64,000 nucleotides of DNA from positions 1 to 64,000 of the forward strand of contig JAOAFZ010000005.1 in assembly GCA_026415975.1 (NCBI GenBank), written 5' to 3'. The translations under genes were made by a program, and so were the position numbers. The notes below the pieces were generated by a model, which made no database searches, was not told the origin of the DNA, and was given only the letters and a program-made list of their open reading frames with translations. Source of the DNA: Patescibacteria group bacterium (lineage in GTDB: Bacteria; Patescibacteriota; Microgenomatia; UBA1406; GWC2-37-13). This document shows positions 1-64,000 of this stretch, piece by piece (positions within the stretch are counted from its first letter, which is position 1; each line of letters starts with the position of its first letter).

Positions 1-1620
1 CCGGTAGCAGTGGCCGATCAAAGGTGTGATGTATCGGGCCAGCTTTGTACGCAGCCGGGGACGGGGTGTGTGGCCACATACTGCCGGCCGTACTGTGACA
101 GTGGGCCACAGTGTGCCGGGGCGTGTCGTCAGATTGCGGGGCGGTGTGCGCCACCGGGGTCGTACTCCAGTACGATGGGCGCGTGCACGTATAAGACCTA
201 CAGAGGCGGCGGTGTCTGCTACGACCAGCCGGCTCCAGATCAGCCGTGCACGATATCTTCGGGGCATTTGTGTACCAGTCCGAATATCTGCGTAAACAAT
301 TTGTGCGCTACCCCGACACCGGCAGTATCACACTGGATGAGAGGCTTTGGTGACTATGCAATTCAAGAAAACTTTTTTTCGGCAACACGGCTTTCCAACG
401 GGAAAATAATTGCAGTAGGAAGCCAAGGGAACGCATCCACCTCACCCCTGATTGTCAGGTATACTGCATCTGGTGTTCTTGAGGCATCGCAATTTATTGG
501 CGATCATAATTACCGTCGTTATGGTTCATTATACGATGTAACGCCCACATCAGATGGCGGCTTTGTTGCGGCCGGACAGGGCAGAGACAGTTTCGGTGAG
601 AGTTATGGTGCGGTGGTAAAATTCAACAGCAGTTATAACATTCAATACGTTTACAGGCTGGTTGATGCCGCATTTAACAGTGTGATAGAAACGCAAGAAG
701 GTGAGACAGCTTATATTTATGCAGCGGGCAATACAATAGACAATTATTATATAGTTGCAAAAATACAAACGAGCACACATGCCACCATCTGGATCAGAAA
801 ATTTAAAAATAATAATATTCCTGGATTGATACTTCGTCTGGATTCAATCATTCTGGCACGGGATGATAGTGGAGATGTCATAGTCGCGGGGTCGACGTAC
901 GATTCTCCTAGTGGCGACCGGGATGTATATGTTGCTCGGTTGAAAAAAACTGACGGCAGTGTCGTAGTGGAAAAATATATTAGTGGAAATTTTACGGAAC
1001 GTTTTTACAATCCTAAAATTATTGCCAAACCGGGAACGTCGGGATACATTATTGCCGGCTCTGGATATGTTAGCTCGATGGCTCGCGATAATGTGCTCTT
1101 GTTGGACCTGGATAATAGTCTTAATCTTTCCTCTTATTATGCGCCTGGAGACGCACGATATAATTACGGAAAGGGTGTAGCAGTGGCTGTTGAAAATGAC
1201 GGGATCGTGGTGGTTGCACAAAATACTGAGGTGGGGGGAATGGGCAATACCGGAATCCGGATCATCAAGTATGATCTCAGTTTCAATCCGGTGTGGCAAA
1301 AAGAATTATGGAATAGTCAGCCGGGTAATCCTGGCAGGCTTTATGCAAACAGTATTGTAGCACTGCCGGACGGGTATCTGATTGCCGGTGCAGAAGCCGT
1401 TGAAGGAATGAATAACGGTGTTGTGTTACGGACAGATGCAGCGGGCAATACACCAAGCTGCAGCTGGTACAACACTCTTACACCTTATGATCGTAGTCTT
1501 GGAGGAAGTATTCGGACCGGTGGTGTGGTTAATATCAATGCGCCTAATCCAAGTATAAGTATTTCTTCCGGGGCCTTATTCACTACAATCTCCGGAACAA
1601 ATTACAATATATGCAACTGA
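1..1620 (+). CDS. Surface protein with Cys-rich N-part and delta-60-type propeller, 5' truncated
   Basis: The frame is open at the left edge, so the true start lies upstream; the GTG at position 10 is only an internal codon. The first ~100 residues are rich in cysteine (many CxxxC-like spacings), suggesting a disulfide-bonded extracellular domain. From about residue 115 onward there are repeated blades of the type 'SDGGFVAAGQG' and 'NDGIVVVAQN', which resemble delta-60/beta-propeller repeats of secreted proteins. No enzyme motif is visible. It overlaps the next gene by 10 nt, so the two are probably co-transcribed. A role at the cell surface is inferred from composition only. The gene cut at the right edge of the window has a comparable propeller section. 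Confidence 0.7.
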   Translation, partial: PVAVADQRCDVSGQLCTQPGTGCVATYCRPYCDSGPQCAGACRQIAGRCAPPGSYSSTMGACTYKTYRGGGVCYDQPAPDQPCTISSGHLCTSPNICVNNLCATPTPAVSHWMRGFGDYAIQENFFSATRLSNGKIIAVGSQGNASTSPLIVRYTASGVLEASQFIGDHNYRRYGSLYDVTPTSDGGFVAAGQGRDSFGESYGAVVKFNSSYNIQYVYRLVDAAFNSVIETQEGETAYIYAAGNTIDNYYIVAKIQTSTHATIWIRKFKNNNIPGLILRLDSIILARDDSGDVIVAGSTYDSPSGDRDVYVARLKKTDGSVVVEKYISGNFTERFYNPKIIAKPGTSGYIIAGSGYVSSMARDNVLLLDLDNSLNLSSYYAPGDARYNYGKGVAVAVENDGIVVVAQNTEVGGMGNTGIRIIKYDLSFNPVWQKELWNSQPGNPGRLYANSIVALPDGYLIAGAEAVEGMNNGVVLRTDAAGNTPSCSWYNTLTPYDRSLGGSIRTGGVVNINAPNPSISISSGALFTTISGTNYNICN

Positions 1621-2078
1621 CACTCAAAAAAAAGGTAATTATTCTTATAGTAGCACTTGTGCTTGTTAACGGTGTGCTCATCGGTATGGTACTCGTTAAG
1701 AAACGAAGCTCCATTCCGGGAACGGTAACCCGGATAGAAAGCAGCATAACCCCTGGTTCCAGTCAGCAACCGCAAGCAAATACTCCAACTCCTGATCCTA
1801 ACATAATGAATGTGCTTTTAAAAGACGCTACGATTTTCTACAATGACGGCGTGCTTTCTCCTACCGAGAAGACCGCACGGGCAGGTGAGCTTTTCTATTG
1901 GGAAAATATATCCAGAGGTCCAGCTGAATTACTTATTGTAAACCCTGCAGGGGAGGAGATAAAAGACGGGTTTGTAGCAGCAGGTGAACGGTTTGGACTA
2001 CGCCTGCAGGATCCCGGTGTGTACACCTTTACATTCGGAAGACGTGGTGATCCGTTCGGAAGGGTTTTTGTCGAATGA
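1611..2078 (+). CDS. Small membrane-anchored protein with cupredoxin-like beta domain
   Basis: A 155-residue protein with one N-terminal membrane segment (residues ~8-28), a Ser/Thr/Pro/Gln-rich linker (~30-62) and a C-terminal beta-rich domain. The ending 'DPGVYTFTFGRRG' resembles the last strands of cupredoxin-like folds, but the usual Cys/His/Met copper ligands are absent, so copper binding is unlikely. Its start overlaps the end of the upstream propeller gene (ATATGCAACTGA), which implies translational coupling and perhaps a shared role at the cell surface. No family can be named firmly; the fold assignment is an inference from pattern. Confidence 0.6.
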   Translation: MQLTLKKKVIILIVALVLVNGVLIGMVLVKKRSSIPGTVTRIESSITPGSSQQPQANTPTPDPNIMNVLLKDATIFYNDGVLSPTEKTARAGELFYWENISRGPAELLIVNPAGEEIKDGFVAAGERFGLRLQDPGVYTFTFGRRGDPFGRVFVE

Positions 2079-2104
2079 CTACAGATACCGGGGCTGATCT
2101 GGAA

Positions 2105-2710
2105 TCAATACATCACCACTTTTTCGTTGAGTGTATCAATGTCACCACCGACCCAGCGTGTCACTTCCTTACCATTGTTGTCGACTTGAAGAAAAGTGTG
2201 CGGACGCTCCACTCCGTAGAGCTTGGTTATGTCTGACTTATCCGTCATGTCAACTTTCAGGACCGTAACTCGCGGGCGGATGGTGTCGTCGGCGGCGGTG
2301 AGGCGCCGGTCGGCATCGGTGCAGGTTTCACAGTCACTACGCGTAAAGAAAAGTACGGCTTTTCCCCCGCCGGAACTGGCACGGATTAGGGCATCTTCGG
2401 TGTAGGGAATGTAGTGCCGGGTACTCAAGACTATACCATCCTCTGAAAGCTTTACCCCGCCCATATCACGCACAATATCTTCGTTTTTGGTAATCCCCGA
2501 TTCTTCCGAAAGGGTGAGGTTGGTCTTGCTGGCTTCTTCTCCCTCGATTCCCTGAGGTTCCGGAATACCGTGCTCCTTTATGTACGAGGGGACTTCTACA
2601 TAGTTTTTACTTGAATCAGTTCCCGAAGTTCCCACCACAATAAGCCCCACAGAGACAAGAACAAGGATGATGGCACCACCTGCGGCTGCAAGAAGCGTTT
2701 GTAGATTCAT
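2105..2710 (-). CDS. Membrane-anchored thioredoxin-like protein
   Basis: The protein has an N-terminal membrane anchor, an acidic linker of ~80 residues and a C-terminal thioredoxin fold. 'AVLFFTRSDCETCTDADRR' gives a CETC redox motif in the expected place after a beta strand, and 'YGVERPHTFLQVD' supplies the segment with the family cis-proline. It should act outside the membrane as a disulfide reductase or isomerase. I start at the ATG at 2710 (MNLQTLL), because a -10 box (TATAAT on the minus strand, 2720-2725) would lie inside the longer reading frame that begins at 2734. The downstream stop is close to the convergent end of the 1611 gene. Confidence 0.75.
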   Translation of the reverse strand: MNLQTLLAAAGGAIILVLVSVGLIVVGTSGTDSSKNYVEVPSYIKEHGIPEPQGIEGEEASKTNLTLSEESGITKNEDIVRDMGGVKLSEDGIVLSTRHYIPYTEDALIRASSGGGKAVLFFTRSDCETCTDADRRLTAADDTIRPRVTVLKVDMTDKSDITKLYGVERPHTFLQVDNNGKEVTRWVGGDIDTLNEKVVMY

Positions 2711-2743
2711 AGCATGTTCATTATACACAGACACATTTTCTTC

Positions 2744-3295
2744 CTAGCCGAGAAGTGTACGAAGCAGATCCTTGCTCACCATCTCTTTTACCCATGGTGC
2801 TAGTCCACGCAGAACGGGATTTCTTTCAGGATCATTCAGTTGCTCCACTGGAACCAGGGAATACCCGTATGCAAAATCTGGGTTAAATGCGGGCATCCTT
2901 CGAGCGGTGCCGGTATATAGGTGGCAAACCTCGTGTTCAATGTAGTCGCTGTGTTTCGAATAGTAGACGACTTTTCCGGCGAGTACCAGTCCAGCGGTCA
3001 AGTCCGACGGTTTCATATCCCACTCGCGCTTGAGACAGTTCAAAACGGCCGTTTCTGTATCTTCGGCCATATCTGCGTGGACCAACGGGTGGGAAGATGC
3101 CGTCAGATCGAGGAAGCCGTCGAATACCGGATGCTTCCGGTGCTGGCAGATCATGGCGCCGTCGTAAAGTATTCCGACGGTAAAGCCCCGATGGAGAATG
3201 CCCTTCCGGTGCGCTTCCCAGCGTTCCACCTTGCCGGTAACCGCATCATTCTCGTCTACCTGAGGAATAAAGAGTGTTTTTGCGTAGTAATCCAT
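2744..3295 (-). CDS. Nudix hydrolase of isopentenyl-diphosphate isomerase (type I) type
   Basis: At 183 residues this matches type I IPP isomerase length and order: 'VDENDAVTGKVERWEAHR' at the N-terminus, 'LHRGFTVGIL', a 'SSHPL' block, a Nudix-like helix ending 'LKREWDM', 'EHEVCHLYTG' (the general-acid/base Glu of IDI) and a C-terminal 'LAPWVKEMV' as in E. coli Idi. The residue aligned with catalytic Cys67 of E. coli Idi ('NSVCGHP') appears to be Ser ('LTASSHP'), so isomerase activity is doubtful and another Nudix reaction is possible. A minus-strand TATAAT box at 3303-3308 ends 7 nt before the ATG, consistent with a leaderless transcript. Confidence 0.75.
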   Translation of the reverse strand: MDYYAKTLFIPQVDENDAVTGKVERWEAHRKGILHRGFTVGILYDGAMICQHRKHPVFDGFLDLTASSHPLVHADMAEDTETAVLNCLKREWDMKPSDLTAGLVLAGKVVYYSKHSDYIEHEVCHLYTGTARRMPAFNPDFAYGYSLVPVEQLNDPERNPVLRGLAPWVKEMVSKDLLRTLLG

Positions 3296-3330
3296 GCGGC
3301 TTATTATACAGGATTACCGTATCATAAAGT

Positions 3331-4719
3331 ATGCCACGGTTCCCTGTCCAGCTTGCAATCATGCTCCTGTTACCGCTACTCCTCCTGTACGTCCTCTTAC
3401 AAACCTCTACCGTGCAGAAGGGAATCCTGATCACCGATGCTAATAACTACTTTTGCCACGCCGAACGCTTCGATCAGGGTGCGGTACTCTACCGGGATAT
3501 TCACCATGCGAACATGCCCGGGGTTTCGTATGTCGCCTGGCTTTATCGCACGCTTACCTTCCGGGATCTGCACGCGTTTAACGCTACTGCCGCCGTGGAG
3601 GCAGCAGTAGTTACATGTCTCATCTTCTTGATCGCGCTCCGGCTCCATAAACGCCCTGAGGTGGCTCTCCTAATTGCCTTCGTATACCTGTTTTCTACGG
3701 TTGTTCTCTCCACGTCGCGTTTCCAGAACGCGATCTTTACGGCACTACTGGCAACAGTGAGCGCGTATTACTTGTTGCTCCGCGGTAAACCCATTTTTGC
3801 AGGTATTGCCGCGGGTGTTGCGATTGCGATAAAGCTCTATATGGCGCCGGTACTGGGCGCGCTCCTTATTGCCTGCTGGCTCGAGGATCGGAAAACCGCA
3901 CTCCGGTTTTTTGGTGCATCCGTCCTCACCGGCTTCCTGATCCTTCTGCCAACCCTCATACTGGCCCCGAATGAGTTCTTGCGTCAGATTCTGTCTTCAA
4001 CTTTGCGGGACGGTCCTGCCGAGAGCCGCTGGAACGTGATCTGGTACTTTCTCTCCACGGACTGGCTGATCGCTCTCCTTATCTTTGCCGGCTGTTTTCT
4101 GTGGAGCCGGAACCGGTTTCTGGTCCTTGCAAACATCTTCGGTATTGTCTTTTTCGTGATCTTCCGCGATGTTTACCTGCTGTATTTCAATCTGCTGGTT
4201 CCGGCTGCTGTGCTCGGTCTTGGTTACCTCATGCAGATGGGCACCACCGTGATCGGACGAAAAACCACCCTGGCCGGGGTGGTTACCGTTTTGATCGTGG
4301 CAGTGACGGGCGCGATACGTGCTTATTCAGCAAACCTGCAAACCGGTATTATTCCCGATGAAGACTCCGTGCGCCGGGTAATGCGGCAGTACCGCCCGGA
4401 TGCCGTTTTCGGGAGCAGTGCGCTCATGCAGGGCATCAGCTCTGCAACAGGGGTCCCGAACTTCAACAACTACTGCGATCTCCACCCTAACCTGTTTGCC
4501 TCAGGTCAGCTGGATAGGGAAAAGATTACAGAGCAGGTGGTGTCTTCGCGTACCATGGTCGTTCTTACTGCTGCCGAAAACCTGCCGCGGATAACCACGT
4601 ACGGCACTGATTTTACCGATGTTGCGCTTGTTATGAGGCGCTGCCGCCGCGTACACCAGGAGCCGATGCGCTGGCATGACCGCAATGTGGCAGTGTTTTA
4701 TATGTGCGGCGAAAGGTAA
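3331..4719 (+). CDS. GT-C-like polytopic membrane glycosyltransferase
   Basis: A 462-residue protein with roughly ten membrane segments. The first extramembrane loop after TM1 carries 'DANNYFCHAERFDQG' followed by 'LYRDIHHANMPGVSYV', the layout of GT-C enzymes (dolichyl/undecaprenyl-phosphate-sugar dependent, ArnT/PMT-like), where an Asp just after TM1 is catalytic. The C-terminal ~110 residues form a soluble domain. It probably transfers a sugar from a lipid carrier on the outer face of the membrane; donor and acceptor are unknown. A TATCAT box at 3320-3325 ends 5 nt before the ATG. It converges with the large VirB6-like gene: the two stop codons are adjacent. Confidence 0.65.
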   Translation: MPRFPVQLAIMLLLPLLLLYVLLQTSTVQKGILITDANNYFCHAERFDQGAVLYRDIHHANMPGVSYVAWLYRTLTFRDLHAFNATAAVEAAVVTCLIFLIALRLHKRPEVALLIAFVYLFSTVVLSTSRFQNAIFTALLATVSAYYLLLRGKPIFAGIAAGVAIAIKLYMAPVLGALLIACWLEDRKTALRFFGASVLTGFLILLPTLILAPNEFLRQILSSTLRDGPAESRWNVIWYFLSTDWLIALLIFAGCFLWSRNRFLVLANIFGIVFFVIFRDVYLLYFNLLVPAAVLGLGYLMQMGTTVIGRKTTLAGVVTVLIVAVTGAIRAYSANLQTGIIPDEDSVRRVMRQYRPDAVFGSSALMQGISSATGVPNFNNYCDLHPNLFASGQLDREKITEQVVSSRTMVVLTAAENLPRITTYGTDFTDVALVMRRCRRVHQEPMRWHDRNVAVFYMCGER

Positions 4720-7700
4720 CTACCATTCCTTGTTTTTCTCGTCATCCGCCCCGTATTCCTTTAGCTTCGGTTCATCGCTACCGTATTCTTTCAGGCCGCC
4801 TTCCTCGGCACCGTATTCCTTCAGTGGTTGGTTAGTCTTGTCTGTGTGGTCCCATGAGAGCTTGCGTTCGCCGGCATACCCGGTGTCTCCGTTTGCCGGG
4901 CCGGTGTTTCCCGTGCCGGTGTCTGAGTCATTGTCACCCGTGTCGCTCTGCTGTTCCAGGTATGCTTTATTGATCTCCGGAGCCGCCTGCACCTCGACTT
5001 GGGCGCGTTCCTCGATCGTGGTCGGGCCCTTTTCTTCGGGGAGATCCATCTGCATGAGTTTGGGTTCTTCCTTCTTATTCGTTTTGAGTTCCAGCAGCGT
5101 ATCTTCTTCTTCCTCCTGCTTCTTTTCAAGTTTCCTGCGGAGGCGGTTTTCGCGTTCCAGGATCTTTCTGGTGGTCTTGGCGGCTTCAAGCTTCGCCTTG
5201 AGGTAGGTGATTAGCTGATCTCCTTTAAGGTTGTTGATCATGAAGATCGGAATAATAAAGCCCAGTTCATCAAGGCCCTGTTGCTGGATTTCAGGGTTCG
5301 GAGAGAGGATCTTGTTCATGACGTTTGTGATCGTCACAATATCGGACTCAACCCACTCCTCTCGGCTCTGGATGTTCTCCTGCACAGGAATCTCGCCCTC
5401 TTCGTACTGGTGTTCCCACATCTCCTTGAGTTCCTCATATTCCTCGATGGTTACGCTCGGGGGGACGGCCACAATCTTCTCGATGTTTTCTTCGGGCTTA
5501 GCGGTTATCTCGAGCTGTTCCTTTACAATCTCGGCGGCTTCCTCGACCTTGACGTCTTCTCGCTTTGCAACCTCGGCTACCACTTCGTTTGCGGTCCGGG
5601 TGTTGTCGCTGATTACCCGGAGCACCTTGCGGACTACCACGGGGGCGTTTTCGGGCTTGACATCTGTAACACCGGCCTGTTCGCGAATTGCCTCGTTTTT
5701 AAGCGCTTCCTGTGCCAGTTTCTCGGCAAGCTGCTTTTCGGCATCGGTGGGTGTAGGTGCAGGGCCGGCGCCGACACCCTGATCGCTGCCGGCTTCTGCT
5801 TCCTTCCCCTTCTCGCCGGTCACTGCCGATACCTGGAGCTCGGCTTCCGTCTTGGTGGGCTGCTCGGGGGGGCCGCCCTGCGGTCCGCTTACCTCGGGGG
5901 AGTCGGGGCCTGTTGCGTCACCGGAGGCGCTGGCAACCGCCGCTACAGCCTGTTCCACCTTCTCGGCCTCGACTTTATTCTCCTCGGAGAAGTTCAGGAT
6001 CAAGTCGCGGGTCATGAACATGGTGCCCATTATGTTCAGGGCGGCCTTTACCTTGCTTTCCTCGACCTTGGCCACTACGGTGATCGACGGCACGACCTGG
6101 TTAGCCGGCTTGTTCATGCTCTTGCTGTAGGCGGAGACGATAGCCCTGACCTGCTGGTTGGTAAGTCCGGCACGATTGGCGATTGTCTGAATAGCCCTAT
6201 CGCTCTTTTCTATCTGGTTCATGAACTTCGTCATGACGTTCTGCGTTTTCTCGGCCTGGTGTGTTATCGACGCTTCAATTACGCTCTTTACGGTATCACT
6301 TTGTAAGTTCAGCCTCTTTGCTAGCTCCCGAACAGCCTGATTTATGCTGGATGCCTGCGATCTTGCAAGTGCCTGGAGCACGGTACGTGTCTTCTCGGCG
6401 CTCACATTCGCGCTCTTTGCAATTGCACTTACACTCTTGTCACTCAGGGTTATAGTAGCGTTTGCCCCTGTGAAAGCCGAGGCCGATACCTGCGAAGACG
6501 AAGAAGATGTCGCTCCCGAGACAGATCCTGCTTTTATTGATGCCGAAAGTGTCCGGCTCAGCTGGTCCATAGACTCTGCCGAGATCGTTGCCGAAGTTTT
6601 GACCTTAACATTTGATTGGATTGTCTTTACCAGTTCTTCGCGAATCTTGTCGCGTTCGTAGGACGAGTTTGATGTGGATGATAACAGTCTCCGTGCTACG
6701 GAGTCCTGTTTGATCGCACGATTGAAGAGTTCCGTACGCATATTCATAAACTGCTGCTTCTCTGCGGTAGTTGATACCTGTGCAGGATTAGCGAGAGCGG
6801 CAAGATTCTTTTGCACTGCCGACTTGCGGGTCTGATCGGCCTCTATCCGAGCGATATCAGTCAGTTTAGTGACCTGGATATTCAGTGACTTCGTGATATC
6901 GGCTGTGCTGGTGTTCCGGATATGCTCCATTGACGCAAGCTTCACGTTAAACTTGGTGTCCAGTTTAGTATCGGTTGGAACTTTCAGTACGTGCTTGAGA
7001 TCAAAAGTCGGCGTGGGACCTTTCTTTACCGGATTATTCGACTCCCGTATTTCGTTGTACATTTCGAAAAGCACATTCTTCATTGCATAAATCCCGTCGC
7101 AGCAGTAGTCGCGGAATATCCGGAGCAGCCACCACGGGAAGAACGTTACCGCCCAGAGCATGATAAGAGTTATCACGTATTCGGTAAAGGTATCTACATA
7201 CGAGCCGGAATTGATTGCCGACAGACGCCGGTCACCGATCTGGGCGGGGCCGCCGTACAGAATGTTTATGGCCGTCGGGTAGGTATAGCCAATCAGTGGA
7301 TTAGCCGCATTGGCAAAATCCCTGGTCGGGATTACGCGCGAGAAGTCGAAGGTGAAAGGAATGCCGGCCTTCCAGATCTTGGCCAGGGCACCAAGAAACA
7401 GCGCGAAGAGTGGCCCGTACATGAGCCACTGGAAAAAAACACCAATCCAAATCCAGCCAATGTTGCGGATAAATACGAACGGCATCAGCAGAGCAAGGAA
7501 CGGAGCTACAAAAAGTAGGAACCACAAGAGGATCTTCCGGAGAATAATCATGGTGCCCATTATGTAATAGGTCATATTCGTAAGGTCGTAAAGGAAAAGC
7601 TTGGTGTTGATGGATTCCTGAACACGGAGATTCAGATCACGGCAGCCGACGAAATCGGTGTAGTTGCGTTCACTGCTCCCCAGCGAACCGGTGTTTGAGA

Positions 7701-8316
7701 AGTAAATATTAAACAGATCCCGTCCTCCCAGATTATCGATAAAGAATCTCATGAGGATCTCTGAAAGCTGTATCAGGAGGAGAACCACAGATGCAGATAG
7801 TGCAATATACAATAGCATTATCCCTATTTTGATAAGGGTAGGCCAAAGCTCAAGATTCAGGGTAAAGTTTGCACGGCGGCTCATAATAAACCCGAGTCCG
7901 AAAATAGCTGCTACTAGAATTACAAAGAAAAATGCGACCGAGCTTGTAATTCCCCAGATTTCACGCAGTACCGGGTGGTCGTCAATTGCCCGGTTATTTA
8001 TTGCCCAGTAGATAAATTGGCGGGCGCGTTCGTTGGCTTTTCCCTGTGCTGTGATCTTCGGATCTTCAATCCAGAAGTGCCTGGTGGTCGGATATCGCTG
8101 GAATTCCTGAAATGAGCGGGCACAGGGTTCACCAAGCTTCTGATAAATCGGATCCATTTCTTTTGGACAGCTCCTGGACTCGGATGTGCCACAAGGGATC
8201 GGTGTGATGGCGTTCCGGGTAATCTCGAAGTAATCCAAGGAATCACTTGCGTGCGACTGCAGAGGAAGCACCAGCAAGGTAAGAGCGATGAGAATGGTGT
8301 ACAGGATTTTTTTCAT
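4720..8316 (-). CDS. VirB6/TrbL-like giant membrane protein with helical-repeat cytoplasmic or periplasmic tail
   Basis: About 1198 residues from the ATG at 8316, preceded by GGAAG and starting with a clear signal peptide (MKKILYTILIALTLLVLP). Residues ~110-460 hold about seven hydrophobic segments in the VirB6/TrbL manner. The remaining ~740 residues are soluble: degenerate ~30-residue helical units of the form 'AIAKSANVSAEKTRTVL', 'ELAKRLNLQSDTVKSVI' and 'TIANRAGLTNQQVRAIV', then an acidic, Lys/Glu-rich region, ending in three LKEYG repeats. VirB6 proteins form the inner-membrane channel of type IV secretion systems; such enlarged versions occur in CPR genomes near VirB2-like proteins, as here (17959 and 18554). 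It is divergent from the A1 gene. A reading frame that starts further upstream at 8430 is less likely because it lacks the signal peptide at its N-terminus. Confidence 0.75.
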   Translation of the reverse strand: MKKILYTILIALTLLVLPLQSHASDSLDYFEITRNAITPIPCGTSESRSCPKEMDPIYQKLGEPCARSFQEFQRYPTTRHFWIEDPKITAQGKANERARQFIYWAINNRAIDDHPVLREIWGITSSVAFFFVILVAAIFGLGFIMSRRANFTLNLELWPTLIKIGIMLLYIALSASVVLLLIQLSEILMRFFIDNLGGRDLFNIYFSNTGSLGSSERNYTDFVGCRDLNLRVQESINTKLFLYDLTNMTYYIMGTMIILRKILLWFLLFVAPFLALLMPFVFIRNIGWIWIGVFFQWLMYGPLFALFLGALAKIWKAGIPFTFDFSRVIPTRDFANAANPLIGYTYPTAINILYGGPAQIGDRRLSAINSGSYVDTFTEYVITLIMLWAVTFFPWWLLRIFRDYCCDGIYAMKNVLFEMYNEIRESNNPVKKGPTPTFDLKHVLKVPTDTKLDTKFNVKLASMEHIRNTSTADITKSLNIQVTKLTDIARIEADQTRKSAVQKNLAALANPAQVSTTAEKQQFMNMRTELFNRAIKQDSVARRLLSSTSNSSYERDKIREELVKTIQSNVKVKTSATISAESMDQLSRTLSASIKAGSVSGATSSSSSQVSASAFTGANATITLSDKSVSAIAKSANVSAEKTRTVLQALARSQASSINQAVRELAKRLNLQSDTVKSVIEASITHQAEKTQNVMTKFMNQIEKSDRAIQTIANRAGLTNQQVRAIVSAYSKSMNKPANQVVPSITVVAKVEESKVKAALNIMGTMFMTRDLILNFSEENKVEAEKVEQAVAAVASASGDATGPDSPEVSGPQGGPPEQPTKTEAELQVSAVTGEKGKEAEAGSDQGVGAGPAPTPTDAEKQLAEKLAQEALKNEAIREQAGVTDVKPENAPVVVRKVLRVISDNTRTANEVVAEVAKREDVKVEEAAEIVKEQLEITAKPEENIEKIVAVPPSVTIEEYEELKEMWEHQYEEGEIPVQENIQSREEWVESDIVTITNVMNKILSPNPEIQQQGLDELGFIIPIFMINNLKGDQLITYLKAKLEAAKTTRKILERENRLRRKLEKKQEEEEDTLLELKTNKKEEPKLMQMDLPEEKGPTTIEERAQVEVQAAPEINKAYLEQQSDTGDNDSDTGTGNTGPANGDTGYAGERKLSWDHTDKTNQPLKEYGAEEGGLKEYGSDEPKLKEYGADDEKNKEW

Positions 8317-8388
8317 ACCACTTCCGGCCTGGGGACACCGGCCGTAAAGTTCAGTATAGAATAAATAACAAGGAGTTGAAAGCGCTGA

Positions 8389-8417
8389 TTGACAGAGCTT
8401 TGCTACTTCACTATCAT
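8389..8417 (+). promoter_or_regulatory. Strong sigma70-type promoter for A1, leaderless configuration
   Basis: TTGACA at 8389-8394, a 17-nt spacer, and TATCAT at 8412-8417. The expected transcription start (~6-8 nt downstream) coincides with the ATG at 8425. The same arrangement occurs upstream of 17959, so the pattern is not isolated. Confidence 0.75.
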
Positions 8418-8424
8418 GAAAGGC

Positions 8425-9423
8425 ATGCAATCGTTGCTGCGAAACCCGCGTGTTCTTCTGATCGCAGGGGGAGTTCTTCTCCTCCTACTCCTTCTGGTGA
8501 TCAGCATCCTCACCCGTGTCGGTTCAGGCGGGATTGCTCCCAGGAGCCCGGAAACGGGTGCCGCCACAGGTGAGAGCGGTTCTGCGGCCCCCACCGGATT
8601 TGGAGGAGAGAATCCGTTTGACCGGGATCCCGATCCGGCAACCGCAAATATAGATCCGAATATTGGCCCGCAGGAAAGGCAGCAAGCTCTTCAGTCTGGT
8701 GCGTTCGCAAAAGTCGGAGAAGAATTTCTCTACGAGAACGACCTGAATTATGAGCTGGCATATTATCCTACGCTTCCCGGTCAGGATCCTGAACAGATTG
8801 TGGTTGCCAAGATGATCGAGGACTCGATCATTTTGCAAGGTGCCGCCGCAGACAAGCTAATTACATTGGATACCACCGTATTCAATTCTCCCGATAAAGA
8901 TTATGCGAAGCGCACACAGCTTGTTGCGAAGGCGCGGGAAATTGTTGAAACAAAGTCGGTGGTACTGGAGGGTACAGTTATTGCGATCTGGTTTCATAAC
9001 ATGCAGCCTGGGCCGGCTGGCTACGAGGCAGGAAAAAAACTAGCATCGGATGAGATAAAAAGGCTCCTTGCTGAAATCCGGGCAAAACGGTTAACCCTAA
9101 AACAGGCGGGCGAGCAGATCAAGAATAATGCAGCTCTAGCTCAGGTCGATCCGAACTACCGTGGTAATGCTATCTTCGATTTTGCTGTAAGGCGCGGGGG
9201 CAAGATCACCTATAGCCCGGATATAGATGCGGAGATTTTCAAATTAACTCCTGGGCAGGTATCAGGTGTGTTGACCGGTAAGGATCTCGATCCCCTTACC
9301 GGGAACCGGATCGATGCAGTTTACATGATTGCAGAGGTGACAAATCGGAATACAAGTGCAATTAGTAATTTTGATTCCTGGCTTGACGGGAAGAAGCGTA
9401 TCTATGAGATTGCCCGCTATTAA
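8425..9423 (+). CDS. Family A1: membrane-anchored SurA/PpiC-N-like protein
   Basis: One N-terminal membrane anchor, a Gly/Ser/Pro/Asp linker to about residue 85, then a helical domain beginning 'FAKVGEEFLYENDLNYEL' and continuing 'VAKMIEDSIILQGAA'. This resembles the SurA N-terminal chaperone domain (VNGEPIT..DLD..V....I...LL.Q.A). The C-terminal part is reminiscent of a foldase but has no convincing PPIase catalytic pattern. It is a clear paralog of the 11764 gene ('DSIILQGAS', 'NYAKRIALV', 'GYDQGKKIA'). The start at 8425 is chosen because the -10 box covers the alternative ATG at 8416. Its end overlaps B1 by 20 nt. Likely an extracytoplasmic folding or assembly factor for its B partner; this is inferred. 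Confidence 0.7.
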   Translation: MQSLLRNPRVLLIAGGVLLLLLLLVISILTRVGSGGIAPRSPETGAATGESGSAAPTGFGGENPFDRDPDPATANIDPNIGPQERQQALQSGAFAKVGEEFLYENDLNYELAYYPTLPGQDPEQIVVAKMIEDSIILQGAAADKLITLDTTVFNSPDKDYAKRTQLVAKAREIVETKSVVLEGTVIAIWFHNMQPGPAGYEAGKKLASDEIKRLLAEIRAKRLTLKQAGEQIKNNAALAQVDPNYRGNAIFDFAVRRGGKITYSPDIDAEIFKLTPGQVSGVLTGKDLDPLTGNRIDAVYMIAEVTNRNTSAISNFDSWLDGKKRIYEIARY

Positions 9424-11761
9424 TCAGCTTTGCAGGTTCAGTGTGCCGCTCCTTCTTGTGCCACTTCTTTTCGCAGTCGGCGCAGTAAGGCCGGTCTCGG
9501 CGTATGCTCCAAACGTAGGAGGTCGTGTTTTTACCGAGTCTGGTGCTCCGGTACCCGGGGTATGGGTTCAGTGGGAATCAAACGAAGAGGGCAATGATAA
9601 CAACGAAGTCAACAAAGGTACTCATTACCGTTATTCCGGCACAACAGAGGCGGGGAGGTTCTTTTTTAAAGGGTGGGATCTCGACGGAACCAGGAGGGAG
9701 AACGGGCAGGTTTACTCGATATACGGGCAGTCCGAGTTTGACGAACGGATTGATCTGAATTACGATCCCGCTGACGGAAAAGAGGCCCGGCGGGCCTCCA
9801 GCAATCAGTACAATATCTTCAACTGCAATAATGAGGTTAATAATTTCAGCCTTAAACTTCCGCCCTCTCTCCAGAACGCGCGAGTAGACGCGCGCTGGCG
9901 CCGGGATAATAGTGCCGGGTGGTCTTCGTGGACGCCGAATCGTGTCAGTATGCCCAAGGATATATTCAACAACAGCCATGATTACGAGGTAGAGTTTCGT
10001 ATCAGGCTACCGAAACAGTCTTCTATCCGAGATATGGAACGCGACATTGAAAAAAATACTATTTCGGATGTGAATACGCTTCAGCCGGCATGTCTCAAGG
10101 CTGATCTTTGCACTGCCGAGGGAAAGAACTGTTCGAGTGGCTATACTCCAACTGCAGGCAAGCACAGGGTAATTCTCTCACAAATCGGCGGCTCCGGTAT
10201 TGGAGAGGCACAGCGCAAGCTCACTGTCGGGGATCAAACACGCCCGATCTGGCTTACAGAATGCATTCAGACAGGGACAGCTACTGCTCCGTCTTACACC
10301 TGCACAACCGGCAATTCACAGCTTGACCTGAAAATCTTTAAAAAGGACAATGCATCTCTTTTGTACACAAGATACGGTTACTCTGCTCGGATTTTCTTCT
10401 CTGATGGTGTGACGCAGACAACACCGGAGATTACCCAGGCAAACCGGCGGGATTCCTACGAATGGGAGACAACAATCGACCCTGATAAAGTACAGCCGGC
10501 GCAGCTTACCAGCGTATTTATCGCTATGTGGGATCCAGGCCAGTCAAGCCCACCAAGTTCTGGAGATAGACCAACACAACTGCAGGCTACTCTATCGAAT
10601 GCGGAACGCTGTAAGCTGATAATCGATCCATACGGTCGTGTTTTCGATACTCTTACGCTTGAACCTCTCGCCGGTGCAACCGTAGTCTTAACCAGACAGC
10701 GACCGGGGGGTGCATTTACTCCGGTTGTGCAGAGTGACGTCGTGGGTACGATTCAGAATCCACAAACAACTTCCCGTGATGGATCGTTCTCTTTCCTTGT
10801 GCCTCCTGGAACATACCGACTCAGCGCCAGCCGCCAAGGCTATATTTATCCGGCAACTAACATAAGTCCGCTGGCACGACAGATGTACTCAAACCTCTAT
10901 ACCGGACAGGATCTTAGGGTAGTGGACACTATGATCCAGACGGATATCCCGCTGGAGCCGCTGAATCCCGGAGAAGCAATTGCTTACGCGCAGAACAACC
11001 CGATCCGGATTCAGTCATATTTTCAGATTGTTGATCCTGCGGCTGGTACCTATCGTATCGAAGGGTCGGTGACCCATCCCCTTGCAACCGTTAATCTCTA
11101 CACCGGTGTGGAAAACCGGAAGCTTCTGCATACAGCAACAGCAGATTCATTCGGATACTTTAAAATAACACTCCGCCTTGATGCAATGGATAAAAATATA
11201 CGGATTACAGAACTTGAGGCAAGGAAAAAGGACGTCCCCGCATTCAAGTACACTGGCGATGAGTACATAGTTCAGCTTGCTCCGGTCTTGGGAGATCTGG
11301 AAGGTTTTGCGGTTGGCTCTGGTGGCACTCTTCTGGGGAATGCAGAGGTTGGTATCTATATGGGCAGTAGCAATGTTCCCGTTTTCCGAACTCGTGCCGA
11401 TGCTGACGGGCGGTTTACAGTTCCACAGGCTGCACTCCCTGTGCTTCCGTATCAGATCGGATTCACCCCGTCAGGAGGACGAACTGAACAGGTATCGACT
11501 GGTGAGTTCCTGGCACGTAACGCGATGCTGAGTCACCCGAAGAATGTGTATATCGCCCGTGGATCAGATTCGACCACTGTGTTGGGAGAATATTCCCAAT
11601 CGAGACCAGGGATCAATGACGCGCTCGGTGCAGAACTAAACAGGCGAACACCGTTCTCGATTCTCGGAGCTATTATGGCTGTCGCAGTGGTGGTAATTGC
11701 GACAGGTCTTATTGTTGTATATTTCCGTTCCGGCAATCCACCGGTACGGCGCCGCCGTTAA
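9404..11761 (+). CDS. Family B1: large surface protein with carboxypeptidase-regulatory-like domains
   Basis: Begins with a signal peptide (MRLPAINQLCRFSVPLLLVP...VSA) and ends with a membrane segment followed by basic residues (PPVRRRR), so the bulk is outside and the C-terminus is anchored. It contains at least three beta-sandwich domains of the carboxypeptidase-regulatory (CarboxypepD_reg) kind: 'VGGRVFTESGAPVPGVWV' near residue 35, 'DPYGRVFDTLTLEPLAGATV' near ~410 with 'DGSFSFLVPPGTYRL', and 'LEGFAVGSGGTLLGNAEV' near ~650. Cys pairs occur in the middle section. Paralog of the 12749 gene over its whole length. Adhesion or structural role is probable. It overlaps A1 by 20 nt and A2 starts 2 nt after it. 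Confidence 0.75.
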   Translation: MRLPAINQLCRFSVPLLLVPLLFAVGAVRPVSAYAPNVGGRVFTESGAPVPGVWVQWESNEEGNDNNEVNKGTHYRYSGTTEAGRFFFKGWDLDGTRRENGQVYSIYGQSEFDERIDLNYDPADGKEARRASSNQYNIFNCNNEVNNFSLKLPPSLQNARVDARWRRDNSAGWSSWTPNRVSMPKDIFNNSHDYEVEFRIRLPKQSSIRDMERDIEKNTISDVNTLQPACLKADLCTAEGKNCSSGYTPTAGKHRVILSQIGGSGIGEAQRKLTVGDQTRPIWLTECIQTGTATAPSYTCTTGNSQLDLKIFKKDNASLLYTRYGYSARIFFSDGVTQTTPEITQANRRDSYEWETTIDPDKVQPAQLTSVFIAMWDPGQSSPPSSGDRPTQLQATLSNAERCKLIIDPYGRVFDTLTLEPLAGATVVLTRQRPGGAFTPVVQSDVVGTIQNPQTTSRDGSFSFLVPPGTYRLSASRQGYIYPATNISPLARQMYSNLYTGQDLRVVDTMIQTDIPLEPLNPGEAIAYAQNNPIRIQSYFQIVDPAAGTYRIEGSVTHPLATVNLYTGVENRKLLHTATADSFGYFKITLRLDAMDKNIRITELEARKKDVPAFKYTGDEYIVQLAPVLGDLEGFAVGSGGTLLGNAEVGIYMGSSNVPVFRTRADADGRFTVPQAALPVLPYQIGFTPSGGRTEQVSTGEFLARNAMLSHPKNVYIARGSDSTTVLGEYSQSRPGINDALGAELNRRTPFSILGAIMAVAVVVIATGLIVVYFRSGNPPVRRRR

Positions 11762-11763
11762 AG

Positions 11764-12777
11764 ATGTTCTCCGGGGAGGGAACCCCTGATAATAAGAAAC
11801 TACTGCTGGTTGCAGGAGGTATTCTTGGATTACTTCTTATTATTATTGCAGTCCTCACACTCGTCCGGAACTCATCACCTGCCGGACAACATGCAGCAAA
11901 TCAGCGTCAAGGAATAATAACTCAAGCCCCGCTGGAAATCTTTGACTCAAGTTATACCAGCCCTCAGCAGGGTAGTTATTTGGACGGCGGCGGAGACAGC
12001 GGCCCGACTTCGACACCTCTTCCGACCAGACCGGCTGCGCCGCGAGCAGGTGTGATTGCACGCGTCGGTGAAGAGCTGATTTATAATGTTGATCTAAATG
12101 AGGAAGTCGCCTCGTTTCCCCCGAGTGATGATCCTGAGGTTCGTGAAAAGTTGTTTCAAAAAATGGTAGATGATTCCATTATCCTCCAGGGAGCATCCCG
12201 GGAAGGGCTTATACGGATGAATGCAACGGTATATAACTCCGCTGAAAAAAATTACGCAAAGCGGATTGCTCTGGTACAGGATGCGAAAGAAAAATTAATA
12301 GCTGCCGGAGACAGTTATAGTGGTACTGTTGTCGCACTTTGGTTTTTTAATCAACGTCCTGGTCGCGTAGGGTATGACCAGGGAAAAAAGATTGCACGAC
12401 AGAGAATAACGGACTTGCACAGCAGGGTGAAATCAGGTGCAATTACCATGGAGCAGGCCGGCGAAGAGCTTCGCAGGGATAGTTCTCTTTACCAGGTAGA
12501 CGAGGCATTCCGTATAAATGCTATTTATACCTTTACCTCCAACGTAAAAGCTCAATTTAACTACGATCCTGGGTTTGAGAAAGTCATGCGTGGTCTTAAA
12601 GTTGGGGAAATTAGTGACGTTTATCTTGGAAAAGGTACCGGTGGTGACGGGACTACCCGGGATGCAGTGTATAAGTTCGGAAGAGTTGATAAGATAATTA
12701 CTAATAGAGGCTATTCGACAATAGAAGAATGGCTTGAAATAAACCGGAATGAATATCCCGTCACTCGCTATCAGTAA
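11764..12777 (+). CDS. Family A2: membrane-anchored SurA/PpiC-N-like protein
   Basis: 337 residues, same plan as A1: N-terminal anchor (~residues 12-33), Pro/Ser/Gly-rich linker, then 'VIARVGEELIYNVDLNEEV', 'KMVDDSIILQGAS' and 'VYNSAEKNYAKRIALVQDA'. The two A proteins align across their soluble parts, including 'ALWFFNQRPGRVGYDQGKK' versus 'AIWFHNMQPGPAGYEAGKK'. It lies 2 nt after B1 and overlaps B2 by 29 nt, so it should be in the same transcript. There is no Shine-Dalgarno motif, so translation probably depends on coupling. Function as an extracytoplasmic chaperone for B2 is inferred from the pairing. Confidence 0.7.
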   Translation: MFSGEGTPDNKKLLLVAGGILGLLLIIIAVLTLVRNSSPAGQHAANQRQGIITQAPLEIFDSSYTSPQQGSYLDGGGDSGPTSTPLPTRPAAPRAGVIARVGEELIYNVDLNEEVASFPPSDDPEVREKLFQKMVDDSIILQGASREGLIRMNATVYNSAEKNYAKRIALVQDAKEKLIAAGDSYSGTVVALWFFNQRPGRVGYDQGKKIARQRITDLHSRVKSGAITMEQAGEELRRDSSLYQVDEAFRINAIYTFTSNVKAQFNYDPGFEKVMRGLKVGEISDVYLGKGTGGDGTTRDAVYKFGRVDKIITNRGYSTIEEWLEINRNEYPVTRYQ

Positions 12778-15154
12778 TATTTTCAGAGGCACGCTACCGG
12801 TTGTTGTGACATTCTTCTTTTTATATGCCGTAACTCCTGTCTTAGCGGGAAATGTCCCGAATAAACGGGTATGTTTGGTAAATGATAAAGGCGTTCCCAT
12901 TAACTATAACGGCCAAGGTTTGTGGGTAACCCACAACAATGCAACTGGATCAAAATGGACTGGACAGACAGATGCGGCTACAGGATGTGTAGATTTTCAG
13001 GCTGACGAGAGCACAATGGATGCCCGGTTTCCCCCGGGCGTGCAGGCAGACACCGACTTTGACGGTCGCCCGGATACACCCAGAAGAACCGATGCTGGCG
13101 GCGGGAATGGAGATCTAGGCTGTGCATCTGGTCCGTTTGGTTTTAAGGTACACCTCCCGAAAGATTGGGAAAACACTTGGGAGTGCCAGAGTGTTGGGAC
13201 TCCGAACGGGCCTTTTCCCTGTTGCCGAAGCCAGGAAGAAAGGGATAATCCCGATTTGAGGCCTGCAGGTGGCTGCAATGATTGCAAGGCGCATGCTTCG
13301 GGATACGAAGGAGAGTATACTGAGAAGCTCTGTTACTGCGACCGGAGCACGCACAACAACCTTCCGGACTCTGAATGTCCAATATGTTTCCATAACGATG
13401 GAGTTCAAGTGAATGTTCGGCTGGAATGCCGGTCAAAAAAGCAGACATCATCCCGAAACCTTGATAAGCCACAGATTCAGCAGTTTAATCCCCGCGAGGG
13501 CATCAACCTGGCTTGCCTTCCCGCCGATGTATGCAAAGCGGAAGGGGCCGCAGCTGACAGTGGTGGAGCGGAATGTAGCAAAAAGACACCTGCGAACAGT
13601 CTCACGCGCCGGGTAAAGCTCTACCGGGTTAAAAACCTGAAACAGCAGCTCTCTATGCTGGATGCCTCAAAACCGGTGTTTCTGGTGGAGTGTGTAATGG
13701 AAGGAACCGACGAAACGAATGCCAGTTATCGCTGTACTACAGGTGATTCTGCTCTCGACTTACAAAATGGCCTCACCACAGACGGTAAACCAAATTTTCA
13801 ACATCTAAAGGATTTGTACGGGTACACTGCAACGCTTTATACGGCGGAGGGTACTCGACGTGTAGGATCAATTGATCTGGTGCAGCCGCTTCTTGACGAT
13901 TCGGTAGTGCTTGATGAGTATGAATGGGAAACTACCACAACAAAGCCAACAAGCAGTGTCTTCATGCTTATGTACGATGAGCAGAACGCCAATGCTGCTT
14001 TATCGGGGGACAAAACTTCCCAGAAGCAGTCAAAGCTATCTTTTGTAGAAAACTGTACACTAATCATAGATCCATACGGGCGTGTCTTCGATCGTGTTAC
14101 TCTTGAACCGCTCTCCGATGCTGATCTGGTAGTCCTGACCAAAGAGGCATCTCCCGACTCTCGTCCGATTGCACGGCAGACAACAAGGGAGGATGGTGTT
14201 TTTTCCTTCCTCTTACAGCCCGGTACGTACAGAATGACAGTAGCCCGTCCGGGATACACCTTCCCTGCGTTTCTGGAACCCAGGGAAGGATATAAACCGG
14301 CGTATGAGAATCTACATCGCGGGGAGCCGTTTACGGTGCAGGATCGTTTACTTCTTTTTGATGTTCCCATGGAGCCGGCAAATTCTGGCGTATCAATTAA
14401 ATACGCCCGTGCCAACAAGCCAAAACTCATGGAGCATTTCCAGTCTATTGGGAAAGCCGGGGAGACCTACAGGGTTCAGGGGAGAGTGTCACACTCCCGT
14501 TCTCTCGTGGCTGTCTATGCAGGTATTTTCCGAAACGGCGAGATTGTTCGTGGCAGGCGGATTTCCTATACACAGGCCGACGGGTATGGACGGTTTACCC
14601 TGGAGTTTCCGCTTTCGGTGTTAAATCGTAACGAAACCATTTACGGTATAAAAATTACCAAAAACTCTAAAATATTTCGCATTCAGGGGGCCGAAGAGAG
14701 CTTTACCCGGATTGATCCGGTTCTCCATGAAATAGTCGGAACAGCCTTTGATAGTTCCGGCAACAGGCTTCCCGGTGCCACGGTAAAAATACGTATTCCC
14801 CATGCGGAGACCCCTTACCGAACTGTCATTGCGGACCGGGAAGGACGGTTCCGGATAGCTGCGGAGGACCTTCCACCAGTAGGTTATTCTCTGGAGTACG
14901 AAACTCTGTCAGGAGTGCGTAAATCAATTGATACCGGACAGTTTCTTGCACAAAATGTTGCTGCAGGAATACAGCCGGGCCGGTATTTTGCAGCAGTGCC
15001 TCCTGAAGATACTGTGGTTGCCGGAGTATCTGATGATTACCAGAGTTCCCGGCAGTTCCGGCCAGATGTCTGGCATCTGTTTGCAGTGTTTGTCCCATTT
15101 TCCTCTGCACTGCTATATCATGTTTATTTGAGAAAACGGAAACGGAAAAGATAG
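12749..15154 (+). CDS. Family B2: large surface protein with carboxypeptidase-regulatory-like domains
   Basis: 801 residues: signal peptide (ending TPVLA), a Cys-rich segment at ~110-250 with many paired cysteines not present in B1, then the conserved block 'LIIDPYGRVFDRVTLEPLSDADL' and 'DGVFSFLLQPGTYRMTVARPGY', a further domain 'IVGTAFDSSGNRLPGATV', and a C-terminal membrane segment ending in KRKRKR. It is the paralog of B1 with strong similarity in the C-terminal two-thirds and divergence in the N-terminal third, as expected for a surface protein whose exposed part varies. Overlaps A2 by 29 nt and is followed 4 nt later by the shortened fusion gene. Confidence 0.75.
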   Translation: MNIPSLAISNIFRGTLPVVVTFFFLYAVTPVLAGNVPNKRVCLVNDKGVPINYNGQGLWVTHNNATGSKWTGQTDAATGCVDFQADESTMDARFPPGVQADTDFDGRPDTPRRTDAGGGNGDLGCASGPFGFKVHLPKDWENTWECQSVGTPNGPFPCCRSQEERDNPDLRPAGGCNDCKAHASGYEGEYTEKLCYCDRSTHNNLPDSECPICFHNDGVQVNVRLECRSKKQTSSRNLDKPQIQQFNPREGINLACLPADVCKAEGAAADSGGAECSKKTPANSLTRRVKLYRVKNLKQQLSMLDASKPVFLVECVMEGTDETNASYRCTTGDSALDLQNGLTTDGKPNFQHLKDLYGYTATLYTAEGTRRVGSIDLVQPLLDDSVVLDEYEWETTTTKPTSSVFMLMYDEQNANAALSGDKTSQKQSKLSFVENCTLIIDPYGRVFDRVTLEPLSDADLVVLTKEASPDSRPIARQTTREDGVFSFLLQPGTYRMTVARPGYTFPAFLEPREGYKPAYENLHRGEPFTVQDRLLLFDVPMEPANSGVSIKYARANKPKLMEHFQSIGKAGETYRVQGRVSHSRSLVAVYAGIFRNGEIVRGRRISYTQADGYGRFTLEFPLSVLNRNETIYGIKITKNSKIFRIQGAEESFTRIDPVLHEIVGTAFDSSGNRLPGATVKIRIPHAETPYRTVIADREGRFRIAAEDLPPVGYSLEYETLSGVRKSIDTGQFLAQNVAAGIQPGRYFAAVPPEDTVVAGVSDDYQSSRQFRPDVWHLFAVFVPFSSALLYHVYLRKRKRKR

Positions 15155-15158
15155 TTAT

Positions 15159-16325
15159 ATGGATTTTCCCAAGAAACCTTCATATCGGAATTTGCTCTTT
15201 ATAGCTAAAGGATCTTTCTTTTTGCTAGCACTGGTTCTGGTTTCTGTACTTGGCTTTATTGCTACCGTTGGTCGGGAGAAAATTTATCGGGCGGATATCG
15301 ACTATCTAAGATCTTTATACGATGGACCTGCCGCAGAGATATCCCAGAAAGAGTTTCTAGACCGGATTGCCGGTGATTCCGCAATATTCCAGAGCGGAGC
15401 CGCAGCCGGATATATTTCACTGACAAACGATTTTTTTGACGCTCTGAATAAAAATTATTTGCTCCGTCAACAAAAAATACAGGAAGATGATCAGAGTGCT
15501 ATGGATGCATTGCATATGTCCGAGCAGGCTACCCTCTCGAATACCGCCGGATGTCAGCTGGTACAGGCCCCTTTTGGGCGGGTCTTTGACGAGTGTACGC
15601 TTGAATCTATGAGTGGAACTTCGGTGACGCTCCTTTCACGGAGTTCCACCGGATCGTTTACCAGATTCTCAGATCGTGTAACCAATCCACAGGTCACCGA
15701 GGCAGACGGGGCGTTCACATTCTATGCCCCCGATGGGATTTATCGCCTGGAGGCAGTGCGGCGCTACGCTTCCGAAAACCCCGTCACCTTTATTAGTCAG
15801 TTCCAGGAGACTGACCGTTCCGGAAACCCGTGTCGCATTGATGCCAAAGTTTCCCACCCGAGGGCAACGGTTCTCCTTATCGGAAAAACCTCCGGTGGTC
15901 TGGAAGCAATAAAGTATCCGGTTACACTTGCAGGCGATGCGTTCTCAAAACTTCTCTGGGGCTCACTCGATTTGCTTGGGTCATTGATTGTCGTACAGGC
16001 CGCGACAGATCCGTCGCGTGCGGTAATTGGTCTTGATCCTGTTCTGGCATCTGTAGCGGGGGTAGTAGTCAATGTTCCTTCTCAGGTGAAGTCCGTGATG
16101 AGTACCTCCCGCTTTCTGGTCATAAACCCGGAAAACTCCAGCCGAATGATCGCAGGCAAAACTGCCGCTGTAATACCGCAGAACGTTCTGGGAACAACCA
16201 TCATCCTTGAAGGCAGACTCCCTGAATGGGTGGCATATGTGATCTCTGCCGGTCTCATTCTGCTAGTGATGGTTGCAGCCACTGTAGTCATCTCATACAA
16301 TAAAGTCAGGAAGATAAAGCGTTAA
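15159..16325 (+). CDS. Shortened A-B fusion protein (third unit of the array)
   Basis: 388 residues. The N-terminal part is an A-type segment: membrane anchor, 'REKIYRADIDYL', 'EFLDRIAGDSAIFQSGAA', 'DFFDALNKNYLLRQQKI', matching 'DSIILQGAA ... DKDYAKR' of A1. At about residue 125 it switches to a B-type segment: 'CQLVQAPFGRVFDECTLESMSGTSV' and 'ADGAFTFYAPDGIYRLEA', matching the central CarboxypepD_reg-like domain of B1/B2. The C-terminus has a membrane segment and KVRKIKR, as in B proteins. The natural fusion supports a physical A-B partnership. It could be a regulatory or decayed third copy; the frame is fully open, so it is probably expressed. Confidence 0.7.
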   Translation: MDFPKKPSYRNLLFIAKGSFFLLALVLVSVLGFIATVGREKIYRADIDYLRSLYDGPAAEISQKEFLDRIAGDSAIFQSGAAAGYISLTNDFFDALNKNYLLRQQKIQEDDQSAMDALHMSEQATLSNTAGCQLVQAPFGRVFDECTLESMSGTSVTLLSRSSTGSFTRFSDRVTNPQVTEADGAFTFYAPDGIYRLEAVRRYASENPVTFISQFQETDRSGNPCRIDAKVSHPRATVLLIGKTSGGLEAIKYPVTLAGDAFSKLLWGSLDLLGSLIVVQAATDPSRAVIGLDPVLASVAGVVVNVPSQVKSVMSTSRFLVINPENSSRMIAGKTAAVIPQNVLGTTIILEGRLPEWVAYVISAGLILLVMVAATVVISYNKVRKIKR

Positions 16326-16406
16326 TACGATCTTTCATCACCCGTTCATTCTTTTATCCGGGTAGATAATCATTTTATATACAAATGTACATGATATACT
16401 TCATTC

Positions 16407-17927
16407 ATGTATTCACGATTACTATCAGGAACAATTCAAGGTGTTACCGGTGTACCAGTAGAAGTAGAAACTGATGTTGCGAGAAAAGGATTTCCGTCGG
16501 TATCAATTGTAGGTCTGCCAGGTAAGGCAGTAGAGGAGGCAAAGGAACGCATTCGGAGCGCACTTGCAAATTCAGGATTCCGTATGCCGGATTGTCGGGT
16601 TACTATCAATCTTGCACCGGGGGATATTCCAAAAACAGGTACCGGCTTCGATTTACCGATGGCGGTATCGCTGCTTGCAGCGGATGGGATTCTTGATCCT
16701 GAACGCATTAAACGCTGGTTCTTCCTTGGTGAGCTGGCACTTGATGGTGCAATCCGGCCGGTACCCGGTGTCCTTCCTCTTTTACGGGCGCTTTCTAAAT
16801 CGCAGACAGAAACTGCCGTCGTGCCGGAGGAATCCTATCCGGAGGCGGCTCTCGTGCCTTCGGTACAAGTTATACCGGTAGCTACGCTTACGGAGCTGGT
16901 TGCGATATTGCAGGGTCAAAAGCAGCCTGCTTTGCCGCAGACGGTGCTACCGCAACCAGAAGCACGGGATCCTGCGCCCCTTGATGCTATTCGCGGTCAG
17001 GAGGGTGCGAAACGGGTTCTTGAGATAGCAGCGGCGGGGTTTCATAACGTGTTGATGCATGGACCACCGGGAAGCGGAAAAACAGCACTGGCACAGGCTT
17101 TTCATTCCTTATTGCCGCCGCTTACCGGTGAAGAACTCCTGGACGTCCGCTGTATATACTCGGCAGCAGGGAGAATGTATGAAATAGATCCGTCCAGGCG
17201 TCCCTTTCGATCGCCGCATCACACTGTTTCGCGTCAAGGTCTGATTGGCGGAGGGGTACCTCCTCAACCCGGAGAGATTACACTTGCACACAGGGGCGTT
17301 TTATTTCTGGACGAACTCCCGGAGTTTTCACGGAGTACACTCGAGGCACTCCGACAGCCGGTGGAAGATGGTATCGTAAGAATATCACGGGTTCGCACCT
17401 CTGTAGAGATGCCGTGCCGGTTTCAGCTGATTGCTACTGCAAATCCGTGTCCGTGCGGCTACTTAGGTCATGCAACGCGCATGTGCACCTGTACACCCGG
17501 AGTTATCGCAGCTTACCGGAAAAGGCTTTCCGGTCCGCTCCTGGATCGTATTGATCTGCACACACTCGTAAATCCGGTATCCGAATCCGAACTCTTTAAC
17601 GCGGCATTAACAGAGAATCAAACTGAGCGGGAGCCCTGCCGCTTTGCTCGGATTGAAGAAGCAGTTGCCAGGCAGGAAAAACGTTTTAACGGACTTCCTA
17701 TCTGTCGTAATTCCGAGCTTGATTCTACTACTACCCGAAAGTTTATACAGCTTACGACGGATGCCGAGTTACTACTCAAAAAAGCAATACGGCGGTATGA
17801 TCTATCAACACGTGCTTTTTTTCGTGTTCTAAAAGTCTCCAGAACCATTGCCGATCTGGATTGTTCTGACAACATTACCGTTCAACATATTGCTGAGTCG
17901 GTACAGTATCGCGCGACATCCTATTGA
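16407..17927 (+). CDS. comM: YifB/ComM family Mg-chelatase-like AAA+ ATPase
   Basis: 506 residues, normal for ComM/YifB. N-terminal domain of the Lon-protease-like fold ('GLPGKAVEEAKERIRSALANSG', 'NLAPGDIPKTGTGFDLPMAV'), then an AAA+ core with Walker A 'GPPGSGKTALA' near residue 217, Walker B 'GVLFLDELPEF', and a Cys-containing insertion 'ATANPCPCGYLG' typical of the Mg-chelatase_C-containing subgroup. The C-terminal helical domain includes 'LSTRAFFRVLKVSRTIADL'. In transformable bacteria ComM is a hexameric helicase that extends branch migration of incoming DNA; whether that role applies here is inferred. A TATACT box at 16395-16400 ends 6 nt before the ATG. Confidence 0.93.
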   Translation: MYSRLLSGTIQGVTGVPVEVETDVARKGFPSVSIVGLPGKAVEEAKERIRSALANSGFRMPDCRVTINLAPGDIPKTGTGFDLPMAVSLLAADGILDPERIKRWFFLGELALDGAIRPVPGVLPLLRALSKSQTETAVVPEESYPEAALVPSVQVIPVATLTELVAILQGQKQPALPQTVLPQPEARDPAPLDAIRGQEGAKRVLEIAAAGFHNVLMHGPPGSGKTALAQAFHSLLPPLTGEELLDVRCIYSAAGRMYEIDPSRRPFRSPHHTVSRQGLIGGGVPPQPGEITLAHRGVLFLDELPEFSRSTLEALRQPVEDGIVRISRVRTSVEMPCRFQLIATANPCPCGYLGHATRMCTCTPGVIAAYRKRLSGPLLDRIDLHTLVNPVSESELFNAALTENQTEREPCRFARIEEAVARQEKRFNGLPICRNSELDSTTTRKFIQLTTDAELLLKKAIRRYDLSTRAFFRVLKVSRTIADLDCSDNITVQHIAESVQYRATSY

Positions 17928-17952
17928 CAATATAACCATGCATTCTTATCAT
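17924..17952 (+). promoter_or_regulatory. Strong promoter for the VirB2-like gene, leaderless configuration
   Basis: TTGACA at 17924-17929, 17-nt spacer, TATCAT at 17947-17952, then 6 nt and the ATG at 17959. Identical boxes and spacing to the A1 promoter at 8389, suggesting co-regulation of the envelope genes or simply a consensus housekeeping promoter. Confidence 0.75.
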
Positions 17953-17958
17953 TAAGCT

Positions 17959-18492
17959 ATGACTAGAAAATCCCTGCTTTTTAACCTTTTGGCATTCTCG
18001 TTGTTTGCCATTCCCTTTGTATTTACAGGGAGCGCGATGGCACAGGCTGGAAGTAATCAACAGGGACTGACTGCTACCGTAGTAATTGACCAGACTGCGG
18101 TAGGCTTTCGCATACCGAACCTCGCTGATATCCTTACTTTTGTGATTCGTGTTTTTTTCGTAATTGCCGGTCTTGTTGCGCTGGTATATCTTCTCCTGGG
18201 TGCTTTTGAATGGATCACATCAGGAGGTGATGAAGAAGCGGTTGGTAGCGCACGCAAAAAGATTACTGCAGCAATTGTGGGTGTGATTCTTGTTGTAGCG
18301 GTGCTTGCTGTTATTGTCACCCTGGAGCAGGTAGTCTTCCGCCGGTCGATCTGCTTTGGAATCTCGTGCCCTGCCACCATACCGAACCTCGTGCAGGCAT
18401 GCCGAGAAAGTCTTCCTCCTGAACTTCGTGGTTCTGCTGAGTGTTCTGCGGCCGCTGATTGCGATCCAGGCAGGACAGGTGGGTGCGAATAG
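17959..18492 (+). CDS. VirB2/TrbC-like small membrane protein (pilin-like) with Cys-rich tail
   Basis: 177 residues with a signal peptide (cleavage probably after SAMA), two membrane segments (~60-84 and ~104-124) separated by a short polar loop 'WITSGGDEEAVGSARKKI', and a Cys-rich C-terminal tail. Two hydrophobic helices with a short charged loop is the VirB2/TrbC pilin plan. The segment 'GFRIPNLADILTF' just before TM1 recurs almost unchanged in the propeller fusion protein at the right end of this window. It pairs with the VirB6/TrbL-like protein (4720-8316) as a second type IV secretion-like component. The ATPases of such a system are not in this window. Confidence 0.7.
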   Translation: MTRKSLLFNLLAFSLFAIPFVFTGSAMAQAGSNQQGLTATVVIDQTAVGFRIPNLADILTFVIRVFFVIAGLVALVYLLLGAFEWITSGGDEEAVGSARKKITAAIVGVILVVAVLAVIVTLEQVVFRRSICFGISCPATIPNLVQACRESLPPELRGSAECSAAADCDPGRTGGCE

Positions 18493-18553
18493 GGGCATAA
18501 GCGTTACCCAGGTGAAAGGGATACCTCAATGGTTTGGGAGTTAAGTTTAGAAT

Positions 18554-18931
18554 ATGCTACCCTTTTTTACCACTCTGCTCGCCCAGGGACCAATCCGGGA
18601 ATGGTACGACGACCCCAGTAATCCCGGTAACAGCGGCTGCATGGTGGATGGCGTTCCCACGTTAAAGTGCGCGGAGATCGTCTTTACGAATCTTCTGGTA
18701 ATGGCAAGCGGACTGGTAATCCTTATTCTCTTTATTATGTTTGTAATCGGGGCCTTCAACTACCTTACCTCCTTGGGAGATGAAGAAAAGATGACCAATG
18801 CCCGGAATACGTTTACCTATGCCATTATCGGATTGGTCGTATTTGTAAGCGCAGGGCTTATTCTGTGGATTATTGATATCCTCTTCCTGGGAGGTCAGGG
18901 GCGCATCTTCGAGTTCCGGATCGGTGTGTAA
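18554..18931 (+). CDS. Second VirB2/TrbC-like small membrane protein
   Basis: 125 residues: short N-terminal hydrophobic start, a small extracytoplasmic segment with one Cys pair (GCMV...LKCAE), then two membrane segments (~43-70 and ~86-112) joined by 'YLTSLGDEEKMTNARNTF'. The loop is the same kind as 'WITSGGDEEAVGSARKKI' in the preceding gene, so the two are paralogs with the VirB2/TrbC plan. It follows the first copy by 61 nt. Both could be alternative subunits of a surface filament or pore. There is no recognisable Shine-Dalgarno sequence at its start. Confidence 0.65.
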   Translation: MLPFFTTLLAQGPIREWYDDPSNPGNSGCMVDGVPTLKCAEIVFTNLLVMASGLVILILFIMFVIGAFNYLTSLGDEEKMTNARNTFTYAIIGLVVFVSAGLILWIIDILFLGGQGRIFEFRIGV

Positions 18932-19035
18932 TCCTGGGGGGTCAATACACTATCGGATTCCTGTCCTGGACTTTTCATCGAGCTACGGGTAGGTGTTGTG
19001 CCCTTTATACGTTATAACTAGTTAGAAACCGGCAA

Positions 19036-19194
19036 TCAGGGAGCCTTCGTAGGAGAGATAAATATCACATTAATACCTTCTTCGCGAGGAAGTGGTGAAC
19101 GTAGGGAATCTTCAGAAAAAAAAAGCCGGTATCCGGCGAAGAGGATACCTGCCACGAGCAAACCGAGCACAGCCATACCGATGATTTTTTTCAT
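19036..19194 (-). CDS. 52-residue single-pass membrane protein coupled to the GT2 gene
   Basis: Its ATG overlaps the stop codon of the glycosyltransferase gene in an ATGA overlap (19191-19194), so it should be translated by termination-reinitiation. The product starts MKKIIGMAVLGLLVAGILFAG (one signal-anchor helix) and has a short polar tail ending ISPTKAP. The gene is small, but coupling and a clean hydrophobic N-terminus argue that it is real. Possible accessory subunit of the glycosyltransferase; no family recognised. Confidence 0.6.
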   Translation of the reverse strand: MKKIIGMAVLGLLVAGILFAGYRLFFSEDSLRSPLPREEGINVIFISPTKAP

Positions 19195-20120
19195 AGATTC
19201 ACCTCTTCGCTGATAATGTACATAGGCCGTTTCTGAATCTCTGTGTATATTTTATCAATGTATTCCCCCATAATCCCGATGGTGATCAGTTGAACGCCAC
19301 CGATAAAGGTTATCGCAACAAATAGAGCCGTCCAGCCGGTAACCCAGTAATCAGGCAGGAATATCTTGCCTAGTACGGCGTAGATAATACCCAGAAAACC
19401 AAATGTCGCGCCGATAAAACCCATCCATGAGGCAATGCGCAGGGGTTTCGTGGAAAACGTTGTGATTGCCTCAAACGCGAAGGCAACCATCTTGCCGAAT
19501 GGGTAGTGTGTTTCCCCGGCGTGCCGTTCTCCACGGTCGTACTCTACGTATGCGGCTGGATACCCGCTCCAGGCAACCAGACCACGAAGAAACCGGGACT
19601 GTTCCGGAAGGTGCACGATAAAATCGACTACAACCCGATCCAGGAGCCGGAAATCTCCGACATCTTTTGGAATCGGTACCGTAGAAAGCGTATTGATAAA
19701 CCAATAAAAGCCGCGTGCGGTTATTACCTTAAACCAGGAATCTACGTCGCGTTTCATGCGCTTTCCGTAGACGATCTTCGCGCCTTTCTGCCATTTTTCG
19801 ACCATGGACGGGATTACTTCCGGTGGATCCTGGAGATCGGAGTCCATGCTGATCACGCAGTCCCCGGTTGCTTTTGCATATCCTGCGCTTAACGCACGCT
19901 GATGTCCGAAGTTCCTGCTGAACCTAATCAGTTTAATGCGTTTATCCGTACTACAATATTGTTTAATCTTCGATGCTGTCGTATCCTGCGAGCCGTCGTC
20001 AATAAAGATCAGCTCATAATCATACGGTTCGAGAACCGGGAGAAGTCGCTTAAGCAAAGAATCGATGTTTTTTTCCTCGTTGTAGACGGGGACTATAACA
20101 GAAAGCGTAAAATGGTTCAT
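19191..20120 (-). CDS. Family 2 glycosyltransferase, polyprenyl-phosphate sugar transferase type (GtrB/DPM1-like)
   Basis: 309 residues. N-terminal GT-A domain with 'SVIVPVYNEEKNIDSLL', 'ELIFIDDGSQDTT', 'FSRNFGHQRALSAGY' and the metal-binding 'ISMDSDLQDPPE', followed by 'FRLLDRVVVDFI' and 'RFLRGLVAWSGY'. Two C-terminal membrane helices (~235-260 and ~272-295) place it with bacterial GtrB/ArnC/DPM1 enzymes that load a sugar from a nucleotide onto undecaprenyl phosphate. It could supply the GT-C-type enzyme encoded at 3331. The 52-residue membrane protein overlaps its stop codon. The tRNA-Met gene lies just upstream. Confidence 0.88.
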   Translation of the reverse strand: MNHFTLSVIVPVYNEEKNIDSLLKRLLPVLEPYDYELIFIDDGSQDTTASKIKQYCSTDKRIKLIRFSRNFGHQRALSAGYAKATGDCVISMDSDLQDPPEVIPSMVEKWQKGAKIVYGKRMKRDVDSWFKVITARGFYWFINTLSTVPIPKDVGDFRLLDRVVVDFIVHLPEQSRFLRGLVAWSGYPAAYVEYDRGERHAGETHYPFGKMVAFAFEAITTFSTKPLRIASWMGFIGATFGFLGIIYAVLGKIFLPDYWVTGWTALFVAITFIGGVQLITIGIMGEYIDKIYTEIQKRPMYIISEEVNL

Positions 20121-20124
20121 TGTG

Positions 20125-20194
20125 TTGCGGGGCCAGGAGTCGAACCTGGTCTAGGAGATTATGAGCCTCCCGTGCAGCCGTACACTACCCCGCA
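20125..20194 (-). tRNA. tRNA-Met (CAT anticodon)
   Basis: Read on the minus strand: 7-bp acceptor TGCGGGG/CCCCGCA, a short D arm (GTGT/GCAC), anticodon stem GGAGG/TCTCC with loop CTCATAA (anticodon CAT), a 4-nt variable region and T arm CCAGG-TTCGACT-CCTGG. Discriminator A; CCA is not encoded. The first pair T1-A72 argues for an elongator (or a tRNA-Ile with a modified CAT anticodon) rather than the initiator, which usually has a mismatch at 1-72. At 70 nt it is short, from a reduced D loop. Confidence 0.9.
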
Positions 20195-20274
20195 TGGACA
20201 GCGGGAAAACGCACAAAAACGTTATCGCTGTACGCGGAAATATACCAGTAGTATACCCGTTCGCTTTTGACAAG

Positions 20275-20637
20275 TCAATCCCGGGCGCCTGCCGGCGGTT
20301 GCACGCCACTCAGAATCTGGTACCAGCGGTACCAGTTCGGCTGCGGAGTCGGGGTGATCACAACAGGTGTAGGTGACGGTGGAGGTAGTAAAACGGCAAC
20401 TTCGTTTTTGCGGGAAAGATTCAGCTGGTTTCGAATTGTTTTCTCCAGCTCATGCACATCCTGGCTTTTTACTAGCTGCGACTTGAGCTCGTTATTTCGT
20501 TGTACTGTTTCCTCGTAGCTTTTCCGATACGATTCGTAGAACGCAAGGTTTTTCTTGTATTCAAACAGGTTCCGGGTAAGCGAAACGAGGAAAAATACCG
20601 TAAGGATACCGAGAATTATCTGGCGAGCCACGAACAT
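20275..20637 (-). CDS. FtsB/DivIC-like septum formation initiator
   Basis: 120 residues: membrane helix at ~5-22, then a coiled coil (~25-75, 'YRKSYEETVQRNNELKSQLVKSQDVHELEKTIRNQL' in pattern) and a Pro-rich extracytoplasmic tail. The 'R..L.....E.I.R..L.L...NE' signature at the end of the coiled coil is that of FtsB/DivIC proteins, which bridge FtsQ and FtsL in the divisome. The -10 box (minus TAGTAT, 20644-20649) ends 6 nt before the ATG and lies inside one copy of a 36-bp direct repeat. The C-terminal tail has 'PPPSPTPVVITPTPQP', a linker style common in this genome. Confidence 0.8.
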   Translation of the reverse strand: MFVARQIILGILTVFFLVSLTRNLFEYKKNLAFYESYRKSYEETVQRNNELKSQLVKSQDVHELEKTIRNQLNLSRKNEVAVLLPPPSPTPVVITPTPQPNWYRWYQILSGVQPPAGARD

Positions 20638-20638
20638 A

Positions 20639-20736
20639 GTTTTATACTACCATCCGGGACGCGGATACCCAAGCTGAAAACCGCACGCACTCTCCCCACT
20701 GTTTTATACTACCATCCGGGATGCGGATACCCAAGC
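20639..20736. repeat. Two near-identical 36-bp direct repeats in the ftsB-like upstream region
   Basis: Copies at 20639-20674 and 20701-20736 differ at one base (C/T) and are 62 bp apart. Each holds an ATCCG...CGGAT inverted repeat and, on the minus strand, the TAGTATAAAA stretch that acts as -10 box for the FtsB-like gene. So the promoter and its upstream region seem duplicated. The second copy overlaps nothing coding and ends 6 nt before the YqeY stop region. Confidence 0.75.
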
Positions 20737-20741
20737 CGTAT

Positions 20742-21185
20742 TTACATTAACTGTAGTTTTCGGAGTGCGGCCTGGATACGGGCAGGATCGGCTTTAGAAC
20801 GGAGTGCTCCCATTGCCAGGCCGATAATCGCTTTCGGGTTCTCCTGGATCTTGAGCTTATGCGTGTCTTGTATCTTCAGGATTTCCGCTTCAATCTCGCT
20901 ATCGGTCAGCTCCGGCGGCATATACTTTCGTATTATTGCAATTTGCTTCTCATTTTCTTCCACAATCTCTGAGCGGTTGGCTTTCTTTGCGCCTTCGATC
21001 GCCTCTGTAAGTTCCTTTATCTGTTTGCGAAGTACCTGAACTACTTCGTCATCAGTCAGTTCACTCTTTTTTTCGATTTCCCGGTATTTGAGTTGTGATA
21101 TAATGTAACGGATCACACCCAAAGTAAACTTGTCCCCGCTTTTCATAGCGGCAACTTGGTCTGCTTGCAATTGCTGTTTTAACAT
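20742..21185 (-). CDS. YqeY/GatB-like protein
   Basis: 147 residues from the ATG at 21185 (MLKQQLQAD). The sequence 'LRKQIKELTEAIEGAKKANR', 'EKQIAIIRKYMPPELTDSEIEA' and 'GLAMGALRSKAD' matches the YqeY family: N-terminal helical domain followed by the GatB/YqeY tail domain that in GatB binds tRNA. Its exact role is unknown; involvement in tRNA-dependent amidation or tRNA binding is proposed for the family. A minus-strand TATACT box (21193-21198) ends 7 nt before the ATG. Divergent from the 21201 gene with only 15 bp between starts. Confidence 0.88.
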   Translation of the reverse strand: MLKQQLQADQVAAMKSGDKFTLGVIRYIISQLKYREIEKKSELTDDEVVQVLRKQIKELTEAIEGAKKANRSEIVEENEKQIAIIRKYMPPELTDSEIEAEILKIQDTHKLKIQENPKAIIGLAMGALRSKADPARIQAALRKLQLM

Positions 21186-21200
21186 TACGATAAGTATACC

Positions 21201-21596
21201 ATGCCAGCCAAAAAATCGGATATAGTGCAACGGTTTCATGCATTCCGACGCGATATTTTGGAGAAAAAACCCCCTCATCGGCAGATGCGTGCCGAGGTTC
21301 AGATGATGCGATTTAAGGTGCGTCCTGTATCCGGCGATGTGTCTGTGCTCAACTTCCAGAACGAGAAGTTTTTAGAAGCGCTCTGGAGCCTGGGAAAGCT
21401 TGATGAGTTTTTTCACCAGGTTGTTGGCGAACTCAAAAAAACCGATAAACATATATTCTATAAGCTCTTCGACGGTCTCTATCGTGAATACCAGAGACAG
21501 CTAAATCAAATAGGTATTCGTGACGGGGCCACTCCCGGAGAAAACAAAACCTTTGAAGTCGAGATCTTTCGCGAGAAACCGCGTAGCGATAACTAA
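21201..21596 (+). CDS. Hypothetical cytoplasmic protein
   Basis: 131 residues, no signal peptide or membrane helix; basic N-terminus (MPAKKSDIVQRFHAFRRDILEKKPPHR) and a central helical part 'LEALWSLGKLDEFFHQVVGELKKTDKHIF'. I do not recognise a family. It starts divergently from yqeY with a 15-bp gap, so the two share a control region, and it is followed by the DEDD nuclease gene. Codon use and base composition match neighbours. Confidence 0.55.
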   Translation: MPAKKSDIVQRFHAFRRDILEKKPPHRQMRAEVQMMRFKVRPVSGDVSVLNFQNEKFLEALWSLGKLDEFFHQVVGELKKTDKHIFYKLFDGLYREYQRQLNQIGIRDGATPGENKTFEVEIFREKPRSDN

Positions 21597-21644
21597 CTAT
21601 CTTCAGGATTGCAATACAGCTGCCACTCCGTTAGACTGTTTGCC

Positions 21645-22226
21645 ATGACCAGGCATCCGGTAATCCTCGATCTTGAAACCCAGAAGACATTTCGCGAAGA
21701 GAGCGACCCAAAAAAGCTGGGAATCAGCGTTGTGGCGATCTATGATTATGCAGATGGTCGGGGGAAAACCTTTCTCGAGAATCAGATCAACCAGTTATTT
21801 CCGATTCTGGAACGCTGTTCATATATCATTGGATACAACATCACCTCCTTTGATATTCCGGTTCTTCAGGGGTACTACCCGGGTGACGTGGCCAATTTCG
21901 GCCAGTTCGACATAATGGAAGACGTACGGCAAAAGATAGGTCGCCGCATTGGGCTAAATGATCTTGCCGGAGCAACTCTCAACGTAAAAAAGTCCGGACA
22001 CGGACTCATGGCAATCGACTACTTTAAGGAAGGCAAATGGGAAGAACTGAAAAAGTATTGCATAGACGATGTGATGGTAACCCGTGACCTCTTTGAGTAC
22101 GGGGTACAGAAAGGCCATGTCAAGTACAAAAACGAACGCGGGATCGTAGATATCTCCGTGGAGTGGAGCAAGTACAAAACTGATTCCGGTAAAAATGACC
22201 CCATGCCTATGACCCTGCCGTTTTAA
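21645..22226 (+). CDS. DEDD-family 3'-5' exonuclease-like protein
   Basis: 193 residues from the ATG at 21645 (MTRHPVILDLETQ). 'VILDLETQ' is ExoI (D, E), 'IIGYNITSFDIPVLQ' is ExoII (the D of 'SFD') and 'KKYCIDDVMVTRDLFEYG' is ExoIII with its D, so the four acidic metal ligands are present. It resembles the YprB/RNase_H_2-like predicted nucleases. A TAGACT box at 21632-21637 ends 7 nt before the ATG. DNA or RNA substrate is not decided by the sequence. It is the last core gene before the integration site. Confidence 0.8.
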   Translation: MTRHPVILDLETQKTFREESDPKKLGISVVAIYDYADGRGKTFLENQINQLFPILERCSYIIGYNITSFDIPVLQGYYPGDVANFGQFDIMEDVRQKIGRRIGLNDLAGATLNVKKSGHGLMAIDYFKEGKWEELKKYCIDDVMVTRDLFEYGVQKGHVKYKNERGIVDISVEWSKYKTDSGKNDPMPMTLPF

Positions 22227-22318
22227 GCAGAAAACCTCCCACGCCGGGGTATTTCCGGGCTATTGGCTCCGCAGAGAAAAAACTTGTACATGCCCACTTT
22301 GTTTTAGGGAATTCACTG

Positions 22319-22348
22319 TTGTCATATCGGAATATTGTCTGGTACAAT
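22319..22348 (+). promoter_or_regulatory. Promoter of tRNA-Asn
   Basis: TTGTCA at 22319-22324, an 18-nt spacer and an extended -10 (TGG-TACAAT, 22343-22348). The transcript would start near 22355, about 46 nt before the mature tRNA 5' end. Confidence 0.6.
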
Positions 22349-22400
22349 AGTGTTCCCGACAAGCTGAACTCGCATGCCGGCGTACGTTTTCAGATCGATA

Positions 22401-22473
22401 TCCCCTGTAGCTCAGTCGGTAGAGCAGGATGCTGTTAACATCAAGGTCCCAGGTTCGAGTCCTGGCGGGGGAG
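22401..22473 (+). tRNA. tRNA-Asn (GTT anticodon), integration site of a mobile element
   Basis: Acceptor TCCCCTG/CGGGGGA, D arm GCTC-AGTCGGTA-GAGC, anticodon stem GGATG/CATCA with loop CTGTTAA (anticodon GTT), variable AGGTC, T arm CCAGG-TTCGAGT-CCTGG, discriminator G, and an encoded CCA (22474-22476). The last bases GGGGGAGCCA recur at 27111-27120, which marks the 3' end as the attachment site used by the serine recombinase element that follows. Confidence 0.95.
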
Positions 22474-23940
22474 CCAAGCTGGACGAGAGGCGTAAAATGC
22501 TATCTTGTCAAAGGGTTTTTTCCATTCGTATCGCACTATTTTGCCATCTAGGCTAAGGTTCTGAAATGCCATTTTCAAAATGAGCCGTTTTTCTTCTGGT
22601 TCAGAACTCATAAACAATTCTTTAGCACGGGACGCTATCTCTACCAGATATTGTGCGGTCAAATAATACTCTTCATCGGCATTTTGTAGGTTGGCAAGTT
22701 TGGCTTGTAAAATGCGTTGCTCGGCTCGGTACTGGTCCCGCTTTTCTTCAAAGAAGCTCTTAGTAATACGACCGTCGAGCTGGTCCTCATACATTCGCTC
22801 GATGCGCTTTTGGTATTTGTCGTATTCTGCTTGATAGCGGGTTCGTAGGTCGTCTGCAAAGTGCTTTTTGTCATCGTGTGAGCCTTTAAGTGATGTCAAA
22901 ATATCATCAACTGCCTCTTGGGGTAGTTGTAGTTTACCCAGTGCCTCGACAAATTGGTTGGTTAAATCTTGCTCTGATAACCACTCAGCCCCGTGTTTGC
23001 CTTTTGATTGTGTGCAATGGTAGTAGTGATAGGTTAGCCCGCTTTTCTTGGTTTTCTTTTCTGGTGTGATGACGCATCCACATTCAGCGCAACGGATAAG
23101 CCCACGGTATGAAAAGGGAAGGCCTGCAAACTTGAACGGTTTTTTGTTATAGCTTTCTCTGATGGCTTTTGCTCGTAGGTAGGTATCTTCTTTGATAATG
23201 CGGTCGTAAAAATGGGGATACTCAACACCATCATAGACCATTACGCCAAAGTAAAACTTGTTGTTGAGGATTTGTTCAACCTTGCTTTTGGCTATCTTAA
23301 TGCCAAATACCTCTTTGACTTTATTGCGGACTTCAAGCATTGAGTAACTGCCCGTGTTGTACCACTCATATACTTTGACGACTATTTGAGCCTCATTTTC
23401 GTCAATGAAAATCCAGTTGCGGTTTCGCTCTGGGTCTTTAGCGTTTTTGTAGCCAAATGGTGCGCCATTAGGCCATTCCCCATTGGCAAGTTTGCGTTGT
23501 GCGGTAGTAACCGCATCATCTTTGAGACGGTTGAGAAACTGCTTGGCTAGATATACTTTGGTATCCCAGTCTGTAATATCTCTACCCGTGGTCTTTTGGC
23601 CGATTATGAGCCTGTCATAGACAAAGTGAATTTCTTTGGCGTGTTCGTTGCGTAGGTCATCGATGAGGACTGCGTCACGATAATTGCGGGTTATGCGGTC
23701 CACACGATAGGCAATGATGGCTGAGATGTCAGGTTTTGATTTGACATACGCAATCATCTCGTTGAACTTGGTGCGGATTTTACGGTCGGCACTTTCGCTA
23801 AATACAAACTCTCGGACCACTTCTAGGTCATTGTCTTTGGCGTAGTCTCGCAGTATTGGCAGTTGAATATCTTGAAGCGACAAACCCTCTTTTTCCTGTC
23901 TTAGCGTTGAAACTCTGGCAAGAATGACGGCTTTTTTCAT
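22441..23940 (-). CDS. Large serine recombinase (integrase) of the tRNA-Asn element
   Basis: 499 residues. N-terminal resolvase domain 'KKAVILARVSTLRQEKEGLS' with nucleophile Ser10, and 'IIAYRVDRITRNYRDAV'; then the recombinase domain ('GAPFGYKN'), a zinc ribbon 'LIRCAECGCVITPEKK' and a C-terminal coiled coil. This is the large serine recombinase layout used by phages and ICEs for site-specific integration. The last codons (PRQDSNLGP) are the complement of the tRNA-Asn 3' half, because integration placed tRNA sequence after the native 3' end. It starts 2 nt after the endonuclease stop, so it is the last gene of an operon with the restriction-modification genes. The catalytic and metal-binding residues look intact. 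Confidence 0.93.
   Translation of the reverse strand: MKKAVILARVSTLRQEKEGLSLQDIQLPILRDYAKDNDLEVVREFVFSESADRKIRTKFNEMIAYVKSKPDISAIIAYRVDRITRNYRDAVLIDDLRNEHAKEIHFVYDRLIIGQKTTGRDITDWDTKVYLAKQFLNRLKDDAVTTAQRKLANGEWPNGAPFGYKNAKDPERNRNWIFIDENEAQIVVKVYEWYNTGSYSMLEVRNKVKEVFGIKIAKSKVEQILNNKFYFGVMVYDGVEYPHFYDRIIKEDTYLRAKAIRESYNKKPFKFAGLPFSYRGLIRCAECGCVITPEKKTKKSGLTYHYYHCTQSKGKHGAEWLSEQDLTNQFVEALGKLQLPQEAVDDILTSLKGSHDDKKHFADDLRTRYQAEYDKYQKRIERMYEDQLDGRITKSFFEEKRDQYRAEQRILQAKLANLQNADEEYYLTAQYLVEIASRAKELFMSSEPEEKRLILKMAFQNLSLDGKIVRYEWKKPFDKIAFYASRPAWLPRQDSNLGP
22467..22497. other. attL-like junction at the tRNA-Asn 3' end
   Basis: GGGGGAGCCAAGCTGGACGA and the following bases here are repeated at 27111-27141. 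Upstream sequences differ (tRNA here, unrelated DNA there), so the left edge of identity marks the crossover region. Confidence 0.7.
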
Positions 23941-23942
23941 AG

Positions 23943-24515
23943 TTAAATTGTTATGCCAACTATGACGACTGGCACATCAATGTTTGATACTCCTCGTTTT
24001 TCCAAGTCCCATACAAACTGTTCAAAATATGAAACACCAGTCGACATTTGCATAGCCAGTGCTTTAACAGGTACTATTTCAATACCAGCGTTTATGTGTC
24101 CCAAGTTTCTAAAAATAGTCATTTTTGCACAAACGTTGTAAACCATAAAAGAATACTTACCAAACTGCACTTCGCAACCAAGTTTTTCTTTCATAAAATC
24201 CATATCTCTGAAAGGCCTCTTGGTTTCTTGGTCTGGTTTGTACCCATTAACGTAGTACTCAAGTGGATAGTCGCAGTATTCTCTTATGCCGTGCGTCCAA
24301 CCTTTTGCCGTTAATACCTCAACAAACTTTTTGTTTAATTCAACTGGACTGTACAACATTTTGCCAGTCATTGTTTTTTCTTTACTTTCCTTAACTTTGC
24401 ATTCCTCTGCGTTTATATCTGCCAGCGCACTACTAATATCATCCATAGCCCACGGATAGTGCTGTTTGACGTAATCATTGCCACCTGCAAAAGAGTAGAT
24501 ACCTGCTATTTTCAT
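23943..24515 (-). CDS. BglII/BstYI-family type II restriction endonuclease
   Basis: 190 residues from the ATG at 24515, which overlaps the methyltransferase stop as ATGA. The region 'MDFMKEKLGCEVQFGKYSFM' followed by 'MSTGVSYFEQFVWDLEKRGVSNIDVPVVIVGI' follows the BglII order ('DTLVEVQFSNYPF ... SSLYYEQAQNQL ... FDVPIRLVGL'), including the metal-binding E-x-Q motif (CEVQF). The Asp of 'RDMDFM' fits the catalytic acid. Family members cut within GATC-centred sites such as AGATCT or RGATCY; the exact site here is not established. Its cognate methyltransferase is directly upstream, and the recombinase gene follows by 2 nt. Confidence 0.75.
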   Translation of the reverse strand: MKIAGIYSFAGGNDYVKQHYPWAMDDISSALADINAEECKVKESKEKTMTGKMLYSPVELNKKFVEVLTAKGWTHGIREYCDYPLEYYVNGYKPDQETKRPFRDMDFMKEKLGCEVQFGKYSFMVYNVCAKMTIFRNLGHINAGIEIVPVKALAMQMSTGVSYFEQFVWDLEKRGVSNIDVPVVIVGITI

Positions 24516-25435
24516 ATGTTTTTCCATTCCTCTGGTACTTGCGAAACTTTTTCCCTGCCAGTCGGCTGAAACACTGGTTTGCCAAGAGGTCTAATTTTTA
24601 ATGAGCCGTTTGCATAACTTAACACTCGTTTTTTGGCTATCTCTACATATTCTGCATTTAGTTCAAATCCGAGGAACCGTCTGTTGTGCATCAAAGATGC
24701 AATAGCAGATGAGCCAACACCAAGGAACGGGTCAAATACTAAATCGTTCTCGTTCGTTAAGGCTAAAATGCACCTTTGTACTAGTTCAATGGGGAACTGG
24801 CAGGGGTGTATTGTTTTTTCTGGGTGGTTGGCTTTTACGTTTGGTATATTCCATATTTCATTTTCCCAATCCTCTTCAATAATTCTCCAGAAGTCTGATG
24901 GATTTTTGCCTAGCGGATTTCCTGAGGGTTTTCCTTTATTTGCTCCTTTCCAAGACCTTTTCCCTGGATATTTAGATGGAACCCTTATGGGGTCAAGATT
25001 GAAGTCGTAGTTGTCAGATTTTGAAAACCATAAAATGGTTTCGTATCTACCTGACAAGCGTTTTGATGCGTGCAATCCGTGTTCAAAATGCCAGACAATC
25101 CTGTTTCTCAACTTAAAGCCAACATCTTTGAATATGTCGTAGAAAAAAATGTCCAGTGGGTAGACTTCGCCATTTTCAATGTAATTGCCTACTTCCCAAC
25201 ACACGTGGCCTTTGTCGCTGGTTTTTTTAAAAAGAGATTTTGCAAAACCCTCATAATCGCTCAAGTATTTTGCTAGTTCTTTTCTTTTTTCATAAACTTT
25301 GCCTATGTTATAGGGTGGTGATGTTATTGTGAGGTCAATGCTTGAATCTGCAACTTTATCAATTAGCTCAAAAGTATTGCCTATTTGAAAGTCGTAGCTG
25401 TTTAATTGGTTTTTGAATAATTGGTCATTTGGCAT
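24512..25435 (-). CDS. DNA methyltransferase (beta class, likely N4-cytosine or N6-adenine)
   Basis: 307 residues with motif IV 'LTITSPPYNIG' near residue 36 and motif I 'DLVFDPFLGVGSSAIASL' near 240, the order of beta-class amino-methyltransferases. TSPPY is common among N4-cytosine enzymes, in line with M.BglII, but the class cannot be settled by motif alone. 'HPCQFPIELVQRCILALT' is the usual block before motif I. It should protect the element and host DNA from the adjacent BglII-like endonuclease. The gene begins 5 nt after the HTH gene stop. Confidence 0.88.
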   Translation of the reverse strand: MPNDQLFKNQLNSYDFQIGNTFELIDKVADSSIDLTITSPPYNIGKVYEKRKELAKYLSDYEGFAKSLFKKTSDKGHVCWEVGNYIENGEVYPLDIFFYDIFKDVGFKLRNRIVWHFEHGLHASKRLSGRYETILWFSKSDNYDFNLDPIRVPSKYPGKRSWKGANKGKPSGNPLGKNPSDFWRIIEEDWENEIWNIPNVKANHPEKTIHPCQFPIELVQRCILALTNENDLVFDPFLGVGSSAIASLMHNRRFLGFELNAEYVEIAKKRVLSYANGSLKIRPLGKPVFQPTGREKVSQVPEEWKNI

Positions 25436-25440
25436 ATTAT

Positions 25441-25626
25441 TTAATTTCTTTTTTTAACTTTGTAACGTTGCATAAACGCCTCAAAATCGGTTTTGTTGAT
25501 GCGGTACTGTTTTTCGACTTGGTAGGCTGTCAACTTACCTGCTTGTATCCAGCGGTACACGGTTAAGTAAGCGACTTTGAGCAGATTTGCCACTTCTTGG
25601 ATTGTGTAATACGTTGTGTCAGACAT
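25441..25626 (-). CDS. Excisionase/MerR-like helix-turn-helix protein
   Basis: 61 residues from the ATG at 25626. 'YYTIQEVANLLKVAYLTVYRWIQAGKLTAYQVEKQYRINKTDFEAFM' in pattern is the winged-helix 'excisionase family' DNA-binding domain. It is first in a four-gene minus-strand operon (HTH, methyltransferase, endonuclease, recombinase). It may serve as directionality factor for the recombinase, as a controller of the restriction-modification genes, or both. Two 15-bp repeats lie ~90 bp upstream and could be its binding sites. Confidence 0.8.
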   Translation of the reverse strand: MSDTTYYTIQEVANLLKVAYLTVYRWIQAGKLTAYQVEKQYRINKTDFEAFMQRYKVKKRN

Positions 25627-25711
25627 ATTTTTACCTTTTATCATTATTTAACATTTGTCATCGAAAATCAACCAGTCTAAATGGCTCATAGTGGCTTATT
25701 TTCTCAAGTAG

Positions 25712-25746
25712 GGTGGATCTTGCAAGTGCGTGGTGGATATTGCAAG
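25712..25746. repeat. Two iteron-like 15-bp direct repeats
   Basis: GGTGGATCTTGCAAG at 25712-25726 and GGTGGATATTGCAAG at 25732-25746, one mismatch, 20-bp period (two helical turns). Spacing on one DNA face suggests paired binding of a protein, most simply the HTH protein encoded next to it. Confidence 0.65.
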
Positions 25747-26358
25747 ATATAAGAACCGGAGACGCCTGTTTTTTGCCTTTTTAAGGACGAGTACCGGCGG
25801 GAGGTACGATAGGTACTGGAAGTATAAAAGGGAAGGGTAAAAGGGCAAGAAATTACTGTGGTGCTTCTGCTTTAGTTTTTTTCTTCTTTGCTTTTTCTTC
25901 CTTGAACCATCAGCTTAAAGCATGCTCATATCGCTTTTTTGGATAACCAGAGCTTAAAAAGAGGTTGGGCGAAAGTTGATTATTGTTTTCGCGGGTGTTT
26001 TCGTGGGAGCTGGGATGGTGTGAGATAAGAAGTAGAGCCACGAGTTTTTTAGGCTAAAGGTGATTCTCATTTATTGTTTCACATTGTTCATTTTGGTCGA
26101 AAAATGCTAAATAGAGCCTTGAGCCAGTCTAAAGTTTTTATAATTCTTAAATTTCTTAATTTCACGCACCCTATATATATAATATATTTTTTTTTCTATT
26201 TAGGGGAAGGGGGGAAATAAAAGAGGGGAATATAATAATAATAATAATAATATAATATATATATATTGTAAGGCTCCGTATTGTTTCGTATCTGATATAA
26301 AAATTTTGAAAAATAGTGTGAATAATAAAAATGAGATCATGAGATCATACGATACTTC

Positions 26359-26388
26359 TTGACTGGTTCTCTTCAGGTTTGATATAGT
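26359..26388 (+). promoter_or_regulatory. Promoter of the terminase-like gene
   Basis: TTGACT at 26359-26364, 18-nt spacer, TATAGT at 26383-26388. The ATG at 26396 is 8 nt from the -10 box, so the GGAGG just before it is probably too close to serve as Shine-Dalgarno site and the mRNA may be leaderless. Confidence 0.55.
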
Positions 26389-26395
26389 TGGAGGT

Positions 26396-26869
26396 ATGCC
26401 CGCGCCACGAACTACAGGGGTTAAAAAGGTAGACCGGCAGGCAGTGGCTCTTAGTAATACCACTGTTAAGGATAAAACCCTTGAAGAATTTCATAAGCTG
26501 ACTGAGGTTGAACAGCAGACAATCACAGCCCTAGTGGTTAATAACAACAATGTGAGGGAGGCCGCTAAGGATCTGGGGATGACCCGTGAGGCTTTGTACT
26601 TCAGGATGCGAAAGTATCCGAAGATAGGAGAGTATATAACCTATGTTCAGACAACAAAACCGATGCTCAGACTGCTACAGAGCGCAGATAGGCTGGCAGA
26701 ACACATGATCAAGCTCGGACTACGGGCTAAAAGTGAAAACGTGCAGTTAGAAGCGACGAAGCACGCTCTAGACATTGTTGGAGTAAGCCCGAAGAAAGAG
26801 CCGCCCACAACTCAAAATATACAGCTTAATAACATTATAGGTCTAAAAAGCGACAAGCCAGAAATATAG
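26396..26869 (+). CDS. Helix-turn-helix protein resembling phage terminase small subunit
   Basis: 157 residues. Residues ~50-75 'NVREAAKDLGMTREALYFRMRKYPKI' form a helix-turn-helix as in terminase small subunits and related phage DNA-binding proteins; a helical segment with 'ADRLAEHMIKLGLRAKSENVQLEATKHALDIVGV' follows, also typical of small terminase-like proteins. No large terminase or capsid gene is nearby, so packaging is not implied unless helped by another element. It is the only plus-strand gene of the element and ends at a strong hairpin terminator. Confidence 0.6.
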   Translation: MPAPRTTGVKKVDRQAVALSNTTVKDKTLEEFHKLTEVEQQTITALVVNNNNVREAAKDLGMTREALYFRMRKYPKIGEYITYVQTTKPMLRLLQSADRLAEHMIKLGLRAKSENVQLEATKHALDIVGVSPKKEPPTTQNIQLNNIIGLKSDKPEI

Positions 26870-26898
26870 TAGTAGTTATATATAGTTAGCTATATATA

Positions 26899-26940
26899 AG
26901 ACGTCGTAAAATAATGTTTTGACGACGTCTCCTGTTTTTC
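26899..26940 (+). terminator. Rho-independent terminator after the terminase-like gene
   Basis: Arms AGACGTCGT (26899-26907) and ACGACGTCT (26922-26930) are perfectly complementary and are extended by AAAA/TTTT inside; the tail CCTGTTTTTC follows. Confidence 0.75.
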
Positions 26941-26942
26941 CG

Positions 26943-26980
26943 CTTCCCCTTCTAGTTGTTTTCCCGCCGGGAAGGGGAAG
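26943..26980. repeat. Overlapping inverted repeats near the right end of the element
   Basis: CTTCCCCTT (26943-26951) pairs with AAGGGGAAG (26972-26980); a second perfect hairpin TTCCCG-C-CGGGAA (26961-26973) overlaps it by two bases, so the two cannot form fully at once. No T-tract follows. It lies 130 bp from the right attachment site; role unknown. Confidence 0.6.
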
Positions 26981-27010
26981 CAAGGAGTATAAGCGGGGGC
27001 AGGGGGTCCC

Positions 27011-27106
27011 CGCCCACGATGGGTAACAGATTGATGGGTGGTCCTCGCTTTATGATCCTACGATGGATCTAGGAAGAACAGGCGGGGGGGCCGCCCACGA
27101 TGGGTA
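27011..27106. repeat. 15-bp direct repeats next to attR
   Basis: CGCCCACGATGGGTA occurs at 27011-27025 and 27092-27106. Each contains CCCA-CGA-TGGG, a small inverted repeat. The second copy ends 4 nt before the GGGGGAGCCA junction, so these may be recombinase or directionality-factor arm sites. Confidence 0.55.
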
Positions 27107-27110
27107 CAAG

Positions 27111-27413
27111 GGGGGAGCCAAGCTGGACGAGAGGCGTAAAAAGCTATCTTGTCAAAGGGTTTTTTCCAGTCGTATCGCACTATTTTGCCATCAAGCTCAA
27201 GGTTCTGAAATGCCATTTTCAAAATGAGCCGTTTTTCTTCTGGTTCAGAACTCATAAACAATTCTTTAGCACGAGACGCTATCTCTACCAGATATTGTGC
27301 GGTCAAATAATACTCTTCATCTGCATTTTGTAGGTTGGCAAGTTTGGCTTGTAAAATGCGTTGCTCGGCTCGGTACTGGTCCCGCTTTTCTTCAAAGAAG
27401 CTCTTAGTAATCC
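27111..27413 (-). pseudogene. Duplicated 3' end of a serine recombinase gene (remnant of a second element)
   Basis: This ~300-bp stretch is nearly identical to the last ~300 bp of the recombinase gene at 22467-22770, including the GGGGGAGCCA junction, with scattered substitutions. Read on the minus strand it encodes 'MTAQYLVEIASRAKELFMSS' up to 'FYASRPAWLP', then runs into unrelated sequence. Homology stops abruptly at 27413, where a SpoVG-like gene fragment begins. It shows that two related elements integrated in tandem at tRNA-Asn and that the outer one lost most of its recombinase. Confidence 0.8.
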
Positions 27414-27542
27414 ACCTTGGGGACGGGTAACAATACCAATCGAGCTAAGGTGCAAGGCGTTATCAATGACTAGACTGGCAAAACCGACCAAGCCATCTTG
27501 GGGCTTAATAGGTATTATTTGGATTTCTGAGATGTGGTGCAT
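27414..27542 (-). pseudogene. 5' fragment of a SpoVG-like gene
   Basis: From the ATG at 27542 the frame encodes 'MHHISEIQIIPIKPQDGLVG' and 'ASLVIDNALHLSSIGIVTRP', which matches the N-terminal half of SpoVG/septation-type proteins found in phages and CPR genomes. After 'RPQGG' the sequence switches to the recombinase remnant in a wrong frame, so the gene is truncated. It overlaps the 27515 gene by 28 nt, which suggests an original operon. Confidence 0.65.
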
Positions 27543-27715
27543 ATACTTTTTTCGTTTACCTTTTCTTTCTCGGCTTGTTGACGCTTGAGCCGTCTATCAA
27601 TGCCAATAAAAACCTCATAGAACTTGGCCAAGTCGTGGATTTCATCAGCAGTGAAAGACAACCCAGTTTGTGGGTCTTGGTAATTTTCAGCTGGTACGAC
27701 AATATCCGTGTCCAT
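27515..27715 (-). CDS. Small acidic/charged hypothetical protein of the older element
   Basis: 66 residues from the ATG at 27715 (MDTDIVVPAENYQDPQTGLS). The middle 'ADEIHDLAKFYEVFIGIDRRLKRQQ' is helical and charged. It lies between the 381-residue gene and the SpoVG-like fragment, all on the minus strand. Not recognised; a small phage- or plasmid-type accessory protein is plausible. The start at the upstream TTG (27724) is less likely. Confidence 0.45.
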   Translation of the reverse strand: MDTDIVVPAENYQDPQTGLSFTADEIHDLAKFYEVFIGIDRRLKRQQAEKEKVNEKSICTTSQKSK

Positions 27716-27772
27716 TACCAGCAAGTGTAGAAAATGGGGTATAGAACTAAGTGGGTCTAGGCTAGAGCTAGG

Positions 27773-28918
27773 TTAGGAAAGGTAAGCGGGGTTTATTTGG
27801 CTCGTGTTCATATCAACACGCAAAAAGTCAGTAATGCCTGTTTGGCTTGCAATGTAATCGTTGGCTTTTTTAACCGCATCGTAGATTTTTTGCTTGTATA
27901 GCTTTGGGTCTGGGCTTTCAATGCCCTCAATTTCTTCTACCAACTCATCCCAAGACCACGATTTCTTTTTGGCTTTGTCGGACTTTGTCATAGTTTCAAG
28001 GATTTTGGCTCTGAGGTTATTTTTCTTAAACTGAGCCACTTTACCATTAAGAAATAGCACACCAGACGATGGGTCATAGGTCCAGCGTTTCTTTTCATCC
28101 ATTTCTCTCGCTTCTTCGTCTTGGGTTAGTAATGCCTCACGGGCAAACATATGCAGTCGTTGCAGGTACGGTAGGTAGTCAGGGTGCTTAAACTCATAGA
28201 TAGTTTTACCCTGCTCAAGTCGCTTTTCTTCTAAAGCTATTTTGATTTCATCCATTAGGATGCTCAGGTTCCACGCATCAAATATCTTTTGACCGTCGAT
28301 GTTACCTTGTTGCATCTTTTCGTAATCTCGGTAGAGGGTATAGAAAAGCACGAGCTTATCCCAACCAAACCAAACCTTGGTTAGTTGGATGCGGTCCATT
28401 TTGGCTCGTGCATCTTCCCAGAGTTTGAAACTGGGTGAAAAGTGCCAGCCAGCGATACGTCTTTTATCATTGATTGTTCCATATTTACGGCAAAACTCTA
28501 AATGGTTTGCGCTTTCATCTTCTGTGAGTGTCATTAGGGCGTAGCTCAGGTAACCGTGTCGGGATTTGAGAGGACCTTGAGAGCTAGTTAGTCTGCCTTC
28601 TTCATACGCCTGAAACTCATTAAGCTCATCTTCAACGTGAGCGTTGGTTACATTATTTTGCTTGCAGTAGTTTCTGATTTCTTGATAAACCTGTCGCATC
28701 TCGGCATAAGCTTTCTGTTCAAGCTCGGCCAATTCTTTTTTGTCGTTGTTGCCAATATCGACTATTGTTTTCCAGATTTGCTCAAGGATGGGGTCTGTGT
28801 CGAAAAGCTCAATGTACTCAAAGACTGACAGAAAGAATGTCCGAGAGCTGGGTGTTGATGTAGCTCGGTCGTAAATTGCCTGCAAGCGGTCGAGTAGTAG
28901 TTGTCGTTTGGTTACCAT
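27773..28918 (-). CDS. Hypothetical protein of the older element
   Basis: 381 residues, highly charged, no membrane segment. Helical throughout, with a Glu/Lys-rich section ('NNDKKELAELEQKAYAEMR') and a later beta-like portion 'TYDPSSGVLFLNGKVAQFKKNN'. The segment around 'KSWSWDELVEEIEGIESPDP' resembles a winged-helix-like C-terminal domain, which is a weak impression. No family recognised. It starts right after the left end of the non-coding stretch 28919-29543. Base composition is lower in G+C than the core genome. Probably a plasmid or phage replication or accessory protein; function unknown. Confidence 0.6.
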   Translation of the reverse strand: MVTKRQLLLDRLQAIYDRATSTPSSRTFFLSVFEYIELFDTDPILEQIWKTIVDIGNNDKKELAELEQKAYAEMRQVYQEIRNYCKQNNVTNAHVEDELNEFQAYEEGRLTSSQGPLKSRHGYLSYALMTLTEDESANHLEFCRKYGTINDKRRIAGWHFSPSFKLWEDARAKMDRIQLTKVWFGWDKLVLFYTLYRDYEKMQQGNIDGQKIFDAWNLSILMDEIKIALEEKRLEQGKTIYEFKHPDYLPYLQRLHMFAREALLTQDEEAREMDEKKRWTYDPSSGVLFLNGKVAQFKKNNLRAKILETMTKSDKAKKKSWSWDELVEEIEGIESPDPKLYKQKIYDAVKKANDYIASQTGITDFLRVDMNTSQINPAYLS

Positions 28919-29543
28919 TGCAAATACATTTTCAAACTAAACTTTGTTTATCTTATTTTATCAATCAAGGCAAACAAACTCTATCCCAAACAACGTCTAT
29001 GCCGTGGCAAATATCGGTTCTCGTGGGGCAATTCCTAGTAGCTCAAAGAAAACTTTAGTCTGGTCCAAGCCGTGGTCAAACTCTAATTCGTGGTTGAGGA
29101 ATGCATCTTTAAGGGGGAGCCCTTTGAAATTCCTGCTAATTCCCTAGAGCTTTGGATTCCATACCAAAATGAGTGAAAAGCGTTTTACAGAATCAACTAC
29201 TACGCAGATTGCGCCAGAACTAGAAGGTGCAGCCGATAGGCTGATTCGTTTTTAAAGAGACAGTCGAAAACCACGCAACAAATACTTCTTACATCCGCTG
29301 GTACGCCTCTGGTGTAGCGGCAAAACTATTTAATTAGCAAAGATAATCGCAGACGAACTTTTGCGACTCCGAGGAACATCTGGAGTGGCAGACACAGAGT
29401 CAAAAGTTTGAGGAACCTAAAACTAACTATCAGGCGCAGTGTGAATGGGAGTATTGCCGGCCCACTGTTTTCTGTCTATTCAATTTGACTGTTCAAGAAA
29501 ACGAGAACTTAAAGAATTGCTCTTGATGTGGTATAATTATCCC
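28919..29543. other. Gene-poor relic DNA with a third att-like sequence
   Basis: No intact gene is seen. GGGGGAGCC at 29113-29121 matches the tRNA-Asn 3' end and the 27111 junction, so it may be the far end of the older element. A 28-codon open stretch at 29169-29255 is too short to call. The sequence looks like decayed coding DNA. Confidence 0.4.
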
Positions 29544-29955
29544 ATGATAGAGCAGGATCCGTCAGAAGGTGATAGAAATCCGATTCGGTTAGTATATTAT
29601 CCGGAGCAAGGTATTGTTTGTAAGGTTAGAAGATAAAGGGGTGCCATTGGCATTACCCCTGAAGTTGCCTGAAGGAGTGGATCCTGGGGGACTTTACAGT
29701 CTCTTAAAGGGTGATCCGCTTTTACTAAGACAGATACTTGCAGATTTTAACCGAGCTGCTTCAGAGAGGTTAGGTTTGAGTAGACCGCAAAGCGAGCAGA
29801 CCAGCGAAGAGCCTTTTTCACAACCAGCATGGGCACAGATCGGGTTGCCTATTCTAAAAGTAGAGGTTGATGTGTTTGGCACGCTTCTTGATCTGCCCCC
29901 TAGTCAAGAAGTTGCCATGCAGATGTTAGGCGGTGCTATGAGCTGGCGGGTATGA
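29544..29955 (+). pseudogene. Hypothetical gene split by a probable frameshift
   Basis: An extended -10 box (TGG-TATAAT, 29532-29537) lies 6 nt before the ATG at 29544. The first frame gives 'MIEQDPSEGDRNPIRLVYYP' and stops at 29636. A second frame entering near 29614 continues 'VRLEDKGVPLALPLKLPEGV' to 29955. Joined by a one-base shift around 29620-29630 the two form one plausible ~137-residue protein. It may be a recent pseudogene, a programmed shift or a sequencing error. Family not recognised. Confidence 0.5.
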
Positions 29956-30330
29956 TATGATCGGTTTATACGATTAAACTACTCTATTGGTTACGATACA
30001 CTTCAAAGAGTACAGAATGACCTGAACAAGCATGTGGCTGGCAACCTTACCGACGATGAACTAGCCTTTTATGACGCCCTGGCAAACAACGAGAGCGCAA
30101 GAGAAGTTTTGGGTGATAAACAATTGGCTGTAATCGCCATTGAGGTTTTTCGGAGTATTAAAGGTAATGCCACAATTGACTGGACGCTCAAAGAAAGCGT
30201 TCGCGCCCGACTTAGGCGTGATGTCAAAAGAATTTTGAACCGGTATGGCTATCCACCCGATCAGCAACTTATTGCCACAGAGAATGTTTTGAAACAGGCA
30301 GAGCTGATTGCGGATGAATTGACGAAATAA
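29956..30330 (+). pseudogene. C-terminal remnant of a type I restriction enzyme HsdR subunit
   Basis: The frame, entered after a stop, reads 'LTDDELAFYDALANNESARE', 'VLGDKQLAVIAIEVFRSI', 'DWTLKESVRARLRRDVKRIL' and 'YGYPPDQQ', the end of HsdR (LTDDELAFYDAL...TIDWTVRESVRAKLR..VKRILRKYGYPPD). The motor and nuclease domains are missing, so only the tail survives. It shows that this tRNA-Asn region once held a type I restriction system as well as the BglII-like one. Confidence 0.75.
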
Positions 30331-30413
30331 CTTCCCTTAGCATCCCCCACCTCGCAAAGCCCCCACCTTGCAACGAGCACAAACTCCACCCCCTCATACT
30401 CTTCACCTCGTGT

Positions 30414-30452
30414 TGCAACTTAGTTGCATAAATTCTGCCGTTCCTTTATAAT
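30414..30452 (+). promoter_or_regulatory. Promoter with overlapping palindromic operator for the biosynthetic-looking operon
   Basis: TTGCAT (30424-30429), 17-nt spacer, TATAAT (30447-30452). The perfect inverted repeat TGCAACT-T-AGTTGCA (30414-30428) covers the -35 box, so a dimeric regulator bound here would block RNA polymerase. The regulator is not identified. Confidence 0.65.
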
Positions 30453-30488
30453 ACAAAACTATCGAACTACATATATTTGCACACCACT

Positions 30489-31430
30489 ATGAGAATCGGG
30501 TTTTTAGGAAAAGGCGGAAGCGGAAAAACCACCATTGCGGCTGGATTTATTAAGTATTTAGCCGCAAAAGGCTTAAAACCTATCCTTGCAATAGATGCCG
30601 ATGTGAACGTTCACCTTGCCACCACCCTCGCTTTGCCCAACCCAGCGCATCCGATCGGTCATGATTTCTCTGCTGTGGCAGAGTATGTGCGGGGATCGCG
30701 AACGGATCTCAAAAATACTAGTATCGTTGCCACCACACCACCCTCTCTTGCCTCGCGGTTTATCCGCCTTACAGAAAACGACCCCTTTCTTTCTCGCTAC
30801 GCAAGCAAAAATGGATCGGTGTGCTTACTTACGATTGGCACGTACCGAAGCTGCGATGTTGGGCATACCTGTTACCACGGCAAGCTGAACACCCTTGAAT
30901 TGATCTACCATCACTTGCTTGACACCGATTCAGACATGGTGGTAGCCGATGCCACCGCAGGAATCGACAATCTTGGTACATCACTCTTTTTTGCGTATGA
31001 CCTGAATGTATTCGTTGTTGAGCCTACCCGAAAGAGTATCGATGTCTTTTTAGAGTTCGAGCGGGTCTCGCACAGTTATGGCTTAAACACTCGGGTAGTT
31101 ATCAATAAGACAGAGGATGATGCGGATATCAAATTTATAAAACAGCATATCCCCGAAGAAAAAATCATCGCTATCGTTCCCCGCTCAAAAGCGATCCGCC
31201 ATTTGGAACAGGGCAACAAGCAAGCGCTTGAGCTGTTTGTTTTGGAAAACAAAACGACATTCGAGGCTATCCGGAAAACTGCCACTTCCAGCGCAAAAGA
31301 TTGGGAGCATTATTACAAACTCCTTCTTGAGACACACAAGAAAAACAGTATCGAGTGGTGGGATGCCTACTACGGCCAACCGATAAGCACACAGTTTGAT
31401 CCGGATTTCTCGTATAGTAAGGTTCTATGA
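30489..31430 (+). CDS. CooC/MinD-type P-loop ATPase
   Basis: 313 residues from the ATG at 30489. Deviant Walker A 'GFLGKGGSGKTTIAAGFIKYL', 'PILAIDADVNVHLA', then 'CDVGHTCYHGKLNTLELIY' and 'DMVVADATAGIDNLGTSLFFAYD', matching CooC-like proteins (C-x-x... H-Cx, DxEAG). CooC ATPases assist nickel insertion into CO dehydrogenase and related enzymes; CODH is not in this window, so the partner here is unknown. Its stop overlaps the next start as ATGA (31427-31430). An alternative TTG start at 30477 would add four residues. First gene of a five-gene operon. Confidence 0.8.
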   Translation: MRIGFLGKGGSGKTTIAAGFIKYLAAKGLKPILAIDADVNVHLATTLALPNPAHPIGHDFSAVAEYVRGSRTDLKNTSIVATTPPSLASRFIRLTENDPFLSRYASKNGSVCLLTIGTYRSCDVGHTCYHGKLNTLELIYHHLLDTDSDMVVADATAGIDNLGTSLFFAYDLNVFVVEPTRKSIDVFLEFERVSHSYGLNTRVVINKTEDDADIKFIKQHIPEEKIIAIVPRSKAIRHLEQGNKQALELFVLENKTTFEAIRKTATSSAKDWEHYYKLLLETHKKNSIEWWDAYYGQPISTQFDPDFSYSKVL

Positions 31431-32839
31431 AGCTCACACCGATCATTCACCCTCTGGTTCAGGATTTCTTGAAACACCCTGACATTGTTTTTCAGGCGAA
31501 ACTGCTGCATAACGGTCCGGTTCATGTTATCTTCCCGCAGATCATGGATCAGACAATCACCAGATTGAAAGAGGTGTTTTCGACACAACGCATAGACGCT
31601 GCCATTTATTACGCACACAAACCGAATAAATCGATTGCGTTTGCCAAGCAGGCGCTAAAAAACGGCATAGGTATCGACGTCGCCTCGCGCCAGGAGCTGA
31701 TTTCTGCGCTGGCGGCAGGGTTTGTTGGCGCACAAATAAGCTGTACCGGCGCCAAGAATCGCGAGTTTCTTTACCTGGCGGTACAACACGGTTGTCTTAT
31801 TAGTCTTGACTCGCAAAGCGAACTTAAAGAGGCGGCTTTGCTTGCGGAAACCTTACGCAAAGATGTGCGTGTGCTCATCCGCATAGCCAATCCAACAAGC
31901 AAAGACCGAAACCTCAAAGGAAAACGCTCTCGCTTTGGCGTGCCAAAGGAAGAACTACCGGAAATGTATGCCACCCTCAAGACGTCCCGTTTGAAGCTGT
32001 GCGGGTTCCACTACCACAACGACGAGCGAGCGGCCGATGTAAAGGCTGGCTATACCGAGGACCTGATGACAATCATGGAGCAGGCATACGCGGAAGGCTT
32101 CAGCCCAACCATCATCAATATCGGTGGCGGTCTGCGCTCCCCGCAACTTGCCCATTTTGAGGAGTGGTCCGCGTTCCTGGATAAACTCGAGTATGCCCTG
32201 CTTACGCATAAGCCAACCGGCACCTGGCGAAACTACGGATTTGGCATGGTTATCAACGAGAAGCAGAAAATATCCGGCAGAGAGAAAATCCAGGGGAAGT
32301 ATACCAATCAGGATTTTACCGAGGTGTTAACTGAACTACTGGAAAATACCTCACTGCGCGGCAGGAAACTCGCGGACATTATTGGCGAAAGCATGTTCAC
32401 CGTAATGGTAGAGCCAGGGTTTGCCCTATTGCAACACTGCGGGATCAGTCTTTCATCGGTTGTTGGCGTAAAACATGCCAGCGATGGTGAGAATTACATG
32501 CTACTTGACAGTAACATCTACAATCACTCCTCACAGATGAACGAACTGCTGACCGATCCGATTCTTTTCAGCCGGAAACAATCGGGGGCGCCGTTTTCCG
32601 GCTACGCCATGGGCAACCTCTGTCGTGAGGAAGATATCATTCTTAAACGCAAGGTTAGCCTTAGCACAACTCCCCAGCCCGGGGATGTTCTGTGCTTTAT
32701 TAATACGGCGGCATACAGCTCTGATTTCGAGGACGCTCAGCCACACCAGCACCCCACCGGGAAAAAGTTTGTCGCCGTGCAACAAGACGGCTCTTGGCAG
32801 TTGCTCTCCGAGGATGTCTATAACCCCTTTATTCATTAA
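31427..32839 (+). CDS. Fold-type III PLP-dependent decarboxylase-like enzyme (Y4yA/LysA-like)
   Basis: 470 residues. TIM-barrel part with the PLP lysine in 'YYAHKPNKSIAFAKQAL', 'GFHYHND' (His stacking on PLP), 'NIGGGLRSP' (phosphate-binding Gly loop) and 'EPGFALLQHCG'; C-terminal beta domain with 'GNLCREEDIILKRKVSL', where the Cys supplies the catalytic residue of the partner subunit. This is the diaminopimelate/ornithine decarboxylase fold, closest to Y4yA-type members, which take part in small-molecule biosynthesis. Substrate unknown. Placed between the CooC-like ATPase and a cysteine-synthase-like gene. Confidence 0.85.
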   Translation: MKLTPIIHPLVQDFLKHPDIVFQAKLLHNGPVHVIFPQIMDQTITRLKEVFSTQRIDAAIYYAHKPNKSIAFAKQALKNGIGIDVASRQELISALAAGFVGAQISCTGAKNREFLYLAVQHGCLISLDSQSELKEAALLAETLRKDVRVLIRIANPTSKDRNLKGKRSRFGVPKEELPEMYATLKTSRLKLCGFHYHNDERAADVKAGYTEDLMTIMEQAYAEGFSPTIINIGGGLRSPQLAHFEEWSAFLDKLEYALLTHKPTGTWRNYGFGMVINEKQKISGREKIQGKYTNQDFTEVLTELLENTSLRGRKLADIIGESMFTVMVEPGFALLQHCGISLSSVVGVKHASDGENYMLLDSNIYNHSSQMNELLTDPILFSRKQSGAPFSGYAMGNLCREEDIILKRKVSLSTTPQPGDVLCFINTAAYSSDFEDAQPHQHPTGKKFVAVQQDGSWQLLSEDVYNPFIH

Positions 32840-32848
32840 CCAAACACC

Positions 32849-34162
32849 ATGATCTACGATAGTATCGAAGAACTTATCGGTAACACGCCCCTGGTTCGTA
32901 TTCACCCAGATGTGCACGGCCTTGGGAACGTGAATCTGTATGCCAAGCTCGAGTTTTATAACCCCTTCGGTTCCGTTAAGGACCGGATTGCCAAGGGTAT
33001 GCTAACACCCCTCTTGCCAGACCTCATCAAAAACAAAAAAACTGTCGTCGAGGCCTCAAGCGGGAACACGGCCAAAGCGCTGGCGATTTTGTGCGGCATA
33101 CACGGTTTGCCCTTTAAAACCGTAACCAACCGGATAAAAATGCCAGAGGTCCGGATGATTCTTCAGACTTTAGGAGCAGATATTGAAGAACTACCCGGAC
33201 TCTCGGACTGTCCCGACCCGATGGACCCTAATGATTTCACCACCGTGGCGGCTAATCTTGCCAAAGCTGAGCCGGACAAGTACCACTACACCGATCAGTA
33301 TTTTAACGAGCTAAACCGCAAGTCTCATAGGCAAACAGGTGCTGAAATCCATGCCGATTTAAACAAGGTTGACTATTTCTTCGGTTTTCTGGGCACCTGC
33401 GGAACAACCATGGGTGCAGGCCAGTACTTAAAAGATACCTGCGACACAAAGGTAATCGGGGTAGTAGCCGACGCCGGCCACCACATCCCAGGAGGAAGAA
33501 ACGTCAATGAATTGTGGGAGGTGGGGTTCTTCCGGAAAGATTTTTACGAGGAGCTGATCACCGGCACCAGCCAGCAAGCGATAGAGGGTATGCTTACCCT
33601 AAACAGACGGTCTGGAATCCTGTGTGGACCAACTACGGGACTTATCTACTATGCCGCAGTAAATAAACTCAAGGACCTCTCCCATAAGTTACCGCCCGGA
33701 GAGACAATCAACGCCGTCTTTATCGCCTGCGACCGGGTAGAGCCATACATGAGCTATATTAAAAAATTTAGACCTGAATTGTATTCCCAGGCTACAACAA
33801 CAAGAAAAACCGTACACTCCCAGACACCGGAGGAGGTGGCTACTGCTCCCCGAATTGATGCACAAAGCCTAAGCGCGCTGATTGCATCAAAGGATGCCCT
33901 TGTTATTGATATTCGCGGCCATTTTGCCTTTTCTATCGGGCATATACCATCTTCACTTAACATTCTGGACGAAACGTTTACCCAGATCGTCGAGGAAGGC
34001 AAGACGCTTCCCCAGGATAAAAAGATAGTCGTGGTGTGCCGGATTGGAGATATCTCCGCAAAGTATGCTAGCTACCTTGCGGGGAACGGGTATGATGTAT
34101 TCAGTCTTGACGGGGGAATTACGGCATGGAAGGAATCCGGCTTTCCACTGCAAAAAACGTGA
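32849..34162 (+). CDS. Cysteine-synthase-like PLP enzyme fused to a rhodanese domain
   Basis: 437 residues. The N-terminal ~310 residues are a fold-type II PLP enzyme: 'IGNTPLVRIHPD', PLP lysine in 'YNPFGSVKDRIAKGM', 'VEASSGNTAKALAI', and Gly loop 'GTCGTTMGAGQYL'. The C-terminal ~95 residues form a rhodanese domain with active-site Cys in 'KIVVVCRIGDISAKYASYL' and 'DVFSLDGGITAWKESGFPL'. The fusion implies that a persulfide sulfur is handed to the beta-replacement site. Members of the family make cysteine, cystathionine or precursors of metallophores (SbnA type). It starts 9 nt after the decarboxylase gene. Confidence 0.88.
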   Translation: MIYDSIEELIGNTPLVRIHPDVHGLGNVNLYAKLEFYNPFGSVKDRIAKGMLTPLLPDLIKNKKTVVEASSGNTAKALAILCGIHGLPFKTVTNRIKMPEVRMILQTLGADIEELPGLSDCPDPMDPNDFTTVAANLAKAEPDKYHYTDQYFNELNRKSHRQTGAEIHADLNKVDYFFGFLGTCGTTMGAGQYLKDTCDTKVIGVVADAGHHIPGGRNVNELWEVGFFRKDFYEELITGTSQQAIEGMLTLNRRSGILCGPTTGLIYYAAVNKLKDLSHKLPPGETINAVFIACDRVEPYMSYIKKFRPELYSQATTTRKTVHSQTPEEVATAPRIDAQSLSALIASKDALVIDIRGHFAFSIGHIPSSLNILDETFTQIVEEGKTLPQDKKIVVVCRIGDISAKYASYLAGNGYDVFSLDGGITAWKESGFPLQKT

Positions 34163-34166
34163 GCAC

Positions 34167-34883
34167 ATGGATCAATCGATCAACTGCTATTTTGACTATA
34201 TCCAAAATCCAATCAGCGCATACCGGAAGGCGCTTTTTAAGAAGTGTATCGCATCAATCACCGGCGGCGATGTGCTAGACTTAGGCTGTGGCGCAGTGGG
34301 CCACTACTGGGCACTCGGGTATGTCAGCCGGGTTAACTCGTACTCGCTGTACGATTATTCAGCCGAAACCATTGCCTTCCAGTCGCAACGGATCGACGAG
34401 ATTGAGCCATTTTTACTTGCAGATAAGTTCGGGGATACGCTTGCGTACCTGAAAAAATCAGCCCTACTTCCTAAAAACTATCCCCTCCACCAGCTAACTG
34501 CGGATCTTATCGTCAAACTCAGGCAGGTAAAAAAATTTGATTTTCTTAAAGACCACCCGGAACATCAATTCGATCACATACTCGCAATCGAATCGCTGGA
34601 GTGTGTTCAGAATCTGACACAGTTCAAAAACGGACTTCGTCGGACACTTCGCATGCTAAAACCAGGCGGTCACCTTGCTATGGTAGTGCTCCACTACGAC
34701 CGAATCACCACTCATACCGAGCAACTGATTCAAAATAAGCTCGAAGGGCGCCTTAACCCAGACGAATCATCTATCCAGCAGGTATTGCGCAAGCTACCGC
34801 ATAAGCGTTTCAGGATCGAGAGTATTGCGCAAACACACATTGAAAATTACTCCCAGGCAACAATTACTCATGTCTATATCTAA
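34167..34883 (+). CDS. Class I SAM-dependent methyltransferase
   Basis: 238 residues from the ATG at 34167, 4 nt after the previous stop. Motif I 'GGDVLDLGCGAVGHYWALGY' binds SAM, an acidic residue follows in 'SLYDYSAET', and 'FDHILAIESLECVQN' plus 'RMLKPGGHLAMVVLHYD' are the motif IV and VI regions. The unusual long insert between the acidic loop and motif IV (~residues 85-125) is helical. Substrate unknown; within this operon it likely acts on the product of the PLP enzymes. Overlaps the next gene by 14 nt. Confidence 0.8.
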   Translation: MDQSINCYFDYIQNPISAYRKALFKKCIASITGGDVLDLGCGAVGHYWALGYVSRVNSYSLYDYSAETIAFQSQRIDEIEPFLLADKFGDTLAYLKKSALLPKNYPLHQLTADLIVKLRQVKKFDFLKDHPEHQFDHILAIESLECVQNLTQFKNGLRRTLRMLKPGGHLAMVVLHYDRITTHTEQLIQNKLEGRLNPDESSIQQVLRKLPHKRFRIESIAQTHIENYSQATITHVYI

Positions 34884-36012
34884 TATCCGCTCCCGGTTCC
34901 CGTTCTATGATAACCCTGGGGTACTATACCTTGATTCAGCGGCAACTACCCAGAAACCCGATAGTGTAATTAGAGCAGTGCAAGACTACCTCCGGCAAGT
35001 TGCCAATCCGGGTAGAAGTAGCTATCCGTTGGCGGAATCTATTCGGCACAGGATCGAAGAGGTTCGCGCACAGACGGCACGATTTTTCGGAGCCAATGAT
35101 CCCGACAGTATTATCTTTACCGCAGGTTGTACCTCGGCGCTGAATCTTTTGGCGTTAGGTTTGCGAGATACTCTTGCTCCAGGAGACGAGGTATTGGTGC
35201 ACCGGAACGATCATAAGGCGTGCATCCTCCCCTGGATGCACTTTCCGGAAGTCAATATTGTAGAGTACGCCGTAAATCCTTTCAATGGCACTATTGATGG
35301 AGCAGACCTACTTGCCAAAATATCCAAAAAAACACGCATAGTTGTCCTCACCCACAGCAACAACATCTACGGCGTGCTCAATCCGATACGCGAAATTAGC
35401 CGGGCCATCCCTGATAACTGTTTCGTGATAGTGGATGGTGCGCAGTCGGCCGGTCATTGTCCGGTAAATGTTTCGGAGATCGGCGCAGATGCATTTGCCT
35501 GTTCTGGGCATAAGATGTTCTCTCTTGAGGGGGTTGGCATAGTGTGGACAAGCAACCGACTCAGAAGCCTCCTGCGGCCCGTGCAATTCGGCGGGGGCTC
35601 TCATCCTTTTGAGCCGGGCACCATCAACGCCACTGGTATTATTTCGTTCGGTGCTGCTTTGTCGTTTCTAGAGGAAGTAGGGCTCGATGCCATTGATAAA
35701 CACATCCACACGCTAACCCGCTATGGCGTGGATCAGCTGAGCGCGCTTGGATGTATTGATTTTCTGCCGGGTTTCGCTTACGACAAGACGCAGCGTCCTA
35801 CCGGAATAGTATCATTTCGCGTACCAGGATTATCATCGGTTGATCTAGCTTATCAGCTGGCGCAAAAACGGATATACGTCCGGGCAGGCAGTCACTGCTC
35901 GTCGGGGAGTGAAGCCGCACTGGATTCAGTTAGGATAAGCTTACACGTGTACAATACCACCGATGAGTTGGACATTTTGACCGATGCACTACGTTGCTCC
36001 ATTGCTTCATAA
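34870..36012 (+). CDS. SufS/CsdA-like cysteine desulfurase or class V aminotransferase
   Basis: 380 residues from the ATG at 34870. 'GVLYLDSAATTQKPDSVI' and 'FTAGCTSALNLLALGL' (PLP contacts), 'FVIVDGAQSAGHCPV', PLP lysine in 'FACSGHKMFSLEGVGIVW', and a conserved Cys in 'YVRAGSHCSSGSEAALD' at the SufS catalytic Cys position. So it can mobilise sulfur as an enzyme persulfide, which fits the rhodanese domain two genes earlier. No SufU or SufE scaffold is nearby, so Fe-S assembly is less likely than a specialised thiolation. Last gene of the operon. Confidence 0.85.
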   Translation: MSISNIRSRFPFYDNPGVLYLDSAATTQKPDSVIRAVQDYLRQVANPGRSSYPLAESIRHRIEEVRAQTARFFGANDPDSIIFTAGCTSALNLLALGLRDTLAPGDEVLVHRNDHKACILPWMHFPEVNIVEYAVNPFNGTIDGADLLAKISKKTRIVVLTHSNNIYGVLNPIREISRAIPDNCFVIVDGAQSAGHCPVNVSEIGADAFACSGHKMFSLEGVGIVWTSNRLRSLLRPVQFGGGSHPFEPGTINATGIISFGAALSFLEEVGLDAIDKHIHTLTRYGVDQLSALGCIDFLPGFAYDKTQRPTGIVSFRVPGLSSVDLAYQLAQKRIYVRAGSHCSSGSEAALDSVRISLHVYNTTDELDILTDALRCSIAS

Positions 36013-36047
36013 TGGTGATAAGGCTGAAACAGTGTTCCTTCGTCTTG

Positions 36048-37281
36048 TTATAGCTTGATCATGATTCTTTTTGTTGTCAGGAAAACGTAGAGGTGTGGCA
36101 TGGTAAGAACAACTGCCAAAACAAAAAATATGGAAGAGCCGATTGCAGGGTATATAAGCCCAACAAGAGTAGGTGAAATTGCATTCCCGAGAGCAAACAA
36201 CGATTCATCAATGCCCATAGCCACACCCTGTTTTTGTGGGCTTACGTTTTGTGTCAGAATCGACTTGAATGTTGGCATATTAAAAGAAATCCCCAAGTTG
36301 GAAATGTAGGCCACGGATAAAAACAGGGCGAAATTTATCGGCAGAATGGGTAAGAGAAGAAAGCTTACAACCAGACAGCATAACCCCAGGTACATAGTTG
36401 CTAAGTTTTCAATTTTTATTGCGGTCCTTCCTATTACAAGTAACTGGTTAACTATCGAGAAAGTCGCGACAGCACTGAGCGTGATGCCAAGTTGAGTAGG
36501 ACCTAGATTGAATTTTTCCTTAAGATATAAAACGAGCACGCTAAAAAATCCACCCATGACAAAGGTAAAGGTGAGCCGTATCAGGAGAAGATCAAGGATT
36601 TTTGGATTGTGCGAAAAGACCTGAATTTTATGGAATATATTTAATTCTTTCATAGCGTCTATCTTTATGTGCTTGTCTCTCTTGTTATTAGGCAATGACT
36701 CCGGCAAAAATGCTTGCATGGCAAGCAGGGTAATAAAGGAAATACTAAGGGCCACAATGCAAGTGCCAAGAAAGCCGATAGGAGTTGCACTAGAGATGCC
36801 CCCGAGTGCAGGACCGATCAGAAAACCAATACCAAACGTCGCCCCAATCATGCCAAAGGCTCTTGTACGCTCTTCGGGTTTTGTTATGTCAGCAAGATAT
36901 GCTTGGGCAACCGAATTATTTCCGCCGGTTAACCCATCTAGTACTCTGGATAAAGCAATAACCCACAACGGCAGAGGAAAAAAGCCAAACTGAGTTTGCG
37001 GAACAAAATAGGCCATGGCAAACAGAACCCAACTCATGGTAGTGCCTAATTGGCTTACCATTAAGATTGACTTTCTCCCGTACTTGTCACTTAACGCCCC
37101 CAGGCAAGGTGCTGCTAAAAATTGAAACAGATCGTAGGAGGAAAGTAAGATGCCATACACCGCTTCTGAAAATTCCGGGGCATATGTTTTTGCAACATCT
37201 GGCAGGACAGGAATAAGCAGACTAAAGTTAATAACGTTTACAAAACTTAAACAGAATAATGGGAAGAAATCGTCGCAACAT
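36048..37281 (-). CDS. MFS efflux transporter with apparent N-terminal frameshift
   Basis: Twelve-helix MFS protein of the drug:H+ antiporter kind (TetA-like), with motif A 'LGALSDKYGRKSILMVSQ' and 'SRVLDGLTGGNNSVAQAYL'. The uninterrupted frame that begins at the GTG 37160 lacks TM1. Directly upstream, that same frame still encodes a good TM1 ('NVINFSLLIPVLPDVAKTY') without a start codon, and the ATG at 37281 starts 'MLRRFLPIIL' in another frame that ends after ~17 codons. A one-base shift near 37240-37255 would join them. TATAAT lies ~20 nt upstream. It may export the product of the adjacent operon, if functional. Confidence 0.75.
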
Positions 37282-37408
37282 AGTCTTTCACAATGGAAGC
37301 CTCATTATATCCTACAACCAATTTTTTGGAAATAGCTTTTGCACGAAAACGCGTGCTCAAGTTTCATGATTAGCAATCGCACACGTTTCTGTGCTGGTCA
37401 TTTGATTG

Positions 37409-37455
37409 TTTACAAATCCGGTATCCCGGTGTAACATATGAACATGCGTTCATAT
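37409..37455 (+). promoter_or_regulatory. arsR promoter with palindromic operator over the start codon
   Basis: TTTACA (37409-37414), 17-nt spacer, TAACAT (37432-37437). The inverted repeat ATATGAAC-ATGC-GTTCATAT (37436-37455) covers the transcription start and start codons. It fits an ArsR/SmtB autoregulatory operator (TGAAC...GTTCA). The core GAAC-N4-GTTC also matches the LexA box used at lexA in this genome, so dual control is possible. Confidence 0.75.
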
Positions 37456-37746
37456 AACTGCTGCAGTCCTAACAAAGACGAATTTAGGAAAATTACGTCT
37501 TTGTCCACGCTACTAAAACTGGTTTCGGTTGAGAATAGGTTGAAGCTCTTGTGTATTCTGAAAAGCGATGAGCATTGTGTTTGTGAGCTTTATGAGCATT
37601 TGGATATGTCTCAGAGTCTCATCTCCCATCACTTGCGTGATTTAAAAGAAGCAGGTTTAGTAAAAGACGAAAAAAGAGGGCAAAAGGTGTATTACAAAGT
37701 TACAAAGTTTGGTAACAAAATACTGTCTTTGTTATCTGAAATATAA
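37444..37746 (+). CDS. ArsR/SmtB-family metal-responsive repressor
   Basis: 100 residues from the ATG at 37444, placed 6 nt after the -10 box; an ATG at 37438 would abut that box. Winged helix with 'LKLLCILKSDEHCVCELYEH' and recognition helix 'MSQSLISHHLRDLKEAGLV'. The ELCVCDL-like segment (here HCVCELYEH) contains the two Cys that bind As(III) or Sb(III) in classic ArsR. It heads an operon with a small thioredoxin-fold protein and an ArsP-like permease, so it should derepress them in response to arsenical or a related soft metal. Confidence 0.88.
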   Translation: MRSYNCCSPNKDEFRKITSLSTLLKLVSVENRLKLLCILKSDEHCVCELYEHLDMSQSLISHHLRDLKEAGLVKDEKRGQKVYYKVTKFGNKILSLLSEI

Positions 37747-37765
37747 AGGGAAGGGGGTGTAGCGT

Positions 37766-38020
37766 ATGAAAATACAAGTACTAGGCTCAGGTTGTAGGAC
37801 GTGTAAAAACCTATACGAAATTACCAAAAAAGCGGCAGCTGAGTTAAAGCTCGAGACAGAAGTTGAGTACATCACCGGTAGCGAAGGAACGCAGAAAATA
37901 ATCGAGTTGGGAGCTATGAGTAGTCCCGTGTTGGCTATTGATGACAAAATAGTGATGACGGGCTTTACTCCCGATTTGGAAAAAATAAAGGCAGCGATAC
38001 AAAAGGGTATCCCAAAATAA
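37766..38020 (+). CDS. Small thioredoxin-fold redox protein (MTH895 type)
   Basis: 84 residues: 'MKIQVLGSGCRTCKNLYEIT' with a CxxC active site at Cys10-Cys13, then 'AMSSPVLAIDDKIVMTGFTP' with the cis-Pro. This is the small-disulfide-protein family often found between arsR and the DUF318 permease. It probably reduces or passes the metal-thiol species to the permease. A strong Shine-Dalgarno (GGGAAGGGGGTG) precedes the ATG. Confidence 0.85.
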   Translation: MKIQVLGSGCRTCKNLYEITKKAAAELKLETEVEYITGSEGTQKIIELGAMSSPVLAIDDKIVMTGFTPDLEKIKAAIQKGIPK

Positions 38021-38024
38021 ACCT

Positions 38025-39005
38025 ATGGACATTTTTCAACCCGTTCAGGCACTAGCAGATATTGTTACCTACAACTGGCTAAGCATAGCGAGAGATACCT
38101 ATTTGGCACGTGCGGTCAACTTTTTTGTCTACGATGTGGTAAAGATCGGGATTTTGCTGGTTGTGGTTAACTACATCATGGCCATTACCCGCTATTACTT
38201 CCCGATGGAAAAAGTCAGGGATATTTTGACAAAAAGGCGTTGGTTTGGGCTTGATTATCTTCTTGCGGCCTTGCTTGGCGTGATAACGCCCTTTTGTTCT
38301 TGCTCATCAATTCCTTTGTTTGTTGGGTTTTTATCTGCTGGTATTCCCCTAGGGGTTACTTTTACCTTTTTAATTAGCTCACCTCTAGTCAACGAAGCCT
38401 CGCTGTATCTATTTCCTGCCGTCTTTGGTATGAGATTAACTGTTCTTTATAACCTTATTGGGATAGCTGTAGCCATAGCAGGCGGCTTCTTAATCGAGAA
38501 GCTCAAAATGGAAAAGTATATCCAGCCCGAGTTTCTGAAGTTCAAGTCAAAAAAACAGGTTGAGGCAGAATACGAAAATCAGAAAGTGCCTTTTAAAGAC
38601 TTGATAAATCATTGGACAAGTGAGGCTATGGATATTACGAAAAAAGTATATCCGTACGTCATTTTAGGCGTGGCATTGGGAGCAATGATTCATGGCTTTA
38701 TTCCAGAGGAGTTGGTAGTCACATACTTATCCAACAAAAGCTGGTATGTAGTCCCGATAGCTGTTGTCATGGGTGTACCACTTTATGCTAATTCAGTCAG
38801 TGTCATTCCTGTAATTGAGGCATTAGTTGGCAAAGGCATGCCGATGGGTACAGCTTTGGCTTTTATGACCGCAACCGTCACCTTGTCTTTGCCAGAGGCG
38901 TTGATGTTAAAGAAACTAATGAAGTGGCAGCTTTTGGCAGCATTTTTTGGAATAACGATTGTGGGAATTATGATCATTGGCTACCTTTTTAATTTTTTAT
39001 TTTAA
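38025..39005 (+). CDS. DUF318/ArsP-like permease
   Basis: 326 residues, about eight to ten membrane helices. 'LLGVITPFCSCSSIPLFVGF' and 'LISSPLVNEASLYLFPAVFG' are the hallmarks of the YraQ/ArsP permease family; the Cys pair in 'FCSCSS' binds trivalent organoarsenicals in ArsP. The second half has 'LGVALGAMIHGFIPEELV' and 'PLYANSVSVIPVIEALVGKG'. It starts 4 nt after the thioredoxin-like gene. Function in export of organoarsenicals or another soft metal species is likely by family and context. Confidence 0.87.
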   Translation: MDIFQPVQALADIVTYNWLSIARDTYLARAVNFFVYDVVKIGILLVVVNYIMAITRYYFPMEKVRDILTKRRWFGLDYLLAALLGVITPFCSCSSIPLFVGFLSAGIPLGVTFTFLISSPLVNEASLYLFPAVFGMRLTVLYNLIGIAVAIAGGFLIEKLKMEKYIQPEFLKFKSKKQVEAEYENQKVPFKDLINHWTSEAMDITKKVYPYVILGVALGAMIHGFIPEELVVTYLSNKSWYVVPIAVVMGVPLYANSVSVIPVIEALVGKGMPMGTALAFMTATVTLSLPEALMLKKLMKWQLLAAFFGITIVGIMIIGYLFNFLF

Positions 39006-39106
39006 GCATCAGCAAAGCAGGGCAAAAAATCACAAGAAAAAAGCCGCTAAAATTAAAGAGATAGGGATAATGGTGTATTTGTCAGTTTACATGTCTAAAA
39101 GTAAAA

Positions 39107-40021
39107 ATGAGATTTATTCATTTAGAAGGGCATCGTTTCTGGCTGATTTTCATTCTACTTATTATTTTAATCGGTATTGTTTCAAAGGCAGAGGTTAATA
39201 AGCTTCAAAATATTAAACAAAATGTAAAAGAAAATAAAAATAGTACTGCTCTTTCTCAAGCTGAAAAAACACCATTACCCACTACTCCAACCATTGCTTC
39301 AACACTTCCCTTTACTTCTTCTCCAATTCCTACTTCTACTCCAACTACTACGATTACTCTTTATCCTGTTACAAAAGTAATAGACGGTGATACCATAAAT
39401 GTTAAAATTGATGATCAAATAAAAACAATTAGAGTTATTGGTATTAATAGTCCAGAAACGGTCGATCCAAGAAGACCAGTTGAGTGTTTCGGTAAAGAAG
39501 CTTCAGAAAAAGCAAAAAAATTATTAATTGGAAAAAATGTTAGATTAGAAAATGATCCAACACAGGGTGATACTGACAAATACGGAAGACTTTTGCGATA
39601 CATATTTTTAGAGGATGGCACTGATTTTGGGCTAACCTTGATTAAAGAAGGCTACGCATATGAATATACGTATAATATTCCTTATAAATACCAAAAACAG
39701 TACAAACAGGCACAAAAAGAAGCGGAAGAAAATAAAAGAGGTTTATGGGCGGATAATGTTTGTATTACACCAGCAAATACACCCATTCCTACTCCAGCAC
39801 AAACGTCAGTTAATTTCAACACCACCTCAGATGTTCTCTCACCCGCACCAGCGACTGAAATACAAACGATAACTCAAACAAGCAATTTCGTTTGCAACTG
39901 TAGTAAAACTTGTTCTCAAATGTCAAGCTGTGAAGAAGCGTATTTTCAATTGAATAACTGTGGTTGTCAAGCTCGAGATGGTGATAAAGATGGTGTCCCT
40001 TGTGAAAATTTATGTCAGTAA
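39107..40021 (+). CDS. Secreted thermonuclease (SNase) with Excalibur domain
   Basis: 304 residues. One N-terminal membrane anchor (~12-28), Thr/Pro/Ser linker to ~85, then an SNase domain: 'VTKVIDGDTINVKIDDQIK', 'RVIGINSPETVDP', 'CFGKEASEKAKKLL', 'DKYGRLLRYIFL' and 'NKRGLWADN' carry the Asp, Arg and Glu of the nuclease site. A second linker leads to a C-terminal Excalibur Ca-binding motif 'DGDKDGVPCENL'. It would degrade extracellular DNA or RNA, useful for a nucleotide-scavenging CPR cell. The codon use is richer in A+T than neighbours. Confidence 0.9.
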   Translation: MRFIHLEGHRFWLIFILLIILIGIVSKAEVNKLQNIKQNVKENKNSTALSQAEKTPLPTTPTIASTLPFTSSPIPTSTPTTTITLYPVTKVIDGDTINVKIDDQIKTIRVIGINSPETVDPRRPVECFGKEASEKAKKLLIGKNVRLENDPTQGDTDKYGRLLRYIFLEDGTDFGLTLIKEGYAYEYTYNIPYKYQKQYKQAQKEAEENKRGLWADNVCITPANTPIPTPAQTSVNFNTTSDVLSPAPATEIQTITQTSNFVCNCSKTCSQMSSCEEAYFQLNNCGCQARDGDKDGVPCENLCQ

Positions 40022-40310
40022 TTCATAATTTCTATGATTAAATTTTTTGGATCATAATAAAAATATTTTTTCTTTTGCTTTTTTTGGCTTCTTAATATCG
40101 CTAAGTTTAATTCATTTTGCCTAGTACCCCATATAAAATCGAACAGGTCGTTTTCGTTCGTAAAATACTAATACTCAACGGGGTATCCATGATACAAACT
40201 ATCAAATAGATCTCGTACCTTCGTGTCTTTCCAAACAATACAAAGTAAATTTGACATATAAAAACCGATCGGTTACAATTACCAACCAAGAAAAGTCTTA
40301 TGAAAAAGTT
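40022..40310. other. Intergenic region, no gene seen left of the 40251 promoter
   Basis: AT-rich DNA following the nuclease gene; the right end contains the promoter and palindrome described separately. No terminator hairpin with a T-tract is obvious. Confidence 0.4.
40251..40279 (+). promoter_or_regulatory. Promoter with a palindromic operator in its spacer
   Basis: TTGACA (40251-40256), 17-nt spacer, TACAAT (40274-40279). The perfect 12-bp palindrome AACCGATCGGTT (40263-40274) fills the spacer and touches the -10 box, a classic repressor position (TetR-type sites look alike). Confidence 0.75.
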
Positions 40311-40766
40311 ATGGAAAAAAAGCTTCCCCAGGTCTCCACACCCCCCCGGAATGATGGTGGGTATTTACGTTTTGACGAGGGTAGACGACTTAGAGACTTG
40401 GCTAGGGAATATGTTGAAAAAATTTCTGCGGCGAAACGAGATAAACCTAGAGAAGATGCTGTTTATCTTGATGCCTGGCAAGCATATGTAACAATCCGAC
40501 AAGTCGCCTCGTATTTAAATCCAAACTTATTCGTCGAGTATATTGGAAGAATTAGTTTTGAGGGGCTAGGAGAAGTTCAACGATTTACAGTGTTTTTACG
40601 AGGTTTAGATGGTTTAGATGATTTATATCTTAAAGTTTGCACTTTCGATGTAACTTGTGCTCTCGACGCTACGGGTGGAGTTAGTGTTGGCCAACCATCT
40701 TACACAGAGATGGAAGTTGCTGATAAAGTATTACAAGGGTTAGCAGACTTAGCTTCAGGTTCGTAG
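40311..40766 (+). CDS. Hypothetical protein under operator control
   Basis: 151 residues from the ATG at 40311. Soluble, with 'FDEGRRLRDLAREYVEKISAAK' (helical) and a beta-rich half 'FVEYIGRISFEGLGEVQRFTVF' followed by 'LDDLYLKVCTFDVTCALDAT'. No family recognised. It is a single gene with a strong regulated promoter, so it is likely expressed only under inducing conditions. It could be translated from a second ATG at 40300, but that frame is short. Base composition is intermediate between island and core. Confidence 0.55.
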   Translation: MEKKLPQVSTPPRNDGGYLRFDEGRRLRDLAREYVEKISAAKRDKPREDAVYLDAWQAYVTIRQVASYLNPNLFVEYIGRISFEGLGEVQRFTVFLRGLDGLDDLYLKVCTFDVTCALDATGGVSVGQPSYTEMEVADKVLQGLADLASGS

Positions 40767-41000
40767 GATAAAAATCTGTTTATCGTTCCTATTAAACAAT
40801 CAAGATTCCACGAACCTCCTTCCTGAACTTGATATACCGATATCTACGAGTAAAAGGGGAGTCTTCCTAAGGGGGAAATAGACATCAGGAATCCATCTTA
40901 AAATAATTTCAAGATCGACCAGAGGCTGGAGATTGAGCGCTTCAACTCAATAGGAGAACTTGTGAAAGCTTCAAACCAAACCATTACCGAAACGCAGTGG

Positions 41001-41006
41001 TATAAT
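41001..41006 (+). promoter_or_regulatory. Extended -10 promoter of the SulP gene
   Basis: TGG-TATAAT directly upstream; 7 nt separate the box from the ATG at 41014. No good -35 box is seen, in keeping with an extended -10 promoter. Confidence 0.6.
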
Positions 41007-41013
41007 TGTTCCC

Positions 41014-42648
41014 ATGGAAATTTTAAATAAACTACGGGACAACTGGAAGTCGGGAGTTACTGTTGCACTGGTCTCGATTCCGCTCTCTGTTTCGCTGGCG
41101 GTTGCTTCCCAGACCAGTCCGGTAGTTGGAATTATCACGGCAGTATGGGCCGGCCTGTTTGCGGCACTGTTCGGCGGGAGCAACTTTAATATAGTAGGGC
41201 CTACCGGTGCGCTCTCCGGAATTCTGGCCGCCTATGCGATCGCGCACGGGGCCGGTTCACTGGCGATGCTGGCGGTTGTGGCCGGGGTTATGATCCTGGT
41301 GGCATATGCGTTCAAGCTGGAGCGCTTTCTGGTATTTGTACCCGGCAGTACCATTCTCGGGTTTACCATCGGAGTAGCGTTCATAATCACCCTCAACCAG
41401 CTGAACTTTGCCTTGGGCCTGCAGGGTCTGGAAAAGCACGAGCATTTTATCGAAAACGTTTTGGAATCGCTCAAGCATATTGGTCAGGCATCACTGCCAA
41501 CGGTAGGTGTTTTTATCATCTTTCTGATATTGCTTTTTGTGTTGCTACGGGTTGTTCCGCGCATTCCTGGGGCAATCATTCTGGCCCCGGCGGGCATTCT
41601 GCTGGGCTACGCCTCGGTTCAGGGGATGGTACCGGTACGTCTGCTAACTCTGGGACAGCAGTATCCCGATCTCAGCGCGAAGCTCTTTCTTATGCCCGAA
41701 TTTTTCTTTAACCGGTCGCTCCTGATTACCGGTCTGGCGGTTGCCCTGGTGGCGATCCTGGAAACCATGATTTCGGCAAAGATTGCGGATGGCATGACCA
41801 GAACCAAACACAACGCACGCAAGGAGATGCTCGGCCTGGGACTGGCAAACGTAGTTACGGGCTTAATGGGCGGTATTCCGGCAACCGCGGCTCTGGCGCG
41901 AACCTCGCTGAATATCAAGTCCAATGCCACCGATAGAATGTCAGCAGTTATAAGCAGTATTGCGATCGCGGTTATCTCTTTGGTTTTGCTCCAGTATTTT
42001 GTGTACATTCCCCTTGCCGTAATTGCGGCAATTCTGGTCTTTGTGGCATTCCGAATGGTCGAGATGCATCAGGTAACGCACCTGTGGAAACACGACAAAA
42101 AGAACTTCTGGCTGGCAATGGTAGTTGCCGCCGTTACTATATACGAAGATCCCATCGTGGGGATCTTTTTTGGCACTGCTGCGTCTCTGCTTCTGTTTAT
42201 GGAAACACTTTCCCGGGGGTACTTTGATGTAGTCATGAACGATATCAACACCGGCAAAAACAAGCTCTACAGCGGAGAAAAACTTGAAGAGATCTCGAAG
42301 GAATCGCATATCCTGGCGTACTCGATAAAAGGGCAGCTTTTGTACATAAACAGCAAGGCACATGTCTCTCGCTTCGAGACCAATCTGTCCCAGTACTATG
42401 GTGTGGTACTCCGCTTGCGTGAACTACATTTTATTGATACCGATGGTATTGATGCCCTCGACGAAATAATCGGGCTCATTCAAAAACAAGGGAAGCCGGT
42501 GGTGTTGTCGGGCGTAAACAGCATGATCGAAGCCCGACTCAAGCGCGAACTCAAGGCCTATCCTGAGCTCAGCAAAAAGGGAATGATCTACGAGAAAACT
42601 ATCGATGGGCTGCGTGCGCTGGGGTATGAGCACCTGAATCAAAGCTGA
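41014..42648 (+). CDS. SulP-family anion permease with STAS domain
   Basis: 544 residues. The membrane part starts 'DNWKSGVTVALVSIPLSVSLAVAS' and has 'GGSNFNIVGPTGALSGIL' and 'ALVAILETMISAKIADGMTRTKHN', the SulP signatures; about 12-14 helices. The C-terminal STAS domain (~430-540) carries 'LHFIDTDGIDALDEII'. SulP members carry bicarbonate, sulfate or other oxyanions. Many bicarbonate-type SulP proteins have similar sequence, but the substrate cannot be settled from sequence. No partner carbonic anhydrase is nearby. Confidence 0.9.
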   Translation: MEILNKLRDNWKSGVTVALVSIPLSVSLAVASQTSPVVGIITAVWAGLFAALFGGSNFNIVGPTGALSGILAAYAIAHGAGSLAMLAVVAGVMILVAYAFKLERFLVFVPGSTILGFTIGVAFIITLNQLNFALGLQGLEKHEHFIENVLESLKHIGQASLPTVGVFIIFLILLFVLLRVVPRIPGAIILAPAGILLGYASVQGMVPVRLLTLGQQYPDLSAKLFLMPEFFFNRSLLITGLAVALVAILETMISAKIADGMTRTKHNARKEMLGLGLANVVTGLMGGIPATAALARTSLNIKSNATDRMSAVISSIAIAVISLVLLQYFVYIPLAVIAAILVFVAFRMVEMHQVTHLWKHDKKNFWLAMVVAAVTIYEDPIVGIFFGTAASLLLFMETLSRGYFDVVMNDINTGKNKLYSGEKLEEISKESHILAYSIKGQLLYINSKAHVSRFETNLSQYYGVVLRLRELHFIDTDGIDALDEIIGLIQKQGKPVVLSGVNSMIEARLKRELKAYPELSKKGMIYEKTIDGLRALGYEHLNQS

Positions 42649-42860
42649 AGCCCAGCGGTGCGAGTAAGTACTTGCTCATGATAGCCGCGACCGTCAACCG
42701 GCAAGAACCGCTGTTGCAGTGTTTGGTATATATCGGAACTCCGATGCAGTATCAGGTTCGCACTTCTGATTCGGTTCCCGAGTGCTGTCGGGTGGATTCC
42801 TCGGAGTGATTCTCTCCGAAGTACCCCTTTCTGTTGCGTTGAACTGTGTAATGTGGTACC
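42649..42860. other. Intergenic region between SulP and the glutaredoxin gene
   Basis: No gene is supported here. CGGAG-(7 nt)-CTCCG forms a weak hairpin near 42811-42828. A TGTAAT box at 42847-42852 precedes the glutaredoxin gene. Confidence 0.4.
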
Positions 42861-43151
42861 ATGAAGCATTACCCGTTCTTTCGTTTCGTCCTCACTATGA
42901 TTATCATGTACGGCACGCCCGCCTGCCCTGATTGTGTTCGTGTCAAATCGTTTCTTGAGTCGAAGCTTGTCCCTTATAAATTCGTAGACACAGCTGCGGA
43001 GGAGGGCGCACAAGAGGCAATGCTCGGACTTAACGGGGGTATCCAAAAGATCCCGACACTTGTTTTCCCGGATGGTTCGGTGCTAATCGAGCCCGCAAAC
43101 GATGAGCTAGATGCAAAGATTAAGGAATTGAATTTGGACATGCAGTTTTAA
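42861..43151 (+). CDS. Glutaredoxin/mycoredoxin-like protein
   Basis: The core begins 'MIIMYGTPACPDCVRVKSFL' with a CPDC redox motif and continues to 'IQKIPTLVFPDGSVLIEP', which has the TxP cis-proline motif. Such proteins reduce mixed disulfides with low-molecular thiols. The ATG at 42861 follows a TGTAAT box (42847-42852); the ATG at 42897 gives the usual glutaredoxin length, so the start is uncertain. A pterin dehydratase gene follows at 13 nt. Confidence 0.8.
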   Translation: MKHYPFFRFVLTMIIMYGTPACPDCVRVKSFLESKLVPYKFVDTAAEEGAQEAMLGLNGGIQKIPTLVFPDGSVLIEPANDELDAKIKELNLDMQF

Positions 43152-43163
43152 TTCGATACTCTT

Positions 43164-43517
43164 ATGGCAAGCCAGAACAATCCCGCCTGTTCTCTCACCG
43201 GAAAGCATTGCATCCCCTGTGAGGGGGGAGTTCCTCCGTTGACCGAAGACCGAATAGCAGAACTGCTCAGTGAGCTTTCAGGCTGGACGGTACGGGACGG
43301 GAAGATACTAGGAAAACACTTTGAATTCAGAAACTTTAAAGAGGTAATCCAGGTGGTAAATCAGATCGCAGATATAGCGGATGCGGAAGGGCATCATCCG
43401 GATCTGTACATTCATAGCTGGAAGCATCTGGATGTTAAGCTTAGTACTCATGCGATCGGGGGGCTTTCGGAAAACGACTTCATTCTGGCGGCGAAGATTG
43501 ATGCCGTGGTAGGGTAA
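43164..43517 (+). CDS. Pterin-4a-carbinolamine dehydratase
   Basis: 117 residues with the PCD/DCoH signature: 'LSGWTVRDGKILGKHFEFRN' then 'AEGHHPDLYIHSWKHLDVKL' with the catalytic His pair and 'LSTHAIGGLSENDFILAAKID'. The enzyme dehydrates 4a-hydroxytetrahydropterin. A Cys-rich N-terminal extension (CSLTGKHCIPCEGG) is common in a bacterial subgroup and may bind metal. No aromatic amino acid hydroxylase is in the window, so the pterin source is unknown. Confidence 0.9.
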   Translation: MASQNNPACSLTGKHCIPCEGGVPPLTEDRIAELLSELSGWTVRDGKILGKHFEFRNFKEVIQVVNQIADIADAEGHHPDLYIHSWKHLDVKLSTHAIGGLSENDFILAAKIDAVVG

Positions 43518-43582
43518 CACCTACACACTCCATTCTTGTGCTCGTGCACTATCCCCACGCTGGTTCCGCTACAATTGTTCTT

Positions 43583-44935
43583 ATGAAAGTAAAGTTTCTC
43601 GGTGCGGCGGGAACAGTAACCGGTTCGTCATATATCCTGACCTCCGGTTCAGGAACTTCAATTCTCATTGATATGGGTATGTTTCAAGGTACCCAGGAAA
43701 TCGAAAAGTTGAACTATCTTCCCTACGAGTACGACTGCCGCATGATAACCGACGCGGTTCTGACACATGCACACCTGGATCACTGCGGACGTCTGCCAGT
43801 TGCAGTAAACAAAGGCTTTAATGGCAAGATATATATGACCCCGCCGACACGGGATTTGACAGAGCTTTCATTGCTGGATTCAGCTCAAATTGCCATCAAC
43901 GATGGAAAAAAAATTCTCTACGATCGTGGACTTGCCCAGAGAACAATAGACAGGTTTAAGACAGTCGGCTACCACGAACCGTTCCGGGCGGGTGACTTTA
44001 AGGTAACATTCCGCGATGCGGGCCATATAGTAGGATCGGCAAGTCTTGAAATAGAAGATCTGCAGCCTGATTCCGAAATCCGGAAAATCGTCTTCAGTGG
44101 TGATCTGGGGAATACTCCGGAAGACCTTGTCAAACCGACCGAGTTTTTCTCTGAGGCGGATGCGGTTGTTATGGAATCAACATATGGAGACAGGCTGCAT
44201 CCGGAAGAAGATGCAGTTACGATGTTACAGGAAGAGATAAATGCTATCGAATGGACCGATTCAACGCTATTGATTCCGGCATTTGCGCTTGAACGCACAC
44301 AAGAGATACTGAATATGATTATGCATCTGAAACGTGCCGGAAGAGTGCGTCAGGAAACTCCGGTTTATCTTGACAGCCCGATGGCGGAAAAAGCAACGAT
44401 GATCTATCTTTCCCATCTTGATATGCTCAACGAGCACATACACCGTGATCTGGAAGAAACGGGTTCACCCTTCGGTTTTCCGGGCCTGGAGGTGGTGCAT
44501 AAGCGCGGCCATAGTATGGCACTACACAAACATTCAGGTGCAAAAGTTATCATTGCAGGCAGTGGGATGATGACAGGCGGCCGGATTGTAAGTCATGCGG
44601 CATTCTACCTTCGCGATCCGAACACGCGCCTGATGATCGTCGGGTATCAGGGTGAAGGCACCCTTGGTCGGCAGTTGATGGAAGGCGCAAAGGAAGTAGT
44701 AATAGAAAACGAAGTTGTATCAGTCCGGGCAACGATTACCGTTACGCACGCTCTCAGTTCTCATGCTGATCAGGACGCGCTTCTTGATTGGGTAGGCCAC
44801 ATCCGGGGTGTTAGAAAGCTGTTTCTTACACACGGCGAAGATTCTTCCCGGACAGCCTTGCAACAGCGCATTATAAAAGATCTGGGAATCTCCGATGTCA
44901 CCCTTCCTGTATTAAATCAGGAAGTGACATTGTGA
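43583..44935 (+). CDS. Metallo-beta-lactamase/beta-CASP RNA nuclease
   Basis: 450 residues from the ATG at 43583 (MKVKFLGAAGTVTGSSYIL). 'VLTHAHLDHCGRLPVAVNKGF' is the HxHxDH zinc site; 'SGDLGNTPEDL' and 'MESTYGDRLHP' follow; the beta-CASP section has 'GSGMMTGGRIVSHAAFYL' and the C-terminal 'SSHADQDALLDWVGH'. The order matches Ysh1/RNase-J-like RNA-processing nucleases of the 'KH-less bacterial' kind. A TACAAT box (43570-43575) ends 7 nt before the ATG. Probably acts in mRNA turnover; endo- or exo-activity not decidable here. Confidence 0.92.
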   Translation: MKVKFLGAAGTVTGSSYILTSGSGTSILIDMGMFQGTQEIEKLNYLPYEYDCRMITDAVLTHAHLDHCGRLPVAVNKGFNGKIYMTPPTRDLTELSLLDSAQIAINDGKKILYDRGLAQRTIDRFKTVGYHEPFRAGDFKVTFRDAGHIVGSASLEIEDLQPDSEIRKIVFSGDLGNTPEDLVKPTEFFSEADAVVMESTYGDRLHPEEDAVTMLQEEINAIEWTDSTLLIPAFALERTQEILNMIMHLKRAGRVRQETPVYLDSPMAEKATMIYLSHLDMLNEHIHRDLEETGSPFGFPGLEVVHKRGHSMALHKHSGAKVIIAGSGMMTGGRIVSHAAFYLRDPNTRLMIVGYQGEGTLGRQLMEGAKEVVIENEVVSVRATITVTHALSSHADQDALLDWVGHIRGVRKLFLTHGEDSSRTALQQRIIKDLGISDVTLPVLNQEVTL

Positions 44936-44971
44936 GATTCTTACCATATACCTGCAACCTGGTAAAAAATG

Positions 44972-46366
44972 TCATCTGACAGGATATATGGATAATCCGT
45001 TTATGCGTTTTTTCGTAAGAAACTTCCTGAGAATTTTATAGGTATCTGGGTCGAAGTGATACTCATAGCGTGTTGTTTGCAGTTCACTTAGATCTGATTC
45101 GTCAATCTTTGCCAGTGCACACCAGCGGTCAAAAAGAAATATATCGGTCCGTTCGCTTTGTGGGTCTATTTCGCGCACCAGAACCGGACCGGAAAATGGC
45201 CACTCCGGAATCCTTGTACCCTGAAACGCCGCCAGAAACCGCGCATTCCAGCTTTCCAGGGGTTCATCTCCCGAACACACACCGGTACATTTACCAAGTT
45301 TTGCATCGAAACATCTTGTCCCCTTTTCGAGCCCCAGGAGAACCGGACAGAGTCCGTGCTTCTCGCACATTTCTTGTAGGTAATCCCGGGCCTTTCCCCG
45401 CGATGGTGCAATAAATAGTACTTCGGAAAGACTGTCAGGATCAAGCATACCATTTTCAGAAATAATTGCCGTCAAATAACCTTTTGTATTCGGTCGCAAC
45501 CGGATTGCTGTCAAAGACTCTACCGAACGGAGTCGCCGGTTATAAAGGGGTTTTTGCTCTTTAATAAGACGGGCTTCGAGTATTAATGCCCCCAGTTCTC
45601 CTGCTGTGGAGATTGTCTCGATACGCCGCACCTGCTGAGAGATCATCAACTCTGTCGTACTTGTGTTATCACCGGAAAAATGGGAAAGTACCCGGCTGCG
45701 GATGCTCCGGCTTTTTCCGATATACAATGGAACTTCCCCTTCGCCGTAAAAAAGATACACACCGGCAGTATCGGGCAGCTCCCGGGTTGCATTTATTCCC
45801 AGATGATCGGGAAGTGAAGGCTGGCGGAGAATCGAAGAAACTGTTTGCTCGAGCGGTAGGTGAGGATGGTCATCACGCACGATTCGGTAAAAATCCCAGA
45901 GTACCCGGGCGTCGTCGAAGGCCCGGTGGCGGTTTTCACAGGCAATTCCGAACCGCTGAATGATCGAATCAAGATTATGTCTGTTATGGTGAGGAAAAAG
46001 TAACCGGGACAGTTTCACGGTGCAGAGGACTTTAGCCGAGTAGGTATAATCCTGCCTCTTGAACTCATTCCTGATAAAAGCATAGTCAAAGCGTGCATTA
46101 TGGGCCACAAAAATACAATCTTCGAGCAACTCATATACGTCCTGCATGACATCTCGAAAATCTGGAGCTTCCCGGAGAGCTGAAGGGCTAATTCCGGTCA
46201 TCTCCAGGATAAATGGTGGAATATGAGTGTGCGGGTTTAAGAGGGTCTTGTACTCGGTAACACGGTCTCCTGCATCTACACGGAGAATACCGATCTCGAT
46301 TATACGGTCTGCGGTAACGCTACTGCCGGTGGTTTCGATGTCTACAAATGCAAGCGGGTGGTCCAT
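44972..46366 (-). CDS. DnaQ-type exonuclease fused to a GIY-YIG (UvrC/Cho-like) nuclease
   Basis: 464 residues. Residues 1-165 are a DEDDh exonuclease: 'FVDIETTGSSVTADRIIEIG' (D9, E11), 'FVAHNARFDYAFI', 'HRAFDDARVLWDFY'. Residues ~198-290 are a GIY-YIG domain: 'AGVYLFYGEGEVPLYIGKSRS' with 'LEARLIKEQKPLYNRRLR' containing the metal-binding Glu. The remainder includes a conserved Cys cluster 'CFDAKLGKCTGVC', as in UvrC-like proteins. This is the exonuclease-Cho arrangement linked to excision repair. Its promoter carries a LexA box, so it should be SOS-induced. Confidence 0.92.
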   Translation of the reverse strand: MDHPLAFVDIETTGSSVTADRIIEIGILRVDAGDRVTEYKTLLNPHTHIPPFILEMTGISPSALREAPDFRDVMQDVYELLEDCIFVAHNARFDYAFIRNEFKRQDYTYSAKVLCTVKLSRLLFPHHNRHNLDSIIQRFGIACENRHRAFDDARVLWDFYRIVRDDHPHLPLEQTVSSILRQPSLPDHLGINATRELPDTAGVYLFYGEGEVPLYIGKSRSIRSRVLSHFSGDNTSTTELMISQQVRRIETISTAGELGALILEARLIKEQKPLYNRRLRSVESLTAIRLRPNTKGYLTAIISENGMLDPDSLSEVLFIAPSRGKARDYLQEMCEKHGLCPVLLGLEKGTRCFDAKLGKCTGVCSGDEPLESWNARFLAAFQGTRIPEWPFSGPVLVREIDPQSERTDIFLFDRWCALAKIDESDLSELQTTRYEYHFDPDTYKILRKFLTKKRINGLSIYPVR

Positions 46367-46409
46367 ATGAGCAGGAAGTACTGCAGTGTGCCAAGTAACC
46401 GTGTATCGT

Positions 46410-46438
46410 AGTATAGGGAACTATCGTTCACTTGGCAA
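46410..46438 (-). promoter_or_regulatory. SOS promoter of the exonuclease/GIY-YIG gene
   Basis: On the minus strand: TTGCCA (46433-46438), 17-nt spacer, TATACT (46410-46415). The spacer contains GAAC-GATA-GTTC (46418-46429), the same Gram-positive-type LexA box as in the lexA promoter, in the same location between -35 and -10. The predicted transcript starts about 38 nt before the ATG at 46366. Confidence 0.8.
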
Positions 46439-46483
46439 GAGGCATAAGCGCTCCGGAGGATATCATGTCCATTTCACTGGGCG

Positions 46484-47512
46484 TTATTCAAAGACAATCG
46501 ATTCTGAAAAAACCTCACGCGACCCTGCACACTCCGAAAGAATGCTGTCCGGCACCACTGCTTCCAGTTCACCAGAGGCAAGTATCCGTTTCGGACAGTC
46601 GTAATATATCATCGCGCGAAGCACATATCTTCCTGGGTATGTTTTGCGTGAAAGGTCTTTGCAAGCTTTCTCTATGGGTGGATAGGCATATCCCGATACT
46701 GTTATTCCGCTTGTAACATAGCGCCGGCAGTAAGATGAACGAAGTGCATATCCTCTATCGTATAAATCACATGCACGTTCAACGTTCGATTCATCAACCA
46801 GGATGGTGAAGAACGTTTCGCTTGCATCTATGCACACAATTGTTCCGGGAGATACCGGGCCACGCAGTTTTCCGGAGAGAAACGCGTACATTGCCGGGGA
46901 TGACTGCTGAACCGGGATATCTCCTTGCTCAAGTGTCACATTCGGATGGGGGGTGACAAAGGTTGTCGGAACTACGGTGAGGACGGTGTTGACTGTATTT
47001 AGTTTATACGTTGTATTCTCAAAAGAGATTGTCCACGCGATCACCGGTGTGGGGCTAGGTATGCGGGTTGGCGAGCGGGTTGGTGTAAGTGTCGCCAGCG
47101 CTTTCTTTCGTAACGTGGGCAAGACAGATGGAGAAATCGCGCCTTTCTCGGTTGTACCTGTGTTTGCACTCGGCAAGGCTGCCAGTGTAGGTAAGGTTAG
47201 CGGTGCTGTTGGTACCCTGGTTTCCGGTTTTGCTTCCGACGATGCAGGCTCCGATTCCGCTGGTTTCGGGCTCTGAACTGGGGGAGGAGTATCTTTGATA
47301 CCGCTGGCGGCAGCACTGCGGGAGTTTTCATAAAGGAACCATCCGAGGAAACCTATTGTTGTTATGCTCAATACGATAAATACACCAACAATAACAAAAC
47401 GTTTTCTCGTTTTTTCTTTATCCGTGCCAGTATCATCTTCCGCCAGTGTTGCAACCTGCATAGGTGGAGGAGGAGGGCTATTTGGAAAATCGGAGGCATC
47501 GGGAAAATCCAT
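46484..47512 (-). CDS. Single-pass membrane protein with Ser/Thr/Pro-rich stalk
   Basis: 342 residues: short N-terminal cytoplasmic part with PPPPP, membrane helix at ~40-62, Pro/Thr/Ser/Ala stalk (~65-165; 'TRSPTRIPSPTP') and a C-terminal extracytoplasmic domain with several Cys (~220-325; 'CDLYDRGYALRSSYCRRYV', 'CKDLSRKTYPGRYVLRA'). The Cys-rich globular domain suggests a disulfide-bonded surface protein. No enzyme motif recognised. It is 11 nt from the msrA stop, so the two form one minus-strand operon, linking it to oxidative repair of surface proteins. Confidence 0.65.
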   Translation of the reverse strand: MDFPDASDFPNSPPPPPMQVATLAEDDTGTDKEKTRKRFVIVGVFIVLSITTIGFLGWFLYENSRSAAASGIKDTPPPVQSPKPAESEPASSEAKPETRVPTAPLTLPTLAALPSANTGTTEKGAISPSVLPTLRKKALATLTPTRSPTRIPSPTPVIAWTISFENTTYKLNTVNTVLTVVPTTFVTPHPNVTLEQGDIPVQQSSPAMYAFLSGKLRGPVSPGTIVCIDASETFFTILVDESNVERACDLYDRGYALRSSYCRRYVTSGITVSGYAYPPIEKACKDLSRKTYPGRYVLRAMIYYDCPKRILASGELEAVVPDSILSECAGSREVFSESIVFE

Positions 47513-47523
47513 TCCTCATTATC

Positions 47524-48111
47524 TCAAATACTATCCGGTTCCGACACGTTCATTATTGTAGTGCGAGGTGTCACCTTTGCATGGTCGAACAGCTTTCGGA
47601 ACTTTTCGAGCTTTGGAGCAATAACGGCGGTACAATAGGGCGCATTGGAATTATTCTCATAGTAGTCCCGGTGGTAGTTTTCCGCGGGGTAAAACGTTTC
47701 CAGAGGTGCTATTTGCGTAACAATTGGTGCAGAAACGACACCGGCGGCATCATTTTTCCGGAGGACTTCCGTTGCGATCCGATGCTGGAGGGAATTGGTC
47801 GTCAGGATGATAGAACGGTACTGGGTACCACGGTCGGCACCCTGACGGTCTGGAGTCGTCGGATCGTGGGTGTGCAGAAAGATCTCCAGAAGCTCTTCAT
47901 ATCCAATTACGTCAGGGTCAAATACTATCCGAACAACCTCTGCATGTCCGGTTCTGCCAGAACAGACGTCTTCGTACACGGGATCAGGAGTGAAGCCCCC
48001 GGCGTAACCCGGCTCCACCTTTTGAACACCTTTTACCCGTTCGAAAATTGCTTCGGTACACCAGAAACAGCCACCACCGAGCACTGCTACTTTCGGTACT
48101 GTAATACTCAT
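47524..48111 (-). CDS. msrA: Peptide methionine sulfoxide reductase A
   Basis: 195 residues from the ATG at 48111 (MSITVPKVAVLGGGCFWCTE). 'GGCFWCTEAIFERVKGV' contains the catalytic GCFW Cys, and 'GYAGG', 'HAEVVRIVFDPDVIGYEELLEIF' and 'QYRSIILTTN' are all standard MsrA blocks. It reduces the S-epimer of methionine sulfoxide in proteins. The C-terminal part lacks a clear Cys pair for self-recycling, so an external thiol system is likely. Frames extending to 48165 would add 18 residues without family support. Confidence 0.95.
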   Translation of the reverse strand: MSITVPKVAVLGGGCFWCTEAIFERVKGVQKVEPGYAGGFTPDPVYEDVCSGRTGHAEVVRIVFDPDVIGYEELLEIFLHTHDPTTPDRQGADRGTQYRSIILTTNSLQHRIATEVLRKNDAAGVVSAPIVTQIAPLETFYPAENYHRDYYENNSNAPYCTAVIAPKLEKFRKLFDHAKVTPRTTIMNVSEPDSI

Positions 48112-48272
48112 ACAAAATGGTATACGAAATCCGGGTGTTTTTCGTAATAAACTTCGTCTTTTCACTGTCCTGAAAGGCTATTTTCGTGCTTCCCCCCCAT
48201 TGGGGACAATCATTCTTATGAAGAGCTTTACGATAATCTATGATTAATAATAACACAACTGCATACTACCAC

Positions 48273-48301
48273 TAGACAACTATCTATACGATACCTATAC
48301 T
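48273..48301 (+). promoter_or_regulatory. Promoter of the DUF7282-like gene, leaderless configuration
   Basis: TAGACA (48273-48278), 17-nt spacer, TATACT (48296-48301), 6 nt to the ATG at 48308. Confidence 0.7.
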
Positions 48302-48307
48302 GGAATT

Positions 48308-48838
48308 ATGAAATCTAAATCAAAACCGAAAAAAAACCGCCTGAATATCGTGACTCCGTTCTCACGGACTGTTACGGCAATACTATTTCTTGCCATACCG
48401 TTAATTCTGTTTTTTATTGGAATTAACTATGGCCGTGACCTGGAAAGAATAGATTCCACCTATGAATTGGCAAGTAAGTCAGAACAGGCTGCTATGGAAG
48501 CTCCTGCACCGAAAAACAGTATTCTGGTAGACACGCAGACTCCCGGCAAAGAGGTGACCGTCCGTTCTGCGATCATTGACGGCGGTGGATATGTTGTTAT
48601 CTACCGTGCAGACGCTCAAGGTATGCCCGGAAAGGTGATCGGTAAATCTGCTTTCATCGAATCGGATGCTATGAATGTGGTTATCCCGCTGACCGAGGCA
48701 GTGGCAAGTGGTGATAGACTTGTTGCCGGTCTGAATGTAGATGACGGGGACACTGTTTTCGAGTTCCCGGGGGCTGATGCAGCTGTAACCGATGCAGCAG
48801 GAAATCCCGTAGTTGTGTCATTTTCCGTATCAGAATAA
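48308..48838 (+). CDS. Membrane-anchored protein with DUF7282-like beta domain
   Basis: 176 residues: basic N-terminus (MKSKSKPKKNRL), one membrane helix (~22-42) and a C-terminal beta domain 'SAIIDGGGYVVIYRADAQGMPGKVIGKSAFI' in pattern, followed by 'LTEAVASGDRLVAGLNVDDGD'. This resembles DUF7282-type surface domains ('GGYVVVH... GEVLGVS..L..G.H..V.V.L'), described mainly from archaeal and CPR proteins. Function unknown; extracytoplasmic. It forms an operon with the META-domain gene that starts 30 nt later. Confidence 0.65.
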   Translation: MKSKSKPKKNRLNIVTPFSRTVTAILFLAIPLILFFIGINYGRDLERIDSTYELASKSEQAAMEAPAPKNSILVDTQTPGKEVTVRSAIIDGGGYVVIYRADAQGMPGKVIGKSAFIESDAMNVVIPLTEAVASGDRLVAGLNVDDGDTVFEFPGADAAVTDAAGNPVVVSFSVSE

Positions 48839-48868
48839 ACTAGATAGTAGTCTCTTACCAGCAAACAT

Positions 48869-49450
48869 ATGAAAAAAAACACTAAAACTGCGAAACACAA
48901 GGTAAAGCATGCCCGGACAACAAGCTCTGGAAAATCAGGAACAAAGGTCCGCTCGTTTCCGCGACAAATGATTCTTTCGGCACTTGCGGTCCTTGTTCTT
49001 GGCGTCTGTGGTATTGTACTCATAAATAACGATGCACAAAAGAAATCGGAACAACTAGCACTCAGAGAACCACTGAACCCGTACCAGGTTCAGTCAGCTG
49101 CAGTCTCTCTCCCAATACTGGGTTACTGGACGCTGGAATCGATCAAATACACTGATGAGTCGATCCAGACTCCAAATACTACCGGAAAGTACACGGTAGA
49201 TTTCGCCAATAACGGCTTTCTTCAGATTGGCGCAGATTGTGTCAAAGCTATCGGATCATACTCAACGGACGGGAACAGTATTGATCTGTCCGCTACGATC
49301 TCCGGAGAAAATACCTGTACCGAAGGATCGTTGGGGACGCGCTTCATTGATGCGTTAAATAAAGCAGAATGGTATACATTCCGCGAGGGTGCCCTGGTGA
49401 TAAATATGCGGTCCGGCGCGGGTACCATAGTCCTGGTAAAAGTCCAATAA
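48869..49450 (+). CDS. Membrane-anchored META/HslJ-like protein
   Basis: 193 residues: basic N-terminus, membrane helix (~30-50), then a META-like domain: 'LGYWTLESIKYTDESIQTPN', 'YTVDFANNGFLQIGADCVKAIGSYS', 'IDLSATISGENTCTEGSLGTRFIDALNKAEWY'. The pattern W-x-L... GxCN...T..MAC of HslJ/META is recognisable, with CVKAIGSYS in the place of GCN. Such domains occur in envelope stress proteins. No catalytic role is established. It follows the DUF7282-like gene. Confidence 0.7.
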   Translation: MKKNTKTAKHKVKHARTTSSGKSGTKVRSFPRQMILSALAVLVLGVCGIVLINNDAQKKSEQLALREPLNPYQVQSAAVSLPILGYWTLESIKYTDESIQTPNTTGKYTVDFANNGFLQIGADCVKAIGSYSTDGNSIDLSATISGENTCTEGSLGTRFIDALNKAEWYTFREGALVINMRSGAGTIVLVKVQ

Positions 49451-49461
49451 CGTAGCCAGGA

Positions 49462-49983
49462 TCACTCAAGCAGGAGGAGTGCCATCATAATGGAAATCTC
49501 TTCTATAAATAGGAGAAGCTGTATAATTCCCTTTCGGGTTTCAGTCTCTTTGTGTAGCTCCGGAATAAGATCAGCTCCAGCGATATAAATGAAGCTGCCT
49601 GCGGTAAAAGGAATCAGATATTGATTCAGCCACTCCACATGCTGAGTCGCTGCGAAGGCGGCAATTGTCCCAGCTAAAGCGGTAAGTGCCGTAGCAAAGT
49701 TGTAAAACAGTGCCTTGCCTCGCGATAAACAGAAAGCTCGCCCTATCGAACGGAAGGTGACAATGGCGCCAGTGGATAACCTTTTCGATCAAAAACGATA
49801 CCACGAGACCGGCGAGGATTGCCAGCGATGAGCCCAGCGTCCAGCCGGATTCTTCGACCATCTCGGGAAGCAGATGTATATCCGAATAGCGCGCCTGCGA
49901 AAAAAACTGACCAGGTAAATGAGCCCCCTGCGTAAGGCATCTTCTCTTACTGAAAGTGTAAAAACGCCGATCAACGAAAACCC
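49462..49983 (-). pseudogene. ZIP-family metal transporter, broken by frameshifts
   Basis: Pieces of a ZIP protein occur in three frames of the minus strand: 'IGVFTLSVREDALRRGLIYL', 'FFAGALFG', 'MVEESGWTLGSSLAILAGLV' plus 'FLIEKVIHWRHCH' (the metal-binding region), then 'GKALFYNFATALTALAGTIA' and 'AGSFIYIAGADLIPELHKE'. In an intact ZIP these would be one ~180-240-residue chain. At least three frame changes are needed, so this is a decayed gene. It lies directly after the Ca/Na antiporter gene. Alternatively the assembly has errors here, but three shifts make decay more likely. Confidence 0.75.
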
Positions 49984-50967
49984 TTATCGTGTAAACAGGT
50001 ATAGCAGAAAGAGACCGTACACGATCAGCATTCCGGCACCCTCGATTCTTCCTAGTGAGTGTTTCTTAAGTACGAACAGTGAAACAAACACAAAGGCTGT
50101 TCCAATAAGGAGAATAAGAATTTCTGCAATGTTCTGACCGGTAATCGGAAGCGGACGGATTACTGCGGTAATCCCGAGGATCATAAAAATATTAAAGATA
50201 TTCGATCCGATGATGTTGCCGACACCAATGTCGGTTTGTCGTTTTAGTGCGGCAACAATCCCGGTAATTAGCTCCGGAGCGCTGGTACTGAGGGCAACCA
50301 GAGTGAGTCCCACAAAGGTGCGTCCCAGATTATATGTATCTGCGATAGCCACCGACTGTGTTACCGTCAGATGACTGCCTGCTACCAGCCCCGCAAGGCC
50401 GATTAGCATATATGCACCGGAACGTAATCCGGAGAGCCGGGGAATATCCAGCTTGATTGACGTGTCCTTTTTTGCAGACGAGAATGCGTAGTATAGAAAA
50501 ATAACAAAAAAGCACAGAAGAACGAGTCCGTTTGCCAACCCGATCTGCCCGATCTCATCAGTACTTCCTAGCACCTCACCGATCTTGGTCCGGTATTCCA
50601 GAACGTACTCCAACCCCAGTATAGAAAGCACGATTGCGCCTAGAAAAGACATAGGAATCTCTTTCCAGATTGTATTTTTTTTCAGCCTGAGCGGTGTAAT
50701 AAACGCCATAACACCGGGAATAAGCAGTATATTAACAATGTTCGATCCGATTATTGCTCCCAGTACCAATCGTGTAGCTCCCTCCAAAGCCCCCGTTATG
50801 GAAACCATTAACTCCGGCAGTGATGTGCCGAACGCAACAACTGTCAGGCCTATTACCAGAGGAGCAACTTTCAGCCGGAGTGCGAGTGAGGATGCCCCCG
50901 AAATAAGAAGATCGGATGCGTATACAAGCATCGCAATGCCCAGAAAAAACAGTAGAAATAGTATCAC
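49984..50967 (-). CDS. Calcium/sodium antiporter (CaxA/YrbG type)
   Basis: About 327 residues, ten membrane helices in two inverted halves. The alpha repeats are clear: 'VVAFGTSLPELMVSITGAL' and 'LVALSTSAPELITGIVAAL', with 'GAIIGSNIVNILLIPG' and 'GNIIGSNIFNIFMILG'. The Glu residues within them bind Ca2+/Na+. It is a secondary exchanger of the CaCA superfamily. The GTG at 50967 is 6 nt past a minus-strand TATAAT box (50974-50979), in the leaderless spacing seen elsewhere; GTG at 50970 is an alternative. Confidence 0.9.
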   Translation of the reverse strand: MILFLLFFLGIAMLVYASDLLISGASSLALRLKVAPLVIGLTVVAFGTSLPELMVSITGALEGATRLVLGAIIGSNIVNILLIPGVMAFITPLRLKKNTIWKEIPMSFLGAIVLSILGLEYVLEYRTKIGEVLGSTDEIGQIGLANGLVLLCFFVIFLYYAFSSAKKDTSIKLDIPRLSGLRSGAYMLIGLAGLVAGSHLTVTQSVAIADTYNLGRTFVGLTLVALSTSAPELITGIVAALKRQTDIGVGNIIGSNIFNIFMILGITAVIRPLPITGQNIAEILILLIGTAFVFVSLFVLKKHSLGRIEGAGMLIVYGLFLLYLFTR

Positions 50968-50993
50968 CACATCATTATACTTAAAAACTGTGG

Positions 50994-50999
50994 TATAAT
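50994..50999 (+). promoter_or_regulatory. Extended -10 promoter upstream of the RRM gene
   Basis: TGG-TATAAT; the transcript would begin near 51006 and leave a ~105-nt leader, unlike the leaderless genes around it. A second TATAAT at 51061-51066 could give a shorter leader of ~40 nt. A Shine-Dalgarno site (AGAGGGGGTG) precedes the GTG start. Confidence 0.5.
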
Positions 51000-51111
51000 A
51001 AGTTTGTTACAGATCGTGGACACCATTAAAGATTCGAAGTTTCTGCTCAGTTGATCTGCTTATAATGGATTTAGATATTTACTTCATGTGAGAGGGGGTG
51101 TAATATAGTTA

Positions 51112-51372
51112 GTGGACAATCGGAAATTATACGTCGGTAACCTCCCGTGGGCCATCAATAACCAGTCGCTTTTTGACATGTTCGCTCCCTACGGTGCGAT
51201 CATTGAAGCCATTGTCATCTCTGATCGCGCAACCGGACGCTCAAAAGGCTTCGGTTTCGTAACATTCGAAAACGACTCTGACGCTGAACGCGCCGCTGCA
51301 GAGATGCACGACAAGGAAGTCAACGGGCGCAAGCTCGTCGTCAATGTCGCACGCCCGCGCGTAGCGCAATAA
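51112..51372 (+). CDS. RRM-type RNA-binding protein
   Basis: 86 residues, a single RRM: RNP2 'KLYVGNLPW' at ~5-13 and RNP1 'KGFGFVTFEN' at ~45-54, ending 'GRKLVVNVARPR'. The RNP aromatic residues are conserved, so single-stranded RNA binding is likely. Bacterial RRM proteins of this size occur in cyanobacteria and CPR and are often cold-induced. It begins with GTG preceded by a strong Shine-Dalgarno site and a ~100-nt leader, which allows post-transcriptional regulation. A structured RNA candidate follows its stop codon. Confidence 0.92.
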   Translation: MDNRKLYVGNLPWAINNQSLFDMFAPYGAIIEAIVISDRATGRSKGFGFVTFENDSDAERAAAEMHDKEVNGRKLVVNVARPRVAQ

Positions 51373-51395
51373 TATCGTAAAAAGAGTAATAGTTT

Positions 51396-51590
51396 GGAGG
51401 TACGAAAATGCCTTAATCTGTTACCTGCGGTATTTTTCGTAGTCCTCCCCGTGAGTGCCCAGAACGCTGCGGGATCCAGATGGAAGATGTTGTTCCCCGG
51501 GCACAAACGGAGGACCTACGATGATCGGCACCTCTACAGGCCTCGTTTTCTTGAAAAACGGCTGTTTTCTGCTTATTCTTCTTCGGTTTT
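51396..51590 (+). ncRNA. Candidate structured RNA with two mutually exclusive stems
   Basis: Segment A (51396-51412, starts GGAGGTACGAAAAT) can pair with segment B (51429-51448, ...TTTTTCGTAGTCCTCC). Segment B (51437-51448) can instead pair with segment C (51509-51521, GGAGGACCTACGA, one bulge). Between B and C, GTGCCC (51455-51460) pairs with GGGCAC (51499-51504). After C comes a hairpin with CGTTTT/AAAACG (51544-51560) and T-rich DNA. A has GGAGG plus a two-codon reading frame (ATG CCT TAA at 51408). This could be an independent small RNA or a switch; class unknown. Confidence 0.5.
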
Positions 51591-51694
51591 TATGATAGCT
51601 TCTCCCATTTATGCGCAGTTATACCCCGTCGCTTGATTATAATAAGTTCAGCAATATACCAGTTTTCTGGTAAATGGAGAGGGTGTAATGAACT

Positions 51695-53302
51695 ATGCAA
51701 GATGCTATCCCGTTTTATGATTCCGTACAGGCAGGGATCAGGAGTGATCTAAATCCGGAACAGGATGCTCCCGCTACCGGTCCTGTCTTTCCACCGGTGG
51801 TGTTACCGGACGGTATGCCCTCCGGTTCCCCTGTGGAACCGGAAGCAGCTGATCAGCCACCCCGTAAGTGGCAACATCGTGCTATTGTAACGGGTATATT
51901 CGTTGTATTTATACATCTTGCGGCTATCGGTTTCTGGTTCGGGTCGAGCCTCCGAGCCGAAACGCTCGATACAATCAACCAAACACTTTCCAAGCTCTCA
52001 ATTATCAAAGAACACGGTCACGATGTGCGTAACTATTATGCCCGCCTCCGTAATAATTCAGATGCTATACGCTCGCCAATATCGGCGCTCATTCCCTTTA
52101 CCGTGCAGTCTGTACACGCAGAAGTGCGTGAAGTAGACTCGGAAGTTACTGCGCAATTCGGACAGGTTCTTGCCGAACAGCGTAAACTGGTATCCGGCAA
52201 GCTGGAATCATTTTCATTGCAGCTGGAAGCCGCAGAAAGGTATCCCTACTCATCAAAAGATGCTGTAACCGCTGAAGTTGCCAGGATGCGTTCTAGTCTT
52301 GTCAGCGGCGAGCTGGATCCGTCTCAACTTCTCAGTTATTCTGACAGGCTGGACGAGTTGAAGGCTGTTGTTACCAAAGAACTTGGTAGTGAGCATGACC
52401 GTGCATTCGGTGAGCTGGAAAATAAATACTCGATAGCAGTTAATTTTGACTACCCTTCCCGAGAGATTATCGAAACGTACATCTCGTCACACGGCGGCAA
52501 AACCACAAGAACCGGGCCCACCCTTGAAGAGGTGCTCAGCGGACTGGAAGCCGTACAGAAGTACACCCGTACAATCGAACAGGAAGTCGAAGAAGAGAAA
52601 CGGAAACTGATTTTTACAAACATTGCCAATCTTACGAAAGAAGTAGACTCACTGCTTGCGTTTTTTGCTACACGATCGGGGTATACGACGGAGATATCGT
52701 TATTGAACCGGTATAAAAACAATGTGGCAGCGTTTACCCCTGCACAATTTTCAGCCGTCTCGGCTGCGGAAATGCAGAGGCGTGCAGAGTCGGAACTGTT
52801 TTCACTGGTTGAGCAACCCCGGAAAAGTAAAAGAATAGCAGAAGAGAAAGAACGACAGGAACTGATAGCTCTTCAGAAACGATTACAGGAAGAGAAGAAT
52901 ATCCCCTTGCCGCCTCTTGACGTGCCGAAGTTGATTTATGTCGATCTGGCAAAACAGCGTCTCTATGCCTACGAAAACGGAATCTCGATTTTTCAGGAAC
53001 CGGTACCGGTTACTACCGGAAAACGCGGATTCGAAACAGTTACCGGCCAGTATGCGATATACGTCAAGTACTCGCCGTTCAGGATGCGATCGCCGTTCCC
53101 GGGCATCCACTACGATAACATGGTCGACTATTTTATGCCTTTTTACCAGGGGTATGGATTTCATGACGCATCCTGGCGGTCTGTCTACGGAACCCCTGAT
53201 TACCTCGATGTTGGCAGCCACGGTTGCATCAATACGCCTTATTCCTATATAAAGCAGCTCTACTACTGGGCGGATATCGGCACCACAGTTCTTATCAGGT
53301 AG
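51695..53302 (+). CDS. L,D-transpeptidase (YkuD) with long coiled-coil region
   Basis: 535 residues: Pro-rich N-terminus, membrane helix (~65-87), a ~300-residue charged helical region (coiled coil up to ~410) and a C-terminal YkuD domain: 'KLIYVDLAKQRLYAYENG', 'PVTTGKRGFETVTGQYAIYV', 'FHDASWRS' and the catalytic 'VGSHGCINTPY'. It forms 3-3 cross-links in peptidoglycan outside the membrane. The long stalk could span the wall. TATAAT near 51636 and Shine-Dalgarno GGAGAGGGTG precede the ATG. Confidence 0.92.
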   Translation: MQDAIPFYDSVQAGIRSDLNPEQDAPATGPVFPPVVLPDGMPSGSPVEPEAADQPPRKWQHRAIVTGIFVVFIHLAAIGFWFGSSLRAETLDTINQTLSKLSIIKEHGHDVRNYYARLRNNSDAIRSPISALIPFTVQSVHAEVREVDSEVTAQFGQVLAEQRKLVSGKLESFSLQLEAAERYPYSSKDAVTAEVARMRSSLVSGELDPSQLLSYSDRLDELKAVVTKELGSEHDRAFGELENKYSIAVNFDYPSREIIETYISSHGGKTTRTGPTLEEVLSGLEAVQKYTRTIEQEVEEEKRKLIFTNIANLTKEVDSLLAFFATRSGYTTEISLLNRYKNNVAAFTPAQFSAVSAAEMQRRAESELFSLVEQPRKSKRIAEEKERQELIALQKRLQEEKNIPLPPLDVPKLIYVDLAKQRLYAYENGISIFQEPVPVTTGKRGFETVTGQYAIYVKYSPFRMRSPFPGIHYDNMVDYFMPFYQGYGFHDASWRSVYGTPDYLDVGSHGCINTPYSYIKQLYYWADIGTTVLIR

Positions 53303-53370
53303 CAGGAACACGGGAGCTATTCTCACGCTATCATCTGCCGTTGCGCGGAGTATGAATAACCTGCCGGTGA

Positions 53371-53988
53371 TCAAACTTTTTCAAGAGCTGAACGGAAATA
53401 AGCTGTTGCAAGTCTCTTGAGCTCAGTCCGGTACCGTTCATCAACACTGCCGTCCGGGCGGACGGCAATCGGAAAGATGGAACGTGTTGATTTTATCAGT
53501 ACGGTGATTATAACTTCAAGCTTTTGTCTGTCAAAATTGGGGCATTTCCGATGATAATAATCAACACCGATCTTGATCAGTTCCTGCAAAAACTCTTCTG
53601 AAATCTTGGCAAATTCATTCTCAGAGATGGCTCCATAGAAAACAACCATAAATGCTGGATGTTCCTGATAATACTCTATCGTTACATCGATAATATAATC
53701 CATGATGGTTTTGTGATCTTTAGCAGCGTTGTTTGCCTCAATCGAACGGATGAAAAGATCCCGGTACTCAGCTATGTATTGCTCCGCAAGGGCTCGAAGT
53801 ATCGCCTGTTTGTTCCTGAAATACTGATAAAGCGAACCAATGGGGATTTTGGCATTATCTGCAATAGCATTTGTTGTAGCCGCCTCATATCCAACCCGGG
53901 AGAAAATTTTTTCACTGGACCTAAGAATCGAAGCCACCCGGCTACGGGATCGACGTTGCGTTGGTATATGCCGGAAATTTTTTTTCAT
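53371..53988 (-). CDS. TetR-family transcriptional regulator
   Basis: 205 residues. N-terminal HTH 'ILRSSEKIFSRVGYEAATTNAIADNAKIPIGSLYQYFRNKQAIL' in pattern is standard TetR; the C-terminal ligand-binding part is helical ('IIDVTIEYYQEHPAFMVVFY'). No target operon is adjacent. The AACCGATCGGTT palindrome at 40263 is a type of site used by some TetR regulators, but no link to this protein is shown. The gene converges with the L,D-transpeptidase gene. Confidence 0.9.
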   Translation of the reverse strand: MKKNFRHIPTQRRSRSRVASILRSSEKIFSRVGYEAATTNAIADNAKIPIGSLYQYFRNKQAILRALAEQYIAEYRDLFIRSIEANNAAKDHKTIMDYIIDVTIEYYQEHPAFMVVFYGAISENEFAKISEEFLQELIKIGVDYYHRKCPNFDRQKLEVIITVLIKSTRSIFPIAVRPDGSVDERYRTELKRLATAYFRSALEKV

Positions 53989-54062
53989 CGTAGTAACAGA
54001 TGGTTATATATCCCGTTCCGTAATTATACAGGGAGTTCACGTTGATTACACTTTTATTTTGT

Positions 54063-54068
54063 TATAAT
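54063..54068 (+). promoter_or_regulatory. -10 box of the response regulator gene
   Basis: TATAAT, 7 nt before the ATG at 54076; no strong -35 box. Leaderless spacing again. Confidence 0.55.
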
Positions 54069-54075
54069 AGTACAC

Positions 54076-54750
54076 ATGATATCAACAATCCTTGTGGTTG
54101 AGGATGATAAGGATATACAAGAATATATTACACAACTTCTTCTCGATCACAATCTGAATGTCATTACCGCTACGAACGGGGCAACAGCATTGAAGCTCAT
54201 AAAAAAGACACATCCGGATCTGGTAATCCTTGATCTCGGGCTACCGGATATCAGCGGGGAATCAATACTTATGCAGCTACATAAAGAATATCCCGATCTG
54301 CGAATCATTATTCTCACGGCAAGAGACTCTATGGCCAATAAAATCCAGGGCCTTAACCTGGGCGCTGATGACTACCTCACGAAGCCGTTTAATGGGGAAG
54401 AACTGATAGCCCGTATTCAGGCTCGACTCAGGCGACTGGCAGGAAGCAGTGATACGCTCAGGCTAGATGATTTGGAGTTTAACACCAAGACACTTGTGGT
54501 GACCCGTGGAGGGAAGGAAGTTTCCCTCACGCCTCAAGAAACGAAGCTCCTTCAGTATCTCATGCAAAATCAGGGGCGGATTTTAACACGCGAAATGATA
54601 CTGAACCGCCTGTGGATGTCTGCGATTGATGTAGATACCAGAATAGTCGACGTATATATCGGATATCTCCGTAAAAAAATTGACCGGAATAGCAAACGGA
54701 AGCTGATTCATTCAGTCCGTGGATTTGGCTATATTCTTAAGTCGGGATAA
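54076..54750 (+). CDS. OmpR/KdpE-like response regulator
   Basis: 224 residues. Receiver domain with acidic pocket 'LVVEDDKDIQ', phospho-acceptor D53 in 'LVILDLGLPD', 'IILTARDS' and 'DDYLTKPF'; C-terminal winged helix 'VSLTPQETKLLQYLMQNQGRILTREMIL' in pattern, then 'VDTRIVDVYIGYLRKKID' and 'VRGFGYIL'. No full-length histidine kinase is adjacent. Its 3' end overlaps by 39 nt the convergent small DHp-like gene, an arrangement that could matter for phosphate flow. Confidence 0.93.
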   Translation: MISTILVVEDDKDIQEYITQLLLDHNLNVITATNGATALKLIKKTHPDLVILDLGLPDISGESILMQLHKEYPDLRIIILTARDSMANKIQGLNLGADDYLTKPFNGEELIARIQARLRRLAGSSDTLRLDDLEFNTKTLVVTRGGKEVSLTPQETKLLQYLMQNQGRILTREMILNRLWMSAIDVDTRIVDVYIGYLRKKIDRNSKRKLIHSVRGFGYILKSG

Positions 54751-54912
54751 CGAATCACGCATCTTTGCAAGCGATTCTTTCATTCGCTGTATGTAATCGC
54801 CTGTCTTCTCGGGGTTGCTCGTAAGCGCACGCTCAAGAAGAAAAACCTGCGACTCAAGCGCAGTAATCAGATTTCCAAGGGTGTGTCGTGCCTGATTTTC
54901 AGGATTGGTCAT
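54712..54912 (-). CDS. 66-residue histidine-kinase DHp-like protein (no ATPase domain)
   Basis: From the ATG at 54912 it reads 'MTNPENQARHTLGNLITALE' and then a second amphipathic helix 'DYIQRMKESLAKMRDSLSRLK'. The segment 'RHTLGNLITAL' follows the H-box pattern of histidine kinases (H-E-L-R-x-P-L-T-A-I) with a candidate phospho-His at residue 10. Two helices of this length form a DHp dimerisation domain, but no CA (ATPase) domain follows. It overlaps the flavin reductase gene by 14 nt. It may be a phosphotransfer or phosphatase partner for the OmpR-type regulator. Confidence 0.6.
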   Translation of the reverse strand: MTNPENQARHTLGNLITALESQVFLLERALTSNPEKTGDYIQRMKESLAKMRDSLSRLKNIAKSTD

Positions 54913-55618
54913 ATATCTTTTGTCCCTGAAACAGGGTGGCAAACTTAATGTGATCTATAACCGGTCCAAATGGTGAATGTACAAAGCGCTCAAATGATGC
55001 CTGAAACGGGATATTTTTTCGCTGACACATATTGATTACTTTCAGTTCCATTGGCTCAGGACCGACGGTATACACCGCATCCGGGAGTTCAGTGTTCATG
55101 TATTCTGAAAATGCATCGGTTACAAATCCCATACGACCTTCAGAGCCGTCATCGGTCGTTTTCGTAACATGGATTTTCTTGTTGTGCAGGAATGGATAAA
55201 GGAGAAGCTCAAACTTTGTTCTGGCACCCACAAAGAGTTTTACGGTAAATCCCTTTTCAACAGCTAGTTTTGCCAGAAACGAGAGAGGAGCGGTTCCATA
55301 GCCACCGGCAACCAGCGCAATAGTCCCGGGCTTTTCCGGGAGGGTAAAGTAGGTCCCAAACGGACCGCGGATAGATAGCTGCTCGCCAACGGACATGCCG
55401 TGCAGGGTATTTGAGCCGACACCCACTTTTGCGACCGAGATCAGAAAAGTGCTTTCCGTTATGACGATCGGTGCAAATGGCCGTTCGCCGACGTTGGGGA
55501 TATTTACCAGAACATACTGTCCCGGCTGGGCGTCAAGCTTGCAGTGAAAATAGAATGATTTAACCCGGATATTATCAAGGATAATATCGACGATGGGAAG
55601 CGTAATCGAGTCGCTCAT
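54899..55618 (-). CDS. PyrK/ferredoxin-reductase-like FAD/NAD oxidoreductase
   Basis: 239 residues. FAD domain: 'DAQPGQYVLVNIPNVGERPFAPIVI' (RPF-x-P-x motif), 'SNTLHGMSVGEQLSIRGPFGTYF'; NAD domain: 'IALVAGGYGTAPLSFLAKLA', 'TVGPEPMELKVINMC'. This is the dihydroorotate dehydrogenase electron-transfer subunit (PyrK) family. The usual C-terminal 2Fe-2S Cys cluster is missing: after 'QASFERFVHSPFGPVIDHI' no Cys spacing fits, so electrons probably go to another acceptor. Co-oriented with and coupled to the DHp-like gene downstream and nrnA upstream (4-nt overlap). Confidence 0.8.
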   Translation of the reverse strand: MSDSITLPIVDIILDNIRVKSFYFHCKLDAQPGQYVLVNIPNVGERPFAPIVITESTFLISVAKVGVGSNTLHGMSVGEQLSIRGPFGTYFTLPEKPGTIALVAGGYGTAPLSFLAKLAVEKGFTVKLFVGARTKFELLLYPFLHNKKIHVTKTTDDGSEGRMGFVTDAFSEYMNTELPDAVYTVGPEPMELKVINMCQRKNIPFQASFERFVHSPFGPVIDHIKFATLFQGQKIYDQS

Positions 55619-56574
55619 GCCAATGAAAGTATACTGGAAATTGCCGCGTCAATTGAAGGTGCTTGAATTGTTGCGCCTGATGCGTTCTTATGACCGCCGC
55701 CGCCCAGTTTTTGAGCCAGAGCGGAGACATCATAGGCACGGTTACGGGAGCGGAACTGCAAACGGAAGGTGCCAGGTTTTTCTTCGATAACCAAAACCCC
55801 GAACTCTGTGCCGTTAATAGACTGTAAGTACCCGGTAAGTAGGTGACTGTTCTGACCGGCCTCTCCAAAGTTCAACCAGCTCTGGTACGGAATTGGCAGG
55901 TACGCAACTTTTCGCTCGTAATCAACCTTCATAAGAGAAAGTGCGTTCCCCAGAAACAGAATATCCTCAATATTCAGCTGGCTCTGAATTGCCGAGACGA
56001 TTTTCTGATAATCCACCCCGTACTGGTCTATAAGTTCTGCAGCTACTTGGAGTGGTGCGCCGCTGGTTATGTACCTGAAGAACCCGGAATCGGTGCATAA
56101 ACCGGTCATCAATGCAGTTGCTATATCACGGGAGATTGAAATACCGGTATCCTTCAGAAAACTATAGACGATAGAAGCTGCTGAAATCTCCGTGGGCTCT
56201 ATCAGGTTCAGAGTACCCCAGCCCTTATTTGATACGTGGTGATCAAGAACTGCAACAGTTAATGAATCCGGAAATTCGGGCTTGATTCCTATCATATCCG
56301 GAGATGCCATATCCAATGCCCAGTAGGTATCATACCGGTGCCATGGAATCTTCTCGGGAGGCTGCACTCGCACGGTATCTGCACCTGGAATAAACATCAG
56401 ATACTCCGGGACCGTATCGATACTAAATATATCCACTGAATGCCCTCGAAGACGGAGAGCTTCGGCGAATGCACAGTTCGAGCCTACAGAATCACCATCC
56501 GGACGGTGATGCAGCGTGAGAACGTTTTTACGTGAACCTGCGAAACATTTCAAGAGTTCAGTCCGGTCATTCAT
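55615..56574 (-). CDS. nrnA: NrnA-like DHH/DHHA1 phosphoesterase
   Basis: 319 residues. DHH domain: 'NVLTLHHRPDGDSVGSNCAF', 'VAVLDHHVSNKGWG' (DHH motif), 'TALMTGLCTDSGFF'; DHHA1 domain with 'LQFRSRNRAYDVSALAQKLGGG' and 'GGGGHKNASGA'. The family degrades nanoRNA (2-5 nt) and 3'-phosphoadenosine 5'-phosphate. A minus TATAAT box (56581-56586) ends 6 nt before the ATG at 56574, leaderless spacing. It overlaps the reductase start by 4 nt. Confidence 0.93.
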   Translation of the reverse strand: MNDRTELLKCFAGSRKNVLTLHHRPDGDSVGSNCAFAEALRLRGHSVDIFSIDTVPEYLMFIPGADTVRVQPPEKIPWHRYDTYWALDMASPDMIGIKPEFPDSLTVAVLDHHVSNKGWGTLNLIEPTEISAASIVYSFLKDTGISISRDIATALMTGLCTDSGFFRYITSGAPLQVAAELIDQYGVDYQKIVSAIQSQLNIEDILFLGNALSLMKVDYERKVAYLPIPYQSWLNFGEAGQNSHLLTGYLQSINGTEFGVLVIEEKPGTFRLQFRSRNRAYDVSALAQKLGGGGHKNASGATIQAPSIDAAISSILSLA

Positions 56575-56620
56575 GGTGCCATTATACCGGCTTCAGCAGA
56601 AAAAGGATGATTGAAACCAC

Positions 56621-57187
56621 TCAACTCCGGAATTTACGGATGACGCCCATTACCACCCCATGAACTTTCAATTCTTTCTTGGGATGCAGGGGAGGATACT
56701 TGTCATTTGCAGCTTCCAGGTATATCCGGTTTTTATCTTTTTTAAGGTATTTCAGGGTCCACTCTTTGTCTATTTCTGCAAGTACAATATCGCCGGACAA
56801 TGCTGAGCGTTTCATGTCAATTATAACCAAGTCATCCTCGAAGATTCCCGCATTAACCATGGAGTCCCCCCGTACTTTTAGCAGGAAAGATGAGCTTGGA
56901 TCATCGATCAGGTACTCATCAAGGGTCAGATAGCTTTTATTTTCATCCGCCAGGATCGGCTGGCCGGCGCGTACCATACCAAGAAGCGGCAAGGCAAAAA
57001 ACTTTCCCGTGGGAGCAAGCTTGCTATTTTCTTTTTTCAGGAGTCCATCTTCGATCCACTTGTGAACGATCTTGTGTACGGCATTTTTGGAGGATAGCCC
57101 GAAAAGATCAAGCATTTCGGAATACGAAGGAAGCCGCTTCGCCTTACCGTAAAACTGCTTAATCGCCGCGAGATAATCGGGTTTCAT
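56621..57187 (-). CDS. lexA: LexA repressor (SOS regulator)
   Basis: 188 residues. N-terminal winged helix 'LPSYSEMLDLFGLSSKNAVH', then the cleavage site A74-G75 in 'GMVRAGQPI', Ser109 in 'RGDSMVNAGIFEDDLVI' and Lys146 in 'EWTLKYLKKD', the catalytic dyad of autocleavage. It represses DNA-damage genes until RecA filaments stimulate self-cleavage. Its own promoter contains two GAAC-N4-GTTC-type boxes, so it is autoregulated. The C-terminal domain ends 'VVMGVIRKF' as in typical LexA. Confidence 0.93.
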   Translation of the reverse strand: MKPDYLAAIKQFYGKAKRLPSYSEMLDLFGLSSKNAVHKIVHKWIEDGLLKKENSKLAPTGKFFALPLLGMVRAGQPILADENKSYLTLDEYLIDDPSSSFLLKVRGDSMVNAGIFEDDLVIIDMKRSALSGDIVLAEIDKEWTLKYLKKDKNRIYLEAANDKYPPLHPKKELKVHGVVMGVIRKFRS

Positions 57188-57205
57188 TGTTGGATTAGAA
57201 TAAGT

Positions 57206-57250
57206 AAACGCTTGTTCACTATTCTATAGAACGATCGTTCACTTTGTCAA
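57206..57250 (-). promoter_or_regulatory. lexA promoter with two SOS boxes
   Basis: Minus strand: TTGACA (57245-57250) and TAGAAT (57221-57226) with an 18-nt spacer. A perfect palindrome GAACGATCGTTC (57229-57240) lies in the spacer. A second, imperfect box GAAC-AAGC-GTTT lies downstream (57206-57217). Both follow the Firmicutes/Actinobacteria LexA consensus (CGAAC-N4-GTTCG), not the proteobacterial CTGT-N8-ACAG. Confidence 0.85.
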
Positions 57251-57355
57251 GAGGGTTTTCAATAATACCCGGAAACCACTCTTTCCATCTTTAGCTCTGC
57301 GAAATTACGTTCGCATACAAGGCACCGCCCGGTGTATACTACTATTAGCGTACTT

Positions 57356-58036
57356 ATGGAGCGTCTGCGTTCACTATTCGGTGATTTACTGTCCGGACTC
57401 TCGGAAACACTCTCTCCGCGGGTGCGTAACTTCATCGTGCTATCCGGGTGCGTGTTTTTTGCGGGATTGCTGGCACTTCAGCTTGCGGGTCATGATCAGA
57501 GCCGCTCCGTGCAGGCATACGGCACAGAGCCGACAGGTACGGCCATGATTCTTGGCATGTTTCGCAGAGTGCCGCAATACCGATCTCCGTTACCTTCGGG
57601 AAACCCGACTCCGTTGCCGACCTTCACTCCCACACCAACCCCTACAGCAACCCCGACACCCATACCTACACGCACGCCAACACCGAGTCCAACGCTGACT
57701 CCTTCACCAACTCCCGTTCCCACCGTGTATATCCCGCCCCCCGCACCGGCCGAGATAGATGAATTTTTCCGGAAGTATGCTGCCGAATACGGCGTGGAAG
57801 AAAGCCAGCTGCGGAAGATTGCAGCATGCGAATCCGGGTATAATCCCACCTCACACAACACTGCACATGACTATGCGGGGATGTTTCAGTTTTCCCGTGC
57901 CACATGGGAGAGTACCCGGGCACAAATGGGAGCTGATCAGAATGCAGATCTGCGCTTTAACGCCGAAGAGGCTATCCGCACTGCTGCGTTCAAGATCTCC
58001 CGGGGTGGAATCGGAGGCTGGCCAAGTTGTAAATAA
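57356..58036 (+). CDS. Lytic-transglycosylase/Rpf-like protein with Thr-Pro repeat linker
   Basis: 226 residues from the ATG at 57356: membrane helix (~28-50), a TP/PT-rich linker (~85-135), then an SLT-like domain '[20 protein letters not shown]' with catalytic Glu in '[12 protein letters not shown]', '[15 protein letters not shown]' and '[21 protein letters not shown]'. It should cleave glycan strands of peptidoglycan. Rpf-like and SLT-like domains are hard to separate here. A TATACT box (57335-57340) precedes the start by 15 nt. An upstream GTG at 57332 is an alternative start. Confidence 0.85.
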
Positions 58037-58046
58037 CGTGAAGCGG

Positions 58047-58409
58047 CTAGAATCCCATCTGTCTGCGCAATATGTACCACAGTCTTCCCCAGAAACCCGC
58101 CTTCCTGTACGATCGCCATGCCTCCCGTTTGCGATGATCAGGCGTTCCGGGGAGGGGAGGGTCTATCCAGGCAGAAAGTACAATCCACTCACGCGGTTCG
58201 TTTTGTTTAAGGATCAGGGTAATTAGTGATTTTCCGTGCCGTTTTCTCAGTTCTACAGTACCGGGCTGTTTTCCGCGCAGTTTTTCATCGGGAGCATGGT
58301 ACGCAGTTACGGCGATGTGCCGGGGAAGCTTTCGCTCCTGCAGGCGTTCGAGGGCATGATTTGTCCAGATGAGTCCACCATATTGTTGGTGTGCAGGCAT
58401 GAGCTCCAT
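58047..58409 (-). CDS. DUF4258-like protein
   Basis: 120 residues from the ATG at 58409. 'GLIWTNHALERLQERKLPRHIAVTAYHAPDEK' in pattern matches DUF4258 ('F T x H A x x R L x E R ... I'), then 'TVELRKRHGKSLITLILKQNE' and 'EWIVLSAWIDPP'. Proteins of this family have been likened to small toxin- or RNA-binding modules; activity unknown. Its promoter is back to back with that of the 58424 glycosyltransferase gene. The long N-terminal alternative from 58439 would overlap that gene. Confidence 0.65.
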   Translation of the reverse strand: MELMPAHQQYGGLIWTNHALERLQERKLPRHIAVTAYHAPDEKLRGKQPGTVELRKRHGKSLITLILKQNEPREWIVLSAWIDPPLPGTPDHRKREAWRSYRKAGFWGRLWYILRRQMGF

Positions 58410-58421
58410 TATACTTAAATA
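58410..58421. promoter_or_regulatory. Back-to-back -10 boxes of two divergent genes
   Basis: TATACT on the plus strand (58410-58415) serves the GTG at 58424. TATTTA on the minus strand (58416-58421) serves the ATG at 58409, leaving 6 nt. Only 14 bp lie between the two starts, so polymerase can serve one direction at a time. Confidence 0.55.
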
Positions 58422-58423
58422 TC

Positions 58424-59785
58424 GTGACACGTGCCGCATCTATCCTTGGTCAAAAATCAGTTGTACTGATTTTTGCCTATGCCCCTGCCGGACTTGGACA
58501 TCTGCGCGTTACAGATGCCCTGTATAGTGGCCTCCCCGAGACGGTCCAGCCCTTACTTATGGGTTCTCATGACCGCAATATAATGTGGCTACACCGTATT
58601 TTCAGCATACATCCCCTTCTCCGTAATCTGTTTGAGTGGGTGCAATATAATCCGCAACAGTATATTTTCACCTTCCTATACTATTGGCTCACCCGGATGC
58701 AATCGGATCTTATGTACGAACAGCTGAACACAATACTGGATCAGCGGCTGGAAACTCCGCAGCAGATCGTAATCGTTGCTACCCATTTCACCCTGGCACA
58801 CCAAATTGGAATAGTAAAGCGGAAAATTGAGCAGGAAAGGAAGGTGCAGGTAATTCTGGCAGTCCAGGTGACAGATGACAGTCCCCAGTTCATGTGGTAC
58901 GTACCGGAAGCGGATCTGACATTTGTCCCCAGCAGCTACACGAAACGGGAGCTGGAGAAATATGGCGAATGGGTCGGTCACCCTGCGGGTAACTTTGTGG
59001 TGAACGCCTATCCGATAAGTCCTATCTTGGCAGAGCGGCTTGATCACGGCGAATTTTTTGAGAAGTCACATCAAATAGATCCAAAGGCAAAGTCACAGAT
59101 CCATGTAAGCATTCCGGTTTCCGGTGCAGCTGTCGGGTTGCATTATGCCACCCGGATGATCGATACCCTACACCGCGCCTCTCACCGGTTTATGTTTCAT
59201 GTAGTTACCCGGTCGGCACCGTACACCCTGGGCTTTCTAAACGAGATGATCCAGCGGCCATACGTTAAATTATATGTTTCAGCACAAGATCGGGATGTCG
59301 TAAACGCATACGAGCATGTGTACCGGAAATACTTGGTTTCAATCGAAATCACGAAGCCAAGTGAACAGGCATTTAAAACGCTACTGTATCCGGAACATCG
59401 CGGTGGATCGATCCTGTTATTCTCCGAGCCGGTAGGGCGACAGGAATACGATAATATCTCCTTTATGCGCAGGCATGGACTGATCCCTTCGGAAGCCCGT
59501 CAGGAAAGACTTTTCGACCATTCCACCCTCCGAAAGGCTCTTTCGCCTGGACATGAAATCCGGGAAGAAGCACGCAACTGGCGCGGGACAGCGCTACCTG
59601 AGGATCCCGAAGCAGCCGGGCGTTACGTGTGGTGGTGTATTCAAAACGGTATTTTTGAGTCTATGATGCAGTTTCGCCCCCGTAAAAACCGTAAGCCCGC
59701 TGAACAGATAGAATTAAGCCCTCACGGAGTTCGGGAATTTTGGGAAAAAATCGCGGATTATTTGAATCGCTCCGATACGGTTTGA
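58424..59785 (+). CDS. GT-B-fold glycosyltransferase (MGDG-synthase/UgtP-like)
   Basis: 453 residues with a GTG start. 'FAYAPAGLGHLRVTDALYSGL' near the N-terminus is the donor/acceptor loop (GxGHxR) of MurG and processive diacylglycerol glycosyltransferases. 'DLTFVPSSYTKRELEKYG' and 'VSIPVSGAAVGLHYATRMI' are later Rossmann elements. In Gram-positive-type cells it would make glycolipid anchors; the lipid acceptor is not shown. The C-terminal ~130 residues ('HRGGSILLFSEPVGRQEY') deviate from known enzymes. No signal peptide. Confidence 0.7.
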   Translation: MTRAASILGQKSVVLIFAYAPAGLGHLRVTDALYSGLPETVQPLLMGSHDRNIMWLHRIFSIHPLLRNLFEWVQYNPQQYIFTFLYYWLTRMQSDLMYEQLNTILDQRLETPQQIVIVATHFTLAHQIGIVKRKIEQERKVQVILAVQVTDDSPQFMWYVPEADLTFVPSSYTKRELEKYGEWVGHPAGNFVVNAYPISPILAERLDHGEFFEKSHQIDPKAKSQIHVSIPVSGAAVGLHYATRMIDTLHRASHRFMFHVVTRSAPYTLGFLNEMIQRPYVKLYVSAQDRDVVNAYEHVYRKYLVSIEITKPSEQAFKTLLYPEHRGGSILLFSEPVGRQEYDNISFMRRHGLIPSEARQERLFDHSTLRKALSPGHEIREEARNWRGTALPEDPEAAGRYVWWCIQNGIFESMMQFRPRKNRKPAEQIELSPHGVREFWEKIADYLNRSDTV

Positions 59786-59809
59786 TCTTTCCAGTATACT
59801 ATTCTTTCT

Positions 59810-60880
59810 ATGAATCGAGGTTTTTGGAGTAACCTGCCCAGGCCGGTCATTGGTCTGTCTCCGATGGATGGTGTTTCCGATGCCGCTTTCCGAGCGATAA
59901 CCGAGCGGTACGGCAGGCCGGATATACTTTTTACGGAGTTTACCGCAGTAGAGGCTATTGCGCGTGGAAAAACAAAGGTAATGGAAGCGCTTATTACCAA
60001 ACCCTCTTCTTCACCGACGGTCGCTCAGATCTTTGGTACCGAGGTACAGTCGTATTACTCGTCCGCGCTTGCTATTGCCGAGATGGGATTTGCGGGAATA
60101 GATATTAACATGGGCTGCCCTGCCAAAAATATCCAGCAACGGGGAGCCGGAGCAGGACTGATCCGCACACCGAAGCTGGCTCAGAAGATAGTCAGAACAG
60201 TCCAGAAGGCAATGCAGGATCGTGCTGATGGAATCACCATGGAACAGGCGGGCGTACATCCCGATGTGATTGGGTTTGTCAGCTGGTATCGTACACGATT
60301 TGGTGCTACTCCGCTCGAGGGCGTGCTCCCGGTATCCGTAAAGACACGAATCGGATTTGATGTGCCGGCGGTCGAGAGCTGGATACCGGCCCTGCTCGAG
60401 GTCGCTCCTGTTAATATCACCCTCCATGGCCGTACCCTCAAGCAGATGTATACGGGCATGGCCGACTGGGATGAAATTGCAAAGGCTGCCGAAATTGTAC
60501 ATGCAAGCGGTTCTGGGATCACACTTCTTGGCAATGGTGATGTCCAGTCCCGCGATGATGCGTTGGAACGGGTAGCAACATATAAAGTCGATGGCGTTCT
60601 TATAGGCCGTGCCAGCTTTGGAAACCCCTGGCTTTTTGCCGGCCGCGAGCCAACACCCCGGGAACGCATCTTGGTGGCACTTGAGCACACCCGAACATTC
60701 ATGGAGCTTACTCCCGAAGCCCATTTTCTCTCGATGCGGAAGCATCTAGCCTGGTACTGTAAGGGATTCCCGAACGCAGCCGATTTCAGGCTCAAGTTCG
60801 TGCGGGCGAATTCCGAGGAAGAAGTGAAGAATATTGCTGCCGAAGCAATGGAAATGCTTGCACAAGGAACGCATACATAA
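59810..60880 (+). CDS. dus: tRNA-dihydrouridine synthase
   Basis: 356 residues. FMN TIM barrel: 'VIGLSPMDGVSDAAFRAI', 'GIDINMGCPAKNIQQRGAGAG' with the catalytic Cys, 'LPVSVKTRIGFD', 'ITLHGRTLKQMYTG', 'LLGNGDVQSRDDAL' and 'GVLIGRASFGNPWLF'. It reduces uridine to dihydrouridine in the D loop of tRNA. An insertion of ~25 residues after the Cys motif ('ADGITMEQAGVHPDVIGFVSW') is longer than in typical Dus. TATACT (59795-59800) precedes the ATG by 9 nt. Confidence 0.95.
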   Translation: MNRGFWSNLPRPVIGLSPMDGVSDAAFRAITERYGRPDILFTEFTAVEAIARGKTKVMEALITKPSSSPTVAQIFGTEVQSYYSSALAIAEMGFAGIDINMGCPAKNIQQRGAGAGLIRTPKLAQKIVRTVQKAMQDRADGITMEQAGVHPDVIGFVSWYRTRFGATPLEGVLPVSVKTRIGFDVPAVESWIPALLEVAPVNITLHGRTLKQMYTGMADWDEIAKAAEIVHASGSGITLLGNGDVQSRDDALERVATYKVDGVLIGRASFGNPWLFAGREPTPRERILVALEHTRTFMELTPEAHFLSMRKHLAWYCKGFPNAADFRLKFVRANSEEEVKNIAAEAMEMLAQGTHT

Positions 60881-60965
60881 AATCACCTGAGGTTCGCCAA
60901 GCCCTTTGCAGGCGCACCAGGCTCTCGTTATGCGCACCAGGCCGGATTATTCATAATGCCGTTTC

Positions 60966-62657
60966 TTACCGGAGATTATGTGCATAATGCTTATACAGGT
61001 ACTCCAGATGCTTGCCGCGCTCCGCTTCGTATTCACTTCGCTTAACTCCGTGCCGTACAATCATACGCGATGCGTACCTGGCACCCAGGTAGTGAGGTAC
61101 GATCACATAGGTAGCTCCCCTTGCATACAGTTCCTTTGCCTCGCTCGCATCGTGGGCCAGCACGATTACAATAGCCTTCGCATTGGCGAGCTTTACCTGT
61201 TGCACCAGAAGTGCATTTGTCTGAAAGGAGGGAATGGTTGATACGACAATCTGCACATCCTGTAAATTCAGTTCATGGAGAAATTCAAGATCATCGGCAT
61301 CTCCGTAGACAAACGGAAGCCCCTCCTGTTCCAGCCGGGAGATAGACTCCGGATTATAATCCACAACCAGGAATTTTTTGCCCAACTCGGTAAATGCACC
61401 AACAAAGTCATGTCCCACACGATCGTATCCAAACAGGAGCGCGACGTACTCTTTTCTGGTTGTCTCCCGTGTTAAATCTATCTTCCGGAGTTCCAGGAAA
61501 CGTAGCCAAGGTCCCACCCAGTTGTAGATTCGGTCAGAGTACATAATCATGTAGGTAGAAACAGAGATAGTCACCAATCCGACCATAGTTATAATGGACA
61601 ACACGTCTTTCGAGAGATGCCCGACTTCGAATCCAATTGTAGCCAATATCAGCGAAAACTCACTGATCTGGGCTGTTGCCAGTCCGGCATGAAATCCGGT
61701 CCGGCGGTTATAGCCAAGAAGATTCATGATTACGATCACGATTGCCGGATTTCCGACCAGGACGAATACAGAGAGCAGCGCCGAAGGTACAATCAGTGAT
61801 CCGATGTTATCCAGTAGCATATTTGCACCCAAAAGGACAAAGAAGAGTACGATAAAAAAGTCCCGCAGGGGTCGCAGCCGGGCGCCGACTTCGTAGGCAA
61901 ACGGTGTTGCAGCAATGGCAACACCCGCAACCAGTGCGCCGATTTCGGCCGAGAAGCCGATGACGTGAAATAATGCTGCCAGTCCGAGTCCCCAGGCGAT
62001 AGATATAAGAAACAACATTTCCTGTGACTGGGCAAGCCAGCGGTAGAGACGGGGAATCACGAATGATGACAGCACCAGTATGACAGCAATCAACGCGAAT
62101 CCCTTAATGAGGGCAAATCCGACTGCAGTATACGGGTTTTCGCCGGTGCTTGAACTCAGTGTGGAAAAGAAAATCAGAAGAATCGTTGCAACCAGATCCT
62201 GAACCAGAAGGAATCCGATGGCAATCTTGCCATAGAGTTTGTTGAGATCTTTTTTATCGGAAAGGAGTTTGACGATGATGATGGTACTGCTGAACGTAAG
62301 CGCTATTGCAGTGTAGAGAGCAGCAAGACGCGGAATACCGATTGCCAGTGCAATCCCGAATCCGATAAGAGACGTGAATACAATCTGACCGATACCGGTT
62401 GCCAGCGATACTTTCCCAAGGTCTTTTATAACACGCGGACTCAGCGAAAGACCTACCAGAAAAAGAAGTATCGTGATTCCAAACTTTGAGAGCAGTTCAA
62501 GCTCATGTTCAGCCCGGAAAATATTTAACACAGAAGGTCCTACCAGGATACCGGTAATAATATAGCCTACTATCAGGGGCTGCCTGAGGAAACGCATTGC
62601 TATCGATACACCCGCTGCTACAGCGAGAATCTGCGCAATCTCAATAAATACATCCAT
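60966..62657 (-). CDS. Kef-type CPA2 cation:proton antiporter with TrkA-N domain
   Basis: 563 residues. The N-terminal ~390 residues hold 12-13 membrane helices of the Na/H exchanger CPA2 family ('ALTFSSTIIIVKLLSDKKDLN', 'LLVQDLVATILLIF', 'SAEIGALVAGVAIAATPFAYE'). The C-terminal TrkA-N (KTN) domain has 'EYVALLFGYDRVGHDFVGAF' and 'VVDYNPESISRLEQEGLPFVYGDADD', a nucleotide-gated Rossmann domain. It exchanges K+ (or Na+) for H+. A minus TACAAT box (62664-62669) ends 6 nt before the ATG. Confidence 0.93.
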   Translation of the reverse strand: MDVFIEIAQILAVAAGVSIAMRFLRQPLIVGYIITGILVGPSVLNIFRAEHELELLSKFGITILLFLVGLSLSPRVIKDLGKVSLATGIGQIVFTSLIGFGIALAIGIPRLAALYTAIALTFSSTIIIVKLLSDKKDLNKLYGKIAIGFLLVQDLVATILLIFFSTLSSSTGENPYTAVGFALIKGFALIAVILVLSSFVIPRLYRWLAQSQEMLFLISIAWGLGLAALFHVIGFSAEIGALVAGVAIAATPFAYEVGARLRPLRDFFIVLFFVLLGANMLLDNIGSLIVPSALLSVFVLVGNPAIVIVIMNLLGYNRRTGFHAGLATAQISEFSLILATIGFEVGHLSKDVLSIITMVGLVTISVSTYMIMYSDRIYNWVGPWLRFLELRKIDLTRETTRKEYVALLFGYDRVGHDFVGAFTELGKKFLVVDYNPESISRLEQEGLPFVYGDADDLEFLHELNLQDVQIVVSTIPSFQTNALLVQQVKLANAKAIVIVLAHDASEAKELYARGATYVIVPHYLGARYASRMIVRHGVKRSEYEAERGKHLEYLYKHYAHNLR

Positions 62658-62741
62658 GTTCTCATTGTATACTTTTTGGACTTTAATATGCCACGGTACA
62701 AAACACCGTCAGCAGCACCGATGAGTACTTTATCAAAATGA

Positions 62742-62747
62742 TATAAT
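62742..62747 (+). promoter_or_regulatory. -10 box of the propeller-VirB2 fusion gene
   Basis: TATAAT with 6 nt to the ATG at 62754 and 3 nt to the ATG at 62751; the downstream ATG fits the leaderless spacing used elsewhere. Confidence 0.55.
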
Positions 62748-62753
62748 TGGATG

Positions 62754-64000
62754 ATGAAATGCATTATTAGGACAATACAAAATAGTTTTATCGCCGGTTT
62801 AGCCGTAATATTTGTCTCCAGACTGTTTGCGCCGGTACCCGCCTCTGCACAGGTAATTGACTTTTTTCTGAACGTACCCTCACCCACTCCGTCAGCGCGT
62901 CCTACCGCACCTGCGACAGGCACTGTTCCAGTTACCGTTACTGCTACTGCCACACCTTCTGCCTCGGTGTTTCCTACCGGACCCGTACTTACCGTGACTC
63001 CACTCGTGACTCCGCAGCAAAGGGTACGCGTAATCGTGGGAAATGCGCAGAACAGAGGAGCCTTTGTGGACAACGCACTTGATATTACGGTGGTCCGTGA
63101 CGGGAAACTTCTGGTTGCCGGGGGTGATTATTCCCGGGTACAGATCGGGAGCGCTCCCGCGCAGTTACGGCAGAATCTTGACGCAGTGAACCTTGAAACC
63201 GGAACCCTCTACGACTGGAATCCCGCACCGGATGGGAAAGTAGAGACAATTTCGCTTGATGAGGCAACGATTTTTGTTGGTGGCCTGTTTACGACGATTG
63301 CCGGGGAACTTCGACCGTACATGGCTGCGTTCAGCCGTGATACCTTTGAGTTGCTTCCTTGGACTCCCGCTCCCGATAATTATGTCTTTGCCTCCCATGT
63401 AGATAGTACTGCGGTCTGGATTGGCGGACGGTTTACTGCCATCAACGGATGGCCCCGATCCAGGATTGCCATGTTCACAAAGCCTGATTATACCCTGAAC
63501 GGCTTTAATCCAGGCGTAAATGGCGATATTTTTACAATGACAGGAACAGATACCACCTTGTACATAGGTGGTGAATTCACCGAAGTAGCCGGGCAGCCGC
63601 GGCGATATCTTGCCGCCTTCGATAAAAATACCGGAGAATTACAACCTTGGAATCCAGATGCGGCAGATCCGGTCCGGAGACTGAACGTAACAGATGATAA
63701 CCGGATCGTTGCAAGCGGAATAACACTCCGTGAAGACGGAACCGCCGGGAGAACCTTCTCGCTAATTGATCCAGTAACGGGGGAGGTGCTTTCTGCAACA
63801 ATAGAAAATTCCCAGGGAACTCCGGTTCCCGCCGCAACCGGTAATACCGGACAGACAGCTAACGTTAATGCCGCCAATAACTCCCTTACCCAGGAAATAA
63901 TTGTAGATCAGACGGCGCTCGGATTCCGCATACCGAATCTGGCCGATGTGTTAACGTTTGTCATCAGGATTTTTTTCGTGATTGCAGGACTCGTTGCTCT
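62754..64000 (+). CDS. Secreted beta-propeller protein fused to a VirB2-like membrane segment, 3' truncated
   Basis: Open from the ATG at 62754 (or 62751) to the edge, ~415 residues so far. Signal peptide (ending APVPASA), Thr/Ala/Pro linker, then propeller-type repeats with 'VAGGDYSRVQIGSAPAQLR', 'FVGGLFTTIAGELRPYMAAF', 'WIGGRFTAINGWPRSRIAMF' and 'YIGGEFTEVAGQPRRYLAAF' (five or so blades), then 'IIVDQTALGFRIPNLADVLT', almost identical to the VirB2-like protein at 17959 just before its first membrane helix. So the protein presents a propeller outside and probably ends in the two-helix VirB2 module. Confidence 0.8.
   Translation, partial: MKCIIRTIQNSFIAGLAVIFVSRLFAPVPASAQVIDFFLNVPSPTPSARPTAPATGTVPVTVTATATPSASVFPTGPVLTVTPLVTPQQRVRVIVGNAQNRGAFVDNALDITVVRDGKLLVAGGDYSRVQIGSAPAQLRQNLDAVNLETGTLYDWNPAPDGKVETISLDEATIFVGGLFTTIAGELRPYMAAFSRDTFELLPWTPAPDNYVFASHVDSTAVWIGGRFTAINGWPRSRIAMFTKPDYTLNGFNPGVNGDIFTMTGTDTTLYIGGEFTEVAGQPRRYLAAFDKNTGELQPWNPDAADPVRRLNVTDDNRIVASGITLREDGTAGRTFSLIDPVTGEVLSATIENSQGTPVPAATGNTGQTANVNAANNSLTQEIIVDQTALGFRIPNLADVLTFVIRIFFVIAGLVA

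Follow-up and report, generated by a model that had tools for sequence, protein, structure and literature searches.

The SurA, PrsA and PpiD chaperones, which combine a SurA_N domain with a parvulin-like domain, are membrane-linked and operate outside the cytoplasmic membrane, and PpiD is also anchored through an N-terminal transmembrane (TM) segment (PMC9643414). These chaperones are generalists with many clients. Greater specificity has been proposed for Lif/LipB and CpaB (PMC4713064), which likewise carry an N-terminal TM segment, are encoded beside a single secreted client and are thought to assist the folding of that client. Patescibacteria are ultrasmall and depend on hosts, and how they make the proteins with which they contact these hosts, and fix them to the cell, is largely unknown. 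Among the surface systems reported for this phylum are a type IV secretion system (T4SS) derived from MPF-FATA, with arrays of VirB2 pilins (PMC12102498), and the type IV pili of Saccharibacteria, whose loci encode a large exposed protein for which contact with the host has been proposed (PMC12206443). The candidate adhesins of the latter, PilX1 and PilX2, are pilin-like proteins with an extra C-terminal domain.

The locus described below lies in a window of 64,000 nucleotides (the whole stretch of DNA analysed) from a Patescibacteria genome, and encodes proteins of the SurA/PrsA type, termed A, next to large exported proteins, termed B or, where their bodies differ, exoproteins. A shares with SurA, PrsA and PpiD its domain architecture, its link to the membrane and its predicted location, but it is gene-paired or fused with one exoprotein instead of serving many clients. 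It shares with Lif/LipB and CpaB the N-terminal TM segment and the adjacency to a client, from which its dedication is deduced; unlike in those systems, the body of the client is freely swapped and natural fusions with the client occur, and a Pfam scan of A1 and A2 gave no match to a Lif-type family. The array is placed between a VirB6-like gene and VirB2-like pilin genes, recalling the Patescibacteria T4SS, and in other lineages related cassettes adjoin pilM/pilN or pilD and, in contrast to PilX1 and PilX2, consist of a SurA-like partner and an exoprotein. The T4SS survey reports no adhesin and, in the sections considered, gives no account of the B gene or of a SurA-like partner; those considered of the Saccharibacteria pilus paper do not describe the cassette. 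A search of the open-access literature found no case of a Patescibacteria exoprotein paired with a protein of the SurA/PrsA type.

The array and the A protein

The initial annotation had described a five-gene array in the order A1-B1-A2-B2-(A-B) with overlapping genes, and the open reading frames (ORFs) were confirmed at the coordinates given. The five co-directional ORFs, all on the + strand, are tightly packed, with overlaps of 20 b between A1 and B1 and 29 b between A2 and B2, and gaps of only 2 b between B1 and A2 and 4 b between B2 and AB. Codon usage gave an in-frame coding signal for all five genes, including both halves of AB. The array and its immediate neighbours are as follows.

4720..8316, - strand: 'VirB6-like' polytopic, long-tailed membrane protein, named by architecture; divergent from the array
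8425..9423, + strand: A1, with N-terminal TM segment, SurA_N-like and parvulin-like domains and the C-terminus YEIARY
9404..11761, + strand: B1, with signal peptide, N-domain, B-core containing PF13620 domains, C-terminal TM segment and basic tail
9491..9913, + strand: N-domain of B1 (approximate bounds), shared with A-partners at other loci and missing from solo B
10088..11593, + strand: B-core of B1 (CTTG..., DPYGRVFD...LEP; approximate bounds), common to the solo B of relatives by alignment and tree
11764..12777, + strand: A2, second SurA/PrsA-type partner, 39% identical to A1
12749..15154, + strand: B2, second surface protein, with N-domain (by HMM) and B-core (PF13620); sister of B1
15159..16325, + strand: AB fusion, in which the TM segment and SurA_N of the A part precede the DPYGRVFD domain from B; a C-terminal TM segment is also present
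16407..17927, + strand: ComM/YifB homologue, in the same place after solo B in L044, L048 and L052
17959..18492, + strand: T4SS_pilin, VirB2-like (PF18895, 30.5 bits against a cut-off of 26.6)
18554..18931, + strand: T4SS_pilin, VirB2-like (PF18895, 42.7 bits against a cut-off of 26.6)

The identity between A1 and A2 extends over 254 aa (E = 1e-53). An AF2 model of A1, obtained with a five-sequence alignment (pLDDT 74.5), comprises a TM segment (residues 8-33), a SurA_N-like domain (~93-176) and a parvulin-like domain (~179-310) with the secondary structure beta-alpha-alpha-beta-alpha-beta-beta. When the model was compared with the PDB by Foldseek, the nine best matches were all of the SurA/PrsA/PpiC type, including SurA, PrsA, H. 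pylori CBF2 and LIC12922 (E 4e-6 to 1e-2), with low overall TM-scores (0.2-0.3), so that A resembles these proteins at the level of its domains and not in their arrangement. SurA_N_3 was recognised in distant members of the family (E = 2e-15 in L128 and 9e-6 in L067), and SurA chains were retrieved with the A6 profile of 13 members (E ~3e-6). In A1 and A2 themselves the SurA_N domain fell below the Pfam cut-off, Pfam Rotamase gave only matches below cut-off in A, and a search of this genome with PF00639 (Rotamase) on its own gave zero matches. The SurA-type nature proposed for A is upheld by the Foldseek matches and by SurA_N_3 in the distant members. As judged from sequence and model, A belongs to the SurA/PrsA type, is anchored in the membrane and combines a SurA_N domain with a parvulin-like one; it may have chaperone or isomerase activity.

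The two active-site histidines conserved in parvulins are missing from A: neither strand position holds a His in any of the 13 aligned sequences, the positions having been assigned by motif and not by structure alignment. The roles of these histidines, and the activity remaining in a Pin1 double mutant, have been reported (PMC2678132), and their absence from A does not prove that isomerase activity has been lost. The generic SurA_N protein that this genome encodes separately lacks an adjacent exoprotein partner.

Association of A with exported proteins

A search with the single sequence of A1 detected A in just 4 of 96 genomes, and its wider distribution became visible with profiles, which placed A in 18 of the 373 genomes of the class and in further classes. 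In each of the 17 class loci of other genomes that could be evaluated, the start of an ORF encoding a signal peptide lies -29 to +35 b from the stop codon of A; 14 of these signal peptides were called by an automatic hydrophobicity rule, which only 15 of 61 background genes pass, and three by eye. A binomial value of 4e-11 for this pairing was not relied on, being overstated because only 14 of the 17 pass the automatic rule and the loci are related. In the other classes, the A matches with E < 1e-20 were all associated with an exoprotein (16/16), eight as pairs and eight as fusions. The weaker matches there included four further fusions, all at pilus loci (L139, L140 twice and L141), as well as nine weak SurA_N matches (L142-L150), of which seven had no exported neighbour and two had only an ORF of ~200 aa; another tally of the weaker matches gave four fusions, two cases with an exported neighbour of ~200 aa and nine with none. 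These nine look like generic SurA_N proteins, so among weak matches a cassette A cannot be told from such proteins by its E-value alone. The use of all 12 fusions as evidence was rejected as partly circular, since generic SurA_N proteins give E-values similar to those of the four weakest, and the count was restricted to E < 1e-20.

Fusion was also observed at a class locus (G402), where a full-length A is joined in frame to the N-terminal part of its partner, and at L130 an A-exoprotein pair adjoins a fusion. In the A tree the state changes five times between paired and fused, and well-supported branches force a minimum of two of these changes. No TM segment beyond the signal peptide was found by a hydropathy rule in any of the 22 complete separate partners from other genomes, and the sole TM segment of the fusion proteins is that of A.

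The earlier proposal of a conserved A-B pair is thus sustained by the 17 of 17 evaluable class loci and by the frequent occurrence of both parts in one polypeptide in other classes; a lack of such pairing in related genomes, named beforehand as a ground for refuting the proposal, was looked for and did not appear. The accompanying idea of a surface machine belonging to this one lineage found no support, since the A-exoprotein cassette is phylum-wide in Patescibacteria, not private to one lineage, and is usually linked to type IV pilus genes in other classes. Adjacency without function, in which surface genes merely hitch-hike together and AB is a decaying pseudogene, would agree with the patchy distribution of A among the class genomes (18/373) and with the degenerate appearance of AB and of a truncated A gene (A5) on contig C3. 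This reading is disfavoured and considered highly improbable, given the pairing at 17 divergent class loci and in 16/16 strong matches of other classes, the co-variation of A with the N-terminal part of its partner (see below) and an AB gene that is open and coding-like throughout.

Modular B proteins and the origin of the array

B1 and B2 are 33% identical over 573 aa (E = 5e-84), and both contain PF13620 (E = 9e-16 and 2e-13, respectively). The client domains are cysteine-rich, and a C-terminal TM segment of its own was found in B1 and, more weakly, in B2. A structure model of B1, based on four sequences, was unusable (pLDDT 40, pTM 0.23). Of 96 related genomes, 54 encode the B-core (CTTG..., DPYGRVFD...LEP; PF13620), and A is missing from nearly all of them; the solo B proteins lack, in the alignment, the N-terminal extension of the A-paired B proteins. 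An HMM of this N-domain, seeded from the N-termini of five A-partners with B1 included and B2 left out, recovered the non-seed B2 (E = 7e-10) and other A-partners, and otherwise almost nothing above threshold, two solo B proteins appearing at E = 0.003. Homology of the class N-domain with the start of the exoproteins of other classes was unsupported (hhalign probability 11%).

The similarity among A proteins was found to follow that of the first 260 aa of their partners (Spearman 0.31, Mantel p = 0.0002, 26 pairs) and not that of the remainder (Spearman 0.04, p = 0.30, 21 pairs), in a test from which shared ancestry and signal-peptide similarity were not fully removed. A-partners with a B-core are present only in this genome and in KatS3mg090/091. 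In the latter, B is placed far off in the B tree and A groups with a locus of another class in the A tree, and from these placements the A/N-domain unit and the B-core appear to have met two times. The B-core is separate from the A cassette, relatives carrying it alone. A frame change close to the N-terminus interrupts the A gene of KatS3mg090 (L068 9500-10100) and puts the TM part in another frame; this could be an assembly error.

The fifth gene of the array, taken by the initial annotation for a natural fusion, proved to be one: residues 32-109 of AB match A2 (E = 4e-6), with no other A2-matching stretch, and residues 123-262 match B1 (E = 2e-21). AB lacks the parvulin part of A and the N-domain of B, and its retention of the TM segment and SurA_N of A together with the DPYGRVFD domain of B is what a single deletion within an A-B pair would leave; AB is probably such a deletion-fusion product. 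In the B tree, B1 and B2 are sisters (SH-aLRT 85) and fall with AB and the two B genes of contig C9 into a single clade (99*); since all five B-type genes of this genome belong to it, the array is attributed to duplication within this lineage, in line with the tandem duplication claimed earlier. The cassette occupies the site of the solo B of relatives, between the VirB6-like gene and ComM with the T4SS pilins, and was duplicated; the last copy would have lost the parvulin part of A and the N-domain of B, probably through one internal deletion, leaving a short fused AB protein.

Contig C9 of the same genome carries an A3-B3 pair and a convergent B4. On contig C3 (L073, G000:C3:34000-48000) a distant homologue, A4 (3706-4713), shows an analogous layout with an unrelated partner, a cysteine-rich and proline-rich surface protein of 838 aa (4719-7235), and A5 (7249-7851) is an A gene reduced to its N-part.

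Role of A and genomic setting of the cassette

The account that we favour, with moderate confidence, is that A is a dedicated and lasting membrane partner, both foldase and anchor, of the exoprotein encoded downstream. Translation of the two would be coupled through their genes, which overlap or nearly abut. A would be inserted through its N-terminal TM segment, with the SurA_N and parvulin-like domains facing outside, and would bind the N-terminal part of the exoprotein as it emerges, as the co-variation and the fusions suggest. It would then assist folding and remain bound, acting as the membrane anchor of an exoprotein that usually has none of its own and whose body would be exchangeable. 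We infer the binding of A to B, and the function of the pair, from sequence.

Alternatively, A may be a transient dedicated post-translocational foldase, similar to PrsA or Lif, with the exoprotein released or anchored otherwise. Acinetobacter offers known examples of membrane-anchored chaperones dedicated to secreted proteins (PMC4713064), and the SurA/PrsA fold and membrane anchor of A, the strict adjacency to the exoprotein, the cysteine-rich client domains and the C-terminal TM segment of B1 would all suit such a role. We nevertheless regard it as rather unlikely, because the repeated permanent fusions fit release poorly unless they are cleaved, the partners elsewhere lack any other membrane anchor and the parvulin histidines are missing from A. 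Lasting attachment is favoured over release by the partners without an extra TM segment and by the fusions in which that of A is the sole one. B1, and weakly B2, do not need A as an anchor, having a C-terminal TM segment of their own, and within the window anchoring by A may be redundant and folding its main role.

The genes flanking the array were examined for a T4SS. The product of the 'VirB6-like' gene has six TM segments before its long tail and is 42-49% identical to that of the same gene in six relatives. It gave no Pfam or NCBIfam match, and its six homologues gave no Pfam match either, so the name 'VirB6/TrbL-like' derives solely from architecture and neighbours. The earlier placement of the array between VirB6/TrbL-like and VirB2-like genes holds for the pilins, which are recognised by PF18895, and needs amending in two respects, the VirB6 name being without a family match and the ComM/YifB gene (16407-17927) separating the array from the pilin genes. 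B is divergent from and adjoins the VirB6-like gene in 31 of the 52 related genomes that have both, and in several relatives ComM and T4SS pilins come after solo B; this locus of VirB6-like gene, B, ComM and pilins is distinct from the A cassette and extends across the family, and B there is mostly unaccompanied by A. Many further B copies of the family sit away from it.

The array may be chiefly part of a local T4SS-like apparatus, with B proteins as adhesins and A proteins as assembly factors alongside the VirB6-like protein and the VirB2-like pilins. This possibility, which is compatible with either role of A, draws on the divergent neighbours in 31/52 genomes, on the nearby T4SS_pilin genes (17959 and 18554) and on the lack of a reported adhesin in the T4SS survey (PMC12102498). 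We hold it to be doubtful, as many B copies of the family are located elsewhere, the A pairs of this genome also occur on C9 and, with another surface protein, on C3, and the VirB6 identity is unconfirmed by family models.

In other classes, the cassette adjoins pilM/pilN or pilD at 13 of 18 loci (PilM_2 E ~1e-50), and at L067 it comes after a pilus operon; the pilM locus of this genome, on contig C4, carries neither A nor B. We propose only tentatively that Patescibacteria possess a two-component display of their own, in which variable exoproteins would be mounted on a pseudo-parvulin membrane receptor (A) specific for an N-terminal docking domain, at type IV pilus or T4SS loci, for gripping host cells. 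The cassette may be the way in which these bacteria fold and mount surface proteins. As the pair of A and an exported protein is recognisable in sequence and pilus-linked, it provides named candidates for host contact that can be listed in any genome, and the repeated natural fusions supply ready single-chain complexes in which the grip of a SurA/PrsA-type protein on its partner could be studied structurally.

Several smaller observations were made at these loci. In relatives (L042, L043, L045 and L052) the VirB6-like and B genes adjoin a gene for a small protein that has a TM segment at each end, and in L043 and L052 this protein carries a cohesin domain (PF00963, E 4e-7 to 4e-8). In the window, a delta-60/DUF5122 beta-propeller repeat protein is encoded at 10-1620 (E = 1e-10 and 1e-5, under the curated cut-offs), and a thioredoxin-like membrane-anchored protein at 2105-2734 on the - strand (PF00085, E = 6e-4, under the cut-off), near the cysteine-rich B array. 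At L135 (G531:C9, 2432-8680), a 2082-aa fusion of a SurA-like part with a very long exoprotein lies beside further large surface genes, in a stretch without pilus genes. At L140 (G491:C14, 970-5589), tandem A-exoprotein fusions of 764 and 766 aa come right after a prepilin peptidase gene.
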